From contig DATKMQ010000176.1 in assembly GCA_035541755.1 (NCBI GenBank), positions 1-64,000 on the forward strand: a stretch of DNA of 64,000 bases. Reading direction: 5' to 3'. Shown here one piece after another: positions 1 to 64,000 of the stretch. The stretch is from Syntrophorhabdaceae bacterium (GTDB taxonomy: Bacteria > Desulfobacterota > Syntrophorhabdia > Syntrophorhabdales > Syntrophorhabdaceae). Position 1 is the stretch's first letter; every line of letters begins with the position of its first letter. The notes below the pieces were generated by a model, which saw nothing but the letters and a program-made list of their open reading frames with translations, searched no databases and had not been told where the DNA came from. A program made the position numbers and the translations under genes.

Positions 1-327
1 GAGCTTTATGGCATGAAGGAAATGTCCATCCACAATGTCATCAGGGTAGGCTATGAAATTCTGGGCCTCATTACTTTCTATACCATCGTAGGCAATCAAA
101 TGCGCGCCTGGACCATCCCCAGGAACACGACCTGTGTGCAAGCTGCCGGCAAGATCCATACCGATATGGAAAAGGGTTTTATCAAAGCCGAGGTGATCAA
201 CGTAGATGATTTTCTTAAGTGTGGCTCCGAGCACACGGCCCGTGAAAAGGGACTGCTCAGGCTTGAAGGCCGCGACTATATGGTCAGGAATGGGGACATT
301 CTTCACATCAGGTTCAATGTGTCTTGA
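1..327 (+). CDS. ychF: Ribosome-binding ATPase YchF, C-terminal part (5' truncated)
   Basis: The open frame enters from the left edge and ends at 327, so only the last 108 residues are seen. They match the C-terminal TGS region of YchF/OLA1. Seen are a LGLITFYT stretch, the phrase RAWTIPR, then a QAAGKIHTDMEKGFIKAEV stretch and a closing DILHIRFNVS, all hallmarks of this family. YchF is a universal Obg-related ATPase that binds ribosomes; this is family knowledge, because the nucleotide-binding domain lies outside the window. A methyltransferase gene follows about 57 bases later on the same strand. Confidence 0.93.
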   Translation, partial: ELYGMKEMSIHNVIRVGYEILGLITFYTIVGNQMRAWTIPRNTTCVQAAGKIHTDMEKGFIKAEVINVDDFLKCGSEHTAREKGLLRLEGRDYMVRNGDILHIRFNVS

Positions 328-384
328 CAAATGGGACGGGAGCGCCTGCTCGTGATGTGCAGTGAGGCGCCGGGAGAGAACAGA

Positions 385-1062
385 ATGACTGACGCACCCG
401 AAGAAATGAAATCCTTTTTCGACCTCAGAGTGGATGGCTATGATGAACACATGGCCTCCCGGGTTGAGGATTACAACAGTTTCTATGATAAGATTGGCGC
501 CGCTTTCAAAAGTACAAATGAACCTATCGAAGTCCTGGACCTGGGTGCGGGAACGGGAATTGAATTACAATTCATTCTGGCCAATGCGCCAAATGCTAGA
601 ATAACCGCTATCGATCTATCCGAAGTGATGTTGAAAGAATTACTTCAAAAGTACGAAACTTTTAGTTCCCAGATTAGAACTATTGCCGATTCTTACCTTT
701 CACTCGAGTTCAAGCCACGTACCTTCGATTATGTGGTGTCCGTGATGACACTTCATCATCTAACTCTGAGGCAGAAACGCGCTCTTTACAAGAAGGTGAA
801 GAAGCTCCTTGTTCCGGGGGGTACATTTGTCGAAGGAGACTACGTCGTATTTTCCCTGGAAGAGCAAAGAAGACTTTTAAGGCAATTCCATTGGCAAAAG
901 CGGAAGCATTCTTTATCGGAAGACAAACAATACCATATCGACATTCCTTGCAGTGAAGAAACACAGATCCGGACACTGAAAGAGGCGGGATTCCAGGAAG
1001 TCGATGTTATTTTTCGCACATCAAAATCAAATATCGTTGTTGCCAAAACGGAAAGGGCGTAA
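385..1062 (+). CDS. Class I SAM-dependent methyltransferase
   Basis: The 225-residue protein has motif I (VLDLGAGTG) near residues 50-58, an acidic end of strand 2 (ITAIDLS), and the phrase FDYVVSVMTLHHLT, which is typical of small class I methyltransferases. I chose the ATG at 385 because GGGAGAG lies just upstream. The frame also opens at 331, but those 18 codons have no ribosome site and look unlike protein. The substrate cannot be read from sequence. The gene lies between ychF and a ferredoxin gene and may share their transcript. Cytosolic; no signal or membrane segment. Confidence 0.8.
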   Translation: MTDAPEEMKSFFDLRVDGYDEHMASRVEDYNSFYDKIGAAFKSTNEPIEVLDLGAGTGIELQFILANAPNARITAIDLSEVMLKELLQKYETFSSQIRTIADSYLSLEFKPRTFDYVVSVMTLHHLTLRQKRALYKKVKKLLVPGGTFVEGDYVVFSLEEQRRLLRQFHWQKRKHSLSEDKQYHIDIPCSEETQIRTLKEAGFQEVDVIFRTSKSNIVVAKTERA

Positions 1063-1121
1063 TGCAGTTCTGTGCTTGCTGCCGCAGCGCCGTATTGTTC
1101 CAGACGATAAAGGAGAAATGA

Positions 1122-1346
1122 ATGGCAAGGCACCATATTAAAACCGAGTATCTGGACATTAATACCGCTAAATGTACAGCCTGTGGTAAATGCGTCGAGG
1201 AATGCCCAAATGACGTCTTAAAAGTGGTAGGGATCAAATTCCTTATTAATCATCGCCATATGAAAGTGGATAAGCCCGAAGATTGTATTGGATGTTTATC
1301 ATGCGCGCAAGCATGCCCGGAAGGTGTCATTAGACGAATTGCGTAA
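1122..1346 (+). CDS. 2[4Fe-4S] ferredoxin-like protein
   Basis: The 74-residue protein carries two bacterial ferredoxin motifs. The first is CxxCxxCxxxCP at residues 18-29 (CTACGKCVEECP), the second CIGCLSCAQACP near residues 54-65. Each should bind one [4Fe-4S] cluster, giving a low-potential electron carrier or small subunit. The spacing between the two clusters is longer than in clostridial ferredoxin and includes a HRHMKV stretch. AAAGGAG lies a few bases before the ATG at 1122. It follows the methyltransferase by 59 bases; the redox partner is unknown. Confidence 0.85.
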   Translation: MARHHIKTEYLDINTAKCTACGKCVEECPNDVLKVVGIKFLINHRHMKVDKPEDCIGCLSCAQACPEGVIRRIA

Positions 1347-1786
1347 GGTGCAAAAGACTACCCGCCTCTGTACGAACCGGTTCCTATCGATAGAAAGTGC
1401 ACATTGACAAAGGCGTATTAGCGGTGCGGAGGGGACGCGCGGAAGGCGCGCCGCTCCCTTATTCTACAGCTCTATCCATGATCTTCAATTTTGTCGAATT
1501 GGTACGGTGAGCGGTGACGGGCGCAACCGATAAGCGACATGCAAGCGCCGAAGGGTTACTCAGAAGAGCCTTTCCTGGATACCGTGCCTTGTTTGATCGT
1601 ACGGGAGGTCATGGAAGTATCCTTCTGAACGGAAAAGCAGGAGGTACAATCCGTTCACGTTGTTTGTGTTGAAACATTTCTTGATATGTCGCTCGCGCCT
1701 GCCCTGCGTCCATTCAGGGGTCAGTGAGGTGAGTCAACCCTATCAGGACGAAACATGATGGCGGTTGTTTCCCGCCTATCTCCGTA
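1347..1786. other. Intergenic stretch without a recognisable gene
   Basis: No convincing coding frame on either strand. A GC-rich imperfect hairpin (about 1431-1458, arms built on GCGCG/CGCGC) lies downstream of the ferredoxin gene but is not followed by a T run, so I do not call a terminator. A 10-base palindrome CTATCGATAG lies near 1384. A short plus frame starting at 1755 lacks a ribosome site and overlaps the better-supported membrane gene on the other strand. Confidence 0.5.
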
Positions 1787-2077
1787 TCAGCGATTCAATC
1801 TTTTTGCCAGTTGCCTTGCCCAAAGTGTCAGCCAGAGAGTCACAAATAGTGTTGTCCCGATCAAAAACTTGAATGCCACCATTGCCCACAGCCAGATAGT
1901 GCGAATTTCAGGCCATGATGCACCTAAGCCCCATAGGCACTGCATTTGAGCGGGCTGCCTGGCCATGATTACTATGTAAGCAAGCCATTGAAAAAGTAGG
2001 ATACAGTAGGCGATAAGGACAGTCCACCATCCGGCTACGGCTGCTGCCCGTACTTTTCTTATAAACATTTCATCCAT
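1787..2077 (-). CDS. Small two-helix membrane protein, function unknown
   Basis: The 96-residue product has two strongly hydrophobic segments, about residues 18-38 (TVLIAYCILLFQWLAYIVIM) and 61-86, and a positively charged C-terminus (ARQLAKRLNR). The rare-residue pattern (many Trp and Leu) is that of a real membrane protein. A clear GAGGAGG ribosome site lies about seven bases before the ATG. I do not recognise a family. It is monocistronic and convergent with the ferredoxin gene. A short opposite-strand frame in the same place is a shadow. Confidence 0.6.
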   Translation of the reverse strand: MDEMFIRKVRAAAVAGWWTVLIAYCILLFQWLAYIVIMARQPAQMQCLWGLGASWPEIRTIWLWAMVAFKFLIGTTLFVTLWLTLWARQLAKRLNR

Positions 2078-2419
2078 ACCTGCCTCCTCACTCTACTACC
2101 CGAATGTATGTATGGACTGCAGTTTAATCAACAGTTGTAAGAATCTGGCCTAAGACCTCCGGTCACTGCCACATAGCGCAACAGAACGGCTTGACAATGC
2201 CAGCATCCTCTTTTTCTTGCCCGAGTGCGGAAAAATAAACCAGGTTTCTAGATTGGGTAACGACCCGAAAGGCCGTCACGATGTGGTTGAGTTACCGGCG
2301 ATATTGCAAGGACGACCGTTTCCTCCGTCCTTTCAACTCGTATTTGATAGTATCATGCAAGATGCCCGGCTATTAGCTTTCGGCTATTGGCTTTCGGCTA
2401 TTGGCTGGCGACATTCATC
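2078..2419. other. Intergenic stretch; holds a 14-base triple tandem repeat
   Basis: This 342-base spacer separates two minus-strand genes. A plus-strand frame runs through it but has no ribosome site and overlaps the lysine-rich gene. The only structure I see is three consecutive 14-base units at 2367-2408, next to the 3' end of the lysine-rich gene. No T-run hairpin was found. Confidence 0.5.
2367..2408. repeat. 14-bp tandem repeat, three units
   Basis: Three head-to-tail units: CGGCTATTAGCTTT, CGGCTATTGGCTTT, CGGCTATTGGCTGG. The second differs from the first at one base and from the third at two. The array lies about 11 bases downstream of the stop of the lysine-rich gene. Confidence 0.9.
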
Positions 2420-2620
2420 TCATTTCTTAACTTTCATAGGTTCGTCGCAACAAATTAGATCGCACGTTTCAACACAATCACACAAGGCATCCACCGTTAC
2501 GACCATACCACAGACGTTACAACTCAATTTGCTACCCTTCTTCAGTGTGGATCTCTTAGCGACCTTTGTTTTCTTAACTTGTTTTTGGGGTTGCTTCTTC
2601 ACTACTTTCTTTGTTGGCAT
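2420..2620 (-). CDS. Small protein: lysine-rich tail plus desulforedoxin-like Cys module
   Basis: The 66-residue protein has two parts. Residues 1-31 are very rich in Lys (MPTKKVVKKQPQKQVKK and onward), like the tails of histone-H1-like bacterial proteins. The second part carries seven cysteines: CNVCG, CDC, then TCDLICCDEPM. The CxxC followed by CCxxPM resembles the desulforedoxin/zinc-ribbon fold that opens desulfoferrodoxin, a metal site built from CxxC and CC. A strong AAGGAGGT ribosome site precedes the ATG. The role is unknown; a nucleic-acid-binding tail on a metal-binding knuckle is inference. Confidence 0.8.
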   Translation of the reverse strand: MPTKKVVKKQPQKQVKKTKVAKRSTLKKGSKLSCNVCGMVVTVDALCDCVETCDLICCDEPMKVKK

Positions 2621-2829
2621 CGCACTACCTCCTTTTTTGCTCTGTTATGTAAAAATTGTTCCTAGATACGTATCATGTCAAGGGCTTTGCAGGATAACAA
2701 CTAATTTCCGGCGGCAACGGGCAGGTTTTACGCGATCGAGCTGTGCACACTTCGTAGCTGAACCGTCCAAATCTCTCGCTTTGCAAACAAATAATCCTGA
2801 TCCTCTGCTCAAATCCCCACCACTTAGTA

Positions 2830-4239
2830 TCATTGGCGCGGCAGAACTATGATGATCTCAAGTCCTCCGTTCGTATTTGCCGCTTCAATCGTGCCACCGA
2901 GTCTTTCAATAGCTTTCCTGGCGATGGTGAGACCCAATCCCGAGCCCATGGCGGCGGATCGTTTCAGGCGGTAAAAAGGATCGAACATGCGGGAAAGCTC
3001 CTCAGGGGAGAACTCCTCGGAGGTATTCCTGAACCTCAACTCCGTCGTATTCGGCTTCCACGCCACCTCTACGAAAATGTCTTTTCCATCAGGACAGAAT
3101 TTAATTGCGTTATCGAGAACGTTTGTGAGCGCCACGCGCAGCGTCTCCTTATCGGTAAGAAAGGAAGCACCCCGTGAGAGCTCGGCGGCAACATGAAGGC
3201 CTTTTCGTTCCACGACAGGATGGAATTTCTCGAGCAACTCGCTTGTAAGATCAGATGGATCGACCGGTTCAAGCCTGAGCGGAGACTGTCCCATCTGAAG
3301 CTTCGACAAGTCCAGGATACGACCGATGAGTGCGTCGAGCTCGTCTATGTCTTCCCGAATCCCGTCGAGGTGTTCGGTAAGATCCCTTGCGTCCAGAACT
3401 CCCTCTCCCGCCTTCTCGTGAAGCAGTTCTTCCGCAATCCGAATTCTTGTGAGCGGCGCTCGCAGCTCATGGGATATATTTGCGGTAAGCTCTTTTCCGC
3501 CTCTTATCATACCTTCGACCTTGTCCGCCATGTCGTTAAACGTCCGCGCAAGGTCGCTAATCTCGTCCTCACCCCGGACAACGACCCGATGAGAGAGGTC
3601 CCCTTCCGCGATCAGAGCGGCGGACAAACGGAGCTGCCCCACCCGTCTACGGAGCTGCCCCACCCGTCTGGTGATAAGCCCTGAAACAGGCATTGCGGCC
3701 AGGGCGGCGATTGCGCCTATCATGAATAGACCCACGGCAAAAAGGCGGCTGGGCGCAGAAGATGGCGGTCTCTTGAAGAGAATGTGGAGGTCTCCCACGT
3801 GTCTTCCCCAAGGGCTCAAAGGAATAACCGTATGCATATCGAATTCCCTCAAGGCATAGAGTCTGAAGAACCTGTAACTGCGGGGACGGGCCTGTCCCGA
3901 GGCTTCCGGCAGAGATGGGAGTTCGCCGGAAAAAGATTTAAGCACCAGCCTGCCGTCATTTCCTGTGAGCCATACCTCTGCGCCGGAAATCCTGGCGAAA
4001 TCTGAAACAAATTCCTTGAGGAGGACATTCTTGGATAATTCAGTATCAGGAGAGGATACGATTTTATCCTCCGCAATCCCTTTGACCGACTGAACCTTTG
4101 ACTTGACGAGCTCTTCGAATCGTACCGCAAAATGTCGCGCAGGAACCATGATGAAGAGAAGGAAGACGAGGATCTCCGTCATGAAGAAAACCACAAGAAA
4201 GGACAGAAATATCTTTGTATAGGTCGACCTGAGCTTCAC
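2830..4239 (-). CDS. Sensor histidine kinase, CpxA/BaeS type
   Basis: The 469-residue protein has a first membrane helix at about 9-32, a periplasmic sensor domain of some 130 residues, a second helix near 166-188, a HAMP linker (ending IAEGDLSHRV), the phospho-acceptor motif ANISHELRAPLTR with His about 257, and a catalytic ATPase domain with N box (NVLDNAIKF) and GSGLGLTIARK. It should autophosphorylate and pass phosphate to the response regulator encoded just upstream; its GTG start overlaps that gene's stop (GTGA). A perfect 21-base tandem duplication (3628-3669) adds seven residues between the second helix and HAMP. The inducing signal is probably envelope stress, judging from the divergent CpxP/Spy-like gene. 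Confidence 0.93.
   Translation of the reverse strand: MKLRSTYTKIFLSFLVVFFMTEILVFLLFIMVPARHFAVRFEELVKSKVQSVKGIAEDKIVSSPDTELSKNVLLKEFVSDFARISGAEVWLTGNDGRLVLKSFSGELPSLPEASGQARPRSYRFFRLYALREFDMHTVIPLSPWGRHVGDLHILFKRPPSSAPSRLFAVGLFMIGAIAALAAMPVSGLITRRVGQLRRRVGQLRLSAALIAEGDLSHRVVVRGEDEISDLARTFNDMADKVEGMIRGGKELTANISHELRAPLTRIRIAEELLHEKAGEGVLDARDLTEHLDGIREDIDELDALIGRILDLSKLQMGQSPLRLEPVDPSDLTSELLEKFHPVVERKGLHVAAELSRGASFLTDKETLRVALTNVLDNAIKFCPDGKDIFVEVAWKPNTTELRFRNTSEEFSPEELSRMFDPFYRLKRSAAMGSGLGLTIARKAIERLGGTIEAANTNGGLEIIIVLPRQ
3628..3669. repeat. Perfect 21-bp tandem duplication inside the kinase gene
   Basis: The 21-base unit at 3628-3648 is repeated exactly at 3649-3669. In the kinase it encodes RVGQLRRRVGQLR, a direct seven-residue duplication at the junction between the second membrane helix and HAMP, where family members normally have one copy. 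Seven residues is one coiled-coil heptad, so frame and helical phase are both kept. Confidence 0.92.
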
Positions 4240-4943
4240 CGAGAATCCACCAGCATATAGCCCGTGCCCCAGATGGTCTTTATTCGCCTGGGTGCTCCGG
4301 GGTCAACCTCCACTTTGGATCTAAGCTTGCTGATATGAACATCGATACTTCTGTCGAAGGCCGTGAAATCACGACCGCGGGCGAGCGTCATGAGCTGGTC
4401 GCGACTCATCACCGTGTTCGGGTTTTTCATGAGCACCTCCAGAATCCTGAACTCCGCGGTGGACAGTTCCATTTCCCTGCCTTCCACGGTAACGGTCTGC
4501 TTTGCCGTATTCAGGGAAATCCCTGCAGCATTGATGGTAGTATGGCGGATCTGTTCGTCCCCGTCTGTCTCTGAATGGATGGATCTTCTGAGGACTGCCT
4601 TGATCCTGGCAAGAAGCTCTCTGGGATTGAACGGCTTCGGCAGGTAATCGTCTGCGCCCAGTTCGAGCCCCACGATACGGTCAGTGTCGTCCCCCCTGGC
4701 TGTAAGCATGATAACGGGCAGCCGACCATAGTCCTTCCTCACCTCTTTGAGCACTTCCAATCCGTCTTTTCCCGGCAGCATGATATCCAGTATGACGAGA
4801 TCGGGTAAATCCGTGGACAGGATGCCCGGCACATCGACACCGTCGGCCAGGCATCTGACATGGAATCCGTGATCTTTCAAGTACTCTCCAAGAAGCTTGC
4901 GCAGCTTTTCATCATCATCAATGATTAGAACCCTGTTTGCCAC
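4236..4943 (-). CDS. OmpR/CpxR-family response regulator
   Basis: The 235-residue protein begins VANRVLIIDDDEKL and has a receiver domain with the acidic pocket DDD near residues 8-10, phospho-acceptor Asp in LVILDIMLPGKDG, conserved Thr (MLTARG) and Lys (YLPKPF). A winged-helix DNA-binding domain follows (STAEFRILEVLM, SRDQLM, SIDVHISKLRSKV, IKTIWGTGYML). I prefer the GTG at 4943, with AAAGGGG eight bases upstream, over the ATG at 4964, because the latter has a weaker ribosome site and would put the start inside a set of phased TTTTRCA repeats that look like this protein's own binding sites. It is cotranscribed with the kinase gene downstream. Confidence 0.92.
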   Translation of the reverse strand: MANRVLIIDDDEKLRKLLGEYLKDHGFHVRCLADGVDVPGILSTDLPDLVILDIMLPGKDGLEVLKEVRKDYGRLPVIMLTARGDDTDRIVGLELGADDYLPKPFNPRELLARIKAVLRRSIHSETDGDEQIRHTTINAAGISLNTAKQTVTVEGREMELSTAEFRILEVLMKNPNTVMSRDQLMTLARGRDFTAFDRSIDVHISKLRSKVEVDPGAPRRIKTIWGTGYMLVDSR

Positions 4944-4956
4944 GAATGTCACCCCT

Positions 4957-5016
4957 TTTTGCATTCTTTTGCATCTATTTTACACTTTTTTTCACATCAG
5001 ACAAACTGTCTTTACA
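4957..5016 (+). promoter_or_regulatory. Helically phased TTTTRCA repeats between divergent operons
   Basis: Five copies of a TTTT(G/A/C)CA-like heptamer start at 4957 (TTTTGCA), 4967 (TTTTGCA), 4978 (TTTTACA), 4989 (TTTTCAC) and 5010 (CTTTACA). Spacings are 10, 11, 11 and 21 bases, so all lie on one face of the helix. Direct repeats at about 11-base spacing are the usual target of OmpR/PhoB-family regulators. They sit between the response-regulator gene and the divergent Spy/CpxP-like gene, so autoregulation plus activation of the lipoprotein is likely. This is inference from spacing and place. Confidence 0.6.
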
Positions 5017-5073
5017 TTCGGGCGCTATCCTGTTTCCACAGGGCAACAGCCCACAAAGAACCGGGAGGAAGCA

Positions 5074-5589
5074 ATGAAGATACGAAAACGTTTCGCGGTT
5101 TTTGGAAGTATGGTAGGTATAATTCTCGTCTTAATGGTCGCGGGCATAGCCGTGGCGGGCTGCGGTCAGAATTCCGGCCCGTTCGCCGGATGGTTCCATC
5201 GCTTTCACGTATCCGACCGAGATATGTCTGGCTTCATATTGAAACGGCTTGACCGTAAGATCAAGGAACTGAGTCTGACCCCCACTCAGAAAACAAAGTA
5301 CGATGAGTTCCGGGCACAGCTGAAAGCACAAATGCTCGCTGCGAAAGAGGACAGAAAACAGTTCAAAGAGGCTGTTCGCGATGCACTTGCCAAAGAATCA
5401 CCCGACGTTGCGATGCTCACCGCCATGATGAAGAAGAAGATCGAAAGCGCTTCCGTAACCCTGCAGGCCGATCTCGACCTTTTCGCATCCTTCTATTCAA
5501 CCCTCGACCAGGGCCAAAAGCAAAAGGTCATTGCCGGGATTCAGAAAAGGATCGCTGCCAGAGATGCGTGTCGGGAGGAGGGACAATGA
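5074..5589 (+). CDS. Spy/CpxP-like periplasmic lipoprotein
   Basis: The 171-residue protein starts at the ATG preceded by GGGAGGA (5074); the longer frame to 4897 would run across the regulatory repeats. It has a lipoprotein signal: basic MKIRKRF, hydrophobic core, and lipobox VAGC, giving a mature Cys near residue 30. The mature part is helical and contains LSLTPTQKTKYDEF, the LTxxQ signature of Spy/CpxP/heavy-metal resistance helical proteins, with a second weaker STLDQGQKQK copy near the C-terminus. Such proteins are periplasmic chaperones or feedback inhibitors of the cognate kinase. It is divergent from the CpxAR-like pair and overlaps the next gene by ATGA. Confidence 0.85.
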   Translation: MKIRKRFAVFGSMVGIILVLMVAGIAVAGCGQNSGPFAGWFHRFHVSDRDMSGFILKRLDRKIKELSLTPTQKTKYDEFRAQLKAQMLAAKEDRKQFKEAVRDALAKESPDVAMLTAMMKKKIESASVTLQADLDLFASFYSTLDQGQKQKVIAGIQKRIAARDACREEGQ

Positions 5590-6272
5590 GAGATTTCACG
5601 AGGAGAGAATTCATGCGTGCCGGGGCGATATATGCCGGGTGCGCTGCAGGCTTGCTTGTGCTCGGCGGCAAGGCCCTCTCGGCACAAAAGGCAAATGCGG
5701 CCGGAGCCGATTTTGCCGAGTCGAGCTGCAAGTCCAAAGACAGAACAGGTAAAAAGATTCTTGTCACGTACGCGAGCCGCTATGGGACAACCGGCGCAGT
5801 GGCAGAGGCGATCGGACGAACGCTCTGTGATGCGGGCTTCGACGTGGACACACGCCCCGCTAAACATGTGGAGGACGTGGGGCGGTATGGCGCAGTTGTA
5901 GTCGGAAGCGCGGTAATCAGGGCATCGTGGCTACCCGACACCCTGGAGTTCATTCGAAAAAACCGCGACGCTCTCGCTAGAATGCCGGTCGCTTATTTCC
6001 TTACCTGCATCACCCTTCACGAAGACAACGCGGAGACCAGAAAGCTTGCCAGGACTTACATGGAACCCACGCTCAAGGCCGCGCCGGATGTACAGCCCGT
6101 GGACATGGGGTTCTTCGCCGGCGCCCTCGACTTTAGCAAACTGAACATGGTGGTTCGGATGATGATGAAGGCCAAAGGGGCACCGGAGGGAGATTTCAGG
6201 AACTGGAACGCAATCAGGTCGTGGACAGAGGGTCTCGTCGTGGCTCTTAACAGGCTAAACACGATGCCCTGA
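5586..6272 (+). CDS. Tat-exported flavodoxin-domain protein (HemG-like)
   Basis: The 228-residue protein begins MRDFTRREFMRAG followed by a hydrophobic stretch ending AQKANAAG, a twin-arginine export signal. The mature part has a flavodoxin fold: FMN phosphate loop YASRYGTTGAVAEAI, then GAVVVGSAVIRASWLPDTLEF, typical of HemG-type (menaquinone-linked protoporphyrinogen oxidase) and related flavodoxin-domain proteins, and a MGFFAGALDF motif. The ATG overlaps the previous stop (ATGA), so it is translated with the Spy-like lipoprotein and probably controlled by the same regulator. Export by Tat fits a protein folded around its FMN before transport. The physiological substrate is unknown. Confidence 0.82.
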   Translation: MRDFTRREFMRAGAIYAGCAAGLLVLGGKALSAQKANAAGADFAESSCKSKDRTGKKILVTYASRYGTTGAVAEAIGRTLCDAGFDVDTRPAKHVEDVGRYGAVVVGSAVIRASWLPDTLEFIRKNRDALARMPVAYFLTCITLHEDNAETRKLARTYMEPTLKAAPDVQPVDMGFFAGALDFSKLNMVVRMMMKAKGAPEGDFRNWNAIRSWTEGLVVALNRLNTMP

Positions 6273-6339
6273 GCACCGCCTCGCAAATAGGGTGTCAATT
6301 GAGAAAGGACGCCTTAGACCAATCCGGGAGTGAAAGGCG

Positions 6340-6376
6340 GGTAATGTCCTAATTTGGTTCAAATTAGGACATTACC
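6340..6376. repeat. Perfect 16-bp inverted repeat, 5-base loop
   Basis: Left arm GGTAATGTCCTAATTT (6340-6355), loop GGTTC, right arm an exact reverse complement (6361-6376). It lies between the convergent flavodoxin gene and the hypothetical minus-strand gene. There is no T run on either side, so a classic intrinsic terminator is not supported; a relic transposon end, an operator, or a bidirectional transcription barrier are possible. Confidence 0.85.
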
Positions 6377-6420
6377 GAAAAGCGAGAGGCCTTGACGCTT
6401 AAGCTAAACGAATCCCGGAA

Positions 6421-6726
6421 CTATTCTATGAGTGTTCCTTTTCCGGTCTTTTGATATTCGAGCACGATATGCTCGGCGAACGCCGCCCTGGCCTGCGAAT
6501 TGGCTTGAAATCCACGGAGGTTGCACCAATCGATAAATGTTTCCGGATCGAAGTCTGCGCGAAGAGCGATATTGCCGGCACGCTTGATCTCTTGCCGCTG
6601 CCTTCGGACGAGGGTTTTCCAATCTTCAAAAGTCGCAGGCATATTTTCTGAATCGGTAAAGATTGTCAGCGCCTGATGATAGATGCGCTCATCCCTGAAC
6701 CAGACAATTCCTATAATATGATTCAT
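6421..6726 (-). CDS. Conserved-looking hypothetical protein, 101 aa
   Basis: The protein starts MNHIIGIVWFRDERIYHQAL, with AGAGGGG just before the ATG. It is soluble, mixed alpha/beta, with the phrase PATFEDWKTLVRRQ, then ALRADFDPETFIDWCNLRG. The phrase FxDPETFxxWC and the overall pattern remind me of short uncharacterised proteins seen in proteobacterial genomes, but I can assign no function. It is monocistronic, and divergent from the CopZ-like gene across an AT-rich spacer that includes the palindrome TTAATATATTAA (6798-6809). Confidence 0.65.
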   Translation of the reverse strand: MNHIIGIVWFRDERIYHQALTIFTDSENMPATFEDWKTLVRRQRQEIKRAGNIALRADFDPETFIDWCNLRGFQANSQARAAFAEHIVLEYQKTGKGTLIE

Positions 6727-6929
6727 CCCCTCTTCTCGCTCGTTCGACGGATCCCCCGTTTAATGTGTAGAATTGCTCCTTACACCATCAAATCCGGTTA
6801 ATATATTAATATTAAACTCGTTTCGATACATTTTCAAGTGCGCGCGAATGATACCTCCATGCGAGCAGCGTCAAATCGTAACGCGAATGGGGCACATGCT
6901 ATGCGCTGTCCAAGTGCTTATATTCATGT

Positions 6930-6935
6930 TATAAT
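6930..6935 (+). promoter_or_regulatory. -10 element of the CopZ-like gene
   Basis: A perfect TATAAT lies 38 bases before the ATG at 6974. The matching -35 position (6907-6912, TGTCCA) is poor, which suggests that activation or derepression decides its strength. Confidence 0.5.
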
Positions 6936-6957
6936 GACAGGCGCTGCTACGCTTGTC
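6936..6957 (+). promoter_or_regulatory. Dyad just downstream of the copZ -10, candidate operator
   Basis: GACAGGCG (6936-6943) and CGCTTGTC (6950-6957) form a 7-of-8 inverted repeat around a six-base centre. It directly follows TATAAT and so spans the expected transcription start, the usual place for a repressor. A metal-responsive repressor is inference. Confidence 0.4.
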
Positions 6958-6973
6958 GCATAAGGAGGAGATT

Positions 6974-7177
6974 ATGGCAGAAACGACCGTGAAGATCGAA
7001 GGCATGAGCTGTCAGCACTGTGTAATGGCGGTGAAAAAGGCTTTGGGAGGCGTTCCGGCGGTGATTGAGAGTGACGTACAAATAGGAAGCGCGCGTGTAA
7101 AGTACGACGAATCAAAAACGAAAGAAACAGACATTAAGAGCGCTATCGAAAAGGCGGGTTACAAGGTCATCAAATAG
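6974..7177 (+). CDS. Heavy-metal-associated (CopZ-like) metallochaperone
   Basis: The 67-residue protein is a single HMA domain. It has the metal-binding motif GMSCQHC near residues 10-16, then VMAVKKAL, a central strand ARVKYDE and a closing IKSAIEKAGYKV. Such proteins bind Cu(I), or sometimes other soft metals, with the two cysteines and hand it to a P-type ATPase; none is in the window. I start at the ATG at 6974, preceded by AAGGAGGAG, not the upstream frame start at 6953. A perfect TATAAT and a dyad lie in front. The next gene begins 22 bases later. Confidence 0.9.
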   Translation: MAETTVKIEGMSCQHCVMAVKKALGGVPAVIESDVQIGSARVKYDESKTKETDIKSAIEKAGYKVIK

Positions 7178-7199
7178 AGAGGGTTTTCGCCCGAACTCC

Positions 7200-8279
7200 A
7201 TGGAAGATAAGTATCCGGCCATTCAGAGCACAGACGATGCACAAAGTGAGGCCAGGGCTTTCTCTGCGTTATCGCTTGACCAAAAGCGAGCGTTCTTAAA
7301 GACGCTTGATAAGACGCATTCCGAACCTGCGGGAATATTTCTCAATGCCGTGTACCCTGTTGAAACAGACAAGGAGATCCTGAAACTCATTCGCAGGCTC
7401 CTCTTCAAGCTGAAGGCCGCCGGGGTTAAGGTCGAGGAACCGAAGGCGGTGGGAGACACGGTCTTAAGACGCATCGAGGAAGTGCGGGAGCACCGCGGTT
7501 TCCTCACAAATTATGACTACACCGAGACAAGGCTCGTGGTGGCAGGCTTCGAGTTAAAGAGGAATACCTATCTTTTTCTTAACGCCGAGATTCATTTCGC
7601 AAAAGGCCTCACAGAGCTTATGAGCGCACCGGTGGACAAGAAGGGTTTTGAGGGCATCCTCAATGAATACCGGAAGGACACCAGACGACCGATGCTTTTC
7701 GAAGAGATCTCTCCAGCCTACGCCGCGTGGCTCATCGAAGAGGGGTCTAACCGTTCCCACAAATTCAGGGATGAGATCAAGCCTCTGAAGTCCTTTATTG
7801 CCGGCGTGACCGCGGGTGTTGGCAGACCGGAAGATGTCTATGCGCTGAGCGTATCTGAAATGACCAATGCAGCGAAACTCGACGCCATCCTTGCCCACGA
7901 TATTTTTGACCCGTTATCGATAACCTGGGATTCCCTCGGGGAAGATAGAAAACAATACTCAAGTGATGGCGCATCCTCCATCATCCTGCCGTCTCATATG
8001 GCGGCGCAAAGAAAGACTGAATATCTGGAAAGGCTCTCTCAACGCTCTGACATCAATGCTATGATCCCATTACTTAAACGCATGATGGAAGACTACGCAT
8101 ATCTTTTCTACTGCATGAAGGAATTCTCCTATTACCGGGGACTCATGGCGTATCTTGCCGGAGAGGCCGGGGCACACGATGTGCTCATCCACTTTCTCAA
8201 AAAATCTCTTGAAAAAAAGGAAGAAAAGCCCGAAGGCCAGGACACAGGCCAGGGGCTTATCATAAACCCATATGGGTAA
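7200..8279 (+). CDS. Hypothetical protein, 359 aa, coupled to rlmE
   Basis: I do not recognise this family. The protein is soluble and mostly helical. Notable stretches are ILKLIRRLLFKLKAAGVKVEEP, an RRPMLFEEISPAYAAWLIEEG segment, and a late MMEDYAYLFYCMKEFSYYRG. The C-terminus is charged and Lys/Glu-rich (KKSLEKKEEKPEGQD). There is no signal, membrane helix or clear catalytic motif. The start lacks a good ribosome site: GAGAGGG lies about 16 bases upstream, and the gene follows copZ by 22 bases. Its last eight bases overlap rlmE, which suggests translational coupling and perhaps a role in ribosome or RNA metabolism; that is inference only. Confidence 0.75.
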   Translation: MEDKYPAIQSTDDAQSEARAFSALSLDQKRAFLKTLDKTHSEPAGIFLNAVYPVETDKEILKLIRRLLFKLKAAGVKVEEPKAVGDTVLRRIEEVREHRGFLTNYDYTETRLVVAGFELKRNTYLFLNAEIHFAKGLTELMSAPVDKKGFEGILNEYRKDTRRPMLFEEISPAYAAWLIEEGSNRSHKFRDEIKPLKSFIAGVTAGVGRPEDVYALSVSEMTNAAKLDAILAHDIFDPLSITWDSLGEDRKQYSSDGASSIILPSHMAAQRKTEYLERLSQRSDINAMIPLLKRMMEDYAYLFYCMKEFSYYRGLMAYLAGEAGAHDVLIHFLKKSLEKKEEKPEGQDTGQGLIINPYG

Positions 8280-8865
8280 GTTCGTCGTTAAGGACCGTTT
8301 CTACAATAAAGCCAAACAAGAGGGGTTCCGGGCACGCAGCGCCTACAAGCTCAAAGAAATTCAGGACAAATTTCACCTGATAAAGAAGGGCGACAAGGTA
8401 CTCGACCTGGGATGCGCGCCGGGAAGCTTTCTTCAGATCCTCTCCGGCATTATCGGCGAACGCGGGCATGCCTTTGGCGTCGACATTCTGCCCACGCCCC
8501 CGTTGCCTGCCGCGAATGTCAGTACGACTTCAGCCGATATCCGGGCGGTAGATGTCAAAAACGTTCTCGCCGATCTGTCTCTCGATCATTTCGACGTGAT
8601 TACCTGCGATATCGCCCCGAACCTCTCCGGTATCAGGGACGTTGATAACGCCAATATTGAAAACCTCTTCGAGGCCGTGCTGAAAATAGTGCGTGAAGGC
8701 GTAAAGCCCGGTGGAACTTTTATCTTCAAATCCTTTTTTACGGGAACACTGAAAAATATTACGGTAGAACTACAGAAAGTATTTGGAAAGGTTTCCCTCT
8801 ATAAACCAACAGCCTCCCGGAGTGCAAGCGCCGAGGTCTACCTCATCTGCACGGGGAAAAAATAG
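8272..8865 (+). CDS. rlmE: 23S rRNA 2'-O-ribose methyltransferase RlmE (FtsJ/RrmJ)
   Basis: The 197-residue protein matches the RlmE family over its length. It shows FRARSAYKL (catalytic Lys), the SAM site VLDLGCAPGSFLQ, the catalytic Asp in VITCDIAPNLSG, the second Lys in GGTFIFKSF, and the Glu in SASAEVYLICTG. This completes the K-D-K-E tetrad. The enzyme methylates the ribose of a conserved uridine in the A-loop of 23S rRNA during 50S assembly. The N-terminus VKDRFYNKAKQEG also fits. Its ATG lies inside the end of the upstream hypothetical gene. Confidence 0.95.
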   Translation: MGKFVVKDRFYNKAKQEGFRARSAYKLKEIQDKFHLIKKGDKVLDLGCAPGSFLQILSGIIGERGHAFGVDILPTPPLPAANVSTTSADIRAVDVKNVLADLSLDHFDVITCDIAPNLSGIRDVDNANIENLFEAVLKIVREGVKPGGTFIFKSFFTGTLKNITVELQKVFGKVSLYKPTASRSASAEVYLICTGKK

Positions 8866-9051
8866 CACAATAGACCTCCTCCAATTGAAAAGACAATGGT
8901 CGATATTACGAGAACGCGGGGCGCCCGCGAAAGCCCCCTCTCCGACAGAAAGAATCGTATAAACATATCTAAACTACTGCATACACTATACTTAGAAAGC
9001 ATAGGTATGAAATAGGAAATCAACTGATACAAACGCCTTCTTTTTTTCTCC

Positions 9052-9057
9052 TATAAT
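9052..9057 (+). promoter_or_regulatory. TATAAT six bases before the UbiA gene
   Basis: A perfect -10 hexamer ends six bases before the ATG at 9064. If used, transcription would start at or next to the ATG, giving a leaderless mRNA, or the real start would be the in-frame ATG at 9169, which has GGAGGTG before it. No good -35 is seen at the matching distance. Confidence 0.45.
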
Positions 9058-9063
9058 CTCCGT

Positions 9064-10146
9064 ATGATGATTTTGACTGATAAGACGCATTATTCGACAA
9101 TTGAGAAAATCAATCAGGAGGCGTTATGGAAAAAGGGATCGCTCTTCTTTAACGACTATGGAGGTGTCATGCAGAATCAAGGCTTGCGGTTCTCAATTTC
9201 ATATGTAAAGTCCATGCGTCTATACTACGGCTTTGTGACAGGTATAGCCGGGTGGATCGGCGTCTCCTACTATAAATTTTGTGAACCGGACCAATTTCAT
9301 GTGGGCAGGGGTATTCTTATCCTGATCGTGCTTTTTCTCAGCTGGGGCGTCAACCAGATTGTCAATGACTACATGGGACTTGCCGAAGATCGTATTAACG
9401 CGCCCAATCGTCCGATGGTGACCGGCGAATTGAATCCCTCCCTGGCCATTGGTATTTCGTTCTTACTGACCGTTGGAATGCTCGGTCTCTCCTGGCAACT
9501 TAACCCGTGGTCTATTATCCCCGTTATCCTGGGGGTTATCCTGAACATAGTTTACGAATACGCCAAGGCCTGGTCCCTGGTAGGAAACGGGGTATTCGGG
9601 TTAGCCATAAGCATGGCCACCGCGTATGGCTTTCTCGCCTCGGGCCCGCTCCCTGAGCCTCTTTTTACGAAGAACAGAATAGCCGCCATGATACTCGTGA
9701 TAATCCTCAACGGGCTTATGACCTACTATACATACTTTAAGGACGTGAGAGGAGACAGGAGAGCGGGAAAAAAGACGTTTATCGTACGACACGGGCTGAG
9801 AGTGGCCAGATCAACAGGTATCGCCGGGGCTTTCCTGCCCACAGCGGTATACCTCTTTTTTCTGATAGCAAAATGGATGCCTTCAAGTGATATCCTCTTT
9901 ATGGAACATTTTGTATTTTGCGGTGTCATAACGATATTCCTGCAGCTATGGACGGCCGTACTCTACTTCAAATATCCCTATGGTGAACGAACATACTTCA
10001 GCCTCGTCACAAATATAAGGGCCTGCGTGGCAGGACAGGTAGCTATTATCGCCATATTTAACGGAACTCTGGCGCTCTATTTGCTCTGTGGAAGTTACGT
10101 CTTCATAGGATTTCTCTTCGATCTTTACAGGGATGCCAGGTCGTAA
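9064..10146 (+). CDS. UbiA-family prenyltransferase, first gene of the seven-gene operon
   Basis: An integral membrane protein of 360 residues with about eight or nine hydrophobic segments. Both Asp-rich UbiA motifs are present: NDYMGLAEDRINAPNRP near residues 100-116 and YFKDVRGDRRAGKKT near 221-235. UbiA enzymes bind a prenyl (or similar) diphosphate through Mg2+ and transfer the chain to an aromatic ring, a glycerophosphate or another acceptor. Two starts are possible: ATG 9064 (TATAAT six bases upstream, perhaps leaderless) or ATG 9169 with GGAGGTG, which trims 35 residues that precede the first helix. The acceptor is not inferable from sequence; neighbours point to a lipid-like product. 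Confidence 0.88.
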   Translation: MMILTDKTHYSTIEKINQEALWKKGSLFFNDYGGVMQNQGLRFSISYVKSMRLYYGFVTGIAGWIGVSYYKFCEPDQFHVGRGILILIVLFLSWGVNQIVNDYMGLAEDRINAPNRPMVTGELNPSLAIGISFLLTVGMLGLSWQLNPWSIIPVILGVILNIVYEYAKAWSLVGNGVFGLAISMATAYGFLASGPLPEPLFTKNRIAAMILVIILNGLMTYYTYFKDVRGDRRAGKKTFIVRHGLRVARSTGIAGAFLPTAVYLFFLIAKWMPSSDILFMEHFVFCGVITIFLQLWTAVLYFKYPYGERTYFSLVTNIRACVAGQVAIIAIFNGTLALYLLCGSYVFIGFLFDLYRDARS

Positions 10147-10147
10147 T

Positions 10148-11443
10148 ATGAAACGAGACAGCTCACGGTATATTACAGGTTTCAGAAAAGCAATCCTCTA
10201 CACATACATCAGTCTCAGCGTCATGCTCAAATATCTAACGCGACCGGCGCTCTTTCAATGGTCTCTGAGAGCGTTCTGTCTGTTTCTACTCAGGTCTTTC
10301 CGGCTCCTTCTCGCATTCCGACACCACAAGGCGGTCCGCGTGGAGGGCGGCTATAAACTCGATCTCTACCTGCCCGCATTTCCGTCCAAGGCCTTCTTTT
10401 CCGCGCTTGAGGGCAAGGTTATTCGTAAACCTCCATCCCCTGTCACAGTAGTCTTCTCAACTACCAAGGCCTGTCAATACAGGTGTTCTCATTGCTACCA
10501 GCGCAAAGATGAAAACGCGGATATGGATGAGACACTTATGGTCGATACGGCAAAAGCCCTTCAGGAAATGGGTGTAGCCATGTTCGACATTGAAGGAGGA
10601 GAGCCTTTTTTACGTTATTCCCGTCTCCTTTCCCTGATCAAGAGTCTCGATGAACGGTCCGAATTGTGGGTCAACACAACAGGGGCGGGCATAAAATCCG
10701 GCATGCTCGAAGAACTGAAAAAGTATGGCCTTTTCGGTCTCATGATATCGATCCATTCACCTGACCCAAAAAACCACGATGCACTCACCGGTGTTGAAGG
10801 CTCCTTCGATCTTGCCTGCAAGACCGTCGGGCAGTGTCGTGCCGTGGGACTGACCGCTGCGATAAACAGCGTGCTTTCTGAAGAGGAGGTGCGCATCGGT
10901 GGTCTTGATCGGCTCATGTTCCTCGCAAGAAAGCTCGATGCCGATTTTGTCCAGCTCATTCATCCTAAACCGGCGGGCATGTGGCTCGGCCATAAGCAAG
11001 GTATGCAGACCGATCCAGGACTTATCGCCTTTATTCAGCAGGAACATATCCGCTACAACAGTCATCGTTATGCCGACTATCCCTCCTTAAGCGCCCAGGT
11101 TTTTGAGGAATCCGAGAAGACCTTCGGCTGTACTTCCGGCGGTATCGACCGCTTTTACGTGAACGCGAGCGGCGAGATCCAGCCTTGCGAGTTTCTCAAC
11201 ATCTCTTTTGGAAACGTCCGGGACGAACCTCTCACAACCGTATTCGCCCGTATGAGATCGGCTTACACAGAGCCATGCTGTGACTGGCTCTGTGTAAGCC
11301 AGGGGGAAAATATTTATCATCTGATGGAACGTTATGAGACGCACGTTACTCCTCTTCCCTGGACTATCGTCAGCAAACTTGTCAAAGAATGGCACAGAGG
11401 GAAACCCACGCCGCTGTACGAAAAACTGGGGATTTACCGATGA
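10148..11443 (+). CDS. Radical SAM protein with SPASM-like C-terminus
   Basis: The protein of 431 residues has the radical SAM cluster motif CQYRCSHC (CxxxCxxC) near residue 112, a GGEP-like motif (EGGEPFL), and a C-terminal Cys-rich region: FGCTSGG, QPCEFLN and PCCDWLC, which likely binds one or more auxiliary clusters as in SPASM/twitch proteins. The N-terminal 90 residues are hydrophobic and basic (FQWSLRAFCLFLLRSFRLLLAF), suggesting membrane association. The ATG at 10148 sits directly after the UbiA stop; an in-frame ATG at 10133 overlaps it. The reaction is unknown. An exact 16-base inverted repeat lies in the coding sequence at 11260-11300. Confidence 0.88.
   Translation: MKRDSSRYITGFRKAILYTYISLSVMLKYLTRPALFQWSLRAFCLFLLRSFRLLLAFRHHKAVRVEGGYKLDLYLPAFPSKAFFSALEGKVIRKPPSPVTVVFSTTKACQYRCSHCYQRKDENADMDETLMVDTAKALQEMGVAMFDIEGGEPFLRYSRLLSLIKSLDERSELWVNTTGAGIKSGMLEELKKYGLFGLMISIHSPDPKNHDALTGVEGSFDLACKTVGQCRAVGLTAAINSVLSEEEVRIGGLDRLMFLARKLDADFVQLIHPKPAGMWLGHKQGMQTDPGLIAFIQQEHIRYNSHRYADYPSLSAQVFEESEKTFGCTSGGIDRFYVNASGEIQPCEFLNISFGNVRDEPLTTVFARMRSAYTEPCCDWLCVSQGENIYHLMERYETHVTPLPWTIVSKLVKEWHRGKPTPLYEKLGIYR
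11260..11300 (+). repeat. Perfect 16-bp inverted repeat inside the radical SAM gene
   Basis: GGCTTACACAGAGCCA (11260-11275) is exactly complementary to 11285-11300, with a nine-base loop TGCTGTGAC. The mRNA would form a strong hairpin over the codons for the last cysteine cluster (PCCDWLC). Confidence 0.9.
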
Positions 11444-12360
11444 AGTATCGTCTGGTCATGAACCCGTCTTCCCGCTCAGGCAGGGGCGTTCGACTCTGGG
11501 AGGCATGGAGGGACCGTCTTGCAAGGGCTTTAATCCCCTATGAATCCTTTGTCACGGAAAAGCAGGGAGATGCATGTCGGCTGGCCAGGGAATGCGAGGG
11601 GGAATCCGTGGTCGTCGCAGTGGGAGGCGATGGCACCATCAATGAAGTTTTGGATGGGATCCTGCAATCAGGGAACCCCGGCCTGCAGATGGGTGTGCTC
11701 TACGCGGGCACGAGTCCCGATTTCTGCAGATTTCAGCGTATTCCGGTGGATTGCGAAGAAGCACTGGACACGTTGCTCAAAGGCAATATAACTGAGGTTG
11801 ATGTGTGCCGGATACGGTATACCGATGAAAAAGGGAATAATATCACGGCCCATTTCGGGTGCAGCAGCAATATCGGCATGGGTGCTGCAGTTGCCCGCTC
11901 TGCCAATCAAATGCGGCGATCTTTGGGTGATACGCTCGGTACCGGCGCCGCTCTCCTGAAGACCATCTTCAGCAGCCGGCCCGCGGATCTGGACATGATA
12001 ATCGACGGGGAACCCGTGTCTCTGGCAAAGGTCAACAACCTCTCCGTGATCAAGAACCCTTATCTGGCATCGGGACTGAAACTGGATTTAAGCGTGAGAC
12101 CTGACGATGGGAATCTATGGGTGATGGGTCTTTACGGAAAAAGCAGGTCAGGCTTTCTGCGGCTTTTGCCGGGCTGGTACACCGGGTCTGTTGTTCGTTA
12201 TCCCGGAATTTATCTCAGGAAGATGCGTACAATCAAAGTCACTGCCGCCCCGAGGCAGGAAATAGAATTCGACGGCGATCCACGCGGGCGCCTGCCTGCA
12301 GAGATCGAATTATTACCCAAAGCGCTACGACTGAGGGGCGCCTCCTATGAAAGAGCATGA
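11440..12360 (+). CDS. Diacylglycerol/lipid kinase family protein
   Basis: The 306-residue protein begins MKYRLVMNPSSRSGRG, the nucleotide-binding opening of the DAGK/YegS/sphingosine-kinase family. The signature AVGGDGTINEVLDGI lies near residues 53-67, and a later TEVDVCRIRY, then GIYLRKMRTIKV and IEFDGDPRGRLPAEIEL complete the fold. These enzymes phosphorylate a lipid hydroxyl (diacylglycerol, sphingoid base, ceramide or undecaprenol) using ATP. The ATG overlaps the radical SAM stop (ATGA), so the two are coupled; the frame opening at 11389 is not the likely start. The substrate may be the product of the oxoamine synthase and SDR encoded downstream, which is inference. Confidence 0.87.
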   Translation: MKYRLVMNPSSRSGRGVRLWEAWRDRLARALIPYESFVTEKQGDACRLARECEGESVVVAVGGDGTINEVLDGILQSGNPGLQMGVLYAGTSPDFCRFQRIPVDCEEALDTLLKGNITEVDVCRIRYTDEKGNNITAHFGCSSNIGMGAAVARSANQMRRSLGDTLGTGAALLKTIFSSRPADLDMIIDGEPVSLAKVNNLSVIKNPYLASGLKLDLSVRPDDGNLWVMGLYGKSRSGFLRLLPGWYTGSVVRYPGIYLRKMRTIKVTAAPRQEIEFDGDPRGRLPAEIELLPKALRLRGASYERA

Positions 12361-13336
12361 ATGGATCGGACTCATTACACATGGATTGAAACGCGATGCA
12401 CGTCAAAGAAACAGGCTCTTTGAATGCGATGCCGAGATCCTCGAAATGAACGGGCAGTTGTGGGCATTAACGCTCGACCAGTTCTCACCTGAAGAAGACA
12501 TGTTTTCTTCTGAAGAACCGGAAATTCTCGGGGCCAATCTTGCGACGGCAACCATCAGTGATCTTTTCGCTGCCGGAGCAATGCCTGAGTTTTTTCTGCA
12601 GGGACTCACCATCTGTCACAGCGCCGACAAGGTGTTTGTCCGCCGATTGGCTCAAGGGATCGTAAGCGTTTTATCGAGTGTCGGCTGCGCCTTGTGCGGA
12701 GGAGACCTTGGAGAGGCCGAACAATGGCGGTTCAGCGGCTTTGCCATGGGTCGTGTTCGAGACAACAAACCTCTGTCCCGTATTTTACCCGAACGATCTC
12801 ATTCCATCTGGGTTACGGGAAACTTCGGAGACGCCAACCTTGCAGTCCTTGAGAAAGGACCGACCCCCGTGTTTGAAGTCCGCAACAGGGAGGCTCAAGT
12901 CATTCACAAATATGGCACCGCCTGCATAGACACAAGCGGCGGTCTTGTGGATGCGCTGTGGTGGTTGCATACGCTCAATCCGGATACGCGCTTCGAGATC
13001 GATCTCAATCGCATCCCTCTGGCAAGCGGTGTCCGGGAGGCGGGAAAAGCCGAAGTTCCGATAGAAGCCTTTCTATTAGGCGGTGCTGGAGAATATGAAC
13101 TCCTCTTCAGTGTGCCTGAGCCTATTACGTCTGAGATCCAGGATGCTTTGCAGACGATTCAGACAATTCGTATCGGAGAAGTGTACCCGCGTAGCCACGC
13201 CGGTCTGTATTTTCGGAAACAGGGTGTAGTTGTCTCCAGGATGGAGACTGAACCTCCGTGTCCCAGGGAGAACTTGAATCGGGAAGCCTATATTCAATCC
13301 GTCCTGAGCGTGGCGAGAAAGCTGGCCGGAGAATAA
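12347..13336 (+). CDS. ThiL/AIR-synthase-like kinase with altered motifs
   Basis: The 329-residue protein follows the thiamine-monophosphate kinase layout: an acidic metal site (CDAEILEMNGQLWALTLDQF), then ANLATATISDLFAAGAMPEFF, CALCGGDLGEA, DTSGGLVDALW and GGAGEYELLFSVP. ThiL has GDDAA in place of ECDAE and GGGEDYELLF in place of GGAGEYELLF, so catalytic acids differ in part. ThiL converts a monophosphate to a diphosphate. In this operon a lipid monophosphate made by the preceding kinase is an attractive alternative substrate; this is inference. It overlaps the lipid kinase by 14 bases, with GAGGGG eight bases before its ATG. Confidence 0.8.
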   Translation: MKEHEWIGLITHGLKRDARQRNRLFECDAEILEMNGQLWALTLDQFSPEEDMFSSEEPEILGANLATATISDLFAAGAMPEFFLQGLTICHSADKVFVRRLAQGIVSVLSSVGCALCGGDLGEAEQWRFSGFAMGRVRDNKPLSRILPERSHSIWVTGNFGDANLAVLEKGPTPVFEVRNREAQVIHKYGTACIDTSGGLVDALWWLHTLNPDTRFEIDLNRIPLASGVREAGKAEVPIEAFLLGGAGEYELLFSVPEPITSEIQDALQTIQTIRIGEVYPRSHAGLYFRKQGVVVSRMETEPPCPRENLNREAYIQSVLSVARKLAGE

Positions 13337-13342
13337 AAGGAT

Positions 13343-14557
13343 ATGAATTACAATCCTCTTTTTAAGCAGCTTAATTTACGAAACATAGTCTTAAAAAACA
13401 GGATTATTCGTTCCGCTACCTATGAAGGCTGGGGAGATCCGACCGGCGTCCCGCAACCCGGATTGGGTGATCTTTACGCCACACTTGCGCGGGGCGGAGT
13501 AGGCGCTCTGATTACGGGATTCGTTTATGTCTCAGCGGAAGGCCGGGCCATGCAGAAAAGACAGTGCGCTATGGACCGTGATGCAATGATCGAACCCTGG
13601 CGGCAGATAGTAGGCAGAGCAAAAGAGGCGGCAGCCGATTTGAAGATCTTCATGCAACTCGCCCATACAGGCCGGCAGACAAGAAGAGAAATAACGGGGC
13701 GAGAAGTACTCGGCGTTTCGTCAAAAAAATGCTCCTATTTCAGGCAAAGTGTCAGGCCACTCGACACGAGGGAAATATCTAGGATCATCGACGATTTCGC
13801 GCAAGCGGCCAGGCGGGCGCAGCAAGCTGGATTTGACGGTATTCAAATCCATGCGGCTCACGGTTATCTGATTCATCAGTTTTTATCGCCATTAACCAAC
13901 CGGAGAAGGGACGAGTGGGCAGACAGGCCCTTATTTCTGGAGCAGATCGTCAAGCATATCAGGGGACATTGCGGCTCAGGCTTCCCCGTGCTCGTGAAGT
14001 TGAGCGCCATGGAAGACACCGAATGCGGCATCCGTTTGTCAGATACCATTCAAACCATTGAGCGCTTAAAACCTTTGCAGGTCGATGCCTGGGAGATAAG
14101 TTACGGCACCATGGAGTATGCACTGAATATCATTCGGGGAGCTTTGCCCTGGGATACGGCCTTTGAAATCAATCCACTTCTGTCCGGTATTCCCAAATGG
14201 CTGCGTACGGTCTGGAAAAAATGTTTCATGCGACAATACGTGAAAAGAATCATGCCCTTTTCGGAGGGATACAATATACCTTCGGCAGCGGAAATAAAAA
14301 GGCGAACCGGCGAAACCGTACTGGCAGTGGGAGGATTACATTCCGCGTCAGTCATGCGCGATAGTCTTACCCTGCATGGCCTCGATGCGGTTTGTATTTG
14401 TCGCCCGCTGATTTGCGAGCCGGATTTTCCCGAAAAGATCCGTCTCAAGTCTTCGAACCAGTCAGCCTGTACAAAATGCAATCTTTGTTTGATTCATTGC
14501 GATGGCACGACGCCGCTGCGCTGCTACGGCACAAGCGTAAGAAAGCATGGTGACTGA
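13343..14557 (+). CDS. NADH:flavin oxidoreductase, Old Yellow Enzyme family
   Basis: The 404-residue protein has the OYE barrel pattern: LRNIVLKNRIIRSATYEGWGD at the N-terminus, FMQLAHTGRQT, GFDGIQIHAAHGYLIHQFLSPLTNRR, VLVKLSAMED and LAVGGLHS for the FMN phosphate site. A short C-terminal Cys cluster (CTKCNLCLIHC) recalls the iron-sulfur site of the 2,4-dienoyl-CoA reductase branch, though the larger NAD-binding domain of that branch is absent. It should reduce an activated C=C bond using FMN. It lies six bases after the ThiL-like gene, with AAAGGAT before the ATG. A likely role is saturation of an unsaturated intermediate of the operon product. Confidence 0.87.
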   Translation: MNYNPLFKQLNLRNIVLKNRIIRSATYEGWGDPTGVPQPGLGDLYATLARGGVGALITGFVYVSAEGRAMQKRQCAMDRDAMIEPWRQIVGRAKEAAADLKIFMQLAHTGRQTRREITGREVLGVSSKKCSYFRQSVRPLDTREISRIIDDFAQAARRAQQAGFDGIQIHAAHGYLIHQFLSPLTNRRRDEWADRPLFLEQIVKHIRGHCGSGFPVLVKLSAMEDTECGIRLSDTIQTIERLKPLQVDAWEISYGTMEYALNIIRGALPWDTAFEINPLLSGIPKWLRTVWKKCFMRQYVKRIMPFSEGYNIPSAAEIKRRTGETVLAVGGLHSASVMRDSLTLHGLDAVCICRPLICEPDFPEKIRLKSSNQSACTKCNLCLIHCDGTTPLRCYGTSVRKHGD

Positions 14558-15800
14558 AATGAAACATTTCGAGGATTTTACGGCGTGTAGGAATCAGGAT
14601 ATTTTCCAAAAGGCGAACGATTTTTGTATCGAATCAGAAAACGAAAATCTCAAACCCTACGTGGATGCTTTGATGGTCCATACGTTAAGCGGAGCCAGGA
14701 GCCGCTCTTTACTCGAAGAGCGAGACGGCAACGTCCATGAAGTTATTATGCTCGGTTCCAATTCCTATTTTACACTCACGAGCCATCCGGACGTGGTAGC
14801 CGCTGTCAAATCGGCCTGCGATCAGTACGGCTACGGCGCTGGAGCCGTATCTCTGTATGCGGGCATGAGTGACCTGCACCTTAAGCTGGAAAGGCAGATC
14901 GCGGAGTTCCACAATACCGAGGACGCCATACTCTTTTCCTGCGGATATGCCACAAACGTAGGGGTGATCTCGGCGCTGTGCGGCCTCGGTGATGTAATTA
15001 TCAATGACGCATTCAATCATGCCTCCATCTTTGACGGATGCCGCTTGTCCGGTGCTGACACACAGGTCTACCTGCACAGAAACATGCGCCATCTGGAAAA
15101 GGTACTCCGACGTATACCTCATTCGAAGAAAGGTCGCCTGATTATCACTGACGGGGTCTTCTCAATGGATGGTGACTTAGCTCCGCTTAATGAGATCGTG
15201 GATCTTGCCTCGAAGTATTCCGCTCGCGTCATGGTAGATGATGCTCACGGCCTGGGTGTTGTCGGCCCCACAGGTCGAGGCACCGCGGAAGCCTACGACG
15301 TCGTGGACAAAATCGACTTACACGTTGGAATGCTCAGTAAAACTCCTGGAGCCATAGGAGGTTACTGCGCAGGCACGAAGGCTCTTGTGCGTTACCTGCG
15401 TTTTTATGCCAGGACCTACTTTTTTTCCACAAGCCTGCCGGCTCCGGTAGTTGCCGGTCTTATAGAGGTCTTTAGATTGCTGCTCGAAGACAAAACGGAC
15501 CGAAAACAATTATGGACCAACGTTAACCGATTACGCGAAGGTTTGATGAGATCAGGGTTCAATACGGGAAACAGTCAATCGGCTATTATTCCCGTTATTA
15601 TCGGTGATGAGACTAAGGTTATCAATTTCTGCAACGATCTCAGGGTTAACGGTGTTTACACCAATATCGTTACATATCCCGCAGTGAGAAGAAAACAGTG
15701 CAGGCTGAGGCTCTGCGTCATGAGCACGCTCACAGAAAGACAGATCGAGCAGGTTTTAGAACTGTTCAGTACCCTCGGGAAGAAGCACGGTGTTATCTGA
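14547..15800 (+). CDS. PLP-dependent alpha-oxoamine synthase (BioF/KBL/SPT family)
   Basis: The 417-residue protein belongs to aminotransferase fold type I, oxoamine synthase branch. Seen are YGYGAGAVSLYAG, NHASIFDGCRLSGA, the PLP-ring aspartate motif VMVDDAHGLGVVGPTGRGTAE, and the Schiff-base Lys in GMLSKTPGAIGGYCAG. Members condense an amino acid with an acyl thioester and release CO2 (KBL: glycine plus acetyl-CoA; BioF: alanine plus pimeloyl thioester; SPT: serine plus palmitoyl thioester). The DDAHG signature is closer to BioF/KBL than to DEAHS-type SPT, so the substrate is open. It has an N-terminal extension of about 50 residues and overlaps the OYE gene by 11 bases. Confidence 0.88.
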   Translation: MVTEMKHFEDFTACRNQDIFQKANDFCIESENENLKPYVDALMVHTLSGARSRSLLEERDGNVHEVIMLGSNSYFTLTSHPDVVAAVKSACDQYGYGAGAVSLYAGMSDLHLKLERQIAEFHNTEDAILFSCGYATNVGVISALCGLGDVIINDAFNHASIFDGCRLSGADTQVYLHRNMRHLEKVLRRIPHSKKGRLIITDGVFSMDGDLAPLNEIVDLASKYSARVMVDDAHGLGVVGPTGRGTAEAYDVVDKIDLHVGMLSKTPGAIGGYCAGTKALVRYLRFYARTYFFSTSLPAPVVAGLIEVFRLLLEDKTDRKQLWTNVNRLREGLMRSGFNTGNSQSAIIPVIIGDETKVINFCNDLRVNGVYTNIVTYPAVRRKQCRLRLCVMSTLTERQIEQVLELFSTLGKKHGVI

Positions 15801-16875
15801 TAATAAGCGATTTGTGTTTATAACGGGCGGCACCGGATTCATCGGCAGTTACACTGTAGATGAATTTATCGGCAACAATTGGCATCCCATCGTACTGGTT
15901 CACCGGACTGCAAGCCCGCAATTGAAAGAGATGGAACGCAAAGGACTCATCACCATGGTCACCGGTGATGCTGCGGACGAGTACGCCTTAAGATCAGCCT
16001 TCAATGAAACTATCCGCAAATGCCGCTGCGTTCCTGAACGCGTTGTCCATTGTGCCGGGCGGGCAAGCGACATGGGAAGAGATAAAGATTTCAAGGCAAT
16101 CAATTTTGATTCTCTGAGATATCTGACAAGAATCGTGTCGGAATTTGGGGTAAACAAAATCGTGTTTATATCCTCCACGGACGTTTATGGGTTGAAGGAT
16201 TTCAGTCACGAGCAGGAAGAGGAACTGACCTTTTTTCGTCATCCTAGTAATCCTTATCCGGCATATAAAATTGCGGCTGAGACATGGTTAAGGGCTCACC
16301 TCGCTCCTGAAAGATATTCGATCGTGAGGCCCGCCGCTGTGTGGGGAGCAGGCGACAGAACCCTGACGCCCCGATTTGTGGCGCTGCTTCGCAAAAGCCC
16401 ATGGATAATCCACTTCGGCCCCTGGAAAGGCAAGAACCGCTGGCCTCTGGCCCACGTGAGAAATGTCGCCGCTGCAATTTATATCGCCGCAACAGATGAG
16501 GATCTTTCCGGAAAGGCCGTTCACGTGCTTGATACTGAATATACCTCTGTCGATGAATTCTACCGGATGCTGGCAATGGTTTATACACCCGGTAAAACGT
16601 TTCGTTCCGTGAGCCTTCCCTTTTGGATCGGGTATTCTCTTGGCTTCGCCGCCACTACATTGTCCAATCTGTTGCGTCGTGATTGCCCGATATTCGATCC
16701 AACCCTCTACGGTCTGTACTCGGCAAGTGCAAATCTCAATTTCAGCAACCGTCACTTTCTCGCATACATGAAGAGGGCAAACCGGCAACCGATTACGCGC
16801 GAGCAAGGACTGACAGAGCTGGCAAAAGAAGTAGAACAGCATACCCCGATAGTTCGTTCGTCTCGTCCCTCATAA
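15790..16875 (+). CDS. Extended SDR (NAD-dependent epimerase / 3-beta-HSD type)
   Basis: The 361-residue protein opens with a Rossmann motif TGGTGFIGSYTVDEF near residue 12, has VHCAGRASDMG, the strand IVFISSTDVYG and the catalytic YPAYK with upstream Ser. The C-terminal half (PSNPYPAYKIAAE, RPAAVWGAGD, TLSNLLRRDCPIF) fits the 3-beta-hydroxysteroid dehydrogenase-like branch, which reduces or oxidises lipid ketones and hydroxyls. The start is GTG at 15790, overlapping the oxoamine synthase by 11 bases, so they are coupled. A 3-keto reductase for the oxoamine product is the simplest guess; CerR of bacterial ceramide synthesis is a related kind of enzyme. Last gene of the operon. Confidence 0.86.
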   Translation: MLSDNKRFVFITGGTGFIGSYTVDEFIGNNWHPIVLVHRTASPQLKEMERKGLITMVTGDAADEYALRSAFNETIRKCRCVPERVVHCAGRASDMGRDKDFKAINFDSLRYLTRIVSEFGVNKIVFISSTDVYGLKDFSHEQEEELTFFRHPSNPYPAYKIAAETWLRAHLAPERYSIVRPAAVWGAGDRTLTPRFVALLRKSPWIIHFGPWKGKNRWPLAHVRNVAAAIYIAATDEDLSGKAVHVLDTEYTSVDEFYRMLAMVYTPGKTFRSVSLPFWIGYSLGFAATTLSNLLRRDCPIFDPTLYGLYSASANLNFSNRHFLAYMKRANRQPITREQGLTELAKEVEQHTPIVRSSRPS

Positions 16876-16959
16876 AATCTGATGAAACGGAAGCGTCCTT
16901 ACCCAACGATCACGGATATGTAACGGGGGACTCTCTTTCTTTTCATCTGGCCGTCGGTG

Positions 16960-16965
16960 TATAGT
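16960..16965 (+). promoter_or_regulatory. TATAGT seven bases before the metallophosphoesterase gene
   Basis: TATAGT ends seven bases before the ATG at 16973, and no ribosome site is visible. As with the UbiA gene, a transcript from here would begin at about the start codon. Confidence 0.35.
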
Positions 16966-16972
16966 AGTATCC

Positions 16973-17794
16973 ATGATCAACCTTACTCGCCGTGTAAGAA
17001 AGACGATCACGGCGCTTATAGGCGTTTTCATCCTTGCGCTCATTCCATTCTCTGCTATTGCGCAGCGACAGGAACCCTTTGCGATCGTCAGCGACACGCA
17101 TATCAGGACGGGAAACTACAGCGTGTACTCCTCTTTCCTGCGTCTCATGGAACAGGAGAAGATCAACATGATTATCCACACCGGGGACGCCATCGATAGC
17201 CCCGGTGAGCTCCGCCAGTGGGCGAAGTTCCTTGAACTTACCGGACCGGATAAGACGCTCCATCTTGCACCCGGCAACCACGACATATCAGGCAGGAGGA
17301 GTCTCTCGGTTTATCTGCGTTTCTTTCCAAAAACATATTATTCCTTCTCTGAGGGAGATACTCTTTTCGTTCTCCTTAATACAGAGCTTCCAGGAGAAAA
17401 GGCCAGCATTACCGGGGAACAACTCGCGTGGCTCAGAACAGAGATCGGGAAATCGTTCAAATATAAATTCGTTTTCCTCCACGAGCCGCTCTATCCCATA
17501 ATCGCAGGGCACGGCCTTGACAGGCATCCCAAGGCGAGAGACGACCTCCACCATTTGTTCGTTACCCACGGGGTTTCGCTTGTCGTCTCAGGCCATGATC
17601 ACCTCTACGGCCGGACCATAAAAGATGGGATTCTCTACGTCACCGCGGCAACGCTCGGCGGATGGCTCCCCTTCGGCTCGAAAGATTACGAGGCCTTCCG
17701 ATACATCGTGGCAGAAAGAAACGAATCTGGCTACTCATTTCGTGTGATCGATATGGAAGGTGCGACAAGGGATCAGTTTGTTGTGGGCCGCTAA
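16973..17794 (+). CDS. Secreted calcineurin-like metallophosphoesterase
   Basis: The 273-residue protein has an N-terminal signal peptide (basic MINLTRRVRK, hydrophobic core, AIAQRQ cleavage region) and the full dimetal phosphoesterase signature: IVSDTHI (DxH), IHTGDAID (GDxxD), APGNHDI (GNHD), VFLHEPLY, and SGHDHLYGR (GHxH-like). It should hydrolyse phosphate mono- or diesters in the periplasm, though some such exported proteins act on lipid or nucleotide headgroups. It follows the lipid operon by 97 bases with its own possible promoter. A functional tie with that operon is plausible but not shown. Confidence 0.88.
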   Translation: MINLTRRVRKTITALIGVFILALIPFSAIAQRQEPFAIVSDTHIRTGNYSVYSSFLRLMEQEKINMIIHTGDAIDSPGELRQWAKFLELTGPDKTLHLAPGNHDISGRRSLSVYLRFFPKTYYSFSEGDTLFVLLNTELPGEKASITGEQLAWLRTEIGKSFKYKFVFLHEPLYPIIAGHGLDRHPKARDDLHHLFVTHGVSLVVSGHDHLYGRTIKDGILYVTAATLGGWLPFGSKDYEAFRYIVAERNESGYSFRVIDMEGATRDQFVVGR

Positions 17795-18076
17795 TCCCGC
17801 TCATTTTCGCTTGAATGGCTCGACCGGGTAGCAGCCGATCGGTAACTCCCGTTTGCTTCCGGCTGGTGTATCTCATTTTGTTCTGTCATACGGTGCCCTC
17901 GTATGCTAAACTAGCGGGATCATCGGGAGAGGGCTGTAATTGAATTGTCGGTTCAGTAAATAGCCACGCAATTTCGTCGCACCGTCCGTCATAGACCGAA
18001 GAAAATACGGTCGGCAAAGCCTGATGTCACTTCATGTGAGAAGTATCGCAAAAAAATGCCATAAGGATATCAGATT

Positions 18077-18328
18077 ATGAATAACCATATAATCGGCTAC
18101 GTAGCCGCCTTTCTCACCACCTTCGCAGGTATACCCCAAATCGTCCGTCTCCTCAAACTCAGGGAATCGAGAGACATATCACTGGCAACGGCGCTTTTTC
18201 TTGGCATCGGAGTGTTGTTGTGGCTCATCTATGGGCTCGCCATAGGCGACAGGCCGCTCATCGCTGCAAACTCCATCTCCCTGTGTATTTCCGCTGCCAC
18301 GGTCCTTCTCGTGCTAAGATACCGCTAA
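18077..18328 (+). CDS. SemiSWEET / PQ-loop-like small transporter
   Basis: The 83-residue protein has three transmembrane helices and the PQ-loop motif in TTFAGIPQIVRLLKLRESRDIS, followed by a second helix LGIGVLLWLIYGL and a third. This is the three-helix half of a SWEET protein; such SemiSWEETs dimerise to form a sugar uniporter in the inner membrane. AAGGATA lies upstream of the ATG. The 282 bases before it show no gene. Confidence 0.85.
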   Translation: MNNHIIGYVAAFLTTFAGIPQIVRLLKLRESRDISLATALFLGIGVLLWLIYGLAIGDRPLIAANSISLCISAATVLLVLRYR

Positions 18329-18486
18329 AACGACCGCAGAATTACCGCCACCACCTCCCGTCGGTAATCGTCTCGAACTGCAGATAAGTGAGGCCGGTCC
18401 GGCTAAAGTTTTTCCTTATACCCTCCTCACCCATGTTGCTATGCTGTTCCGTTATCTCTTGACAACGAACCAATCACGGGCAAATA

Positions 18487-19197
18487 ATGAAGAAGAAGAA
18501 GCCTGAGCAAGGCACGTCCGCCTCAATCATACCGGACTTGTACTTGGGGCGCGATGATGAGAGGTTCACCGGCTCTTCGGAGGACGAGCACCATGTCAAC
18601 GAAGGAATTTATACGATGACGAGCAGCGTCAAACCTTTCGGGGCCGGCAGGAGCAGCTTCGAGTTCGTAGACACGGACCTCGTTCTTCATGCCCTTGCGC
18701 TTACGCCGTCAACCGTCTTTGTCGACCTCGGGTGTGGAAAAGGTAACTATACTTTAGCTGTGGCCTCAACTCTTCAGTCGCAGGGCCGGGTATACGGAAT
18801 TGATGCATGGCAGGAGGGGCTTGACGAGCTGCGGGAGCGCGCAGCGCGTCTCAGTCTAAAGAATATCATTACCATTCAGGCGAACTTAAACGAGCACATA
18901 CCGATCGAAGACGGTACGGCAGATATTTGCTTCATGGCAACCGTTCTTCATGATCTACTGCGAGACAGCACAGGCAACAAAGCACTAAGCGAGATAGCCA
19001 GGGTCCTGAAACCTACGGGTCGAATAGGTATCATTGAATTCAAAAAGATCGAGGACGGTCCCGGGCCACCGCTCAAGGTTCGATTATCTCCGGAGGAAAC
19101 GGAGCAAATTATCTCGCCTTTCGGGTTTGTGAAGGACCGGTTGACAGACCTCGGGCCTTTTCACTATCTCATTACCGCATCTTTCGCAAAGAAATAG
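18487..19197 (+). CDS. Class I SAM-dependent methyltransferase
   Basis: The 236-residue protein has motif I FVDLGCGKGNYTLAVA near residues 78-93, VYGIDAW at the end of strand 2, ICFMATVLHDLLRD and RVLKPTGRIGIIEFKK. It resembles UbiE-like or arsenite-type methyltransferases but lacks features that fix a substrate. The first 40 residues are charged and rich in His/Asp/Glu. The ribosome site is weak. It is monocistronic, convergent with the Aas-like gene on the other strand. Confidence 0.8.
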   Translation: MKKKKPEQGTSASIIPDLYLGRDDERFTGSSEDEHHVNEGIYTMTSSVKPFGAGRSSFEFVDTDLVLHALALTPSTVFVDLGCGKGNYTLAVASTLQSQGRVYGIDAWQEGLDELRERAARLSLKNIITIQANLNEHIPIEDGTADICFMATVLHDLLRDSTGNKALSEIARVLKPTGRIGIIEFKKIEDGPGPPLKVRLSPEETEQIISPFGFVKDRLTDLGPFHYLITASFAKK

Positions 19198-19380
19198 CGG
19201 TAGACGCATTGCAGCGCCTCAGGAACGGGTGTTTCTTCCACGAGACTTAAAGAAACCTGATGAGACTCCGAATATCCAGTTGTACGTACGTTGAAGGGCA
19301 CAAGATGCGGCAGAGCGAGCGGATGCGCTTTCCCTAACGTGCCGTCATGCGGACACATAACATATAACACGGAACACCGT

Positions 19381-21540
19381 TTACATAAGCTCTTTGAGCT
19401 TCACGTAGTCCACCTTACCAGTCCCGAGCTTGGGTATGTCCCGTATATAGATGATCTCTCTGGGACAGGCGAGGTCGGACAAACCCCTCTCACGTATACG
19501 CTCCCGCACACTCTTCAATTCCGCGTCTTTATAGTTAGTGACGAGCACAAGCTTCTCGCCCTTCTTTTCATCTTCCACGGGCATAACGACAACCGTTCTG
19601 CGCTCGCCGTACAAGCCTGCCAGCGCTTCCTCCACGGCTGTAAGCGATATCATCTCTCCGCTCACCTTGGAGAAACGTTTGAGCCGTCCCACGATTTTGA
19701 TATATCCCTGAGGGGTCAGCTCCACAATATCACCCGTTTCGTACCAGCACTCATCTTCAACGAGATATTTGTGATTCGCCTTTTCATTTTTCAAATATCC
19801 CTTCATCACATTTTTGCCTTTCACGAACAATCCACCCACAGTCCCCTCTTTGCTGTCAATGCCGGCGACGGGGACGAGTTTGCATTGCATGCCGGGAAGC
19901 AGCTTGCCTACGGTCCCGTATTCATATTCAAGGGCGCTGTTCATGGCAACGACAGGCGAACATTCAGTCGCTCCGTAGCCTGACATGACCCGCACTCCGT
20001 AGGTTTTCGCATAGTTCTCGAAGACTGCGTCATTTAAGGCCTCTGCGCCGCAGTATATATAGCGCATGGCACGAAAGTCATAGGGATGAGCCTTTCTTGC
20101 GTATCCGGCAAGAAACGTGTTGGTACCCATGAGAATGGTACACGCCTCATCGTAGACGATTTCGGGAACGATCCGGTAGTGGAGAGGGTTCACATAAAGA
20201 TAGGCTTTCGCGTTGGCAAACAGAGGCAATATGGTGCCCACGGTCAGACCGAAACTGTGAAATATCGGCAGGGCGTTAAAGAAGTAGTCATCTTCGGTGA
20301 TGTCAATCCTGGACAGTGTCTGATGGATGTTGGAGATGATATTCTCATGGGAGAGACAAACCCCCTTGGGCACACCTTCAGAGCCGGAGGTGAAGAGAAT
20401 TACGGCCGTTTCCTTCTGTTCGCCGGATGTCATCTTTTTATGGGACCCGGGGAACGCGCCGGATATGAGTCCTGAGAGCTTTGCCTTGAGGCCGATTTTT
20501 GCTTTCAGGTCCTCCATATAAACGAGCTTCCTGCCATCGAATACCGAAGGCGCCAGTTTCACGCGGTCGAGGAATTGCCTTGACGTAACAATAGTCTTGA
20601 GATCGGCCAGGTCCATGGCATGTGCAAGTGCCCCGGGGCCGCTCGAATAGTTGAGAAAGACGGCAACCCTTTTGAAAATCTGAAGGCCCATGAAGACAAG
20701 GGCTGTGGCCGTCATGTTGGGAAGGAGCACCCCGATATTTTTATCGGGAAACCCCGCCAAATACCTGCCAAGCACAAGGGCCCCCGTGAGCGCTTTTCTG
20801 TAGCTCACCTGCACACCGGTCGCGTCTTTGTACGCCATCCGGCCCCCGTTCCTTTTGCACAGGTTGATAAACTCCCGACCGATAAGCGATGTCCGGTTGT
20901 GTTTTTCGTAGCGCATGCGACAGAGCATCTGGTAGATGGTATCCGCCGCGGCCTTCTTTTTCATCCTGGGGGCAAGACCATCGAGATTCATGGGCTCATG
21001 GATACGACCGACGGTCATGGTGAGGCGGGCGAAAATCTTTCTGCCTCGTTTCTTCCTGGAGAAGATCGTTGAATAGATGTTGTCGAGGTAGATCGGAAGT
21101 ATATGGGCGCCCGTTTTGTAGGCCACAAACCCGGTGCCCTCGTAAATCTTCATGAGGTTTCCCGTGCTCGTCATACGTCCCTCAGGAAAGATAAGCAGGG
21201 CCGTACCCCTGTTGACCTCGTCGATAACTTCCTTCAAGGCATAAGGATTCATGGCGTCAATGGGCACGGTGTATTCATTCTGCATAAAAGGCTTAAAAAG
21301 CCTTTTCTTAGCCACGCCGCGGTCTACTATGATCTTCAAAGGAAGCTTGATATATGTCCATATGAGAAGTCCATCCAACAGGCTCGCATGGTTCGAGATG
21401 ATGATGAGCTTTCCAAAGCTCTTCGGCACGTTCTCGAACCCTTCAATGACGATTCTGTGAATGAGCGTGAAATAGCATTTAAAAACGAACCTCAGCGTCT
21501 CAATCACGAGCACCCTGAAATGGCTTCTCTTATCTCCCAC
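19381..21540 (-). CDS. Aas-like bifunctional acyltransferase / acyl-ACP synthetase
   Basis: The 719-residue protein fuses two domains. Residues 1-200 are a PlsC-type acyltransferase with SNHASLLDGLLI (HX4D) and LLIFPEGRMTSTG. Residues about 230-719 are an AMP-forming ligase with ILFTSGSEGVPKGV (P-loop), MSGYGATECSPVV, WYETGDIVEL and a late KVSGEMISL and GTGKVDYVKL with the catalytic Lys. Escherichia coli Aas, of similar size, activates fatty acids to acyl-ACP and reacylates lysophospholipids at the inner membrane. The start is GTG, overlapping the end of a decayed MarR gene. It could also supply acyl thioesters to the lipid operon at 9064-16875; that is inference. Confidence 0.88.
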   Translation of the reverse strand: MGDKRSHFRVLVIETLRFVFKCYFTLIHRIVIEGFENVPKSFGKLIIISNHASLLDGLLIWTYIKLPLKIIVDRGVAKKRLFKPFMQNEYTVPIDAMNPYALKEVIDEVNRGTALLIFPEGRMTSTGNLMKIYEGTGFVAYKTGAHILPIYLDNIYSTIFSRKKRGRKIFARLTMTVGRIHEPMNLDGLAPRMKKKAAADTIYQMLCRMRYEKHNRTSLIGREFINLCKRNGGRMAYKDATGVQVSYRKALTGALVLGRYLAGFPDKNIGVLLPNMTATALVFMGLQIFKRVAVFLNYSSGPGALAHAMDLADLKTIVTSRQFLDRVKLAPSVFDGRKLVYMEDLKAKIGLKAKLSGLISGAFPGSHKKMTSGEQKETAVILFTSGSEGVPKGVCLSHENIISNIHQTLSRIDITEDDYFFNALPIFHSFGLTVGTILPLFANAKAYLYVNPLHYRIVPEIVYDEACTILMGTNTFLAGYARKAHPYDFRAMRYIYCGAEALNDAVFENYAKTYGVRVMSGYGATECSPVVAMNSALEYEYGTVGKLLPGMQCKLVPVAGIDSKEGTVGGLFVKGKNVMKGYLKNEKANHKYLVEDECWYETGDIVELTPQGYIKIVGRLKRFSKVSGEMISLTAVEEALAGLYGERRTVVVMPVEDEKKGEKLVLVTNYKDAELKSVRERIRERGLSDLACPREIIYIRDIPKLGTGKVDYVKLKELM

Positions 21541-21775
21541 AGGTCACCCTCGAGAATCCTCCTCGCCTCATGTTATCACGGATCTTTTCTGTTGCCTTCA
21601 CAATGATCTTCATGTCGTCTCTTTTCATTCCGGACATGATCTCGCGCACCCTCTCAAAATACCCGGGCTCGAGCTTATTAACCACATCTTAAGCCTTTTC
21701 TCGTTATCTTCACGATATTTATACGCCTGTGCCTGGGATCAGCCGCCCGCTCCACAAGAACAGCCCGCCGACTCT
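21530..21775 (-). pseudogene. Decayed MarR-family regulator (5' deletion and a frameshift)
   Basis: Read on the minus strand, one frame gives AVLVERAADPRHRRINIVKITRKG (written here in two parts: AVLVERAADPRHRR then INIVKITRKG), the beta-wing signature of MarR proteins (LVERxxDPxDRRxxxVxLTxKG). It then hits a stop near 21687. The next frame continues without a break in sense as VVNKLEPGYFERVREIMSG and KRDDMKIIVKATEKIRDNM, the MarR C-terminal dimerisation helices, ending at 21530. So one frameshift lies at about 21683-21692. The N-terminal half with the recognition helices is gone; the PH-domain gene stops at 21776. The remnant ends inside the start of the Aas-like gene, as expected for a former regulator of it. 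Confidence 0.75.
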
Positions 21776-22225
21776 CTATCTATTACGTGCCGCGATTGTC
21801 TGTTCCCGAAGGTGCGCCATGAAACCGTAGGGATCGCTGACCAGCCGGAAAGCTATCCTTCGCCCGTTCGTAAGCCTCAGAATGATTTTCCCGAAGTTCA
21901 GTAGTTTTCCTAGACCGGGTTGGTAAATGTCGGCATCGGCTATTTCGATGAGAGGGATTTCCCATGATCGCTTGACCGGCATGAGCACCCGAATGATCAC
22001 ACGGCGGTCCGTAATGACAAATTCGCTCCTTTGAATGCTCAAATAAGCTAAGACCCCCCATATAACGGCTATGGCAACAAAAAGTAGGGCCGGCAGCCCC
22101 TTTGACGGCACGAGAAGTCCTGTTATGAACAGGAGCATGAGCGGACCGCCGAGTAGTGCCCCGTGAAGACCCGTGCGATACACTATCTTTTCGTTCGCCT
22201 CTAAAATTTCTTCTGCCGATGCCAT
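21776..22225 (-). CDS. Bacterial PH-domain (YdbS-like) membrane protein
   Basis: The 149-residue protein has two adjacent hydrophobic helices (about residues 24-62, LLGGPLMLLFITGLLVPSKG and LPALLFVAIAVIWGVLAYL) followed by the bPH2 domain: SEFVITDRRVIIRVLMPVKRSWEIPLIEIADADI and a later YGFMAHLREQT. The ITDRRVI phrase is typical of this group. Function in the family is poorly known; they are inner-membrane proteins with a cytosolic PH-like domain. The ATG follows a GGGGG stretch. Its end abuts the MarR remnant. Confidence 0.82.
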   Translation of the reverse strand: MASAEEILEANEKIVYRTGLHGALLGGPLMLLFITGLLVPSKGLPALLFVAIAVIWGVLAYLSIQRSEFVITDRRVIIRVLMPVKRSWEIPLIEIADADIYQPGLGKLLNFGKIILRLTNGRRIAFRLVSDPYGFMAHLREQTIAARNR

Positions 22226-22374
22226 GGAACCCCCCGCCGCGCGAGTAAGAGTATTTGGAACTCAGACCTTAATTTTATATCACGTATTCTTTTGTAAAGA
22301 AAGTTTCCTCATGAACTCGTAAAGACCTTATTTTCTTTACTTTTATGCCTATAGGCAATACTGCTGAAATATTG

Positions 22375-22380
22375 TATACT
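22375..22380 (+). promoter_or_regulatory. TATACT ten bases before the hybrid kinase gene
   Basis: TATACT lies ten bases before the ATG at 22391, and the leader would be only a few bases long. The ribosome site (GAG) is weak. The -35 region is poor. Confidence 0.35.
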
Positions 22381-22390
22381 GTATTGAGAC

Positions 22391-24958
22391 ATGCAGCTGT
22401 CAAAGATTTTGCCGAAGAAGTTCAGCTCCCGACTTTTCCTGATGACCTTGGCTGCCGGTCTCATCCCCGTCGTGATCTTCACCCTCTTGCTCGAAATATA
22501 CGGCGGCAGGTTTCGACAGGAAATCCAGCAAGCAATCCGACAAGCCTACGAAGAGCAGTGGACCCAGAGCGAGGCAGTGCTTAAGGAATCCGTGGGAACA
22601 TTGATTGAGCAGAGAGCCACCGACGTGGCTCAGGAGCTTGAGCTAACCATGGAGTCTCACCCCTACATGACGCTCAAGGACCTGCAAAGAGACAACGCCT
22701 TTCGGGTGATCGCAGTACAGCCCGTGGGACGTACGGGCTATACGAGTCTTCACGAATCAGGCACGGGCATCATCCGATTCCATAGGATGGCCGCTATCGA
22801 AAACATGAGTCCAGGGAATTTAAGGCGCGATTTTCCCTCCATGTGGTCGATTATAGAAAAGAGTCTCGGCGGAGTCTCCGCGCAGGGATTCTACCAGTGG
22901 CAGGAGCCGGATGGAGCAGTAAAGCCAAAATATATGTATATCGCCCCGCTCCACGTAAAAACCGCTGACGGCGTTTTGTTGAGTGTAGCCGTAACCGCCT
23001 CTGTCGATGAGTTCACCCAGCCCATCAGAGACACGCAGGCGGTCCACAGCAAGACCGCTGAGTACTTAAGCATGGCCGCGGAAAGGCTGCTCAGCTCCTT
23101 CAGACACATGGGCCTTTTCTATATGGGCTTAGGCATTCTCATTATCGCCTTTGTCGCGTACGGCGTTGGCATCTATTTCTCCCGAGCTATCAGGCAGTTG
23201 AGAGAGGCGACGAACAAAGTCAACAGCGGTGATCTGAACGTAACGCTTACACCCTCCATGTCGGGCGAGGTCAAGACCCTTATGGAGGATTTCAACCGGA
23301 TGATCCGTCAGCTCGCCGAAACCACGGTTTCTAAGGAGCTCCTTGAGGAAAGCGAGCGGCGCCTTATAGACGCCAATTATGAGCTTCAGCATGAGGTGAA
23401 TGTCCGAACCCTGGCAGAAAAAGCCCTGGCCACGGAGAAGGAGCGGCTGGCCATCACGTTGGGCTCAATCGCGGACGGAGTTATCACCACAGACGCCGAC
23501 GGCAAGGTCATTTTTCTCAACCGAACGGCGGAAGGACTCACGGGCTGGTCGCAGATAGAAGCTTTCGCCCGTTCCTTTACCGATGTTTTTCACGCCGTTG
23601 AGGAAAGGACAAGGACAGAGGTCGAGGACCCCTTGCGGAGCGTCGTTGAAACCGGCGAACCCATGAACGCTGAAAAAGTTGAGATTCTCGTAAGCAGGGA
23701 TGGCTCAGAAAAGATCGTCACGCTAAACGGCGTGCCCATCAGAGAGAAAGACAGCACCGTGATGGGGGTTGTTGTCGTGTTCCGTGATATTACGGAAAAA
23801 CGCAAGATGGAGGAGGAACTGCTCACAGTGCGCAAGCTCGAGTCCGTGGGCACGCTGGCCGGAGGCATTGCCCATGATTTCAATAACCTTCTCGCTGTGA
23901 TTTTGGGCAACATCTCATTCGCAAAAATGCTGGTCGACCCTGCGAGCAAGGTGCACCGGCGCTTGACCGAGGCTGAGGAAGCAACCCTGCGGGGAAAAGA
24001 TCTCACGTACAGGCTTCTCACCTTCTCAAGAGGCGGCGAGCCGTTGAAAAGGGTGATGGGCCTCAAAAATATTATAAAGGATTCCACGCGGCTCACGCTG
24101 AGTGGGTCCAACGTAAAGGCCTCTTTCGTCTTTCCCGACAACCTATATCGGGCTGAGATTGACGAGGGGCAGATGCGACAGGTAATTCACAATGTGGTCA
24201 TAAACGCAAAAGAGGCCATGCCAGAGGGCGGAAAAATCATTATCAAGGCAAAAAATATAACACTCACGGCTCAGGACATGGTCCCTCTTGCTGACGGCGA
24301 CTATGTAAAGATTTCCATAGAAGATCAGGGAACGGGTGTTCCCGCCGAAGATCTCGCGAGAATATTTGATCCTTACTTTACGACAAAAGACATGGGCAAT
24401 ACCAAGGGCATGGGGCTCGGTCTTGCTATCTGCTATTCCATCATCAAGAACCATAACGGATTTATCTCCGCCGAATCGCAGGTTGGGGTGGGGACAACCA
24501 TCCAAATCTATCTTCCTGCATATCGGGAAGCGCTCAAGGCGGATGAGACCGAGGAACTACCGGATGATTCCTTACAGTTCAGGATTCTCTACATGGACGA
24601 TGAGGAGGCATTGAGAGGTATTGCGCGAGAAATGCTCGAACATCTCGGTTTTCATGTTACCTGTGTCAGTGACGGCGCGGAGGCCTTTGAGGCCTACTCC
24701 GCGGCGATGCAATCGCGCAACCCCTTTGATCTCGTCATAATGGACCTCACCATACCTGATGGCATGGGAGGGAAGGAGGCTATTGAGAAGTTGCGTGAGA
24801 TAGATCCCGGCGTTAAAGCTATCGTATCAAGCGGATATGCCAACGATCCCATTATCAAGAACTTCAAGGAATATGGTTTTCTCGGGGTGATTGCAAAACC
24901 CTATGATGTTGAGGCCTTGGATTCGGTCATCAAGAACGTTATGACGGAAGGAACATAA
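22391..24958 (+). CDS. Hybrid sensor histidine kinase (HAMP-PAS-HisKA-HATPase-REC)
   Basis: The 855-residue protein has a membrane helix at about 14-34, a periplasmic sensor of some 200 residues, a second helix near 240-262, HAMP, a PAS domain (about 350-465; AITLGSIADGVITTDADGKV), the phospho-acceptor motif GTLAGGIAHDFNNLL with His about 494, an ATPase domain (NVVINAKEAMPEGG, DQGTGVP, GMGLGLAICYSIIKNH), and a C-terminal receiver from about 729 with Asp about 783 (LVIMDLTIPDGMGG) and Lys in VIAKPYD. The HDFNNLL box marks the NtrB-like class of hybrid kinases common in Deltaproteobacteria. No output regulator is adjacent, so the signal goes elsewhere. Ends convergent with the HDOD gene 12 bases away. 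Confidence 0.93.
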   Translation: MQLSKILPKKFSSRLFLMTLAAGLIPVVIFTLLLEIYGGRFRQEIQQAIRQAYEEQWTQSEAVLKESVGTLIEQRATDVAQELELTMESHPYMTLKDLQRDNAFRVIAVQPVGRTGYTSLHESGTGIIRFHRMAAIENMSPGNLRRDFPSMWSIIEKSLGGVSAQGFYQWQEPDGAVKPKYMYIAPLHVKTADGVLLSVAVTASVDEFTQPIRDTQAVHSKTAEYLSMAAERLLSSFRHMGLFYMGLGILIIAFVAYGVGIYFSRAIRQLREATNKVNSGDLNVTLTPSMSGEVKTLMEDFNRMIRQLAETTVSKELLEESERRLIDANYELQHEVNVRTLAEKALATEKERLAITLGSIADGVITTDADGKVIFLNRTAEGLTGWSQIEAFARSFTDVFHAVEERTRTEVEDPLRSVVETGEPMNAEKVEILVSRDGSEKIVTLNGVPIREKDSTVMGVVVVFRDITEKRKMEEELLTVRKLESVGTLAGGIAHDFNNLLAVILGNISFAKMLVDPASKVHRRLTEAEEATLRGKDLTYRLLTFSRGGEPLKRVMGLKNIIKDSTRLTLSGSNVKASFVFPDNLYRAEIDEGQMRQVIHNVVINAKEAMPEGGKIIIKAKNITLTAQDMVPLADGDYVKISIEDQGTGVPAEDLARIFDPYFTTKDMGNTKGMGLGLAICYSIIKNHNGFISAESQVGVGTTIQIYLPAYREALKADETEELPDDSLQFRILYMDDEEALRGIAREMLEHLGFHVTCVSDGAEAFEAYSAAMQSRNPFDLVIMDLTIPDGMGGKEAIEKLREIDPGVKAIVSSGYANDPIIKNFKEYGFLGVIAKPYDVEALDSVIKNVMTEGT

Positions 24959-24970
24959 GACTTAAGCCCG

Positions 24971-25954
24971 TCAAGCGGTCAGGATCTTTTCCATCTCCAC
25001 AATCTCGTCGTCCACGGTTTCCAGTTCGTACACGAATTTAAATACGTCCAGGTCGGCGATCTCCGGGACCGACTTTTCTATGGTCTTGAAGGAGTCGATC
25101 TCTGCCAGCACGACGCCGCTCTTGTCGCCGCCAAAACCAAAATAGCGAAGCCGGGCGAGCTGGTCCGCCAGGGAAATTACGGAAACGGCGGTCCGACTGT
25201 GCTCCGGGGCGCTTGTAACGGCATGGTGGAATCGGGTGACATCGGCAAAGATTTCAGGCAGTTTCCATTTATCCATCACAAACCCGCCGATCGTGTCATG
25301 GGATTCGCCGATGAATCGCTTTTCCGCTTCAATCATGGAAATGCATTCATCAAAGGTGGTCTGAATCACAATGGTATATATGTCATGGGCAAACCTGTCG
25401 AGGATCACCTTTCCCACGTCGTGGAGCAGACCCAGGAAATAGGCCGTATGCTGGTCTCCTGTTCTCAGTTCCCTGCATATCTTTCGCGCAATAACCCCCG
25501 TCGCCACCGAGTGTTTCCAAAAGTCGTTAGAATTAAAGGTCTGCTCGTTGCGGGCAGGCATCAAGGCCCGGTATGTACCGCAGGCAAGACATATCATAGT
25601 GATTTCTCTCATGCCGAGCATTTTGACGGCATGATCCACGGTCGCCACCTTATACGGGAGCCGGTAGAACGCCGAGTTGGCCACCTTCAGGACGTTCATG
25701 CTCATAGAAGGGTCCTTTGCCACGATCCTCCCTAAGGCCGTCATGTCCACATTTTCATCCTCCAGCGCCCTGAGTAATTCCGACATTACTACGGGAATGG
25801 GGGGAAGAAAGTCGATAATCGTCTCAATTCTTTTGGCAAAATCCTTTATCAATCCACACCGCCGCCGATACGCCCGGCCGCCTGCGCGTGGGCGCTCTAT
25901 AATATGATCGGATGGATAGTAAGATTCCTTAAGTTTCGTGGATGGCAGGTTCAT
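24971..25954 (-). CDS. HDOD-domain signalling protein
   Basis: The 327-residue protein carries an HDOD domain from about residue 45: FLPPIPVVMSELLRALEDENVDM, IVAKDPSMSMNVLKVANSAFY, TVDHAVKMLGMREITMICLACG, FWKHSVATGVIARKI, and LLHDVGKVILDRF. HDOD proteins are HD-related domains that usually lack phosphodiesterase activity; the HDVGK here keeps an HD pair. They act in signalling, for example of motility or DNA-damage response. The first 35 residues look atypical (PRAGGRAYRRRCGL), so the real start may be inside; no strong ribosome site marks the ATG at 25954. Confidence 0.82.
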   Translation of the reverse strand: MNLPSTKLKESYYPSDHIIERPRAGGRAYRRRCGLIKDFAKRIETIIDFLPPIPVVMSELLRALEDENVDMTALGRIVAKDPSMSMNVLKVANSAFYRLPYKVATVDHAVKMLGMREITMICLACGTYRALMPARNEQTFNSNDFWKHSVATGVIARKICRELRTGDQHTAYFLGLLHDVGKVILDRFAHDIYTIVIQTTFDECISMIEAEKRFIGESHDTIGGFVMDKWKLPEIFADVTRFHHAVTSAPEHSRTAVSVISLADQLARLRYFGFGGDKSGVVLAEIDSFKTIEKSVPEIADLDVFKFVYELETVDDEIVEMEKILTA

Positions 25955-26206
25955 TCGGGCTTGCTAACGCGACTCTCATTTCTGTTGTCCGCCCTCGCAA
26001 GCCATTTTCCCGTTGAAAAATAGCCTGTATTGCAGTAAAAATGGAGATGGGTACCGGTCAACGGGAGGATCAAATTCCGTGACTATTGCCTTAAAACGCG
26101 TAACGGAGAAGAAATGGCCACGACAACTATCGCCTGGCCGCCGAGGTGCTCGTGAGAACTCGAGTGATCAACCATCCCATCTCTTTCCCAAAAGGGAACA
26201 ATTCCA

Positions 26207-26842
26207 TTGGCTCACGTGTCTCATAGAGTGGACGATAAAGGTTGCACGTCGGCCGATTCCGACGTCGAGTGCGTTTCACTGATCAAAGAAGGTCGACTTG
26301 AGGCCTTCGAGGAACTCGTGGAGAGATACCAGAAGAGAATGCTCAACATCGCATACAGGATGATCGGCGACTATGACGAGGCCTGTGAGGTTGTCCAGGA
26401 AGCGTTTCTGTCGGCCTATCGCGCTATAAAAAAGTTCAGAGGCGATGCCAAGTTCTCCACCTGGCTTACGGGCATCACCATGAACCACGCAAAGAACCGC
26501 CTGAGGCAGATCAAGTCCCGGTCTTATCATGAGGTTACGACCTTTGATGACCCCGTGGATGCCGCTTCCTCGGAGACAGTCTACGATACTCAAGCCCAGG
26601 ATACGCCCGCGCTCGAGCAGTTGGAGCGGAACGAAATCCGCCAAAAGGTATGGGAGTGCATCGGCACCCTGGATCAGGACCATCGGGAGGTGCTGGTCTT
26701 ACGGGATATTGAGGAGTTCTCCTACGAAGAAATAGGCCTTATTTTGAAAATCCCCGACGGTACGATAAAGTCCCGACTTTCTCGCGCAAGGTCTGCGCTC
26801 ACACAATGTTTGAAAATGAAGAAGGTCATTGGTGATCTATGA
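26207..26842 (+). CDS. ECF sigma factor (RpoE-like)
   Basis: The 211-residue protein has sigma region 2 (SLIKEGRLEAFEELVERYQ, then RMIGDYDEACEVVQEAFLSAYRAI and FSTWLTGITMNHAKN) and region 4 (REVLVLRDIEEFSYEEIGLIL, IPDGTIKSRLSRARSAL). The start shown is TTG at 26207 with AAAGGG about ten bases upstream; GTG codons at 26216 and 26228 are alternatives. It directs RNA polymerase to extracytoplasmic-stress promoters and is released when its anti-sigma factor, encoded in the overlapping next gene, is inactivated. A 13-codon frame at about 26113 (after GGAGAAG) may be a leader peptide; support is weak. Confidence 0.9.
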   Translation: MAHVSHRVDDKGCTSADSDVECVSLIKEGRLEAFEELVERYQKRMLNIAYRMIGDYDEACEVVQEAFLSAYRAIKKFRGDAKFSTWLTGITMNHAKNRLRQIKSRSYHEVTTFDDPVDAASSETVYDTQAQDTPALEQLERNEIRQKVWECIGTLDQDHREVLVLRDIEEFSYEEIGLILKIPDGTIKSRLSRARSALTQCLKMKKVIGDL

Positions 26843-27918
26843 CAATAAAGATCCACGTCGAGGATAAACTGTCCCAATACATTGACGGAGTCCTTTCTGC
26901 CCGTGAGACAAGGCTCGTGGAAGAGCACCTCGCAGCCTGCGGTCCTTGCAGCGCGGCTTTCTCGGACCTCAAGAAGGCTCGGGAACTCGTGCATGACCAG
27001 GAAGAAGTGGACGTGCCTGCCTGGTTCACCAAAAAGGTCATGGCGCGCCTGGCCCAGGAAGTGGAACCCGAAAAAAACATATTCGAGAAACTTTTCCGTC
27101 CGTTGCGCATCAAGATTCCCATAGAGGTCATGGCCACCTGCATCGTTGTGGTGCTCGCCTTATACCTTTACAGAACCATGGGACCGGAGATGACGACACA
27201 TGTGAACCCCCGGGAAAAGACTCCGGCCGCCCCGGAACAGACCATGAGGGAACCCCCCGCGGAGACCTCTTTGCCGGCCCGCCCGGACGAAGAGAAGACA
27301 AGAGGGATCTCAAATGGCCTCGCAATCGGTGAGACAGGAAAACCTGCCGGCCGCGCGCACGATACACGGACAGACGAGCTTAAGAAAGAAGAATCGGCCG
27401 CCGCAAAATCTTCAGAACAGGAAGCGGCATTAAGACAAACAGAGAAACCACAAGCGGCAGGTACACCCAATCAATCTGCGGCAGGCCCCGCACGGGAATC
27501 CGTTGCCACGGCAGTGCCACCTGACACTCAATCCCGGGGGATAGACCGGATGGCTCCTTTTTCAACCGGTTCCGCAACGCCGGGCACAGTGACGGCTAAG
27601 AAGGGACCACAAGCGTTTTCTCACGAACGTCCGATGCAACGTGCGATTCCCCGTGAGATCGTGATAAGTGTGTATACCGAATACAGAGAGGCAGCAACGG
27701 AGAAGATTGAGGCTGAGCTTAAGCGTTTTGGCGCACGCAACGTGAGCAAAGAAAACCGCGAAGACCGTGAAGTCTTCATCGCGCTGGTGGCCGGTCAAAG
27801 CGTTAAAGGGCTTTTCGATGCGCTCAAAACCGCAGGGGAAGTCCGCAGCGCAGATATTACGGCTAATACCTCGGAAGACTATACAACAGTCCGTATAGAG
27901 ATAAGGGGCAGCCCCTGA
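26839..27918 (+). CDS. Zinc-finger (ZAS) anti-sigma factor with periplasmic domain
   Basis: The 359-residue protein starts in an ATGA overlap with the sigma gene. Residues 1-50 have the ZAS/HC2 motif (LSQYIDGVLSARETRLVEEH and AACGPC; HxxxCxxC). One membrane helix is near residues 96-114 (VMATCIVVVLALYLYRTMG). A long low-complexity Pro/Ala/Glu/Lys linker (about 115-250) leads to a C-terminal folded domain (EIVISVYTEYREAATEKIEAE to EDYTTVRIEIRG). This is a membrane anti-sigma factor with a periplasmic sensor domain. The last domain, with its ferredoxin-like alternating pattern, is not one I can name. Confidence 0.85.
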   Translation: MTIKIHVEDKLSQYIDGVLSARETRLVEEHLAACGPCSAAFSDLKKARELVHDQEEVDVPAWFTKKVMARLAQEVEPEKNIFEKLFRPLRIKIPIEVMATCIVVVLALYLYRTMGPEMTTHVNPREKTPAAPEQTMREPPAETSLPARPDEEKTRGISNGLAIGETGKPAGRAHDTRTDELKKEESAAAKSSEQEAALRQTEKPQAAGTPNQSAAGPARESVATAVPPDTQSRGIDRMAPFSTGSATPGTVTAKKGPQAFSHERPMQRAIPREIVISVYTEYREAATEKIEAELKRFGARNVSKENREDREVFIALVAGQSVKGLFDALKTAGEVRSADITANTSEDYTTVRIEIRGSP

Positions 27919-27939
27919 GACGGCCGACCGGATAATCGG

Positions 27940-28179
27940 CTACTGGCTTGTGTTTTCCCTGTTTCCCTCTTTACCATTTTCTGAGATATCAGGCGGTTCT
28001 AATTTGTCTTTAAGCTTGTCGGAGACTATGGCGCCCGCCTGTTGCTCCGCCTCTCCCGATTTCTTTTTGGCGTCGTCCTTGACCTTCTTATAGGTATCGA
28101 CGGCCGTCTCCATGCGTTCGCAGCCCGACAGAAAAACGGCGAAGAAAACGCTAACGATAATGCAGATAACCCTCTTCAT
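27940..28179 (-). CDS. Small lipoprotein, function unknown
   Basis: The 79-residue protein begins MKRVICIIVSVFFAVFLSGC, a lipoprotein signal with lipobox LSGC (Cys 20). The mature 60 residues are highly charged and probably helical (TYKKVKDDAKKKSGEAEQQ). AGAGGTG lies before the ATG. It is convergent with the sigma/anti-sigma operon and downstream of the ADP-forming ligase gene. Membership of the sigma regulon is possible but not shown. Confidence 0.75.
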   Translation of the reverse strand: MKRVICIIVSVFFAVFLSGCERMETAVDTYKKVKDDAKKKSGEAEQQAGAIVSDKLKDKLEPPDISENGKEGNRENTSQ

Positions 28180-28252
28180 AGTTCACCTCTATTACAGGAT
28201 TCACAGCCCCCTTTGAGGTCATGAGTGTGGAACGGGGCACATAAAACCCTTG

Positions 28253-30310
28253 TCACTCCACCTCAAGCCTCGCGTCAACAGCAATCGCCCCCGCTCCCTC
28301 TCCCAGGAGAATGAACGGGTTGACCTCAAACGACCTGATCTCAGGGTGCTCGGCGAGAAGCCGTGAGATGGCGATAAGCGCTCGAATAAAAGCCTCTCTG
28401 TCATATGGAGGGCTTCCCCTGAATCCCTCGAGAATAGCGGACCCCTTTAGCTCCGAGATCATCTGCCTGGCCGTTTCTTCATCGATCGGCGCTACCCTGA
28501 CCGCCACATCATTATAGACCTCAACGAATATGCCCCCGTATCCGCAGAGAATGGTCGGCCCGAACTCCGCATCGTGACGGCCGCCGATAATCATCTCGCA
28601 TCCTGGCGGCGCCATCCGCTGAAGAAGGAAGGGCCCCGTTTCGATCTTGCGAAACGCCTTCGCGAGCATCTCTTCGTTCTCAATGTTGAGTACCACCGCG
28701 CCATGTTCGGTTTTATGGAGCACATTGGGCGAAGCGGTCTTCAGCGCTACCGGGAAGCCTATTTTACGGGCAGCATTGAGACCTTGCACCACGTCGGCTA
28801 CGATAGTGAAGTCTGCCACGGCAAGACCGTATTGCCTGAGAAGATGAAAAATCCCGTCCACGGGCATAATACCGGGCGCAAGCGAGGAGGCAGCGGTCCG
28901 AGTGTCTGAAAACTTCCGGCCCGTGAGATTTCTCGCAGAAATACCCTCACGGCGACTGAAATGCTCATAAGACTGACGGAGCCCTTCAAGCGCTTCGTCC
29001 ACGTGGGCAAAAACGGGGAAGTTGGCCGTCTCCGCGGTCGAAATTAGATCCGGCAAATCTTCTCGATGAGGCACCAGACAAAATACCACGGGCTTGCCGT
29101 ATCGTTTCGAGAGCTCTGCTGAAAGGGAAACGAAGTGTTTGGTAGAGTCGAGCTCGACACGGAGCGCATAAGAATGCACTATGAGGACGCCGTCCACACC
29201 CTTTTCCCCAAGGGCCTCTTCGGTAATTTCCAAAAATACATTAATATCGAATATATCCCCCAGATCAACAGGGTTCGTCCTCCGTATGATCCCGGCCCTG
29301 GTCTTCTCTGAGAGCATCTCAAAAAAATGATCAGAAAAAGATGCCACGTGAAAACCATGCCGGTGGGCGCTGTCCGCAGCGAGCACGCCGTGCCCTCCGG
29401 AACGCGAGATGATGGCGAGGTTTTGCCCCCGTGGGTGCGGCAGAGCAAAGGCTTTGAAACATTCTATCATCTCCTTGATACTTTCAACGCGATGAACCCC
29501 AGCCTGTCTCGCCGCATCGTCCACAACCCGGTCATCGCCTGCAAGGGCTGAAGTATGGAACCTGGCTATTTCTCTGCTCGCCGGACTTCTGTTGGATTTG
29601 AGAAGAACGATGGGCTTACTCGTGCCCGCCGCCAGATCCATGAGCCTCCTCCCGTCGCAGATATTTTCTAAGTACATCCCGATCATTTCTGTGCCCGGAT
29701 CGGAAATGAAGTATTCCAGAATATCATTCTCATCGAGGACGAGCTTATTGCCGACGCTGACCAGCTTGTTCACGCCAAGGCCGGCCATGTTACAAAGAAC
29801 CATGGTATCATGGACAAGGCCGCCGCTCTGCGTGATGATTGATATAATTCCTTTCTTGGTCTCGTGAGGGTAGAGAGGAAAAAAGGGCAGGATCAGACCA
29901 TTCTCGATATTTACAATGCCCACGCAATTCGGCCCAACGATCTTCATGCTCCATTTTCTTGCTGTCTCAAGAATCTGCGTTTCCAGGTTTTTCCGGTCCT
30001 CTCCGTATTCCGAGAACCCGCCTGTTTCGATGATGGCCCTACGCACGCCTTTTTGTGCGCATGTTTCAAGGGCCTCCGGCAATCGCCCCGCCGGAACCAT
30101 AAGAACTGCCAGGTCGGGTGTGCAGGGTAAATCCCGCATATTCGTATAAATATCTCTGCCCTTCAGCGAGCCGCCTTTTGAGCCCACGAGATATACGTCT
30201 CCTTTAAATCCAAAGCGATGAAGGTTATCCATGATACCGCGAGCATTATTGGACGGGGAATTAGAGACGCCGATAATAGCCACGCTTTGAGGAAAAAACA
30301 TCGTTCTCAT
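28253..30310 (-). CDS. ADP-forming acyl/acetyl-CoA synthetase (fused alpha-beta)
   Basis: The 685-residue protein has, in order, a CoA-binding domain (FPQSVAIIGVSNSPSNNARG, residues 6-25), succinyl-CoA-synthetase-like flavodoxin domains with IITQSGG and the motif IISRSGGHGVLAAD, and a C-terminal ATP-grasp domain (KIGFPVALKTASPNVLHKTE, LLQRMAPPG, VNPFILLGEGAGAIAVDARL). This is the NDP-forming acyl-CoA synthetase layout, which makes ATP from an acyl-CoA. In fermentative and syntrophic anaerobes it conserves energy by converting acyl-CoA to acid. I use the ATG at 30310 with GGAG six bases upstream rather than the GTG two codons earlier. The acyl group cannot be read from sequence. Confidence 0.9.
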   Translation of the reverse strand: MRTMFFPQSVAIIGVSNSPSNNARGIMDNLHRFGFKGDVYLVGSKGGSLKGRDIYTNMRDLPCTPDLAVLMVPAGRLPEALETCAQKGVRRAIIETGGFSEYGEDRKNLETQILETARKWSMKIVGPNCVGIVNIENGLILPFFPLYPHETKKGIISIITQSGGLVHDTMVLCNMAGLGVNKLVSVGNKLVLDENDILEYFISDPGTEMIGMYLENICDGRRLMDLAAGTSKPIVLLKSNRSPASREIARFHTSALAGDDRVVDDAARQAGVHRVESIKEMIECFKAFALPHPRGQNLAIISRSGGHGVLAADSAHRHGFHVASFSDHFFEMLSEKTRAGIIRRTNPVDLGDIFDINVFLEITEEALGEKGVDGVLIVHSYALRVELDSTKHFVSLSAELSKRYGKPVVFCLVPHREDLPDLISTAETANFPVFAHVDEALEGLRQSYEHFSRREGISARNLTGRKFSDTRTAASSLAPGIMPVDGIFHLLRQYGLAVADFTIVADVVQGLNAARKIGFPVALKTASPNVLHKTEHGAVVLNIENEEMLAKAFRKIETGPFLLQRMAPPGCEMIIGGRHDAEFGPTILCGYGGIFVEVYNDVAVRVAPIDEETARQMISELKGSAILEGFRGSPPYDREAFIRALIAISRLLAEHPEIRSFEVNPFILLGEGAGAIAVDARLEVE

Positions 30311-30360
30311 AGACACTCCAGTATGATATATTTGCCTGCCATATTCACTGTAACCTGTCT

Positions 30361-31593
30361 TTATGCGCTCTTTCCCGCCCTCAAAGTCTTCAAGGCAAGC
30401 ACGAGCCAGAGAAGCGCGTTTATCAAGAGCACCCCGGGAAGGATGAGGGTTGCCTTTTTGAGATCACCGTTCATGGAATCCGCGAGGCGCCCGATAATCT
30501 CCGGCGACCACATGTCGCCAAACAGATGGATCATAAAAATGGAAAGTGCCATAGAGCTTGATCGAAGGTTCACCGGCACAGTTTCTAGAATCAGTGTATT
30601 GACCGGTCCCGTACAGAGGAACAGGAAAAAGATGGAGATTGCGAGTAGCCCCATGGCGAGTGGTCTGTTGGACGAGGTGAGCGCGAAAAAAGATACGGGC
30701 GCTGCAAAGAATACCGAACCGGCAAGCATTAATGCGTACCCCGCGTGATTGCGCCTCTGCCATAAGGTCGCCGCGAAACCCCCGAGCAGTGTGCCCGCCA
30801 GCCCTGCTACCACGATCACCACTCCAAAGAAATTATCGGCCTTTAACGTGGAAAGCCCGTGGACCTGCTCCAGGAATGTAGGACCCCAGAAGGCGAAGGC
30901 CCCCAGCGCGAACGTGTATGCAACATAACCCCAGATAATGAGATTGAAATCCGCGTTGCCAAAAAGACCCAGGATATCCTTGAGACCAGGTTTTACGCGC
31001 GCCTCAACTCTGTTTTCATCTGATTCACCCCGTTCAGGTTCACGAAAAGGAAAGAGGATTAGCGCGAGCAAAAGCCCGGGCGCACCCGCCCAGAAGAAGG
31101 CGCTCCGCCAACCCCAATGTGCCTCGATCACGCCGCCAAGGATATAGCCGATAGCGGACCCCACAGGAATCGCTACATAAAAGATGGTAAGGGCGTTGTT
31201 CCTCTTCGCGGGACGCCAAGTGTCGGAGATGAGCCCCGGACTGATCGTGGCGTAGCTCGCCTCACCCACTCCCACAAGTACCCGAAAGCAGAGCAGCATG
31301 GTGAAACCCTGAGCAAAGCCCGTCAGAACGGTGCCAATGCTCCAGACAAAAATGCCGAGGATAATAAGACCCTTGCGGGAAATACGGTCTCCCAGATAAC
31401 CGAAAAAAGGGGACGTAACAAAATAACCGATCATAAAGGCCGTAAAGAGCCGCCCGGAATCCCCGTAGCTGACGCCGAAATCGGCAGCCAGAGGCGTTCG
31501 GACTGCGTTCAGAACATACCGGTCCAGATAGTGAAAGAGATTGAGCCCGGTGAGGATGGACAGGAGGGGTGCCGCTCCGATCTTTCTATTCAT
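30361..31593 (-). CDS. Major facilitator superfamily transporter
   Basis: The 410-residue protein has about twelve hydrophobic segments, and the MFS signature between helices 2 and 3 (GYLGDRISRKGLIILG), with a second variant in the second half (GGFAATLWQRRNHAGYALM). It resembles the spinster/anion:cation symporter-like group. I prefer the ATG at 31593 (MNRKIGAAPLL), since the upstream 18 codons are basic and not typical. It lies 51 bases upstream of the ADP-forming ligase gene on the same strand, so it may bring in that enzyme's acid or export its product. Confidence 0.85.
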   Translation of the reverse strand: MNRKIGAAPLLSILTGLNLFHYLDRYVLNAVRTPLAADFGVSYGDSGRLFTAFMIGYFVTSPFFGYLGDRISRKGLIILGIFVWSIGTVLTGFAQGFTMLLCFRVLVGVGEASYATISPGLISDTWRPAKRNNALTIFYVAIPVGSAIGYILGGVIEAHWGWRSAFFWAGAPGLLLALILFPFREPERGESDENRVEARVKPGLKDILGLFGNADFNLIIWGYVAYTFALGAFAFWGPTFLEQVHGLSTLKADNFFGVVIVVAGLAGTLLGGFAATLWQRRNHAGYALMLAGSVFFAAPVSFFALTSSNRPLAMGLLAISIFFLFLCTGPVNTLILETVPVNLRSSSMALSIFMIHLFGDMWSPEIIGRLADSMNGDLKKATLILPGVLLINALLWLVLALKTLRAGKSA

Positions 31594-31962
31594 AAAGGCT
31601 AAGAGATTCCTTTCTTTATCCGCCCGCCTGTATCGATGGGCATTCACATGGTGAAATAAACTACGTTCAATACATTATCAGGAATTGGAAACGTATTTGT
31701 CAAGCGACATAAAGCGCGGTAGTCGGGCCACCTCCGTGATGGGCTGAGGCTCAATCCGCTCATGTCGTTTTGTCGCTTTGCCTGCTAATCCAGCAGGCCT
31801 TGACCCTCGAGATTGCTCTGTGTGGGTAGGTATATACGCCATGTCGAGCTCACGGCGCACGAGAAAGAGAAACTCTTCGTAAGCACTAAGACGGCAATAA
31901 GGGGTAACTCGAACCGGGCAAGATCGACGAGTTATCGGGAACGCAATGTTGAGGACAGTCGC
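31594..31962. other. Intergenic stretch without a convincing gene
   Basis: A 60-codon minus frame from GTG (31860) has no ribosome site, and its mid-part is a GCCTGCT/AGCAGGC hairpin (31780-31798), so I do not call it. The rest shows no recognisable feature. The MFS promoter should lie in the lower part. Confidence 0.5.
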
Positions 31963-32529
31963 TCAACCGTATAGCTTGCGAAGGCACCAGGCCATCCTTT
32001 TCCCGAGCAGCGCTACTCCTTGAATGCCCTCTTCATCTTTTTCCACGTCTCCGATGTTTCTACCCACGCCAATACCGCGCCCAATTATGATCATCTGCCC
32101 GGCAAGAAAGAAATGGTTCATGGAGTCCATGGTGTGTATGGCGCCTGAGCGACGGACGGCGACCACAGCAGCGCCTACCTTGTTCTTGTACATTCCATCG
32201 TTAGCCATGGAGACGAAAGCGGTTCTGTCGATCAAGGCCTTCATCTCGGTTGTTACATCGGCAAAATAGACCGGCGAGCCGAGGATAATCCCTTCTGCCC
32301 TGGTCATCTTCTCGATGCATTCATTGGCGTCGTCATTTTTCACGGCGCAGCGCCCGTCCTTGTTTTCAAAACACTTATAGCAGGCAATGCAGCCGTGGAT
32401 CGTTTTTTGCGATAGCTGCACCAGTTCCGTTTCCACCCCTACTTCTTCGAGTTGCCGGAAGATGTGGTTGATGAGGATGGTAGTGTTGCCATCCTTTCTC
32501 GGACTACCATTAAAGGCAACGACCTTCAT
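31963..32529 (-). CDS. Iron-sulfur flavoprotein (Isf-like NADPH-dependent FMN reductase fold)
   Basis: The 188-residue protein begins MKVVAFNGSPRKDGNT, the FMN phosphate loop of the flavodoxin-like reductases. The compact Cys motif GCIACYKCFENKDGRC (CxxCxxCx7C, about residues 47-62) marks the iron-sulfur flavoprotein family, where it binds one [4Fe-4S] cluster. GSPVYFADVTTEMKALIDR follows, as usual. It takes electrons from ferredoxin or similar carriers in anaerobes and may reduce O2 or H2O2. The start at 32529 has AAGGAG eight bases before it; the longer frame to 32706 runs into the next gene. Confidence 0.9.
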   Translation of the reverse strand: MKVVAFNGSPRKDGNTTILINHIFRQLEEVGVETELVQLSQKTIHGCIACYKCFENKDGRCAVKNDDANECIEKMTRAEGIILGSPVYFADVTTEMKALIDRTAFVSMANDGMYKNKVGAAVVAVRRSGAIHTMDSMNHFFLAGQMIIIGRGIGVGRNIGDVEKDEEGIQGVALLGKRMAWCLRKLYG

Positions 32530-32599
32530 ACAATTTTCTCCTTTCCGATTATGGTAACCTTGTGACCTCGCGAGAAAGATGAGCCATTCCCGCAGGCTC

Positions 32600-33016
32600 T
32601 TACAGTTTGATATATGTCTTCGGGGCCAGGTTCGTTTCTCTCGTCCACACCGTGGCTTGAGCGTTTGCAATCCGGAAGACCTTGATCGCGGCCTGCCCGT
32701 GGGCATCGGCCACGGACTTCAGGAAAGGCCGTGCCGTGAGAACCTCTTCGGCCACACCCGGTCCTTCGAGGAATTCCGCCTTGCCGCTCACCCGCACCTG
32801 AATGCCGCTCTTAAAGTCATTGAAACAGAGCTCAACGTTGGGGTTTGCCACAAGCTGTTTGTACATGTCCTTCACTGTCGCAAGCTGGATGAGAATGCCT
32901 CTTTCGTCTGCTTTAAACATCTGCATCCCCCGTACACGCGGCGCGTTGCCCTCGACGGTCGCGAGAAAACAAACCGGATTTGATCTCACAAAGCTGATCA
33001 CTTCTTCTTTAGTCAT
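32600..33016 (-). CDS. Pyridoxamine 5'-phosphate oxidase-like flavin/heme-binding protein
   Basis: The 138-residue protein begins MTKEEVISFVRSNPVCFLATVEG and has NAPRVRGMQMFKADERGILIQLATVKDMYKQL, then NVELCFND and VRVSGKAEFLEG. This is the split-barrel PNPOx-like fold, which usually binds FMN, F420 or heme. Many such genes are annotated general stress or FMN-binding proteins. AAGGAGAG lies before the ATG. It is upstream of the iron-sulfur flavoprotein on the same strand, with 70 bases between, so a shared redox role is likely. Confidence 0.85.
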   Translation of the reverse strand: MTKEEVISFVRSNPVCFLATVEGNAPRVRGMQMFKADERGILIQLATVKDMYKQLVANPNVELCFNDFKSGIQVRVSGKAEFLEGPGVAEEVLTARPFLKSVADAHGQAAIKVFRIANAQATVWTRETNLAPKTYIKL

Positions 33017-33208
33017 GTCTCTCTCCTTTTTGCTACTTTCTTTGTTGGCCCTATACTTATGCCGCACTCTACGAACGGCATGAAGAGCCTAATAAAAGCT
33101 CCCCACCCTGTCAAGGCCTTTCTCGTATCCAATCGGTACACCCCAATCCTGCCGCGAGGATAGCGACAATCTGAACACGCTTAAGACATCCCCCAGGCAC
33201 ATGAAAAC

Positions 33209-33748
33209 CTACCCTTCCACCAGATCGGCCTCGGAATCGATCGAAAGGTAGACATGCCTGCCCACCATAAAACCGCCGTTCTCGATCTCCATGTTAGTCA
33301 TCATGCCAAAATCCTCGCGGTTAATCCTGGTTACCGCTTTAAAGCCGAACGTAGTGTATAATCGGTCATCATCCTGGAATCGGGAAGGACCGGCTAAGCT
33401 CGTATCCAGAGTGACAAGGCGTGTCACACCGTGCAGGGTCAATTCTCCGTGGATCAGGCACCGATCGAGCGCAGATGCCTCCACGCTCGTGCTTTTGAAT
33501 CTGATCACAGGGTAAGTTTGAACATCGAGATAGTTAGAGCTACGCAGATCCGCGTCTCGTTTCTCGACCCCTGTGTATATACCCGCCGCGTCAATCTCAG
33601 CCGTAACGGATAATGCGCTCATGTTCCGCGGATCGAAGTCGAGAGTGCCTTGTACTTTGCCCAACTGGCCTCGAACCCAGGTGACCATCATATGACGGAC
33701 CCTGAATTGGGCGGCGGTATGATCGGGATCCAGAACGTATTTTGCCAT
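33209..33748 (-). CDS. YceI-family protein, apparently cytosolic
   Basis: The 179-residue protein has the YceI beta-barrel pattern: YVLDPDHTAAQFRVRHMMVTWVRG, VQGTLDFD, LSVTAEIDAAGIYTGVEKRDADLRSSNYLDV, PVIRFKSTSV, and GELTLHGVTRLV. YceI proteins bind isoprenoid quinones or amphiphiles. No signal peptide is present at the ATG chosen (33748, after GGAGGAGG), unlike E. coli YceI, which is periplasmic. It is divergent from the oxidoreductase gene. Confidence 0.88.
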   Translation of the reverse strand: MAKYVLDPDHTAAQFRVRHMMVTWVRGQLGKVQGTLDFDPRNMSALSVTAEIDAAGIYTGVEKRDADLRSSNYLDVQTYPVIRFKSTSVEASALDRCLIHGELTLHGVTRLVTLDTSLAGPSRFQDDDRLYTTFGFKAVTRINREDFGMMTNMEIENGGFMVGRHVYLSIDSEADLVEG

Positions 33749-33848
33749 AACTCCTCCTCCATATGAGAGTTGCAAAAAATACTTACCTCATCGCGAGATA
33801 ATCTACATATTAATGCACTTTCGTCTTCTGTCAACGGTCGCCATTTAC

Positions 33849-33878
33849 TTTACACGGTTACGGACCTGGACTTATATT
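33849..33878 (+). promoter_or_regulatory. Likely sigma-70 promoter of the disulfide oxidoreductase gene
   Basis: TTTACA (33849-33854) and TATATT (33873-33878) lie 18 bases apart, 41 bases before the ATG at 33920. A five-base TTTAC precedes the -35 directly. Confidence 0.5.
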
Positions 33879-33919
33879 AACTGTATGAGTCTGGCGCAAA
33901 CCTCTACAAAGGAGCGTTG

Positions 33920-35311
33920 ATGAAGGATTACGACGTCATAGTGGTGGGCTCGGGCTCAGGGCTTAATCTCGCCTACAGGGCGGTCTCCAAAAACCTGAAG
34001 GTGGCCCTTGTCGCAAGCCAGTACCTGGGTGGAACCTGCATGAATGTGGGCTGCGTGCCCTCCAAGACACTTTTGTATGCGGCCGACCTGGCCACACAGA
34101 TCAGGGACGCCAGAAGACTCGGCGTGGATTCCCATGTCATGTCCATCGACTTTCCGGCCATCATGGAAAGAATGCGGCAGACGAGGAATAGGGGCGTCGC
34201 CTTCATCCGGGACGACCTCAAGGGCACTGAGAACCTTGATTTTTACGAATCCGAAGGGCGATTTGTGGACAATTACACCATAGAGACAGAAGAAGAGCGC
34301 ATACGGGGCAGCAAAGTATTCATCGCTTCGGGCGCCCGGCCCGCTATTCCACCCATCAAAGGGCTGTCGGACGTACCCTATCTTACCAATGAATCGGTGC
34401 TTGACCTCAAGAAACCCCCTCAGAGCATCGTGATTGTCGGCGGCAGTTACATCGGCCTCGAATATGCCCACTTCTTCGCAGCCGTGGGCTCGGCGGTCTC
34501 TGTCGTGGAGTATAGTGACAGGTTTCTCACTTTTGAAGAACCGGAAATATCGGCGCTTATCGAAAAATCCATGAAGATGAGGATGAAGATCTATCCCGGT
34601 CATGAAGCGCTCTCTGTCTCGAAAAGCGGAAACGGCGTTCTCCTTGCCGCCAGGAACCGGAAAACCGGCGAGGAGAAGGCAGTGGAGGCTGAAACCCTTC
34701 TTGTGGCAGCAGGCAGAACCTCGAACGCCACACGCCTCAACGTTGAAAGAACAGGGGTTGCTCTGACGCCCGCCGGATTCATCCGGGTCAATGATTATCT
34801 CGAGACGAGCAAGAACGACATCTGGGCTTTGGGGGATGCCACGGGGAGAGCGATGTTCACCCATGCGGCAGACCATGAGGTCGGCGTTCTGTGGCATAAT
34901 GTGCTGAAAGGCGATACGAATAAAGAAGACAGAATAGAAATGAATTTTGACGCCGTTCCCCATGCTGTTTTCACTATGCCACAGATAGCTTCCGTGGGAC
35001 TTACCGAGGAGGCTGCCGGAAAGAACCATGATATTCTCGTGGGAGTCGCCCGGTATGCCGATATTGCGCAGGGTGATGTGAGACTTGAGGAGGAAGGATT
35101 CGCCAAGGCCATAGTGGAAAAAGGAACGGAACGGATACTCGGCTTTCACATTATCGGCCCTGAAGCATCGAACCTGATTCAGGAGGTCGTGAATGTAGTG
35201 GCCCGCAGGGACAGCTATCGGATCATCACCGAGTCCATGCACATATTTCCGGCGCTCTCTGAGCTCATCCCCGAGACCTTAAACCGGCTCGAAGAAAAGG
35301 CGCGGTCGTGA
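33920..35311 (+). CDS. FAD-dependent pyridine nucleotide-disulfide oxidoreductase
   Basis: The 463-residue protein starts KDYDVIVVGSGSGLNLAYRA (FAD loop), then has the redox disulfide GGTCMNVGCVPSK, the NAD(P) loop IVIVGGSYIGLEYAHFF, the second FAD site DIWALGDATGRA, and the C-terminal dimer domain with HIFPALSELIPETL (His-Glu pair). This is the class I flavoprotein disulfide reductase family (dihydrolipoyl dehydrogenase, mercuric and mycothione reductases). Without an associated lipoyl complex its substrate is open. I take the ATG at 33920, with AAAGGAGCG in front, not the TTG one codon before. Confidence 0.92.
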   Translation: MKDYDVIVVGSGSGLNLAYRAVSKNLKVALVASQYLGGTCMNVGCVPSKTLLYAADLATQIRDARRLGVDSHVMSIDFPAIMERMRQTRNRGVAFIRDDLKGTENLDFYESEGRFVDNYTIETEEERIRGSKVFIASGARPAIPPIKGLSDVPYLTNESVLDLKKPPQSIVIVGGSYIGLEYAHFFAAVGSAVSVVEYSDRFLTFEEPEISALIEKSMKMRMKIYPGHEALSVSKSGNGVLLAARNRKTGEEKAVEAETLLVAAGRTSNATRLNVERTGVALTPAGFIRVNDYLETSKNDIWALGDATGRAMFTHAADHEVGVLWHNVLKGDTNKEDRIEMNFDAVPHAVFTMPQIASVGLTEEAAGKNHDILVGVARYADIAQGDVRLEEEGFAKAIVEKGTERILGFHIIGPEASNLIQEVVNVVARRDSYRIITESMHIFPALSELIPETLNRLEEKARS

Positions 35312-35427
35312 CTGGACAAGATCCCGATTCTCACTACTCAAGGCATCGCGCCGTTTTCACCCCTTCGTAATTTCAACAGTGGCAGACAGGCGGCAGCAAA
35401 ATTGCCTCTGAAAGGAGAATGCTCGAC

Positions 35428-36087
35428 ATGAATCAGGAAATACGACAGATTGCTCTCGGCTTTGTCAATACGTATCTCGTAAAGGTGGAGGGTGGCCATC
35501 TGCTCATCGACACCGGTCTTGGAGAACAGTGGTCGCGGCTTGAGACCGAGTTGCGCGGGGCAGGCTGTTTACCCGAGCAGTTGAAGCTCGTCGTGCTCAC
35601 CCACGGGGACGTGGATCACGCGGGAAATTGCGATACGCTTCAACAGAAGTACGGCGTGAAGGTCGCCATGCATGCAGGCGATGCAGAGATGGTAAGAACG
35701 GGCCGGTTTGGGAGACGTCGGGCCAAGGGCATCACCTTCAAAGTTCTTCACTGGTTTGGCGGACGCGCACGCCGGAACTTTCGAATCTTCGAGCCCGATA
35801 TTTTGTTGGAACACGGGCAGACGTTAAATCAATACGGGTTGTCGGCGCGGATCATACACGCCCCGGGGCACACCAAAGGATCGATTGCAATATTGACCGA
35901 GGACGGGCAACTTTTCGCCGGTGATACGGTTTCCAATCGCGACAAACCGGATAGCGCGCCCTTTATTGAGAATGCGGAGCAACTCCGCGACAGTCTGACG
36001 CTTCTCAAAGGGCTTGGTGCACGTACTGTCTATCCCGGGCACGGAAAACCCTTTTCCGCTCAGGCAATGGCCTCGATCACTGTGTAA
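35428..36087 (+). CDS. Metallo-beta-lactamase-fold hydrolase
   Basis: The 219-residue protein has VNTYLVKVEGGHLLIDTG, the motif LTHGDVDHAGN, a later APGHTKGSI, FAGDTVSN and YPGHGKPF. The metal motif HxHxDH is here HGDVDH, with Asp for the second His; this variant occurs in part of the glyoxalase-II-like group. An in-frame ATG at 35419 touches the ribosome site (AAAGGAGA) and so is less likely than 35428. The substrate is unknown. It follows the oxidoreductase gene by 116 bases. Confidence 0.85.
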   Translation: MNQEIRQIALGFVNTYLVKVEGGHLLIDTGLGEQWSRLETELRGAGCLPEQLKLVVLTHGDVDHAGNCDTLQQKYGVKVAMHAGDAEMVRTGRFGRRRAKGITFKVLHWFGGRARRNFRIFEPDILLEHGQTLNQYGLSARIIHAPGHTKGSIAILTEDGQLFAGDTVSNRDKPDSAPFIENAEQLRDSLTLLKGLGARTVYPGHGKPFSAQAMASITV

Positions 36088-36728
36088 TACTCGACGTGCG
36101 ATCAATCGGGTGACACTCGCCTGAGCAATGTCCGGTATTGGGACGGTCAAGGGCAGAAGACCCGCGAACGCTTCATCCCAATCGATCCGCCTTAGCTGTC
36201 CGGCTGATCAACCGCAAAGGGGTCGTACAGAGATTCAAGAAGGTTTTGAATTCCAAAGGACTTTGGCGCTACCGCTATTAACTGAAAAGGCTCCAGGTAT
36301 CAGAGCATTTGTCCCGTGGGGGCCATATTGTCGGGAGGTGGCGAGCCCGTCTGCGCCAGGACCTGTTTTCTCTCGCATGTCTTTGATTTGTCCACATTTT
36401 CGCAGTACATGCGCACCCATGTTGCGGCGCGCACCCCGGCGTCAGCTCTATAATGACGAAAAAAACCACATATTTGTAAGAACTCACACTTGTCCCGCAC
36501 CGAAGATTCCTCCCTCGTCTATCGACGAGCTTGCTATTTAGGCCGTTGGCTTAATCCGTGCTTCTCTTCAAGTATATCGGCCACATTCCGCGGCGCTTAA
36601 GTCTCCCGATACAAACTCTCCGGATAGCAAAATTGTGTCCGGACAGAACTGTTGCATGAACCGTTCCGGTCTCTCTGCTGCATTCGATCTATCCGGCAAT
36701 TCGTGCCTTCGGGGAAGAAATCTTTCGG
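36088..36728. other. Long intergenic stretch, no gene recognised
   Basis: 640 bases without a supported gene. A 137-codon plus frame (36128-36541) and short minus frames are open but have no ribosome site, an unprotein-like composition and no recognised motif. It may be the residue of a lost gene; I cannot identify one. Confidence 0.5.
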
Positions 36729-37172
36729 TTAAATCTTCATCTCGAGATTGATCATGTCACCCCGTTTGAAGCCCATCTTGTCGAAAAACTGGAGGAGATC
36801 CCAATCTTTCCAGTTGACCACCACATAGATCGTGTCGATACCCACCTTCCTGAACATAGAAGTCATCTCTTTGAAGAGCAGTCGGGCGATACCCTTATTC
36901 TGGTGTTCCTTGCGCACGCCGATCGTGTCGATCCAGGCGAAGTTCTCGGGGATGCCGTATTCCCAGCCGCTCGCCTTGCCGAGAATAAAGCCGATCACCT
37001 TCCCGTCGATTTCAGCTGCGAGCGACGGCACCCCGGACGTCTCGGCAATTTCCAGTCTGGTTGCCCAATAGGCTTTCCTTCTGGTACCGAGAAGAGATTC
37101 GTCGATCTCCGTCACTGCATCGAGGTCCTTCATACTGAGGACTCTGAGTTTCACAGGCCCAGAGAAATCCAT
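36729..37172 (-). CDS. GNAT-family N-acetyltransferase
   Basis: The 147-residue protein has the GNAT core: VKLRVLSMKDLDAVTEID, PSLAAEIDGKVIGFILG, then ENFAWIDTIGVRKEHQNKGIARLLFKEM with the acetyl-CoA loop (RKEHQNKGIA), and the closing FFDKMGFKRGD. GGGAGG lies before the ATG. Substrate unknown. It is the last gene of the minus-strand block after TetR, separated by 158 bases, so it may have its own promoter. Confidence 0.87.
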   Translation of the reverse strand: MDFSGPVKLRVLSMKDLDAVTEIDESLLGTRRKAYWATRLEIAETSGVPSLAAEIDGKVIGFILGKASGWEYGIPENFAWIDTIGVRKEHQNKGIARLLFKEMTSMFRKVGIDTIYVVVNWKDWDLLQFFDKMGFKRGDMINLEMKI

Positions 37173-37330
37173 AGCGTATACCTCCCGATGTTATGTTATG
37201 TTCTTCTCATTTACAGCAAGTATAGCAGGCAAAAGCTGCTTGTCAAGAAAGGTGGTCTTTTGCAAGAAGGGATAGCGGCGAAAAGCTCTGCGCAAGGGCG
37301 GATAAGGCACTCACCATTTAGCACCCAGCG

Positions 37331-37969
37331 CTAAGCATCCGGTTTATGAGCCGGCTTGTGCGAAGCCTTAGCGCCTTTCTTCTGAATACCGCAAAAGCCG
37401 TCAATGAGAACGTCAAAGACCATTTGTGAAAGCTGCTCGGGGCTCACGGGACTCTTGGGGTTATACCAGGAATAGATCGAATTACACATGCCGAGCAGGA
37501 TAAAGCTCATGGCCGTCACCTGATTTCTCTTGACCGAGGTGCCAAAATATTCGGAGAGTACTTTGGCGGTAATCCGAAAGTACTCGCTTTCTTTAGCTAT
37601 GACCTTATTTAACGATTTCGGCTGAAGGTTTTGCGCTTCATGGAAAAGCGTTTTCGCCTCAGCCATATATTTGGGATATAGCGCCACGTGCCGGAAGATC
37701 AGTCTTCTTACCTTTTCCAGTCCGTTGTCGATTTCACCAAGCTCCTCCCACAAATCTTTGAGCACAATATCCATGAAATTGTCCAGGATATAGTAGAGAA
37801 GCTCAGTCTTACTGGCAAAATAGTGGTATATACCGCCCTTGCTCAGCCTCGCAGCGGCGGCGATATCCTCCATGCTTGTTTCGGCAAAACCCCTCTTACT
37901 GAAGAGCCTGGCTCCGATCTTCGCAATACTGTTCATTCGCTTCACAAGACGCGCGCTATTATCTCTCAT
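37331..37969 (-). CDS. TetR-family transcriptional regulator
   Basis: The 212-residue protein has the TetR helix-turn-helix near residues 15-60: AKIGARLFSKRGFAETSMEDIAAAARLSKGGIYHYFASKTELLYYIL. The C-terminal ligand domain (VRRLIFRHVALYPKYMAEAK) resembles those of acyl-CoA-sensing TetR proteins such as FadR/PsrA types. AAGGAA lies before the ATG. Its place behind the CoA-ligase/TRAP/Ior block suggests it regulates that block; a CAGTCGG-N7-CCGACTG dyad upstream of the first ligase (50025-50045) is a candidate site. Confidence 0.92.
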   Translation of the reverse strand: MRDNSARLVKRMNSIAKIGARLFSKRGFAETSMEDIAAAARLSKGGIYHYFASKTELLYYILDNFMDIVLKDLWEELGEIDNGLEKVRRLIFRHVALYPKYMAEAKTLFHEAQNLQPKSLNKVIAKESEYFRITAKVLSEYFGTSVKRNQVTAMSFILLGMCNSIYSWYNPKSPVSPEQLSQMVFDVLIDGFCGIQKKGAKASHKPAHKPDA

Positions 37970-38084
37970 AGATTCCTTGGCATCATCAGTCCTTTTTGCC
38001 TATTTCACCGCCCACCTTGCATCCTTCTACAGGGAGACGGGCGATCTACTTTCCCGCCCCCCGTAGGGATGTTCTTTTCATGCT

Positions 38085-38690
38085 TCAAGGGGAATTTCCA
38101 TTAAACGACCTTCTGCCTTCCTCAAATGCCCGAACGTTCAGCTCAAGAATCTTTTTCGGAAGAAGATCAGTCAATGCGTTCGACCACATCTTATCTTTTA
38201 TTTCCGGGAAGAAATTAGCAAATGCCCCCACGAGAACCACATTGGCGGCCTGCGCATTTCCGAGCCCGAGTGCAATCTTCTGGCCTTCAACGAGGTGCAC
38301 ATTTTTCTTGAAGTGTTTCTTAAAGACCGCCGCAATGTTTTCAGGGTAGGCGGCCAGGCCAAGATTAACCCCGGGCGGCAATATCTTCTGATCGTTGATC
38401 ACTATCTTCGCGCCGTCCTTGCAGTAGTTGATATACCTAAGCGCCTCCAAAAGCTCAAAGGCAAGAAGATAATCCACATCCCCATACTTGATCAGGGGCG
38501 AATATACTTTCTTGCCGAATCTGAAGTGCGTGGTAACATCTCCGCCTCTCTGGGCCATCCCGTGGACCTCGCTCTTCTTCACATCGTAGCCCGCATCCAC
38601 AAAGACGTGCGCAAGGATGTTACTGGCAAGGATAGCGCCCTGCCCGCCGACACCGGAGAGCAATATATTGGTTACTCTGTTATTCTCCAT
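38085..38690 (-). CDS. iorB: Indolepyruvate ferredoxin oxidoreductase, beta subunit
   Basis: The 201-residue protein is the gamma-domain-type subunit: NILLSGVGGQGAILASNILA, SEVHGMAQRGGDVTTHFRFG, then YLLAFELLEALRYINY. This is the IorB/VorC/PorG fold. With IorA it oxidatively decarboxylates aryl-pyruvates to aryl-acetyl-CoA and reduces ferredoxin. I choose the ATG at 38690 with AGGAGG six bases before; earlier in-frame starts at 38693 and 38705 (GTG overlapping the iorA stop) are possible. It is the partner of the gene just upstream. Confidence 0.93.
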   Translation of the reverse strand: MENNRVTNILLSGVGGQGAILASNILAHVFVDAGYDVKKSEVHGMAQRGGDVTTHFRFGKKVYSPLIKYGDVDYLLAFELLEALRYINYCKDGAKIVINDQKILPPGVNLGLAAYPENIAAVFKKHFKKNVHLVEGQKIALGLGNAQAANVVLVGAFANFFPEIKDKMWSNALTDLLPKKILELNVRAFEEGRRSFNGNSP

Positions 38691-38701
38691 CATCCACCTC
38701 C

Positions 38702-40501
38702 TCACGCCTGTCCCGGAAGGATAGCTTCAAATTTACATATCTGCGCGCAGAGACCGCAACCGGGGCATTGAAGCCTGTTGATTGAGACGGTCCCTTTCCT
38801 CTTCTTGCCATCTTTCGTGGCACCTTCTTTTTCCACCCAGCTGATGGCCGGGCATCCGATTTCCAGGCAGGCCTTGCATCCCCTGCAAACGTCCGTATCA
38901 ATCGTGTAATAGGGAAATTGGAACTTTCTCTTTTCTCTTCTGTGAAGCATGCAGGGCCCGTTTTCGGTGATGATAACGGAGGCCTCATCCCGGTTCAGCT
39001 CCTCCTTTATCGTTTCCATTGTCTGAGCCACGTTGTAGGGATCTACCTTGCGCACGTTTTTCACGCCCAGCGCTTTGACAAGTTCTTCATAGTTGACCAT
39101 GTTGGCGGGCTCACCTCTCAACGTGTAACCCGTACCTGCGTGTTCCTGGAGGCCGGTCATACCGGTAATCCGGTTGTCGAGAATAATGGTCGTCGAATAT
39201 CCCTTGTTGTAAACCGTGTCCATGACCGGGCCGATTCCGCCATGAAGGAACGTAGAGTCGCCTATCACGGCGCACATCTTTCCCAGGCCTTCCTGACCAA
39301 AGGCCTTACCAGCCCCGTATGCCTGCCCTACGCCCCCGCCCATACAGATGCAGCTATGAAGGGCCTGCAGAGGGGGACCCGCTGCGAGCGTGTAGCACCC
39401 TATGTCGCCAAAGACGAAGGTGCCGAGCTTTTTCAGAGAATAGAAGAGCGCCCTGTGGGAGCAGCCCGGACACAGGTTCGGAGGTCTTTTCGGGAGATCA
39501 TCCAGTTTCTCCCTTATCTTTGGTCCCTTATAGGCCTTCCCCTTGAGAGAGCTTTCGACGATCTCAGGGGAAAGCTCGTACATGTTGGGGATAAGGTCTT
39601 TGCCATGAAAAACTTTGTAGCCAAGGGCCTTGATCTCCGTTTCCAGGAAAGGATCGAGTTCCTCGACTACAATGACCTTTTGCACCTTCTTGAAAAATTT
39701 GGCCAGCAATTTCTTAGGCAGCGGCCACACCATGCCGAGCTTGAGGTAAGAATATTTCGGGAAAACCTCTCTCGTATACATGTAGGCGGCGCCTGCCGAG
39801 ATAACCCCCACGCGCGGATCGTTAATCTCCATCACATTATAAGGAAACTCATCAGCATAAGCCTCAAGGTTCCTCATCCGCTCCTCAATAATCTTGCGAC
39901 GCACGCGCACGTTAGCGGGAACCATCACATATTTCGTTGCCTGCTTCGGATCGAGGCCAAGGGGTACGGGCGCCGCCTGCCGCTCGCCTAACTCAACCAG
40001 GGAGTCTGAATGGGAGACCCTGGTCTCGCCCTTTAACAAGACAGGTGTGTCAAACCTCTCGCTTATTTCAAAGGCAATCTTGGTGAAGTCTTTACATTCC
40101 TGCGCGTCGCCCGGCTCCAGCATGGGTACCTTCGCAAACCGCGCCCAGTTGCGGCTATCCTGCTCATTCTGGGAACTGTGGACATTCGGGTCATCAGCAA
40201 CAACTATGACAAACCCTCCCTTGATGCCCGTATAAGCAAGCGTCATGAAAGGGTCGGATGCGACGTTTAGTCCCACGTGTTTCATGCAGGCAATGGATCG
40301 TGCGCCCGCGAATGCAGCACCGGACGCTACCTCCACGGCTACCTTTTCATTTGGAGACCATTGGGAGGTGATCTCCTTGTACTGTGCAATCTCCGCGAGT
40401 ATCTCGCTGCTCGGGGTTCCCGGATAGGCGCATGCCACGGTAACGCCGGCCTCCCACGCTCCTCGCGCAATCGCTTCATTTCCTTGCAGTATTTTTTTCA
40501 T
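38702..40501 (-). CDS. iorA: Indolepyruvate ferredoxin oxidoreductase, alpha subunit
   Basis: The 599-residue protein starts with the pyrimidine-binding half (GNEAIARGAWEAGVTVACAYPGTPSSEI), has the thiamine diphosphate half near residues 340-480 (LCPGCSHRALFYSLKKLG, GDIGCYTLA, GDSTFLHGG, DNRITGMTG), and ends with two [4Fe-4S] motifs (CRGCKACLEIGCP, CPGCGLCAQIC). The E-M-H-x-G-like region SIACMKHVGLNVASDP fits. It makes aryl-acetyl-CoA, CO2 and reduced ferredoxin from the 2-oxo acids of aromatic amino acids. AGGAGG precedes the ATG. It follows dctP on the same strand behind a stem-loop. Confidence 0.95.
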   Translation of the reverse strand: MKKILQGNEAIARGAWEAGVTVACAYPGTPSSEILAEIAQYKEITSQWSPNEKVAVEVASGAAFAGARSIACMKHVGLNVASDPFMTLAYTGIKGGFVIVVADDPNVHSSQNEQDSRNWARFAKVPMLEPGDAQECKDFTKIAFEISERFDTPVLLKGETRVSHSDSLVELGERQAAPVPLGLDPKQATKYVMVPANVRVRRKIIEERMRNLEAYADEFPYNVMEINDPRVGVISAGAAYMYTREVFPKYSYLKLGMVWPLPKKLLAKFFKKVQKVIVVEELDPFLETEIKALGYKVFHGKDLIPNMYELSPEIVESSLKGKAYKGPKIREKLDDLPKRPPNLCPGCSHRALFYSLKKLGTFVFGDIGCYTLAAGPPLQALHSCICMGGGVGQAYGAGKAFGQEGLGKMCAVIGDSTFLHGGIGPVMDTVYNKGYSTTIILDNRITGMTGLQEHAGTGYTLRGEPANMVNYEELVKALGVKNVRKVDPYNVAQTMETIKEELNRDEASVIITENGPCMLHRREKRKFQFPYYTIDTDVCRGCKACLEIGCPAISWVEKEGATKDGKKRKGTVSINRLQCPGCGLCAQICKFEAILPGQA

Positions 40502-40542
40502 GTATTCCTCCTGGCCGGCAATCCCTGTCGGCCTTGAAGCAT

Positions 40543-40569
40543 GGGATGCGTCCCTTCAGGACGCATCCC
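40543..40569 (-). promoter_or_regulatory. Perfect 11-bp stem-loop between dctP and iorA
   Basis: GGGATGCGTCC (40543-40553) pairs exactly with 40559-40569 around a five-base loop. It lies just after the dctP stop and there is no T run, so read-through into iorA remains possible; it likely stabilises the dctP 3' end. A second, weaker GGCCG/CGGCC stem (about 40513-40533) follows on the minus strand before the iorA ribosome site. Confidence 0.65.
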
Positions 40570-40577
40570 CACGGTTG

Positions 40578-41609
40578 TCACTTCTGGTTCGCTTTAAGGA
40601 AATCAAGGCAGAATTTCAGGGCCTCATCCCCGGGCAGTCCCTTGGCCTTCGCATTCTTCAAATAATCGTCGAGAAGAGGTTTTACCCTTTCTGCCCACCG
40701 TGCATCTTCCTCTTTGGAGAGAGCGATAAGCTTGACCCCTTTCTGTTTGGCAAAATCATAACCCTCTTTATCGACCTCATCCCATACGGCACCCTGCTTC
40801 CCCATCCATTCCGCACTTACCTCGTCGAAGATCTTCTGAATGTCCGGAGGCAGGGAGTTCCATTTCGCCTTGTTCATGACGACAAACATACTGGAGGTGT
40901 AGGCAGCGCCAAAATCCTGGGTGGTGTACGCTACGACTTCACCCCACTTCCAACCTTGCATGGCCTCCATGGGGGAGAGCGCCCCATCCACTACACCGGT
41001 TCGGAGCGCATCGTAGGTTTCCCCCATCGTGGTACCCACAGGAGCTCCTCCCAGTGCCGTGACGATCTTTGCCGCGAGCCCTGTGGCCCTGATCTTCTTG
41101 CCTTTCAAATCGTCAAGCTTTGCAATGGGCATTTTTGAGTGGAGGATGCCGGGACCATGCGCATGGAGAAAAAGTACCTTTGTCTCGTCGAGTTCTTTTG
41201 GTTTGAACTTAGCATAGAAAGCATTTACGAGGTGCGTGGCCTGGGTGCCTGATTTATATCCCAACGGGAGATCGATAACCTCCATCAGGGGAAATTTTCC
41301 CATGGTGTATGCGAAGACACTCTCGCCGATATCGGCAATGCCCTTCACGACATTGTCGTAAGTCTGGGCAGCCGGCGTTAAAACGCCGTTGGGAAAATAG
41401 GTGATTTTCACCCTACCGTTGGTTCTCTTCTCTATCTCCTTGCACCACTGTTCGGCAAGTACGCTGTTCTTGTGTGGAGCGGGGAAGAAGTTCGAGTAGT
41501 TCAACGTGATCACCTTCTGCTGGGCTGAAGAAACTACGGGAAGCATGACGAGACAGATTGCGAGAACAAAGGCCGTCACCATGAAACTTACAATAGATCT
41601 TCTTTTCAT
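40578..41609 (-). CDS. dctP: TRAP transporter solute-binding protein DctP
   Basis: The 343-residue protein has a signal peptide (MKRRSIVSFMV, hydrophobic core, VVSSAQQK) and the DctP fold: ITLNYSNFFPAPHKNSVLAEQWCKEIEKRTNGRV, ADIGESVFAYTMGKFPLMEV, and LKGKKIRATGLAA, where the conserved Arg binds the carboxylate of the ligand. SLPPDIQKIFDEVSAEW is a common late motif. It captures an organic acid in the periplasm for DctQM. Flanked by two inverted repeats (41631-41651 and 40543-40569). The ligand is unknown; operon context suggests a hydroxy- or aromatic acid. Confidence 0.95.
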   Translation of the reverse strand: MKRRSIVSFMVTAFVLAICLVMLPVVSSAQQKVITLNYSNFFPAPHKNSVLAEQWCKEIEKRTNGRVKITYFPNGVLTPAAQTYDNVVKGIADIGESVFAYTMGKFPLMEVIDLPLGYKSGTQATHLVNAFYAKFKPKELDETKVLFLHAHGPGILHSKMPIAKLDDLKGKKIRATGLAAKIVTALGGAPVGTTMGETYDALRTGVVDGALSPMEAMQGWKWGEVVAYTTQDFGAAYTSSMFVVMNKAKWNSLPPDIQKIFDEVSAEWMGKQGAVWDEVDKEGYDFAKQKGVKLIALSKEEDARWAERVKPLLDDYLKNAKAKGLPGDEALKFCLDFLKANQK

Positions 41610-41630
41610 AAAACCCTCCTTGATCTTTTA

Positions 41631-41651
41631 TACATTACATGAAGTAATGTA
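41631..41651 (-). promoter_or_regulatory. 8-bp palindrome in front of dctP
   Basis: TACATTAC and GTAATGTA are exact inverted copies around ATGAA, 22-42 bases before the dctP ATG. It could be an operator or a 5' mRNA stem-loop in the dctM-dctP spacer. Confidence 0.5.
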
Positions 41652-41709
41652 ACCCTGCTCTACTGCTACAACCTTTTCTCTTCACCATACGGGTCTCACC
41701 TCTCCCGCC

Positions 41710-43026
41710 TTATGCGTGCGGGCCCATAGGCATCAGAAGCCCGGGAAGCCAGGTCGCCAATCCAGGAAATATAAAGAGGAGGATTGCTGCGACCACAAGA
41801 CTGATGAGAAAAGGATACACACCGCTATAGATCACGCCAAATGGGACTTTAGTAATCTGTTTTACCACAAAGACGTTGATCGCAACGGGAGGAATCACAA
41901 CGCCTACCATAACGGTAATACCGATCATCATGCCGAACCAGAGCGGATTATACCCGAGCTTCTCAATGGCCGGATAAAAGATCGGCGTCGCGAGAATCAT
42001 AAAGGCGAGGTCGTCGATGAAGGACCCTCCGATTTCATAGATGAACGCGATAAAAATCATTATGACCCAGGGAGCAAAGGGAAGTCCCACGATCCAATCA
42101 GCAGCGATCATAGGTATTTTGGTTACGGCGATAAAATGGCCGAGTACCGTCGAGCCCGCAATGAGCATCATAACCATACAGGCCGTTCTCAGCGATTCTA
42201 TAACCGCTTTCCAGAATGCTTTGAGATTTAGATCTCTTTTCGCGAAGGTGAGAACTAAAACGAGAAAGGTCCCCACACTGCCCGCTTCCGTGGGGGTGAA
42301 GAAGCCGCCCAGAATACCGCCGATAACGAGCAGGAATATGAATATCACCCATATGACTTCGGGCAAGGATTTGAATCTCTCCGCCCACGTGTACTGTGAG
42401 CCTTTCGGTGCAACTTCCGGATACATCTTGCACCAGGCGTAGATTATAAGGATAAAGAAGAAGGCCACGAGCAGACCGGGCACAATACCCGCGAGAAAGA
42501 GCCTGCCGATTGACTGGTCCGTGATGACACCGAAGATGATCAGGGTAACGCTTGGCGGCAGAAGTATGCCAAGCGTACCTACGGACGCAACGATCCCTGT
42601 GGAGAGTTTTTTTGCATAACCGTATCGGTCCATCTCGGGGATCGCCACGCTCGCAAAAGTGGCCGCTGTGGCCGGAGACGATCCGCAGATGGACTTGAAG
42701 GCTGTGGCCCCTGCCACCGTGGCCATTGCAAGTCCGCCGGGAACGTGCCCCATGAATTTATTCGTTGCATCGAAGAGTCGCTTGGCAATCCCAGAATTAA
42801 AGGCAACTTGACCCATGAGAACGAAGAGGGGGATAACGGTGAAGCTGTAGGTGTCAAGAACGTCGAAGAAGTCTTTGGCCAAAAGATTCAGTGAGGCCTG
42901 CCATGATATGAGATACCCGAACCCCAGGAATCCGATAAGGATCATGGCGAATCCAAGCTCTATGCCAGTTAGGAAGAGAATCAGTACTAATCCCAATGCG
43001 ATAATGCCTACGGTCACCTCATTCAT
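41710..43026 (-). CDS. dctM: TRAP transporter large permease DctM
   Basis: The 438-residue membrane protein has 11 or 12 hydrophobic segments and DctM marks: TYSFTVIPLFVLMGQVAFNSGIA, GATAFKSICGSSPATAATFASVAIPEM, GTLGILLPPSVTLIIFGVIT, GGFFTPTEAGSVGTF and the late VMVGVVIPPVAINVFVV. It uses a Na+ gradient to take up the acid delivered by DctP. I start at MNEVTVG (43026), with GGAGGCGA before it; this ATG overlaps the dctQ stop. Confidence 0.95.
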   Translation of the reverse strand: MNEVTVGIIALGLVLILFLTGIELGFAMILIGFLGFGYLISWQASLNLLAKDFFDVLDTYSFTVIPLFVLMGQVAFNSGIAKRLFDATNKFMGHVPGGLAMATVAGATAFKSICGSSPATAATFASVAIPEMDRYGYAKKLSTGIVASVGTLGILLPPSVTLIIFGVITDQSIGRLFLAGIVPGLLVAFFFILIIYAWCKMYPEVAPKGSQYTWAERFKSLPEVIWVIFIFLLVIGGILGGFFTPTEAGSVGTFLVLVLTFAKRDLNLKAFWKAVIESLRTACMVMMLIAGSTVLGHFIAVTKIPMIAADWIVGLPFAPWVIMIFIAFIYEIGGSFIDDLAFMILATPIFYPAIEKLGYNPLWFGMMIGITVMVGVVIPPVAINVFVVKQITKVPFGVIYSGVYPFLISLVVAAILLFIFPGLATWLPGLLMPMGPHA

Positions 43027-43513
43027 AGTCGCCTCCGATAATCTTGAGAACATCGCCGATCAACACCAGGAACTCAATGAAACAGCAGACACCCAGGCCG
43101 TAGGCGACGGGATAAAACGGAAGCTGCCGGGTGAGGGTAACTTCGCCGGACTTGTAAAGTTCCCCCGCATAGAGGAAAAGATTATACCCGATAAGCACGA
43201 AGAGCGCGAGACTGAACACCCTCGTGGTGATGTTGAAAACTGCCCTGCCTGCAGGACTAAACCGCTGGTAAAAGAAATCTACGAAGATATGGCCTCTTAG
43301 CCATGAAGTGATAGGGATTGCAAACCCGATCACCACCGCCCCACCGAGGCCGACAATTTCATATGTCCCCACAATGGGATGGCCGAAACGCCTGAGAATA
43401 ACGTCTGCGACGGTGAGGAGCATGATAAAGACCAGGGCTACGCCCCCGACCACCTGTAACGCCTTGCTCAGTTTCTCGATGATTCCCAGATATCCCCTCG
43501 AAATGCCTTCCAT
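43019..43513 (-). CDS. dctQ: TRAP transporter small permease DctQ
   Basis: The 164-residue protein has four hydrophobic segments and DctQ marks: GVALVFIMLLTVADVILRRFGHPIVGTYEIVG and SWLRGHIFVDFFYQRFSPAGR. It is the small membrane subunit that pairs with DctM. AAGGGGG lies before the ATG. It begins the transporter part of the block, some 400 bases downstream of the second ligase gene, behind the tandem repeat. Confidence 0.93.
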   Translation of the reverse strand: MEGISRGYLGIIEKLSKALQVVGGVALVFIMLLTVADVILRRFGHPIVGTYEIVGLGGAVVIGFAIPITSWLRGHIFVDFFYQRFSPAGRAVFNITTRVFSLALFVLIGYNLFLYAGELYKSGEVTLTRQLPFYPVAYGLGVCCFIEFLVLIGDVLKIIGGDYE

Positions 43514-43683
43514 AGAACCCCCTTAAAAAGTTTTGGCAACTGATCTTGCGCAATGAAATGGTCACACCGCTGCTCAACCATTTCGGCGCCCCAATCATTC
43601 TTCTCTTAACTAATGCATTATCTTCTATCTTCCTTTCTCAGGAGAGAACTAAACTCCCTGCTTTTCTGTTCCACCGCCATCCG

Positions 43684-43960
43684 CACGTCGCCCCCTCCAC
43701 CAGCAGAAGCTCGCACCCGCAAGCGGGTACCCGGCCTCCCCTTCTCGCTCCCTTCGGGAGCTACAATCCGGGTCGTTCCACTTACGTATGGTCCTTCCAC
43801 ATACCGTATTTCTCTCGCAACAACTATTCCAGGGACTCACGTCGCCCCCTCCACCAGCAGAAGCTGTCGGAGCCTCCCCTTCTCGCTCCCTTCGGGAGCT
43901 ACAATCCGGGTCGTTCCACTTACGTATGGTCCTTCCACATACCGTATTTCTCTCGCAACA
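43684..43960. repeat. Tandem duplication spanning the 3' end of the acyl-CoA ligase gene
   Basis: Two copies, 43684-43822 and 43838-43960, begin with CACGTCGCCCCCTCCACCAG and end at TCTCGCAACA; offset 154 bases. They are nearly identical but for an internal replacement: copy 1 has a CACCCGCAAGCGGGTA hairpin insert, copy 2 a short GTCGGA. Each holds a hairpin GCTCCC-TTC-GGGAGC. Copy 2 includes the last 13 codons and the stop of the ligase gene (43920 onward), so the CDS tail is duplicated as a non-coding stump in copy 1 at about 43780-43822. Confidence 0.88.
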
Positions 43961-45527
43961 TTCTGTGGAGGATCTTGCCGGCACCGGATCTAGGCATTTC
44001 TTCGTCTTTGATGAAGATGACGTTCTTTGGCACCTTGAATCCGGCGATCTTGCCCTTGCAGTGCGCAGAAATCTCCTCCGGCGTGGCTGTCTGTCCTTCA
44101 TGGAGCACCACAATTGCGGTTACCTGCTCTCCCCACTTCTCATGAGGCACACCGATGACCGCCACGTCTTTGACTTTGGGATAGCTACCCAGGCAATTCT
44201 CCACCTCGGAGGGGAAGATGTTCTCACCACCGGAGATGATCATGTTTGCTTTTCTGTCTACAAGGTACACATATCCTTCTTCGTCTTTATATCCCATGTC
44301 GCCGGCGCTGAAATAGTCGCCCTTCATGGCAGCGGCTGTCTTCTCGGGGTCCTTCCAATACGCCTCGAACAGCATGGCACTGCTCGAATAGAGTTCCCCG
44401 ACCACGTTCGGTTGAGTGACAAGATGTCCTTCTTCATCATAGAAACGTATGAGGTCCGTGCCGATCACTTCGCGCCCGCAGGAGCCAAGTTTGGTAAGCT
44501 GTTCATGCGGCTTGAGTACGGTGACAATGCCGGCTTCGGTGGAACCGTAGGCCTCATAGAGCTCCGAGTTGGGAAACATCTTGAGCACGCCAAGCTTGGT
44601 GTCTCGTCGGGCCGGGGCTGAAGAAATAAGGAGTTTCTTCACCGATGAGAGGTCGTATTTCTTCTTCACGTCATCGGGGAGCGCCAGCATCATGATGTAG
44701 TGGGTAGGCACGAGCGACGTGAAGGTGACCTGTAAGTCCTGAAAGGTCTTGAGCAGGTTTTCGGGATTGAAGCTCACCATGTTGTATGGCGCCACACATC
44801 CGCCCACCCACGTCACGACATAGGAGTAGAACAGGGAGTTGACGTGACAGCAGGGCATAACGAGAAGGTTACAATCGTCAAAATTAAACTGGTGGTCATA
44901 GATCATAATAAAATACTGCGCGAAGAGGTTGGCATGGCTCTTCATCACGCCTTTGGGTTTACCCGTCGTGCCTCCCGTGTACATGATGACCCAGATATCG
45001 TCAGGGTCCACGGTTGCCGGGGGCTCTTCGGGGCTCGCCTGAGAAATCGCCTCCTCGTAGGGGATGAAGCCGGGATAGGTCTCATTGCCTATGGCAAAAG
45101 AGATATAGTGTTCGACGGTAGGGATGTTCTTGCGCATGCCGTTCACCTGGTTGATCCAGGGAAATTCCTTGCCATCGGCTCCGTCCTTACCGCCCTGCAC
45201 GATGAAAACCTTGCATTCGCTGTGGTTGATGTTGTACTCCATCTCCACGGCCGAGAGACGGAACATAAGGGGTACGCAGATGAACCCTCCCTTGGCCGCG
45301 GCAGTGTATATCTCCATCCATTCGACGCAGTTATAAGCGAGCACTGCGAACCGATCTCCCTTTTTCAATCCAAGTTTTGTGAGCGCATTGGCAAGCCGAC
45401 AGGAGCGGTCATTCCACTCTTTGAAGGTGTATGATTTGTAGAGGTCCTTGATGCCTACCTTGTTCGGCCATTTGAAGGCGTTGACCCTCGCTATATCTTT
45501 CGCTGTCATCCAGTGACCGTTCTTCAT
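43920..45527 (-). CDS. AMP-forming acyl-CoA synthetase (second of the block)
   Basis: The 535-residue protein belongs to the ANL family. Seen are IMYTGGTTGKPKGVMKSH (P-loop, about residues 186-203), LYEAYGSTEAGIVTV, YFSAGDMGYKDEEGYVYLVDRKANMIISGGENIFPSEVE, and the catalytic Lys in MPRSGAGKILHRML. It activates a carboxylic acid with ATP and CoA. AAGGAGGG precedes the ATG; the CCG protein gene ends 23 bases upstream. The last 13 codons lie in a tandem repeat. The acid may be aryl-acetate or a related aromatic acid given iorAB, but sequence alone does not tell. Confidence 0.93.
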   Translation of the reverse strand: MKNGHWMTAKDIARVNAFKWPNKVGIKDLYKSYTFKEWNDRSCRLANALTKLGLKKGDRFAVLAYNCVEWMEIYTAAAKGGFICVPLMFRLSAVEMEYNINHSECKVFIVQGGKDGADGKEFPWINQVNGMRKNIPTVEHYISFAIGNETYPGFIPYEEAISQASPEEPPATVDPDDIWVIMYTGGTTGKPKGVMKSHANLFAQYFIMIYDHQFNFDDCNLLVMPCCHVNSLFYSYVVTWVGGCVAPYNMVSFNPENLLKTFQDLQVTFTSLVPTHYIMMLALPDDVKKKYDLSSVKKLLISSAPARRDTKLGVLKMFPNSELYEAYGSTEAGIVTVLKPHEQLTKLGSCGREVIGTDLIRFYDEEGHLVTQPNVVGELYSSSAMLFEAYWKDPEKTAAAMKGDYFSAGDMGYKDEEGYVYLVDRKANMIISGGENIFPSEVENCLGSYPKVKDVAVIGVPHEKWGEQVTAIVVLHEGQTATPEEISAHCKGKIAGFKVPKNVIFIKDEEMPRSGAGKILHRMLREKYGMWKDHT

Positions 45528-45550
45528 GGGACCCTCCTTATAAGGTTTTT

Positions 45551-46813
45551 TTATTCGACGAGCTCCAGCAGGTGATAGACCTTCTGGGGCATCTTATTGG
45601 ACAGCACGTTATCGATGAGATTGATCATGCAGCCCGGGCATGCCGTAACCACGATATCCGCTTTGGTCGATTGTATCCCATCCATCTTCTTTGAAGCGAT
45701 CTTCTTGGAGAGATCGTAGTGATAAACACTGAAAGAGCCTCCCATGCCGCAGCACATATCCGCGTTAGGCATCTCCACGTAGGTAAGTCCCTTCAACGCC
45801 TTGAGGATCGAGCGCGGCTCATCCTTGATGTTCTGGTATCGGACAAGGTGGCAGGGATCGTGCCATGTTGCGGTCTTGCCCTCAAATTCCTTGCGCAAAG
45901 TGAAAGACTCCGGGGGGACTTTCAAAACATTAATGACAAACTCGGTGGCGTCTTTGACCTTCTTTCCAAATTCCTCGTAGAGGCGCCTCTGCTCCTCCGT
46001 ATCGGGAAGGTACTTGACGTAATCTTTGAGCGTGGAGGAGCAGGTGCCACAGGCGGTGACAATATAGTCCACGTCCTTGAAGGCTTCAATGTTTTTTTCG
46101 GCAAGGAGCCTGCCCGTCTCGAAATCGCCCGAGAAGTAGATGGCCGCGCCGCAACAGTTCTGGGCCTCAGGTATTCTAACCTCGACGCCGTGTTTGGTGA
46201 GCACGTCGATGAGTTTGAACCCGAGCTCAGGATAGATGAAGTCTGTGGCGCAGCCCATGAAGAAACCCACCTTCATTTTCGGGGTCTCTTTCGGCTTATA
46301 GACAGGCTTCACCTGATCGCGCAGGAACTTCTTGGCGAGGTGCGGGATGTTCCGCTTATGACCTAATGCCTTCAAGAAGTCGGGAAGGTGGCGGATATTC
46401 CCTTCGGTCTTGGGTAAAAGCCACTGGAAGGCTGCGGCGAGTTTGACCAGACGTCCGAAAAGGTTTCGATTTGCCATGATCTTCCGGAAGAGGACATTTT
46501 TGATGAGGCCCAGGCCCTTTTTTCTGACCATCTCGGCGCGGGCAGCCACGACAACCCGATCGATCTGGGTCTTGGAAGGACAGTTGGCCACGCAGCGTTT
46601 GCAGAGCAGACACTTGCCGATGATCTCGCCCAATTCAGGCGTGAACTCCTGGGCACCGGCTAAAGCCTGTTTCACCAGATAGTTCTTACCGCGGGCAACC
46701 GAGGTCTCCGTCCTCTCTTCCTGGTACACGGGACAGAAAAAGCTGCAGAAGCCGCACTTCATACACTGGTCTGCATAGGAAGAGATTTTTGCGAGTTCTT
46801 TCAAATCATTCAT
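45551..46813 (-). CDS. CCG-type iron-sulfur protein (GlcF / HdrD-like)
   Basis: The 420-residue protein has two N-terminal [4Fe-4S] motifs, CMKCGFCSFFCP (about 17-28) and CLLCKRCVANCP (about 68-79), and two CCG domains: NCCGAAIYFSGDFETG with an upstream MGCATDF, and DMCCGMGGSFSVYHY with CPGCM. This is the electron-accepting subunit of glycolate/lactate-type dehydrogenases and relatives of heterodisulfide reductase HdrD. It overlaps nothing but lies 13 bases after the FAD subunit gene, its sure partner. Electrons probably go to quinone or an electron-transfer chain at the membrane. Confidence 0.93.
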   Translation of the reverse strand: MNDLKELAKISSYADQCMKCGFCSFFCPVYQEERTETSVARGKNYLVKQALAGAQEFTPELGEIIGKCLLCKRCVANCPSKTQIDRVVVAARAEMVRKKGLGLIKNVLFRKIMANRNLFGRLVKLAAAFQWLLPKTEGNIRHLPDFLKALGHKRNIPHLAKKFLRDQVKPVYKPKETPKMKVGFFMGCATDFIYPELGFKLIDVLTKHGVEVRIPEAQNCCGAAIYFSGDFETGRLLAEKNIEAFKDVDYIVTACGTCSSTLKDYVKYLPDTEEQRRLYEEFGKKVKDATEFVINVLKVPPESFTLRKEFEGKTATWHDPCHLVRYQNIKDEPRSILKALKGLTYVEMPNADMCCGMGGSFSVYHYDLSKKIASKKMDGIQSTKADIVVTACPGCMINLIDNVLSNKMPQKVYHLLELVE

Positions 46814-46826
46814 AACGACTCCTCTT

Positions 46827-48206
46827 CTAGTCCCAGATTTTGCCGGGGTTCATAATGTTCGCCGGATCAAGGAGCGATTTGATGCTCTTCATCATATCGA
46901 CCACCACCGGCTCAACAGCGCGGCGGAAGAATTTCTGCTTCTCCAGGCCGATACCGTGCTCGCCGGATATGACGCCGCCCAGCTCCATGGTAGCCTCGAA
47001 GATCCCATCCATGGCCTTGACGGCCCTTTCGTAATGATCCTTGTTCTTGATGTCGGTTAAGATAGCTGGGTGAAGATTGCCGTCTCCGGCGTGCCCCAGT
47101 ACCACAATCTCGACATTGTATTTCTTGGCAAGCTCTTTACAGATCTTCATGAGGTCCGGGATCTTGTTTCTCGGGACCGCCACGTCCTCAGCCATGACCG
47201 TGGGAGACTTACCATATACGGCGGCAAAGCCGGCGCGACGGGCGAGCCAGTATTTATTGGCTTCGTCAACTGTCTCGGCAACGCGGACATCCTTGGCTCC
47301 GTACTGCTTGGCGATACTGCTCACCTTCTCGGTCTCCTTTTCAACAGCTTCGGGAATACCATCCACCTCGAAGAGAAGAATGGCATCTGCGTCCTTAGGC
47401 AGGCCAATGGGCATCATCTCTTCGATGCGGTTAATAACCCAGTTGTCCACGAACTCGATCTTGCCCGGCACAACCCCTTTTTCGAGGATCCGGAAGACCG
47501 TCTCACCGGCGAGCGTCATGTCGTCGTAAACAGCAACGATAGTCTTTCTTGCCTGGGGCAGCGGATTCAGCTTGAGCTCGGCTTTGGTGATAACGCCCAA
47601 CGTGCCTTCCGAGCTGATAAAGATGTGGAGGAGATCGTAGCCCACCACGTTCTTGAGAGTGCGGCCCCCGAGGTGAGCGATCTCACCCGTAGGCAACACC
47701 ACTTCGACACCCAGGATATACTGCTTAGTGACCCCATACTTGACGCAGGCCGGACCGCCGGCATTCTCCGATATAATGCCTCCCAGGGTGGCGCCTAAAA
47801 AGCTCTGGGGATCAGGAGGGAAGAAAAGGCCATCCTTGGCAAGCCTCATGTTCAGGTCCTGGAGCACCACCCCCGGTTCCACGGTGGCGGTCAGGTTCTC
47901 TTTGTCGATCTTGAGGATCGTGTTCATCCTCGTCATGGTGAGGACGATACCCCCCTGAATGGGCACGGATCCGCCACTCACGTTGGTGCCTCCTCCGCGC
48001 GGTGTCACCGGTATTTTGTCGCGGTTGGCGATCTTTATGATCTTCGAGACCTCCTCCGTGCTTTTTGGGAATACCACCACATCGGGCTCATGAATCCAGC
48101 TGGTTGTTCCGTCGTAGGAATAGGCCTTCAAGGACTCCGGAGTAGTAAGGACGTTGTCCTTGCCCACGATTGCGGTGAGTTCTGATAGTACAGATTGGTT
48201 GAGCAT
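46827..48206 (-). CDS. FAD-linked 2-hydroxy-acid dehydrogenase (GlcD-like)
   Basis: The 459-residue protein has the PCMH FAD domain: PDVVVFPKSTEEVSKIIKIAN, VTPRGGGTNVSGGSVP, then GGIISENAGGPACVKYGVT, and the C-terminal FAD-oxidase domain ending VVISGEHGIGLEKQKFFRRAV (typically SGEHGIG) and LLDPANIMNPGKIW. Family members oxidise glycolate, D-lactate or other 2-hydroxy acids to 2-oxo acids. Paired with the CCG protein. Given iorAB, aryl-lactates are a fitting substrate, but D-lactate cannot be excluded. Confidence 0.94.
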   Translation of the reverse strand: MLNQSVLSELTAIVGKDNVLTTPESLKAYSYDGTTSWIHEPDVVVFPKSTEEVSKIIKIANRDKIPVTPRGGGTNVSGGSVPIQGGIVLTMTRMNTILKIDKENLTATVEPGVVLQDLNMRLAKDGLFFPPDPQSFLGATLGGIISENAGGPACVKYGVTKQYILGVEVVLPTGEIAHLGGRTLKNVVGYDLLHIFISSEGTLGVITKAELKLNPLPQARKTIVAVYDDMTLAGETVFRILEKGVVPGKIEFVDNWVINRIEEMMPIGLPKDADAILLFEVDGIPEAVEKETEKVSSIAKQYGAKDVRVAETVDEANKYWLARRAGFAAVYGKSPTVMAEDVAVPRNKIPDLMKICKELAKKYNVEIVVLGHAGDGNLHPAILTDIKNKDHYERAVKAMDGIFEATMELGGVISGEHGIGLEKQKFFRRAVEPVVVDMMKSIKSLLDPANIMNPGKIWD

Positions 48207-48332
48207 TTAGGACCCCCGTTTCTTTAGTGTCGGATATGTTTCCTGCGCCCGCTTATTCAGGACACGGTAACATACCATGTTTGGATAGCTTCTTCCTATA
48301 TGGAAGAAATCGACGCGCCGCTTCAGCATGTT

Positions 48333-49886
48333 TCATGATCCCTTGGCATACTTTTCCCGTAATTTTGGTTTCTCTATTTTACCGGTCGGATTCCTCGGTA
48401 CCTGGTCGAAGATGATACGATACGGCCGTTTGTAGCGGGGCAGATTCTGGTCACAGTAGGCGCGAATTTCCTCCTCGGTCAGCGTCTCTCCTTCTAACGG
48501 GGCGATGACCGCGCAGGCCACTTCTACCAAGCGTTCGTGAGGAATTCCGATAACTGCCACATCGTGCACCTTCGGATGTTTTAGAATGACCTCTTCCACC
48601 TCGACCGGATAGATATTCTCTCCCCCGCTGATGATAAGGTCCTTCTTTCTATCCACGAGGTAGATGAACCCCTCTTCGTCAACCCTGCCCAGATCGCCCG
48701 TATGCAGCCAACCGTCTTTCACGATCGAAGCGGTCAATTCCGGATTCTTGTAATACGCCTTCATGACACCGGCGCCCTTCAACACCACTTCCCCCACCTC
48801 TCCCTGCTTTACGTCTTCTCCTTTCTCGTTTACGATCTTTCCGTCCCACATGATCGCAGGTTTACCGATAGCGCCGACCTTTCTCTCGTTCTCCATCCCC
48901 AGATGAATGGGGCCAGGTCCCATGCTCTCACTCAAGCCGTAATTTGTATCGTACTCCATCTGAGGAAAATAGGCCTTGAGACGTTTGACCAGACTCGGAG
49001 GGATGGGCTGAGCCCCCATGTGGGTCAAGCGCCAGGAACCCAAATCGTAGTCCTTGATCTTGAGTTCTCCCTTGTCAAAAGCCTCGAGCAGATCCATGGC
49101 CCAAGGCACAAGCAAGAACACAACCGATATGCGTTCTTTCGCTATCGTCTCCACCATGAAACGGGGGCTAATCTGCTCGGTCAAAAGCACACTGCAGCCG
49201 CCCGCCGCGATCATTCCAAACATATGTCCGATGGCCACGTGATACATCGGAGGCATCATAAGAAAGTGGTCTTCATGTTTCAGGTTGTGGTTCGTGGCTT
49301 CGGTAATGGCGGTGCACATGATGCTCTTCTGTTGTATGAGCACCGGTTTTGGGGTTCCCGTGGTGCCGGACGTAAAATAAAGGGCGCACTCGTCTTCGTC
49401 CTCCAAGGCCACATTCGACGAGCCGTAAGAGCCGCTTTTCAAGACATCCTCCATAGCCTCCATCCCGCTCGCCCCTTCCGCCCCGATGCAGACATAGAAC
49501 TTCACGGAAGAGAGTTCGCCACGGAGGTTTCCTATTCGTCCCGCATATTCCTCGTCGAAGAAAAAACCCACCGGTTCCGCCGTTTTCGCGCAAAACCGGA
49601 TATCATCGTCAGTAAACCGGAAGTTAAGCGGCGTTGCCCACGCGCCTGTCTTCAGGATGGCGAAGTATACCTCGAGCCATCTTGCCGAATTCTTTCCAAG
49701 AAGGAAAACCTTGTCTCCCTTCCGAACCCCCTTCTTTAAAAGGCCGCTGGCAAGCCTGCTCGTCCTCTCTTCAAAGTCCGCCCAGCGAATCTCCTCCCTC
49801 GTGCCCGATACCGGTTTCACCTCTACGATCACAGGATCTTTCGGATATATGCGGGCTTGTTTTGCCACAATATCAATAATATTCAT
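48333..49886 (-). CDS. AMP-forming acyl-CoA synthetase (first of the block)
   Basis: The 517-residue ANL protein has CALYFTSGTTGTPKPVLIQQ (P-loop), DTNYGLSESMGPGPIHLG, GWLHTGDLGRVDEEGFIYLVDRKKDLIISGGENIYPVEVE and the catalytic Lys in NPTGKIEKPKL. The P-loop has Pro-Val in place of the usual Lys-Gly-Val, a variation. GGAGGTATGGC precedes the ATG. It is the first gene of the minus-strand block, and its upstream region (49887-50136) holds a TetR-like dyad. A duplicate role to the ligase at 43920 with a different substrate is likely. Confidence 0.93.
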   Translation of the reverse strand: MNIIDIVAKQARIYPKDPVIVEVKPVSGTREEIRWADFEERTSRLASGLLKKGVRKGDKVFLLGKNSARWLEVYFAILKTGAWATPLNFRFTDDDIRFCAKTAEPVGFFFDEEYAGRIGNLRGELSSVKFYVCIGAEGASGMEAMEDVLKSGSYGSSNVALEDEDECALYFTSGTTGTPKPVLIQQKSIMCTAITEATNHNLKHEDHFLMMPPMYHVAIGHMFGMIAAGGCSVLLTEQISPRFMVETIAKERISVVFLLVPWAMDLLEAFDKGELKIKDYDLGSWRLTHMGAQPIPPSLVKRLKAYFPQMEYDTNYGLSESMGPGPIHLGMENERKVGAIGKPAIMWDGKIVNEKGEDVKQGEVGEVVLKGAGVMKAYYKNPELTASIVKDGWLHTGDLGRVDEEGFIYLVDRKKDLIISGGENIYPVEVEEVILKHPKVHDVAVIGIPHERLVEVACAVIAPLEGETLTEEEIRAYCDQNLPRYKRPYRIIFDQVPRNPTGKIEKPKLREKYAKGS

Positions 49887-50024
49887 GCCATACCTCCGGT
49901 GAATTATAAACCTTACGATAAAATGGTCTTATTACCGTTAGTCTTACTAACCATACATGACATTGATTATTTGTGCGCAATCACGGAAAAACTGAACAAT
50001 GGCCATATGTTATAACCATCCTAC

Positions 50025-50045
50025 CAGTCGGTTTGTATCCGACTG
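50025..50045 (-). promoter_or_regulatory. CAGTCGG-N7-CCGACTG dyad, candidate TetR operator
   Basis: Exact seven-base arms (50025-50031 and 50039-50045) lie about 140 bases before the first ligase ATG and some 90 bases before the end of the convergent-side AlkD gene. TetR proteins of fatty and aryl acid catabolism bind dyads of this size and base content. The TetR gene at 37331 closes the same block. Binding is inference. Confidence 0.5.
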
Positions 50046-50136
50046 TTTAGATTGTAGCTTAGGCCATTTTCGCTGTCAAGAAAATTCTTTGAAAATCATT
50101 TCCACGCTTCTAAACCCTATGTAAAATAGTTTGAAT

Positions 50137-50844
50137 TCAGGGCATTTCTCCGCGCAGGTATCGTCGTCTCAGCTCTTCGGGAAATTTCTCGATGGCGTAC
50201 CGCAGCATGGTCCTCGGCATGATCGTGTAGTGTGATCTCAAAAACTCTTCCTCGACACCCCTGTCACGTTTACCCACTTCTCGGAGCATCCAGCCCACGG
50301 CTTTATGGATCAAGTCCTCGGGATCTCCGAGGAGGAGTTCCGCAACGCGGAGTGTTTCGCCAAACTCCCCGCGTTTTATGTAATAGAATGTGGCGAGCAC
50401 GGAAATTCTCCTGTCCCAGAGAAGCCGGGATTGAGCGAGGGCGTAAAGCGTTGATTTGTCTCGACCCTCTAAATATGGGCCTACAATGCGGTGAGCTGAG
50501 AGGTCTACGAGATCCCAATTATTCACGTGTGCTGTATTGGCGAGATATAAGTCAAAAACTTGTTTCCTCTGAGTATCGTCTCCGCGCTCGAATGCGCACA
50601 CCAGAATAAGAAGCGCGACGAGCCTTGCCTCATGTATGGTACTGTGGAGAAGCTGGAGTGTCTCTGTGGAGGAAAGCGCCTGATATTCACCGGCAAGCTT
50701 TCTCATCACGGGCACGGTGATACCGAGGAAGATGTCCCCTTCCCCATACTCTCCTTTGCCCGTCTTGAAAAATCGCTGCAAGACCTGCGCTTTTTCTGCG
50801 CTTCCGAGTTGCTCTAATCTTTCCAGTATATCCGACGCTCTCAC
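50137..50844 (-). CDS. AlkD-like DNA alkylation repair protein (HEAT-like)
   Basis: The 235-residue protein follows the AlkD family layout of ALK repeats: FFKTGKGEYGEGDIFLGITVPVMRKLAGEY, HEARLVALLILVCAFERG, NNWDLVDLSAHRIVGPYL, RRISVLATFYYIKRGEF, DLIHKAVGWMLREVGKRD, MPRTMLRYAIEKFPEELRRRYL. AlkD glycosylases remove alkylated bases such as N3- and N7-alkylpurines from DNA. The start is GTG (50844), with GGGG five bases before. It is monocistronic. Confidence 0.9.
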   Translation of the reverse strand: MRASDILERLEQLGSAEKAQVLQRFFKTGKGEYGEGDIFLGITVPVMRKLAGEYQALSSTETLQLLHSTIHEARLVALLILVCAFERGDDTQRKQVFDLYLANTAHVNNWDLVDLSAHRIVGPYLEGRDKSTLYALAQSRLLWDRRISVLATFYYIKRGEFGETLRVAELLLGDPEDLIHKAVGWMLREVGKRDRGVEEEFLRSHYTIMPRTMLRYAIEKFPEELRRRYLRGEMP

Positions 50845-51303
50845 TTAGACCCCGTACTTAGAGTATCATACTGCGCTGTCGCATCCGAAATCCTTTCGTG
50901 AAAGGTCAAGGCGGTTTCTGCGACATTTACTCATTCTGCCCCGGATAGCCTCTCAATTTCAAGCACTACATCACATTGCGGATTGCCCCGCAATCGTCTT
51001 ACATGTCGAAGACAAGGTATTAGCAAGAAAAGGGCTTACCGGCCCACGCCCTCACATCCGCCTCGCGCGCTCACATATACTCTGTTTTTTCGCTTGCACC
51101 GCTCACGGGAGTGGCGGTCAGTACACATCATTCCAGATATAAATCTCAATTCAGGAGTACAGAAGGATCATAAAAGAATATTGACATCTTTGGTAAATGC
51201 GCGCAAGATGGATAAAGCGATTATGGACTCTGTTATTTTGTCTTCTGAAGGCAGAGTCACTATCTTCCCATAATTGGGGTTATAAGATCAAAAGGAGGAA
51301 ACT
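50845..51303. other. Intergenic stretch with a promoter near its right end
   Basis: No supported gene: a 96-codon plus frame (50983-51273) has no ribosome site and a random-looking composition. The divergent promoters of the AlkD gene and the secreted protein must lie here. Confidence 0.5.
51238..51266 (+). promoter_or_regulatory. Possible sigma-70 promoter of the secreted protein gene
   Basis: TTGTCT (51238-51243) and TATCTT (51261-51266) are 17 bases apart, 37 bases before the ATG at 51304. A perfect TTGACA at 51181-51186 lacks a good -10 at the right distance. Confidence 0.4.
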
Positions 51304-51738
51304 ATGAAAAGATCATTTGCAGTAGTCATCATTTTAATTGTGGTTTTCTGTTGTTCTGCAACTTACTCGTTTGCAGAGAACACGGTGCAACCCTCATCAA
51401 AGTATTCCGTGAAGGTTTTTCGCAACGGCAAGGAGATCATAGCCAACGCCACGGGTACTTACGAAACAAAAGAAATAGCAGGTGATACTACGACTTTTGT
51501 CATATCGCCTCCGGTAGAGGCCACGGAGATAGCCATAGACTGGACTTACAGTTTTCGCGGGCGGATGGTACAGAGATCTGTAAAGGAGCCATTCAAATCG
51601 ACTGCCTCTGATGCTCAAACGACAATAATAATGCACGGCCCTGTCGTCCCTAACAGCCAAAGCAAGATGACCGGTCGCATATCAATAAAACTCAAGGGAG
51701 GAGAAGAGATACCACTTACTTTGACCGTGGGTGAATAA
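51304..51738 (+). CDS. Secreted hypothetical protein, 144 aa
   Basis: A signal peptide (MKRSFAVVIILIVVFCCSATYSFAEN) leads to a beta-rich mature domain of about 120 residues with no Cys. Seen stretches: YSVKVFRNGKEIIANATGTYE, PPVEATEIAIDWTYSFRGRM, and ISIKLKGGEEIPLTLTVGE. I do not recognise the family; an immunoglobulin-like or adhesin-type fold would fit. AAGGAGGA precedes the ATG. Its stop overlaps the extended frame of the next gene, but that gene's real start lies 180 bases on. Confidence 0.78.
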   Translation: MKRSFAVVIILIVVFCCSATYSFAENTVQPSSKYSVKVFRNGKEIIANATGTYETKEIAGDTTTFVISPPVEATEIAIDWTYSFRGRMVQRSVKEPFKSTASDAQTTIIMHGPVVPNSQSKMTGRISIKLKGGEEIPLTLTVGE

Positions 51739-51919
51739 CATACAGAGCGCGGGTGACTACCACAATAAACGGGTAGTTTTTGGCGAGCACTCATTTTATG
51801 GAAAGATTAACTTTCGGGGTGAAATGACCGGGAGCAGTTCGTTTTACTCGCCGTATCCGTGCTCAATAACCCGTTATGCGAAGACGCGGTCCGGTAAACA
51901 ACTGACCAGGGAGGTTTAT

Positions 51920-52420
51920 ATGAGAGATGTAGAATACATGCATGTTGCCGAAGACAGCATGAACAAAATCAAAGAAGGTGCCTTCTTGACCGTAAAGTCC
52001 GCTAAGGGGCTAAATACGATGACCATCGGCTGGGCTAGCTTCGGGGTCATCTGGGGTAAACCGATCATGATGGTGGCAGTCCGTTCCAGCCGACACACGT
52101 TTGCGATCATCGAGGCAGCCGAAGATTTCACCGTTACGGTGCCGGCGGGCGACATGCGCAGACAGACCGCTTATTGCGGTTCAAAATCGGGCCGTGACGT
52201 GGATAAGTTCGCTCAGTGCAATCTGCAAACGAGTGAAGGCCGTCGCGTCGTATCGCCCATAATCAAAACAGAGGGGCGGCACTACGAATGCGCCATCATT
52301 TACAAATCCGCCATGAACCCGACCCATTTTCGCAAGGATTATGATCCATCCCTTTACCCGAAGAAGGATTATCACACCCTGTATTTCGGTGAGATACTGG
52401 CGTGCTATGAAACAGATTGA
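51920..52420 (+). CDS. Flavin reductase-like FMN-binding protein
   Basis: The 166-residue protein begins MRDVEYMHVAEDSMNKIKEGAFLTV and has the split-barrel flavin reductase-like pattern: NTMTIGWASFGVIWGKPIMMVAVRSSRHT, FAIIEAAEDFTVTVPAGDMRRQTAYCGSKSGRDVDKF, and HYECAIIYKSAMNP. Members bind FMN and are rubredoxin oxidoreductase- or flavin-reductase-like in anaerobes. I use the ATG at 51920 with AGGGAGG before it; the 63 codons upstream are not conserved-looking. It may share a transcript with the secreted protein. Confidence 0.87.
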   Translation: MRDVEYMHVAEDSMNKIKEGAFLTVKSAKGLNTMTIGWASFGVIWGKPIMMVAVRSSRHTFAIIEAAEDFTVTVPAGDMRRQTAYCGSKSGRDVDKFAQCNLQTSEGRRVVSPIIKTEGRHYECAIIYKSAMNPTHFRKDYDPSLYPKKDYHTLYFGEILACYETD

Positions 52421-52483
52421 TGTCGAACACCCTGATGCCTCACTCATTCGAACCCGGAGCCTGACGGTCATTTGCCATCGATC

Positions 52484-52512
52484 TTGCGATTTCACCGTAT
52501 ACCGTGTATTAT
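52484..52512 (+). promoter_or_regulatory. Likely sigma-70 promoter of the alpha/beta hydrolase gene
   Basis: TTGCGA (52484-52489) and TATTAT (52507-52512) are 17 bases apart, with an ACCGTATACCGTGTAT direct repeat in the spacer and -10. The leader would be about 80 bases. Confidence 0.5.
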
Positions 52513-52599
52513 AACAAGAGGTTGGGAAAGGGTGTACGGCAGCTTAATGGGCTGCCGCGCCACTTATTACTGAAATTCAAAGTCATTCGGGGGTAGAAT

Positions 52600-53385
52600 A
52601 TGGACACGATGAAAGCGGCCTCGAGAAATGCAAACCATCGGATTTCGCGAATTCTCATAGTTATGTTATTCGTCGGAATGTTCGCTGTCGTCTGCTCGCC
52701 GGTATGCGCGGAAGATAGTACCTCAACGGCGGCCAATCCAGGTCCCGACCAGATAGTCTACGCCCCGGCGAATGGAAAATCCGGTCCGGTGATTATAGCC
52801 ATTTCCGGGCAGTCAGGCCGCACCGCGTATCAGCCCTACGCAACGGAGCTGGCCAAACTTGGATACTACGTGGTCCTAGTCGAGGGAAAAGATATCTTAA
52901 ACCCGGAACACACCGGTCCCGCCAATTTGACCAAAACAATTGAGCGGGCGCAGCATGCGCCGAATGCTATCCCGGGCAAGGTAGCCGTTATAGGGTTTTC
53001 GTTGGGTGGCGGAGGCGCGCTATATAACGCAGCAAATATGCCAGAGGCAGTTTCAGTGGTCATTGTCTACTACCCGTACACCCGTACGTGGGCGAACAAT
53101 ATGGAAGCTCTCGTCAAACGCTTCAAGGTTCCCGTGCTGATGTTTGCAGGTGGAGTTGATCATTACCAGAACTGCTGTGTAGTGGAATCCGCGCATGCGA
53201 TGGAAGCGGCCGCGAAGGCAAATAAAGCGCCGTTTGAACTGGTGATATACCCCGAGGCCGATCATGGATTCAATACCCAGTTCGATCTCCATGCCAAACG
53301 AAATCCGACCTATCGATCCGGGGACACTCAGGATGCGTGGCGTCGCACACTCGAGATGCTTACGCGTTACCAGCCGGTGCAATAG
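52600..53385 (+). CDS. Secreted dienelactone-hydrolase-like alpha/beta hydrolase
   Basis: The 261-residue protein has a signal peptide ending near PVCAED (residues 1-45) and an alpha/beta-hydrolase core: GPVIIAISGQSGRTAYQPYATEL, VAVIGFSLGGGGALYNAA with the nucleophile Ser, VPVLMFAGGVDH with the acid, and IYPEADHGFNTQ with the catalytic His. This is the dienelactone hydrolase branch, a Ser rather than Cys nucleophile. It should hydrolyse an ester or lactone in the periplasm. GGGGGT precedes the ATG. Confidence 0.85.
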   Translation: MDTMKAASRNANHRISRILIVMLFVGMFAVVCSPVCAEDSTSTAANPGPDQIVYAPANGKSGPVIIAISGQSGRTAYQPYATELAKLGYYVVLVEGKDILNPEHTGPANLTKTIERAQHAPNAIPGKVAVIGFSLGGGGALYNAANMPEAVSVVIVYYPYTRTWANNMEALVKRFKVPVLMFAGGVDHYQNCCVVESAHAMEAAAKANKAPFELVIYPEADHGFNTQFDLHAKRNPTYRSGDTQDAWRRTLEMLTRYQPVQ

Positions 53386-53726
53386 GGCTCTGGCGCGTGT
53401 ATCGCCCTCAAGAGATCAATCGAGTTGATCGTTCGCATCCGGCACACTCTGTATCTACCCGGAGTCGAAGTTCTTTATCGCGTACCCAAGATTTAGTCTC
53501 AAGTGTGACGTGCCTCCAGCTTCTGTTGCTTGTTGAGATTTCACTTCTCGAAACCAGCAGGATTACAAGCCGGTTGCGGGCCCCCGAAACCATGCGGCTT
53601 TTGTCGGGGTTTGAGTTATCCATCGACCTGTGTTAGGATGAAACGAATGAATGGCAGAAAGCTATACGCATTGGGAGAATCCACGGAGAGTTCCGGTGGC
53701 CGCAGTCAATTTACATGGGTGCATAC
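53386..53726. other. Intergenic stretch, perhaps a 33-codon leader
   Basis: No certain gene. A 33-codon frame starts at 53638 (MKRMNGRKLYALGESTESS) and ends at 53739, running past the start of the aldo/keto reductase gene in another frame. It might be a leader peptide; it has little support. Confidence 0.35.
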
Positions 53727-54755
53727 ATGGAGCAAGTAAGGCTCGGTCGCACCGGTTTGTCGGTCAGCCGAAGCGGATTCGGCGCCATCCCGATCCAGAG
53801 GATCGGCCTTGAGCACGCAAAGCGTCTATTAAGGACTGCATATGATCGCGGAATAAACTTCTTTGATACGGCAAGGTCGTATACCGACAGCGAAGAGAAG
53901 ATCGGGTTTGCGCTCTCGCACGTGCGGAAAGATATAGTCATTGCAACGAAAACTCCGGCTACAGATAGAAACGGTGCATTAAAGGATGTCGAAACGAGCC
54001 TACGCAACTTGCGTACAGATTATATCGACATCTATCAGCTCCACAACCCCGCAGCCCTGCCCGATCCCAGCGATGCGATGAGCGCATACGCTGCATTGCT
54101 CGAAGCAAAGAAACAGGGGAAAATCCGTTTTATCGGGATCACCAACCACCGGTTGGGGCTGGCCCGTGAGGCCATTGCATCCGGTCTGTATGATACCATT
54201 CAGTATCCCCTATCGGAGCTCGCAAGTGACGCTGATTTAGAAGTGATTGAAGACTGCCGGAAACACGATCTCGGTGTAATCGCGATGAAGGCCTTAGCGG
54301 GGGGCCTGCTCACCAATGCGGCTGCCGCCTTTGCTTTTCTGCGACAATACGAGAACGTGGTCCCCATCTGGGGAATGCAGACCGAATCGGAACTCGATGA
54401 ATTCCTGCGATATGAAAAGCAGCCACCGGTATTGGACAAAAAGATGTGGCAGATCATCGAGCAGGATCGGGCCGCGCTCGCCGGATCTTTCTGTCGGGCC
54501 TGCGGCTACTGCATGCCCTGTCCGGCCGGAATTCCGATTCCCATGGCGGCCAGGATGCCATTACTTTTGAGACGCATGCCTTTTCAACAGTTTATGAAGG
54601 ATGAGTGGCATAAACAGATGATGCTGATCAAGGATTGCCAGGATTGCGGGCACTGCAAAGAACAGTGTCCCTACCATCTTGATACCCCGGCGCTCCTGCG
54701 GGCGGCATTCGATGACTATGAAGCATTCTACAAGGACCACCACCCTCGGGATTAA
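53727..54755 (+). CDS. Aldo/keto reductase with C-terminal [4Fe-4S] clusters
   Basis: The 342-residue protein begins MEQVRLGRTGLSVSRSGFGAIPIQ, the usual AKR start, with NFFDTARSYTDSEEKIGFAL (catalytic Asp and Tyr), VIATKTPA (Lys), and IYQLHNPA (His). A C-terminal domain carries two cluster motifs: CRACGYCMPCPAGIPI and CQDCGHCKEQCPYHLD. This AKR/ferredoxin fusion is common in anaerobes and uses ferredoxin-type electrons as well as NAD(P)H; substrates are unknown. An in-frame ATG at 53715 is an alternative start. Confidence 0.9.
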   Translation: MEQVRLGRTGLSVSRSGFGAIPIQRIGLEHAKRLLRTAYDRGINFFDTARSYTDSEEKIGFALSHVRKDIVIATKTPATDRNGALKDVETSLRNLRTDYIDIYQLHNPAALPDPSDAMSAYAALLEAKKQGKIRFIGITNHRLGLAREAIASGLYDTIQYPLSELASDADLEVIEDCRKHDLGVIAMKALAGGLLTNAAAAFAFLRQYENVVPIWGMQTESELDEFLRYEKQPPVLDKKMWQIIEQDRAALAGSFCRACGYCMPCPAGIPIPMAARMPLLLRRMPFQQFMKDEWHKQMMLIKDCQDCGHCKEQCPYHLDTPALLRAAFDDYEAFYKDHHPRD

Positions 54756-55240
54756 GCGGGTTAAACCATAGGGGTTTGAGCCCCCTCTCGCATTTGCTTC
54801 AACATCAAACCTTTCTTGAGATCAGGACAGGTAGCTTATGATAGACCCGGCCAAGACCTCCTTTGGCGATCCGTAAGAGCCGCCGAGGCCATGTAGGTCG
54901 AGGCGACCTTTCCACCAAGATCATAGGTTAAAGCGCTTAAGCGCAAACCCATTGAATGCTCCTTGACTACCCCGGGATTCCCGTAAGGTATACGGGAAGA
55001 ACGGCGTGAGTGGACGAACGCGTGGAAGCGGTAAGATGGATGTGCGATGGACTGGCGTAACTCGTTGACCGAGGATAATACTCGATGTATATCCGAGGAC
55101 ACGAGGGACGGCAGGACGCGCAGAGGCGCTTACCCGAACACGCGTTTGTCCAGACATATAACACCCCTGGGTTTAAGTATCAAAGTTGGCTGCTGACTAA
55201 ATTTGTTCTATTTTAATCACAGTCTGTATCGCCGTTCTCA
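54756..55240. other. Intergenic stretch; short inverted repeat
   Basis: 485 bases without a supported gene. TTCCCGTA/TACGGGAA (54978-54998) is an exact 8-base inverted repeat with a five-base loop. The base composition is G- and A-rich on the plus strand in 54990-55140, with no recognised RNA family. Three overlapping minus frames lack ribosome sites. Confidence 0.5.
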
Positions 55241-55693
55241 TTATATCGCCCCCTCCCCTAAGAGTTGAATGGTTCGATCCATGTACCCCTTGTCACCGCC
55301 ATATTTCCTTGCATATTCCTTTCCCATTTCTTTGTTGATATGCCATATTGCTGTTAAGGCATCCCCTCTGATCCAAGCCGACTCGGTTTGATCGTTGATT
55401 ATCTTTTCGAGCGCAGGCAGAGCACGCGCATCTCCAATGGTTCCGAGGACGATTATCGCATACCGTCTTTTTGGCATATTCCTGTCTGCTATCTCGGCAG
55501 CCACATACGGCACAATAGGCTTACCTGCTTGCAGCAAGAACCGATCGTTTATAGACTCGGGGGCGTCATCCGAATAGAACTGTTGAAGCACCTGTTTTGC
55601 GTCCTTTTCGGATATTGTTGATTTAGAACAGTAAACGAAGCCCATTGCTAGGACCACTGTTGCTGCAAGGTAGAAAAGGTATTTTATGTACAT
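55241..55693 (-). CDS. Exported HEAT-like repeat protein
   Basis: The 150-residue protein begins MYIKYLFYLAATVVLAMGFVYC, an export signal whose lipobox-like VYC is weak, so it may or may not be a lipoprotein. The mature part has HEAT/PBS-like helices: PIVPYVAAEIADRNMPKRRYAIIVLGTIGDARALPALEKIINDQTE and WIRGDALTAIWHINKEMG. Function unknown; such repeats mediate binding. GGGAGG lies before the ATG at 55693. Confidence 0.75.
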   Translation of the reverse strand: MYIKYLFYLAATVVLAMGFVYCSKSTISEKDAKQVLQQFYSDDAPESINDRFLLQAGKPIVPYVAAEIADRNMPKRRYAIIVLGTIGDARALPALEKIINDQTESAWIRGDALTAIWHINKEMGKEYARKYGGDKGYMDRTIQLLGEGAI

Positions 55694-56293
55694 CACTGGC
55701 CTCCCGTGAATACTATTCGAAGGCATTGTACAGTTAAAGGTATACTACGCGCGCAAAACAGACAGCATGAATGGTGAAATGTCTAAGATGAATGGATATC
55801 ATCATTTCATATCAGATTTGAAAAAGAGGTGTCAAGACGTTTTTGTGACGATCAATCTAATGCGCAGAGAAGTATACAATCTTGCATCGTTTTTGCAATA
55901 TTAAGTTCTTGTGAAGGCGCTTCCCGGGGCATAAATTAAACCATAGCACCAGTTGACAGCTTCTTTCCGCGCCCTTAATCTTCGCGACTAATATGCAGCC
56001 AACACGTTAGACCGAAGCCCTGTCTCCGAAACCGGGCGGGCTTCGCCGTAAGAAAGCCGCAAGAAAACTGTTATCTCAATCCGGCGACGTACTGTTCAAA
56101 ACTATCCACCCCCTTTTCAAGCTCGCTCACCGCCCTGGTGCATAGGGCATCACACCCTTAAGTAGCTATGAACACCCACATGGCAAACGCGACAGGAACA
56201 AGAAAGTAAGGCGCTGAAGCCGCTTTCATGTTACAATAGATAGAGCCTGCCGAATCAGTTAGGCTGATAAAGGCCCGAAAAAATGAGGTTACG
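55694..56293. other. Intergenic stretch; one 45-codon frame
   Basis: 600 bases with no certain gene. One plus frame, 55767-55904, reads MNGEMSKMNGYHHFISDLKK onward to VYNLASFLQY, which looks protein-like, but there is no ribosome site and no family. It may be a small gene or a remnant. A minus frame at 56158-56418 is a shadow of the AEC gene. Confidence 0.4.
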
Positions 56294-57214
56294 ATGCACG
56301 AGCTTCCAATCAGCGAGACCCTATCGAAAATAGCGCCCATAGTGCTCTCATTCTTTCTCGGCTTTTTCCTCAAGAAACGTCGGCTCTTTACGCCCGAACA
56401 CGCCGAAATCTTTCTCAAGCTTATCTTTTATGTCGCGCTTCCTCCGCTCGTTTTGCTCTCCGTACTCCGCACGGAGCTTTCTCTCGAATTGTTCTATCTG
56501 CCAGTCACGTGCATTATCGTAGTTCTCGTGGCTTTTCCGATAGTGCGTAGCGTAGGCAGCCGGTCGTTCCACCTGAATAGGCCTTCGCTCGGCGTATTCA
56601 TCGTGGGCCCGCTCATCGTCAATACCACCTTCGTTCTCCCCTTTCTCCTTGCCGCGTACGGACCGGAGGCCATAGCCCGGCTTTCTATATTCGATGTGGG
56701 CAACAACATTATGATCTACAGCCTTGCTTACTACTCGGCCCACCGGTACGGATCGGACAGCGGGTCACGTACCATTCTAAAGGTCATCTCCCAGTCGCCC
56801 CTTCTCTACGCGCTCTTGTTGGGGCTTATCCTCAACGCGGCAAAGGTTTCTCTCCCTCCCGTGTGCCTGAATTTCTTTCACGGGCTTGCCGACATGGTGA
56901 CCCCGCTCGTCATGCTCTCGCTCGGCATCTATTTCAGCCCTGCGGTCACGCGGATCGGTCCCACTTTTGCGTCGATCGCCATAAGGATGGCTGTCGGATT
57001 TTTCACGGCTCTCATATGCGTATCCCTCCTCGGAGTCCACGGCCTCAGCCGTGTGGTGATTCTCGTGGCGAGCGCTGCACCTGTGGGATTCACCACGCTC
57101 ACCTTTGCGGCGATCACGGGCCTCAACACGGAACTCGCTGCAAGCTGCGTTTCGTATTCGATTCTCATAGGGCTCCTCACCACTCCTCTTATCATCTTTT
57201 TCGTTTCGCATTGA
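56294..57214 (+). CDS. AEC-family (auxin efflux carrier-like) transporter
   Basis: The 306-residue protein has ten hydrophobic segments and AEC marks: APIVLSFFLGFFLKKRRLFTPEHAEIFLKLIFYVALPPLVLLSV near the N-terminus and RVVILVASAAPVGFTTLTFAAITGLNTELAAS near the C-terminus. AEC carriers move carboxylates such as malonate, malate or others across the inner membrane. GAGG lies six bases before the ATG. It is convergent with the aldehyde dehydrogenase gene. Confidence 0.9.
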   Translation: MHELPISETLSKIAPIVLSFFLGFFLKKRRLFTPEHAEIFLKLIFYVALPPLVLLSVLRTELSLELFYLPVTCIIVVLVAFPIVRSVGSRSFHLNRPSLGVFIVGPLIVNTTFVLPFLLAAYGPEAIARLSIFDVGNNIMIYSLAYYSAHRYGSDSGSRTILKVISQSPLLYALLLGLILNAAKVSLPPVCLNFFHGLADMVTPLVMLSLGIYFSPAVTRIGPTFASIAIRMAVGFFTALICVSLLGVHGLSRVVILVASAAPVGFTTLTFAAITGLNTELAASCVSYSILIGLLTTPLIIFFVSH

Positions 57215-57291
57215 AAGGTTCAATTTACACGTTGGATGGTGGAGTTATCTGAGACACGATTTACTTGCAATCGGCCCTTCGCGGATCTTCC

Positions 57292-58665
57292 TTAATCCGC
57301 CTTCTCAATAATAACCGTTTTGATGTTGGTGAACTCTCTGATGCCGTAATGCGAAAGCTCCCTTCCGATGCCTGATTTCTTGGTACCTCCGAAAGGTAGC
57401 CGTGGGTCTGACTTTACCATTCTGTTAACCGCAACAAATCCGGCGTCGATCCTCCGGGCAATCTTCTCGGCCCGATCGAGGTTAGAGCTCCACACAGTCG
57501 CACCGAGGCCGAATTCCGTTGCATTGGCGAACTCGATCGCTTCTTCTTCATCCTTCACCACAAAGATGGGTGCGATGGGGCCAAACGTTTCCTCGCGGGC
57601 AATCGCCATGCTTTGATTGGTGTTGACGATCACGACAGGTCTCATGAAATATCCTTTAGACGGCACCTGTGGGCCCTCAATCACCGTGGCTCCTTTGGCC
57701 CTGGCATCATCTATCATGGCCTTAAGATCGGCCATGGCACCTTTGGTGGCAAGTGGCCCGATATCTGTCTTTTCATCCATGGGATCACCGATCACGTTTG
57801 TATTCAAATGATGGATGAAACTTTCCGTGAATGCTTTGGCCACGCTTTCCATCACAAAAAACCTTTTCGCGGCCACGCAACTCTGTCCGTTATTCACAAA
57901 CCTGTTTTGGACGGCTATCTGTGCTACCTTGTCAACATTTACGTCATCGAGAACAATAAACGGATCGGATCCGCCTAACTCCAGAACGACCTTTTTGATG
58001 CCTCCCCCGGCGAGCGATCCGATTTGTGACCCCGCCGCATAGCTTCCGGTGAGTGACACACCGTCCACCTTATCTTGCCTGATCATATCCATGGCCATCT
58101 CGGAGTCGATGATGAGCGTCTTGAAAACGCCTTCAGGAAATGCGGCCTCCGAGAACATGCTTTCAATGTTCTTGCCGCACATGGGGACGTTTGAAGCCGA
58201 TTTGAGGACCACCACGTTGCCGGCGGCTATGGTCGGAATGGCGAATCGAAATAGTTGGATGACAGGATAATTCCAGGGCATAATAGCAAAGATCACGCCC
58301 AGCGGTTCAAATGTAACATAGCTCATGTCAAAGGCCGTCTTAACGACTTCATCTTCCAGGAAGTCGGCAGAGCGTTCTGCGAAGAAATCGCAAATCGAAG
58401 CGCTGCGCTCAATTTCCTGCGCGGACAGCCTGATGGGTTTACCCATCTCTTTGGTGATCGTCTCGGCGTATTGCCCGGCATTCTTCCTTAAGACCGCGCT
58501 TAAGCGCTTGAAGTACTCCATTCTCGTGCGAACAGGAAGCGCCTTCCAGCCCGGAAAGGCTTCCCTGCTCTTCTCAAGCTCTCTGTCAACTTCTTGCCTG
58601 GTTAAGAGATCAAATTCTCCATTGATCTCTTCAGTAAATGGGTTAACCGATCGTATCTTTTTCAT
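57292..58665 (-). CDS. NAD(P)-dependent aldehyde dehydrogenase (succinate-semialdehyde-like)
   Basis: The 457-residue protein has VIFAIMPWNYPVIQLFRFAIPTI, VSLTGSYAAGSQIGSLAG, the catalytic Glu in KKVVLELGGSDPFIVL, the nucleophile Cys in FVNNGQSCVAAKRFFV, and EETFGPIAPIF. It resembles the short succinate-semialdehyde dehydrogenase group. It oxidises an aldehyde to an acid. It is the last gene of the second catabolic operon, 123 bases after the alcohol dehydrogenase gene; no clear ribosome site at its ATG. Alcohol to aldehyde to acid is a likely sequence with its neighbour. Confidence 0.92.
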   Translation of the reverse strand: MKKIRSVNPFTEEINGEFDLLTRQEVDRELEKSREAFPGWKALPVRTRMEYFKRLSAVLRKNAGQYAETITKEMGKPIRLSAQEIERSASICDFFAERSADFLEDEVVKTAFDMSYVTFEPLGVIFAIMPWNYPVIQLFRFAIPTIAAGNVVVLKSASNVPMCGKNIESMFSEAAFPEGVFKTLIIDSEMAMDMIRQDKVDGVSLTGSYAAGSQIGSLAGGGIKKVVLELGGSDPFIVLDDVNVDKVAQIAVQNRFVNNGQSCVAAKRFFVMESVAKAFTESFIHHLNTNVIGDPMDEKTDIGPLATKGAMADLKAMIDDARAKGATVIEGPQVPSKGYFMRPVVIVNTNQSMAIAREETFGPIAPIFVVKDEEEAIEFANATEFGLGATVWSSNLDRAEKIARRIDAGFVAVNRMVKSDPRLPFGGTKKSGIGRELSHYGIREFTNIKTVIIEKAD

Positions 58666-58788
58666 GACTGCTACTTATCCTCCACGATATGTACTTATTT
58701 CCTGCGAACCGGATCGCCACGTATTCCCCTATCTACGATGGCCTTTCGTATGTTCGATTCGTGTCAAAGACGCTACTACACTAAATTA

Positions 58789-59820
58789 TTACATCTCGAA
58801 AAGCACCTTTACCGTGTCGCCGGCGTGGAATGCATCGAACGCCTCTTTGGCCTGACTGAGTCCGAACTTGCCGGAAACCATGGGCTCGGCCGTGACTTTC
58901 TTGTACTCCACCCAGCGGATCGCTCTCTTGTACCACTTGGGTGTGACCGCCACGTCGCCAAAGACGGTGAGCCCGCTTCGCATAAGGTTTAAAGGGCTGA
59001 ATGTGGCCTCATGGTAGAGGCCGAACAGCATCACCCGTCCGTAGGCGGCCGCAAGGTCGATGGACTGCCCCACAGTAGAAGGATGGTTCGCAGCCTCGAC
59101 CACAATATCGCACCCCAGACCGTTCGTCAGCTCTTTCACCCGTTTTACCACATCCTCCTTGCTTCCATTGATGATGTGGTCAGCGCCAAGCTGCTTTGCA
59201 ATTTTCAACCGCTTCGCGTCTTGCTCGAGGCCGATAACGATCGTCACGGCCGCGCCGGCTGACTTGAATGCCTGAAGGTGAAACATGCCAATGGAGCCCG
59301 GGCCGATAATGGCGACCGTATCGCCAAGCATCGGCTTCACATGCTCCAGTGTTCTCACAGCAAGGGTGATCGGTTCGAGAAAGGCTGCGTCTACCATAGA
59401 GATACTATCCGGCAGTTTATAGGCAACAAAGGCCGGGACAACCCTGTACTCGGCAAACGTGCCGTCACAGGTAATGCCGAGATGGCGCCAGTTGAGACAC
59501 ATGTTTGGCTGACCATTCACGCAGGGTTCGCATTGCCCACAACCCCAGAGCGGATTCAGGCCAACCTTGTCCCCTGTCTTCAAGCCTTCAACACCTTTAC
59601 CCACCGCTGCGACAATGCCTGCACCTTCGTGACCCATAATCATGGGGCTCGGCACTGGCACCCTGCCCTTGTAACTGCCCTTATAAATCATCACGTCACT
59701 ATAGCAGATGCCAGCGGCGCCCATCTTCACGAGCACCTCGCCGGGACCCACATCCGGCACGGGCAGATCCTTCACTTCCAAAACTCCGGCTTCAGGTGTA
59801 GGTTTTACGATAGCCTTCAT
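58789..59820 (-). CDS. Zinc-dependent medium-chain alcohol dehydrogenase
   Basis: The 343-residue protein has the catalytic zinc site GAAGICYSDVMIYKG, GHEGAGIVAAVGKGVEGLKTGDKVG and the structural zinc cysteines CGQCEPCVNGQPNMC, then the nucleotide loop VAIIGPGSIGMFHLQAF. It resembles sorbitol/threonine dehydrogenase-like members. It oxidises a secondary or primary alcohol with NAD(P)+. AAGGAGGG precedes the ATG. It shares an operon with the SDR and hydrolase upstream. Confidence 0.93.
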   Translation of the reverse strand: MKAIVKPTPEAGVLEVKDLPVPDVGPGEVLVKMGAAGICYSDVMIYKGSYKGRVPVPSPMIMGHEGAGIVAAVGKGVEGLKTGDKVGLNPLWGCGQCEPCVNGQPNMCLNWRHLGITCDGTFAEYRVVPAFVAYKLPDSISMVDAAFLEPITLAVRTLEHVKPMLGDTVAIIGPGSIGMFHLQAFKSAGAAVTIVIGLEQDAKRLKIAKQLGADHIINGSKEDVVKRVKELTNGLGCDIVVEAANHPSTVGQSIDLAAAYGRVMLFGLYHEATFSPLNLMRSGLTVFGDVAVTPKWYKRAIRWVEYKKVTAEPMVSGKFGLSQAKEAFDAFHAGDTVKVLFEM

Positions 59821-59950
59821 GATAGCCCTCCTTATCTTAAGTTATTTCATTCTATGCTACGCGGTGAAACTCTGTCCTGGCTAAGCCCCAATACGATTAA
59901 CAGGGAGGCGTGACACCTCCCTGTTCAGGAAGCAGAAAAGAATCATCGAC

Positions 59951-60916
59951 TCAGGGCGGGAAGGCAACAGTGTATAAGTGCCGGCCACCCTTCATGGGCC
60001 CCTTGAGAAGCGCCTCCACCTCCTCTGGCGGTCTCTGGCTCAGATACTTGCTCTCGGGCAACACGCCGGGAGGGAATTTTTCCATAATATCGTCATGGAG
60101 TTTCTTCAGATAATCGAGGGTAACTTCCACACTCTTATACGCCTTGTTCGGATCAGCGAGAGACGGTTTTCCGATAACTCCTTCGGGATAGATCACACAC
60201 TCGATACCGCCGCACCCGACTGCGCAGTGGCCAGGGATCGGATTGCCATAAATGTCTCCGCCCCGGTCGATATGGCCGGGAGGCAAAAATCCCCAGGGCG
60301 TGTTGTCTTCGGCGTTCTCGAGCTGAACCATCTCAGGGAAGAGCGCCATGGACAGCGAGGTCTCGGCCTCGCAGGCGTGCTGGAAGGGATAATCGTAGGG
60401 TCCGCCGTGGGCCTTGTCCATCAAGGTTTGCCCCATAACACGCGGCACATCCACGAAGACAATCATTGCCGGAACCTGATATCGCTTGCCCCATTCGTTG
60501 ATCGCCGAGGGCACAATGTATTCCTGGCCGTGGAGACTGATGAAAATCTGTTTGCGGAACCCTGTGTTCCAGAAGCCTGCCATAATCGCCCTCAAGTAAT
60601 CGGAGAAAACCTGGTCTGGAACGACGATGGTCCCGGGCTGGCCCAGATGGTGGTACGGGTGCGACCCGTACGTCACCGGGTGGGCAACCGTGCAACCCGT
60701 TGCCTTGGCTACTTCTTCAGCTATCCTCGTCACCATGAAGATATCTTCGCCGTAAGGCCCGGCCGCTCCGTGGTTCTCCGTTGATCCAAGAGGGATGATA
60801 ATAATATCGTTCTTTGTGAGTCTCTCTTCCACATCCTTCTTGGTCATGGTTTGGAAATAGATCTTACTCGGTTTGTCAAGGTGGCCGCCCTCAGGCGGCA
60901 ATGTCCATTTACCCAT
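59951..60916 (-). CDS. Creatininase-family amidohydrolase
   Basis: The 321-residue protein has the creatininase core: IIIPLGSTENHGAAGPYGEDIFMVTRIAEE, YGSHPYHHLGQPGTI, FISLHGQEYIV and QHACEAETSLSMALFP, with acid and His metal ligands (creatininase has GSxEQHG, NGHGGN and HAGExETS). The NGHGGN block is altered to SLHGQE, so the active site differs. Family members open cyclic amides, lactams or lactones, and one (IolN) hydrolyses a keto-inositol. I start at MGKWTLP (60916), with AAGGAGG before it. Likely a ring-opening step in the pathway served by the TRAP transporter. Confidence 0.85.
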   Translation of the reverse strand: MGKWTLPPEGGHLDKPSKIYFQTMTKKDVEERLTKNDIIIIPLGSTENHGAAGPYGEDIFMVTRIAEEVAKATGCTVAHPVTYGSHPYHHLGQPGTIVVPDQVFSDYLRAIMAGFWNTGFRKQIFISLHGQEYIVPSAINEWGKRYQVPAMIVFVDVPRVMGQTLMDKAHGGPYDYPFQHACEAETSLSMALFPEMVQLENAEDNTPWGFLPPGHIDRGGDIYGNPIPGHCAVGCGGIECVIYPEGVIGKPSLADPNKAYKSVEVTLDYLKKLHDDIMEKFPPGVLPESKYLSQRPPEEVEALLKGPMKGGRHLYTVAFPP

Positions 60917-61004
60917 GTGGTCCTCCTTCACTGATATGCGCAATGCATCACGCCGCTTCGCTTAACATCAGCAACGTGCGCAAAGATTGTGCGTGTTCTT
61001 AAGT

Positions 61005-61736
61005 TTACGGAATGAAGATTCCTCCGTTGAGATCAAGCGTTATCCCGGTGATCCAGTCCGAACGTGAAGATGCGAGAAAGATCGCTCCATCGGCCACATC
61101 CTCCGGAAGTCCGTCCTTGGGGATCGCCCGACCTACGTTCCACGTGGCAAAGACCTCGGGCGGATATTGCCTTGTCTGTTCCGTGAGTATAGGCCCCGGC
61201 GCAATGGCGTTTATATAGATACCCGAGGGGCCAACCTCCTTTGCCAGGGTCTGCGTGATAGCGATAACGCCGGCTTTGGATGCCGCGTAATTGATGCCCA
61301 CGCCGGGCCGGCCAGTCCTCGCGCCTAAAGAAGCGATGTTGACAATCTTACCCCGCTTCTGATTCTTCATCACGGGGATTACGGCTTTGCAACAAAGAAA
61401 GACGCCTTTCAGGTTGATGTCAATCACCTCGTTCCACAAATCCAGGGTCATCTCTTCGATGGGTTTATGGCGGGAGATTCCCGCGTTATTCACGAGCACG
61501 TCGATGCGACCGAATTCCTTGACGACTTTTTCAACGGCGGCGACAACCTCGTCTTCATTTTTTACGTTCACCTTCTGGATCAATCTGTCAGGCCCTGATG
61601 CGACCCCCGCAAAACAGTTCATGTCAACATCCCACAGGGCAACTCTCGCGCCCTCTTCTGCAAATTTCTCCGCAATGGTCTTTCCTATTCCTTTTCCGGA
61701 GCCGGTGACAATAGCGGTGAGATTTTTTAATTCCAT
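61005..61736 (-). CDS. Short-chain dehydrogenase/reductase
   Basis: The 243-residue classical SDR has the NAD(P) loop TGSGKGIGKTIAE, VNNAGISRHKPIEEM, the catalytic Ser (NIASLGARTG) and YAASK, and ends with a typical TGITLDLNGGIF. It looks like the 3-oxoacyl-ACP reductase or gluconate-5-dehydrogenase-like group. It oxidises a hydroxyl or reduces a ketone. TGGAGGT lies before the ATG. It lies between the TRAP permease and the creatininase-like gene, both in the same operon. Confidence 0.92.
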   Translation of the reverse strand: MELKNLTAIVTGSGKGIGKTIAEKFAEEGARVALWDVDMNCFAGVASGPDRLIQKVNVKNEDEVVAAVEKVVKEFGRIDVLVNNAGISRHKPIEEMTLDLWNEVIDINLKGVFLCCKAVIPVMKNQKRGKIVNIASLGARTGRPGVGINYAASKAGVIAITQTLAKEVGPSGIYINAIAPGPILTEQTRQYPPEVFATWNVGRAIPKDGLPEDVADGAIFLASSRSDWITGITLDLNGGIFIP

Positions 61737-61764
61737 ATGAACCTCCAGTTACGATCGCTTAACA

Positions 61765-63591
61765 TTACTTAAAGAATATTCTTGGCAAAACCAGGGTAAA
61801 CCAGGGCACGGCCGTGATGATGACGAGCCCGATCAAAAGAGTCACCAGATATGGTGCGAATGAACGGAACGTCTTTCCGACATCGATCTCAGCGAAGGTG
61901 CATGCTATGAAAATGCCCATACCCACGGGGGGAAGAAAGAGTCCTATGCCGAGGGACGCAATGGCCAGAATTCCGAAATGGAGAGGGTCGATGCCGAACT
62001 GCGTGACGAAGGGGAGAAAGATCGGCACCAGGATGAGCATGGCAGGGAGCCCTTCCAGTACTGACCCGAGCACTATGAAGGAAAGATTGCAGAACAAAAG
62101 AAAGACAAACGGAGCGGATGATATTTTTGTCACAAGTCCCGCGACCATCTGAGGCACCTGCTGCGTCGATAATATCCATGAAAGGACCGATGCAAATCCC
62201 ACGAGAAGCATGACCGAACCGGTGGTCACGGCGGTACGGACGAATATGGGAACCACGTCCGACCACTTGATCTCTTTGTAGACAAACACACCCACGATGA
62301 AGGCGTACAAGACCGCCACAACGGAAATCTCGGTGGCCGTTGCTATACCGCTTAAAATACCGCCAAAGATGATCACCGGACATAAAAGCGGGATAATCGC
62401 CCCTACCACGGCCTTCATCGATTCTTTAAAAGAGAGTCGTTCCTCAACTTTAATCTTGTCCCGGACCGCCTGCACATAGATGAGGACCATAATACAGATG
62501 GCGAGAACAATTGCCGGAACGAAGCCGGCGGTAAAAAGCGCCCCCACAGACATACCGGTCATTCCACCCAAAACCACCATGGGGATACAGGGGGGGACGA
62601 GAATGCCCATGGCGGTCGCAGCGGACACGATCGAGACGGTGTTCTCCGAGGAGTAGCCCGCCTTCTTCATGGCCGGAACCAGAAGGGCCCCGATGGCAGA
62701 GACATCGGCCACGGTGGATCCCGAAATCCCGGAGAAGAAGTATTCTGCCACGACCACGACCATGCCCAGGCCTCCGCGAATATGGCCCACAAATACTTTC
62801 GCCAGATCCACGAGACGCTTGGTCACGCCGCCCGTGTTGAGAAGCTCACCTGCCAGGATAAAGAACGGTACGGCGAGGAGAGGAAAAGAGTCTATCCCGC
62901 CGATCATCCTCGTGTGGAGCACGAGATACGGGATCGTCTTGTAGAGCGCAAGGAAGAGGAGACAGGCAATACCCATTGAAAAGACTATGGGCATACCGAA
63001 CAGGATCAGAAGACCCATGCCGATAACCGAGACAAGAACGAGGATGGGTCCCGAAAATGTCGCTATTCCAAAGAGCAGATAGACAACCCCTATAATCACC
63101 ACCGACATGAACAGCGAGGATACGAATCTTTTCAAGCCCATCTTGAACATTTGAGCGATCAAATAGATGATCATGCACAGGGTGAAAAGAGGGATTGCAA
63201 GGTGGACCCAGGCAAAGGAAATTTCAAGAACAGGCGTGGTGCCCTCATAGGTGGCCTGCAATACCCGTACGCTCGTCACAATCAGATAGCAGAGGAAAAA
63301 GGTGATAAGAAAGGTGAAGAGATCTGTTATGCGCTCACGCGTCCGCCCGCTGAGATAGCGCTTGGCGAAGCTCTCAATCGAAATATGCGCGTTCATCCTC
63401 AAGGCAAGATAGGCGCCTACGAAGATCATCCAGATAAATAATATGCGTGCCGCTTCCTCGGTCCACGAGAGAGGACTCCCGAAAATGTAGCGGTTCGTTA
63501 CCTGAGTGAATACCACGCAGGTCATCGCCAGGACTAAAATGAACGCAAAATAGTCCAGGGCTTTGTTCAAAAATTTTGTCAGATTTGCCAT
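61765..63591 (-). CDS. TRAP transporter fused small and large permease (DctQM)
   Basis: The 608-residue protein joins a DctQ domain (residues 1-170; TNRYIFGSPLSWTEEAARILFIW and MNAHISIESFAKRYL) and a DctM domain (about 180-608; DSFPLLAVPFFILAGELLNTGGVTKR, SGSTVADVSAIGALLVPAMKKAGY, MGILVPPCIPMVVLGGMTG, and late GLFLPPVGMGIFIACTF). Fusion of both permeases is known in this family. The ATG at 63591 (MANLTKF) has GAGGAGAG before it; the longer frame up to 63702 runs across a stem-loop and is not the start. Confidence 0.94.
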   Translation of the reverse strand: MANLTKFLNKALDYFAFILVLAMTCVVFTQVTNRYIFGSPLSWTEEAARILFIWMIFVGAYLALRMNAHISIESFAKRYLSGRTRERITDLFTFLITFFLCYLIVTSVRVLQATYEGTTPVLEISFAWVHLAIPLFTLCMIIYLIAQMFKMGLKRFVSSLFMSVVIIGVVYLLFGIATFSGPILVLVSVIGMGLLILFGMPIVFSMGIACLLFLALYKTIPYLVLHTRMIGGIDSFPLLAVPFFILAGELLNTGGVTKRLVDLAKVFVGHIRGGLGMVVVVAEYFFSGISGSTVADVSAIGALLVPAMKKAGYSSENTVSIVSAATAMGILVPPCIPMVVLGGMTGMSVGALFTAGFVPAIVLAICIMVLIYVQAVRDKIKVEERLSFKESMKAVVGAIIPLLCPVIIFGGILSGIATATEISVVAVLYAFIVGVFVYKEIKWSDVVPIFVRTAVTTGSVMLLVGFASVLSWILSTQQVPQMVAGLVTKISSAPFVFLLFCNLSFIVLGSVLEGLPAMLILVPIFLPFVTQFGIDPLHFGILAIASLGIGLFLPPVGMGIFIACTFAEIDVGKTFRSFAPYLVTLLIGLVIITAVPWFTLVLPRIFFK

Positions 63592-63676
63592 CGTCTTGCT
63601 CTCCTCAAGAATGAATCCCTGTTTAAGTTTCGGGTTCTTCCCCGTCTTACTCTCGCGGACTGCCCGATCGTACTTG

Positions 63677-63714
63677 AGAGAAGCCCCCGTGCTATAGAGC
63701 ATGGAGGCTTCTCT
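63677..63714 (-). promoter_or_regulatory. Stem-loop between the second dctP and its permease
   Basis: AGAGAAGCC (63677-63685) pairs exactly with 63706-63714, with an inner TGCT/AGCA stem. It lies 11 bases after the dctP stop and before the fused permease, in the same position as the hairpin behind the first dctP. On the minus strand it lacks a T run. Confidence 0.65.
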
Positions 63715-63724
63715 TTTACCCTGC

Positions 63725-64000
63725 CTATTTGGCCAATTCGGCTTCGGCAGCCTTCACGGCCTTCTGGAGTTTCTCTATCCAGAGTTTCCCGACCTGTTTC
63801 TCAACGTAGTCGATGACTGGTTTTTGCGTAGCCTGTCTAAACTGGTTCAGCTCTGCTGCGGTCGGCTTATAAACCTGCATGCCCTTTTCCTGCAGTTGCG
63901 TTACGCCCATTGCCGAGTTTAACTCCTGGATACCGCGCCCAACCCAGCCTGCGGTGATGGATGCGAGTTTCACGCTCTCCTGAATGTTCTTGGGAAGTGA
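63725..64000 (-). CDS. TRAP transporter solute-binding protein DctP, C-terminal part (5' truncated)
   Basis: The frame runs from the right edge to a stop at 63725, 91 residues seen. It reads SLPKNIQESVKLASITAGW at the edge, then LNSAMGVTQLQEKGMQVYKPTAAELNQFRQATQKP and ends KAAEAELAK. This is the end of a DctP-family periplasmic protein. The start and signal peptide lie outside the window. It feeds the fused permease downstream. Confidence 0.88.
   Translation of the reverse strand, partial: SLPKNIQESVKLASITAGWVGRGIQELNSAMGVTQLQEKGMQVYKPTAAELNQFRQATQKPVIDYVEKQVGKLWIEKLQKAVKAAEAELAK

Follow-up and report, generated by a model that had tools for sequence, protein, structure and literature searches.

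The window (the whole stretch of 64,000 nucleotides analysed) contains a run of seven genes, here called A to G, at positions 9169-16875. All lie on the + strand in the order given by an earlier note on this DNA, and neighbours overlap or are separated by gaps of at most 6 bp. Gene A (9169-10146) encodes a UbiA-superfamily membrane transferase, and gene B (10133-11443) a radical SAM enzyme with a helical N-terminus and a three-cysteine, twitch/SPASM-like C-terminus. Gene C (11440-12360) encodes a DAGK/YegS-fold lipid kinase of a GTSPDFC subfamily, and gene D (12347-13336) a ThiL-like AIRS-family kinase with altered acceptor-site motifs. Gene E (13343-14557) encodes an old-yellow-enzyme (OYE) ene-reductase with C-terminal Fe-S cysteines, gene F (14547-15800) an alpha-oxoamine synthase (AONS) with PLP lysine Lys265, and gene G (15790-16875) an extended SDR, probably an aminoketone reductase. 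The family names in the earlier note agree with Pfam for all seven proteins: UbiA 90 bits (cut-off 34) for A, Radical_SAM 53.5 bits and SPASM at its cut-off for B, DAGK_cat 88 and YegS_C 66 for C, AIRS 42.5 for D, Oxidored_FMN 163.5 for E, Aminotran_1_2 172 for F, and Epimerase 103 for G. A curated NCBIfam equivalog cut-off was reached by none of the seven. The UbiA start is more likely the ATG at 9169 than the opening of the reading frame at 9064, because GGAGG occupies 9160-9164 and homologues begin there. Likewise, kinase C more likely starts at the ATG at 11440 (MKYRLVMNP) than at 11389, where its frame opens, since its homologues begin at the same point.

Genes A-G are part of a block (8866-19380, no strand assigned) delimited by a break in rlmE-aas synteny. 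The rlmE-aas spacing is about 130-150 bp in two family relatives (L171 and L172) and 10.5 kb in the source genome, which indicates that the block was probably acquired. It also carries a metallophosphoesterase gene (16973-17794) and a SAM methyltransferase gene (18487-19197). Neither was found in the other clusters described below, and both were therefore not counted in the pathway. The flanking rlmE shares 76% identity with that of a same-genus genome, which assigns the contig to the source genome. This genome has a true ThiL (267 bits, contig C179) apart from D and a BioF beside BioA apart from F; thus, D and F are not housekeeping genes.

A genome-wide scan with radical SAM protein B as bait yielded 80 loci from about 16 phyla, B being present in 80/80 by construction. 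The neighbourhood is therefore not unique to the source genome; uniqueness was one of two outcomes that the earlier note had said would refute its idea. All six core genes (A, B, C, D, F and G) were present in 50 of the 80 loci, as expected of one co-inherited unit. Most of the 30 incomplete loci are cut by contig ends, and in 22 of them at least one flank is shorter than 9 kb. Per gene, C was present in 76 loci, A in 73, D in 69 and the AONS in 66, and the SDR was conserved in nearly all loci of sufficient length. The identity matrices of B, C, D, E and G correlated with one another (rho 0.67-0.86; 0/199 permutations reached the observed values), a correlation to which shared ancestry contributes in part. 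We consider it nearly certain that the genes form one pathway. It could be supposed that unrelated housekeeping genes were brought together by chance or assembly error, and single genes do resemble BioF/KBL, ThiL, DgkB and DCR. However, the same set recurs across phyla and in isolates, and this recurrence in itself refutes the idea. The separate ThiL and BioF and the rlmE that ties the contig to its genome also speak against it, and it is hardly credible.

The hosts include the poorly cultured Omnitrophota, Riflebacteria and Elusimicrobiota as well as Kiritimatiellae/Lentisphaeria of rumen and gut, and the phyla are mostly anaerobic. Three loci come from Bacillota isolates: Petroclostridium sp. 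X23, Acetivibrio alkalicellulosi DSM 17461 and Herbivorax sp. ANBcel31. In a radical SAM protein search of 446 genomes, no second copy of the cluster was found in its own phylum; the matches of 23-34% identity were other enzymes, some of them methyltransferase-fused. Among 150 genomes sampled from the phylum to which the Elusimicrobia locus L045 belongs, only L045's own genome matched at E <1e-60, a strict cut-off that makes the count a lower bound. This indicates that the cluster is sporadic. Horizontal spread of a travelling cluster is the best explanation of the distribution, with the whole account evenly balanced. Locus L016, in which a radical SAM gene stands beside an AONS gene, was rejected as a member: its AONS groups with BioF/ALAS, and the surrounding genes encode ThiM, ThiE and ThiL.

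From the gene set, its conservation and co-inheritance, and the intact active-site residues, all of which were observed, we infer that the cluster builds an amphiphilic amino-lipid, most likely a sphingolipid-like membrane lipid (probability about 0.5). That the product is a lipid is very probable, and a sphingoid-like core is slightly favoured. In this pathway, F would condense an acyl or beta-ketoacyl thioester on an acyl carrier protein (ACP) with an amino acid (serine being the likeliest) and so give an alpha-aminoketone, and G would reduce the ketone to a sphingoid-like amino-alcohol. In F, H158, D231, H234 and K265 are invariant and R388 is near-invariant; in G, Y156xxxK160 and TGxxGxxG are invariant in 59 sequences, and G is distantly related to the SDR of a Klebsiella SPT locus. 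The earlier note's remark that the operon has no ACP holds for the window. However, the absence was judged to be local, because related clusters carry a dedicated ACP (23/80 loci), and a ketosynthase (KS) is present in 20/80. The KS and ACP genes are linked to F in these clusters, and in the 11 loci of class 3 the ACP lies directly upstream of F. The Petroclostridium cluster comprises nine genes, an ACP and a KS among them. The source genome would probably use its general ACP.

The identity of F bears on the nature of this core. F scored 366 bits against bioF (cut-off 426), 381 against KBL (460) and 342 against SPT (640). It was rejected as a KBL or BioF, being below both cut-offs and separate from them in the trees, with a BioF elsewhere in the genome. 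Grouping with KBL, the other outcome that the earlier note had said would count against its idea, was thus not obtained. The window F forms a separate clade (100/99), lies outside that of SPT and might accept an amino acid other than serine. For 12 related clusters, the larger tree places the enzyme at the AONS position in the SPT clade (100/97). The sphingolipid-like core proposed earlier therefore stands in part: the AONS and SDR are present and SPT-clade enzymes occur in those 12 clusters, but the window's own AONS is not one of them.

An ordinary ceramide pathway with tailoring genes riding along would explain some of these features. The Caulobacter-type pathway comprises Spt, AcpR, AasR, CerR, CerS and CpgB, with cerS in a separate operon, and bacterial ceramide pathways have an AONS, an SDR, a lipid kinase and an ACP at their core (PMC11324152). 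The cluster likewise has an AONS, an extended SDR and a DAGK-superfamily kinase, with a dedicated ACP in related clusters, and the SPT-clade enzymes fit this reading. However, the cluster has no acyl-ACP synthetase, and no ceramide synthase candidate was seen among the recurrent cluster genes, as the earlier note had observed for the operon. The Caulobacter-type pathway in turn has no counterpart of the UbiA, radical SAM, ThiL-like kinase and OYE proteins, and A, C and D are at least as constant in the 80 loci as the AONS. C, which the earlier note likened to a ceramide kinase, is not close to the one sphingolipid-locus kinase compared with it, the DAGK of a Roseomonas locus (one match, 31% over 73 aa). 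Taken together, these differences make an ordinary ceramide pathway quite improbable.

UbiA enzymes commonly alkylate aromatic rings, and a second alternative gives A such a role. Here, F would convert a beta-ketoacyl-ACP into a 1,3-diketo-amine and then an alkyl-hydroxypyrrole-methanol, the kinases would activate the hydroxymethyl group, and A would link a prenyl or lipid chain to the ring. PigH forms such a ring for the bipyrrole of prodigiosin. The nearest named neighbours of the window F are the PigH proteins of prodigiosin clusters, which have the same N-terminal extension and an ACP-tethered substrate, and condensation of serine with a beta-ketothioester has been predicted for PigH (PMC7283389). 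Moreover, the class 3 KS retains Cys-His-His and is of the active type, and the class 3 cluster genes showed no KR/FabG-type ketoreductase. On the other hand, the sister support for PigH (90/83) is not firm, other clusters have an SPT-clade enzyme in the place of F, the SDR is widely conserved, and the window cluster is without a KS. Unlike F, PigH has fused ACP domains; the cluster lacks proline-to-pyrrole genes, and no counterpart of PigA, PigC, PigF or the oxidase PigM was seen among the recurrent cluster genes. We regard this pyrrole route as improbable.

In the sphingolipid-like reading, C would phosphorylate a lipid hydroxyl and D would add a second phosphate, since a known member of the family of D converts a monophosphate to a diphosphate. 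C matched DgkB (2qv7) in a profile search; its GGDGT and GTSPDxC motifs are invariant, and GTSPDFC stands at the position of GTxND in lipid kinases. D scored 120 bits with the thiL model (TIGR01379), below the cut-off of 184, and its structural model matched AaThiL with a TM of about 0.72-0.78. D has the ThiL fold and most of the Mg/ATP aspartates, but its GVHF region is replaced by DEFSxEED and one aspartate of the GDD motif is lost. With its thiamine-site motifs changed and a separate true ThiL in the genome, D does not qualify as a ThiL. In almost every locus with both kinases, C and D lie next to each other. D is absent from several Riflebacteria loci despite a flank of 9-10 kb, and may lie elsewhere in those genomes or be dispensable. 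The two kinases may act on different molecules, and we put their successive action to a diphosphate at slightly under even.

A would make the key bond in the membrane, either by taking the lipid diphosphate as its electrophile or by prenylating the lipid phosphate in the manner of DGGGP synthase. Use of the diphosphate by A is proposed tentatively. UbiA enzymes normally require an allylic diphosphate, and a saturated sphingoid diphosphate is not allylic. The tocopherol kinases VTE5 and VTE6 are not known to belong to the families of C and D. The analogy with them is one of logic only: VTE5 (phytol kinase) and VTE6 (phytyl-phosphate kinase) act successively on a lipid alcohol and make phytyl-PP for the UbiA-type phytyltransferase VTE2 (PMC5745509).

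The closest solved relative of A in the profile search was the archaeal DGGGP synthase 6m31. Across 18 loci, NQ-x3-D102-x5-E108-D109-x2-N112-AP-x-RP and K226-D227-x2-G230-D231 are invariant. The second UbiA motif, KDxxGD, is thus intact, and the first is altered with its conserved acids kept (NQ-x2-ND-x5-ED instead of NDxxDxxxD, the second aspartate being replaced). The possibility that A works like the archaeal enzyme should be weighed here. An isoprenyl diphosphate from central metabolism would then be joined to the phosphorylated lipid that C produces, D would act later or on another group, and the product would be an isoprenyl/acyl hybrid lipid. A and DGGGP synthase have DRINxPxRP and DxxGD motifs in common, the former (DRIN-x-P-x-RP) in the distal part of the motif, and GGGP geranylgeranyltransferases are among the best NCBIfam matches of A (at most 63.7 bits against equivalog cut-offs of at least 269). 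However, A reached 51.7 of the 296 bits set for DGGGP synthase, its canonical first motif is changed, the cluster has no prenyl synthase gene, and the phosphate-kinase-like D is left without a clear role. We regard the hybrid lipid as rather unlikely. The prenylated lipid suggested in the earlier note is a possibility.

Returning to the sphingolipid-like lipid, B would perform radical chemistry on it. C114/C118/C121, C333-x13-G347-x4-C352 and C387 are conserved in B, as in radical SAM enzymes with a SPASM/twitch region. Its AlphaFold model is confident, and the nearest folds (Foldseek), SuiB and SkfB at a TM of about 0.5, are general radical SAM relatives only. E would reduce an activated double bond; H170, H173 and Y175 and the cysteines C376/C379/C382/C386/C394 are invariant, and the FAD domain found in DCR/BaiCD is lacking. 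An Fe-S nitroreductase gene stands next to G in 12 loci, none of which has E, and in 0/38 loci with E; it may take the place of E in those 12. An MMPL/RND exporter gene, which the window cluster lacks, occurs in the clusters of Riflebacteria and Bdellovibrionota, and the transporter would export the lipid in diderm relatives.

In its fullest form, the proposal describes bacterial membrane lipids of a new class: an amino-alcohol chain derived from the AONS reaction is converted to a diphosphate by DAGK-type and ThiL-like kinases, serves as alkyl donor for a UbiA enzyme, is finished by a radical SAM enzyme and an Fe-S flavoenzyme, and has moved among about 16 phyla. As a whole, this is doubtful. 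To our knowledge, these steps do not occur together elsewhere, and we know of no earlier UbiA enzyme with a non-isoprenoid donor, so this one would be the first. If A does receive a lipid diphosphate from C and D, UbiA enzymes would have a wider catalytic range, and a ThiL-like kinase would have a role beyond thiamine metabolism. No description of the cluster or its product was found in the open-licence literature, and conservation of the pathway in so many phyla implies a lipid or lipid-like metabolite apparently undescribed so far. A Black Sea study infers sphingolipid producers from Spt-like proteins (PMC11334938), and the AONS of this cluster may help to explain some genes counted as Spt-like in such environmental surveys. 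The three isolate hosts make the pathway directly testable.

Seven open reading frames run head to tail along the + strand (9064-16875), and they are as tightly packed as the earlier note had claimed, with overlaps of up to 55 bp and gaps of at most 6 bp. Pfam bears out the enzyme family it gave to each: UbiA transferase (A), radical SAM enzyme (B), DAGK-type lipid kinase (C), ThiL-like kinase (D), Fe-S old-yellow-enzyme (OYE, E), alpha-oxoamine synthase (AONS, F) and extended SDR (G). None of the seven proteins reaches an NCBIfam equivalog cut-off. The start of A is better placed at 9169, where homologues begin (GGAGG at 9160-9164), and that of C at 11440.

No second copy of the cluster was found among 446 own-phylum genomes. 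When an alignment of two radical SAM sequences served as bait in a single scan of approximately 85,000 species genomes, 80 loci at 36-61% identity were retained. Going by record titles, they spread over approximately 16 phyla: Verrucomicrobiota/Kiritimatiellota/Lentisphaerota, Planctomycetota, Elusimicrobiota, Armatimonadota, Zixibacteria, Auribacterota, Riflebacteria, Omnitrophota, Bdellovibrionota, Myxococcota-like Deltaproteobacteria, Alphaproteobacteria, Bacillota, Neomarinimicrobiota, Sumerlaeota and one Thermoplasmatota MAG. Most are from MAGs; the isolates are three Bacillota. B is present in all 80 by construction, being the bait. The full core set of six genes (A, B, C, D, F, G) is present in 50 of the 80 loci; of the 30 others, 22 have under 9 kb of sequence on one or both sides of B. 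The neighbourhood is thus not unique to this genome, and the co-occurrence that the earlier note wished to see checked is conserved. The Thermoplasmatota contig (L102:1-2742) carries only the radical SAM and UbiA genes and a small membrane protein; it starts at the radical SAM gene, so it may have lost the remaining genes to truncation, or it may be misbinned. A small membrane protein, about 125 aa long and matched by no Pfam model above cut-off, is a repeated neighbour of the cluster: it is found in Elusimicrobia, Omnitrophota, Verrucomicrobia and this contig (L061:8674-9045, L062:11380-11757, L102:2344-2742, L048:8007-8381).

Class 1 (A-B-C-D-E-F-G) comprises the cluster in the window and loci of Elusimicrobia, Kiritimatiellae, Armatimonadetes and others. 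Class 1b (A-B-C-D-F-G) is without E and occurs in many host-associated Lentisphaeria, and class 1c (F-A-B-C-D-G, with F of the SPT clade) in rumen Kiritimatiellae/Lentisphaeria. Class 2, in Riflebacteria and Bdellovibrionota/Myxococcota, mixes A, E, an RND exporter, ketosynthase (KS), acyl carrier protein (ACP), a dehydratase-like protein, F, G, B, C and D. Class 3 (A-E-ACP-F-C-D-KS-G-B) is found in Bacillota/Omnitrophota/Sumerlaeota and others. The KS, ACP and MMPL exporter assignments are backed by Pfam; the dehydratase-like protein has only a sub-threshold PKS-DH match. The claim that the operon holds no ACP is true of the window order A-G but does not extend to the related class 2 and 3 clusters, where ACP is present. 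The Cys-His-His residues are intact in class 3 KS. In class 2 KS (e.g., L054:4449-5693 and further loci of Riflebacteria), Cys is retained but both His are missing, and this KS may therefore be a transacylase.

In profile searches, A was nearest to DGGGP synthase, C to DgkB and E to OYE/YqjM. Signatures constant across phyla were found in A (GxNQxxND-x5-ED-x2-N-AP-x-RPM and KDxxGD, without the second aspartate of the canonical NDxxDxxxD), C (GGDGT, GTSPDxC instead of the GTxND of other lipid kinases, and DGD near the C-terminus) and D (DAE replacing the GDD region, GGD, DTSxG and GEYELLF). The thiamine-site GVHF of ThiL is replaced in D by DEFSxEED. The signatures of the other four are constant too. 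E has a complete OYE active site and five C-terminal cysteines but, unlike DCR/BaiCD, no FAD domain. B has C114/C118/C121 and three auxiliary cysteines (C333/C352/C387) resembling those of twitch-like domains. F keeps all PLP-site residues and G keeps YxxxK. This conservation speaks for all seven being active enzymes with shared, altered substrates. The predicted structure of D (pLDDT 94) matches ThiL at TM 0.72-0.78; that of B (pLDDT 92) has SuiB and SkfB as best folds, at a TM of only about 0.5. Six genomes of a single related genus, and another family too, have distant B relatives (about 30% identity) as fusions with a class I SAM methyltransferase (L030:9341-11362, L017:1-2118).

A housekeeping role for D and F was rejected because the genome carries a separate true ThiL (267 bits) and a separate BioF, which adjoins BioA. 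A locus on contig C75 of the same genome (L023) is possibly another lipid locus; it holds a second UbiA-family gene with polyprenyl synthase, HpnA-like SDR, radical SAM and glycosyltransferase genes. L016:6259-11638, from another family of the phylum, was rejected as a cluster member: there, thiM, thiE and thiL adjoin a BioF-like AONS and a distant relative of the radical SAM enzyme.

The window F does not group with KBL; it forms a clade of 100/99 support together with the F enzymes of classes 1, 1b and 2. PigH of prodigiosin clusters comes out as sister to this clade, although not firmly (90/83). Class 1c F lies within the SPT clade (100/97). The F of class 3 makes up a third group, whose long branch falls close to KBL in an unsure position. 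From these separate positions, at least three AONS lineages occupy the F slot. The earlier note likened F and G to the core of sphingolipid synthesis; of the F enzymes, those of class 1c belong to the SPT clade and the window F does not. SPT uses serine. PigH is also predicted to do so (PMC7283389). From both, we infer that serine is the likeliest co-substrate of F. A prodigiosin-like cluster with a PigH-type AONS lies on a plasmid of the methanotroph Methylocystis iwaonis (L117:1971-19707).

A ferredoxin-nitroreductase gene adjoins G in 12 related loci (e.g., L067:13351-14160, L075:6291-7136), which do not count as 12 independent events, and all 12 are without E. Of the 38 loci with E, none carries this gene within the available sequence around the locus. 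Since both enzymes are Fe-S flavin reductases, the pathway seems to need an Fe-S/flavin reduction for which either of them would serve.

The genes are inherited together and probably spread as a single unit. Across loci, their pairwise identity matrices correlate at 0.86 (B-D and B-E), 0.83 (D-G) and 0.81 (B-C), partly owing to the common ancestry of the loci; none of 199 permutations reached the observed value. The rlmE-aas spacing is about 130-150 bp in the family relatives L171 and L172, whereas it is 10.5 kb in the window. This block also carries a metallophosphoesterase and a methyltransferase, which have no counterparts in the other clusters. Composition does not reveal transfer (GC 0.509 in the cluster vs 0.519 in the rest). 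The window RlmE is 76% identical to that of a same-genus genome, so the contig is not foreign. An ORF without a Pfam match (7200-8279) adjoins rlmE in the family relatives too (47-50% identity).

ThiL converts a monophosphate to a diphosphate. This chemistry, the near-constant adjacency of C and D and the analogy with VTE5/VTE6/VTE2 (PMC5745509) suggest that C and then D may act in series, the least certain step of the mechanism. Sphingolipid comparisons were drawn from PMC11324152, PMC11087976 and PMC10331486. Every enzyme family in the cluster is already known. No pathway uniting them was found in searches of the full text of openly available papers, and we know of none. By the membership criteria tested, the window cluster falls outside SPT, KBL/BioF, ThiL and DGGGP synthase.
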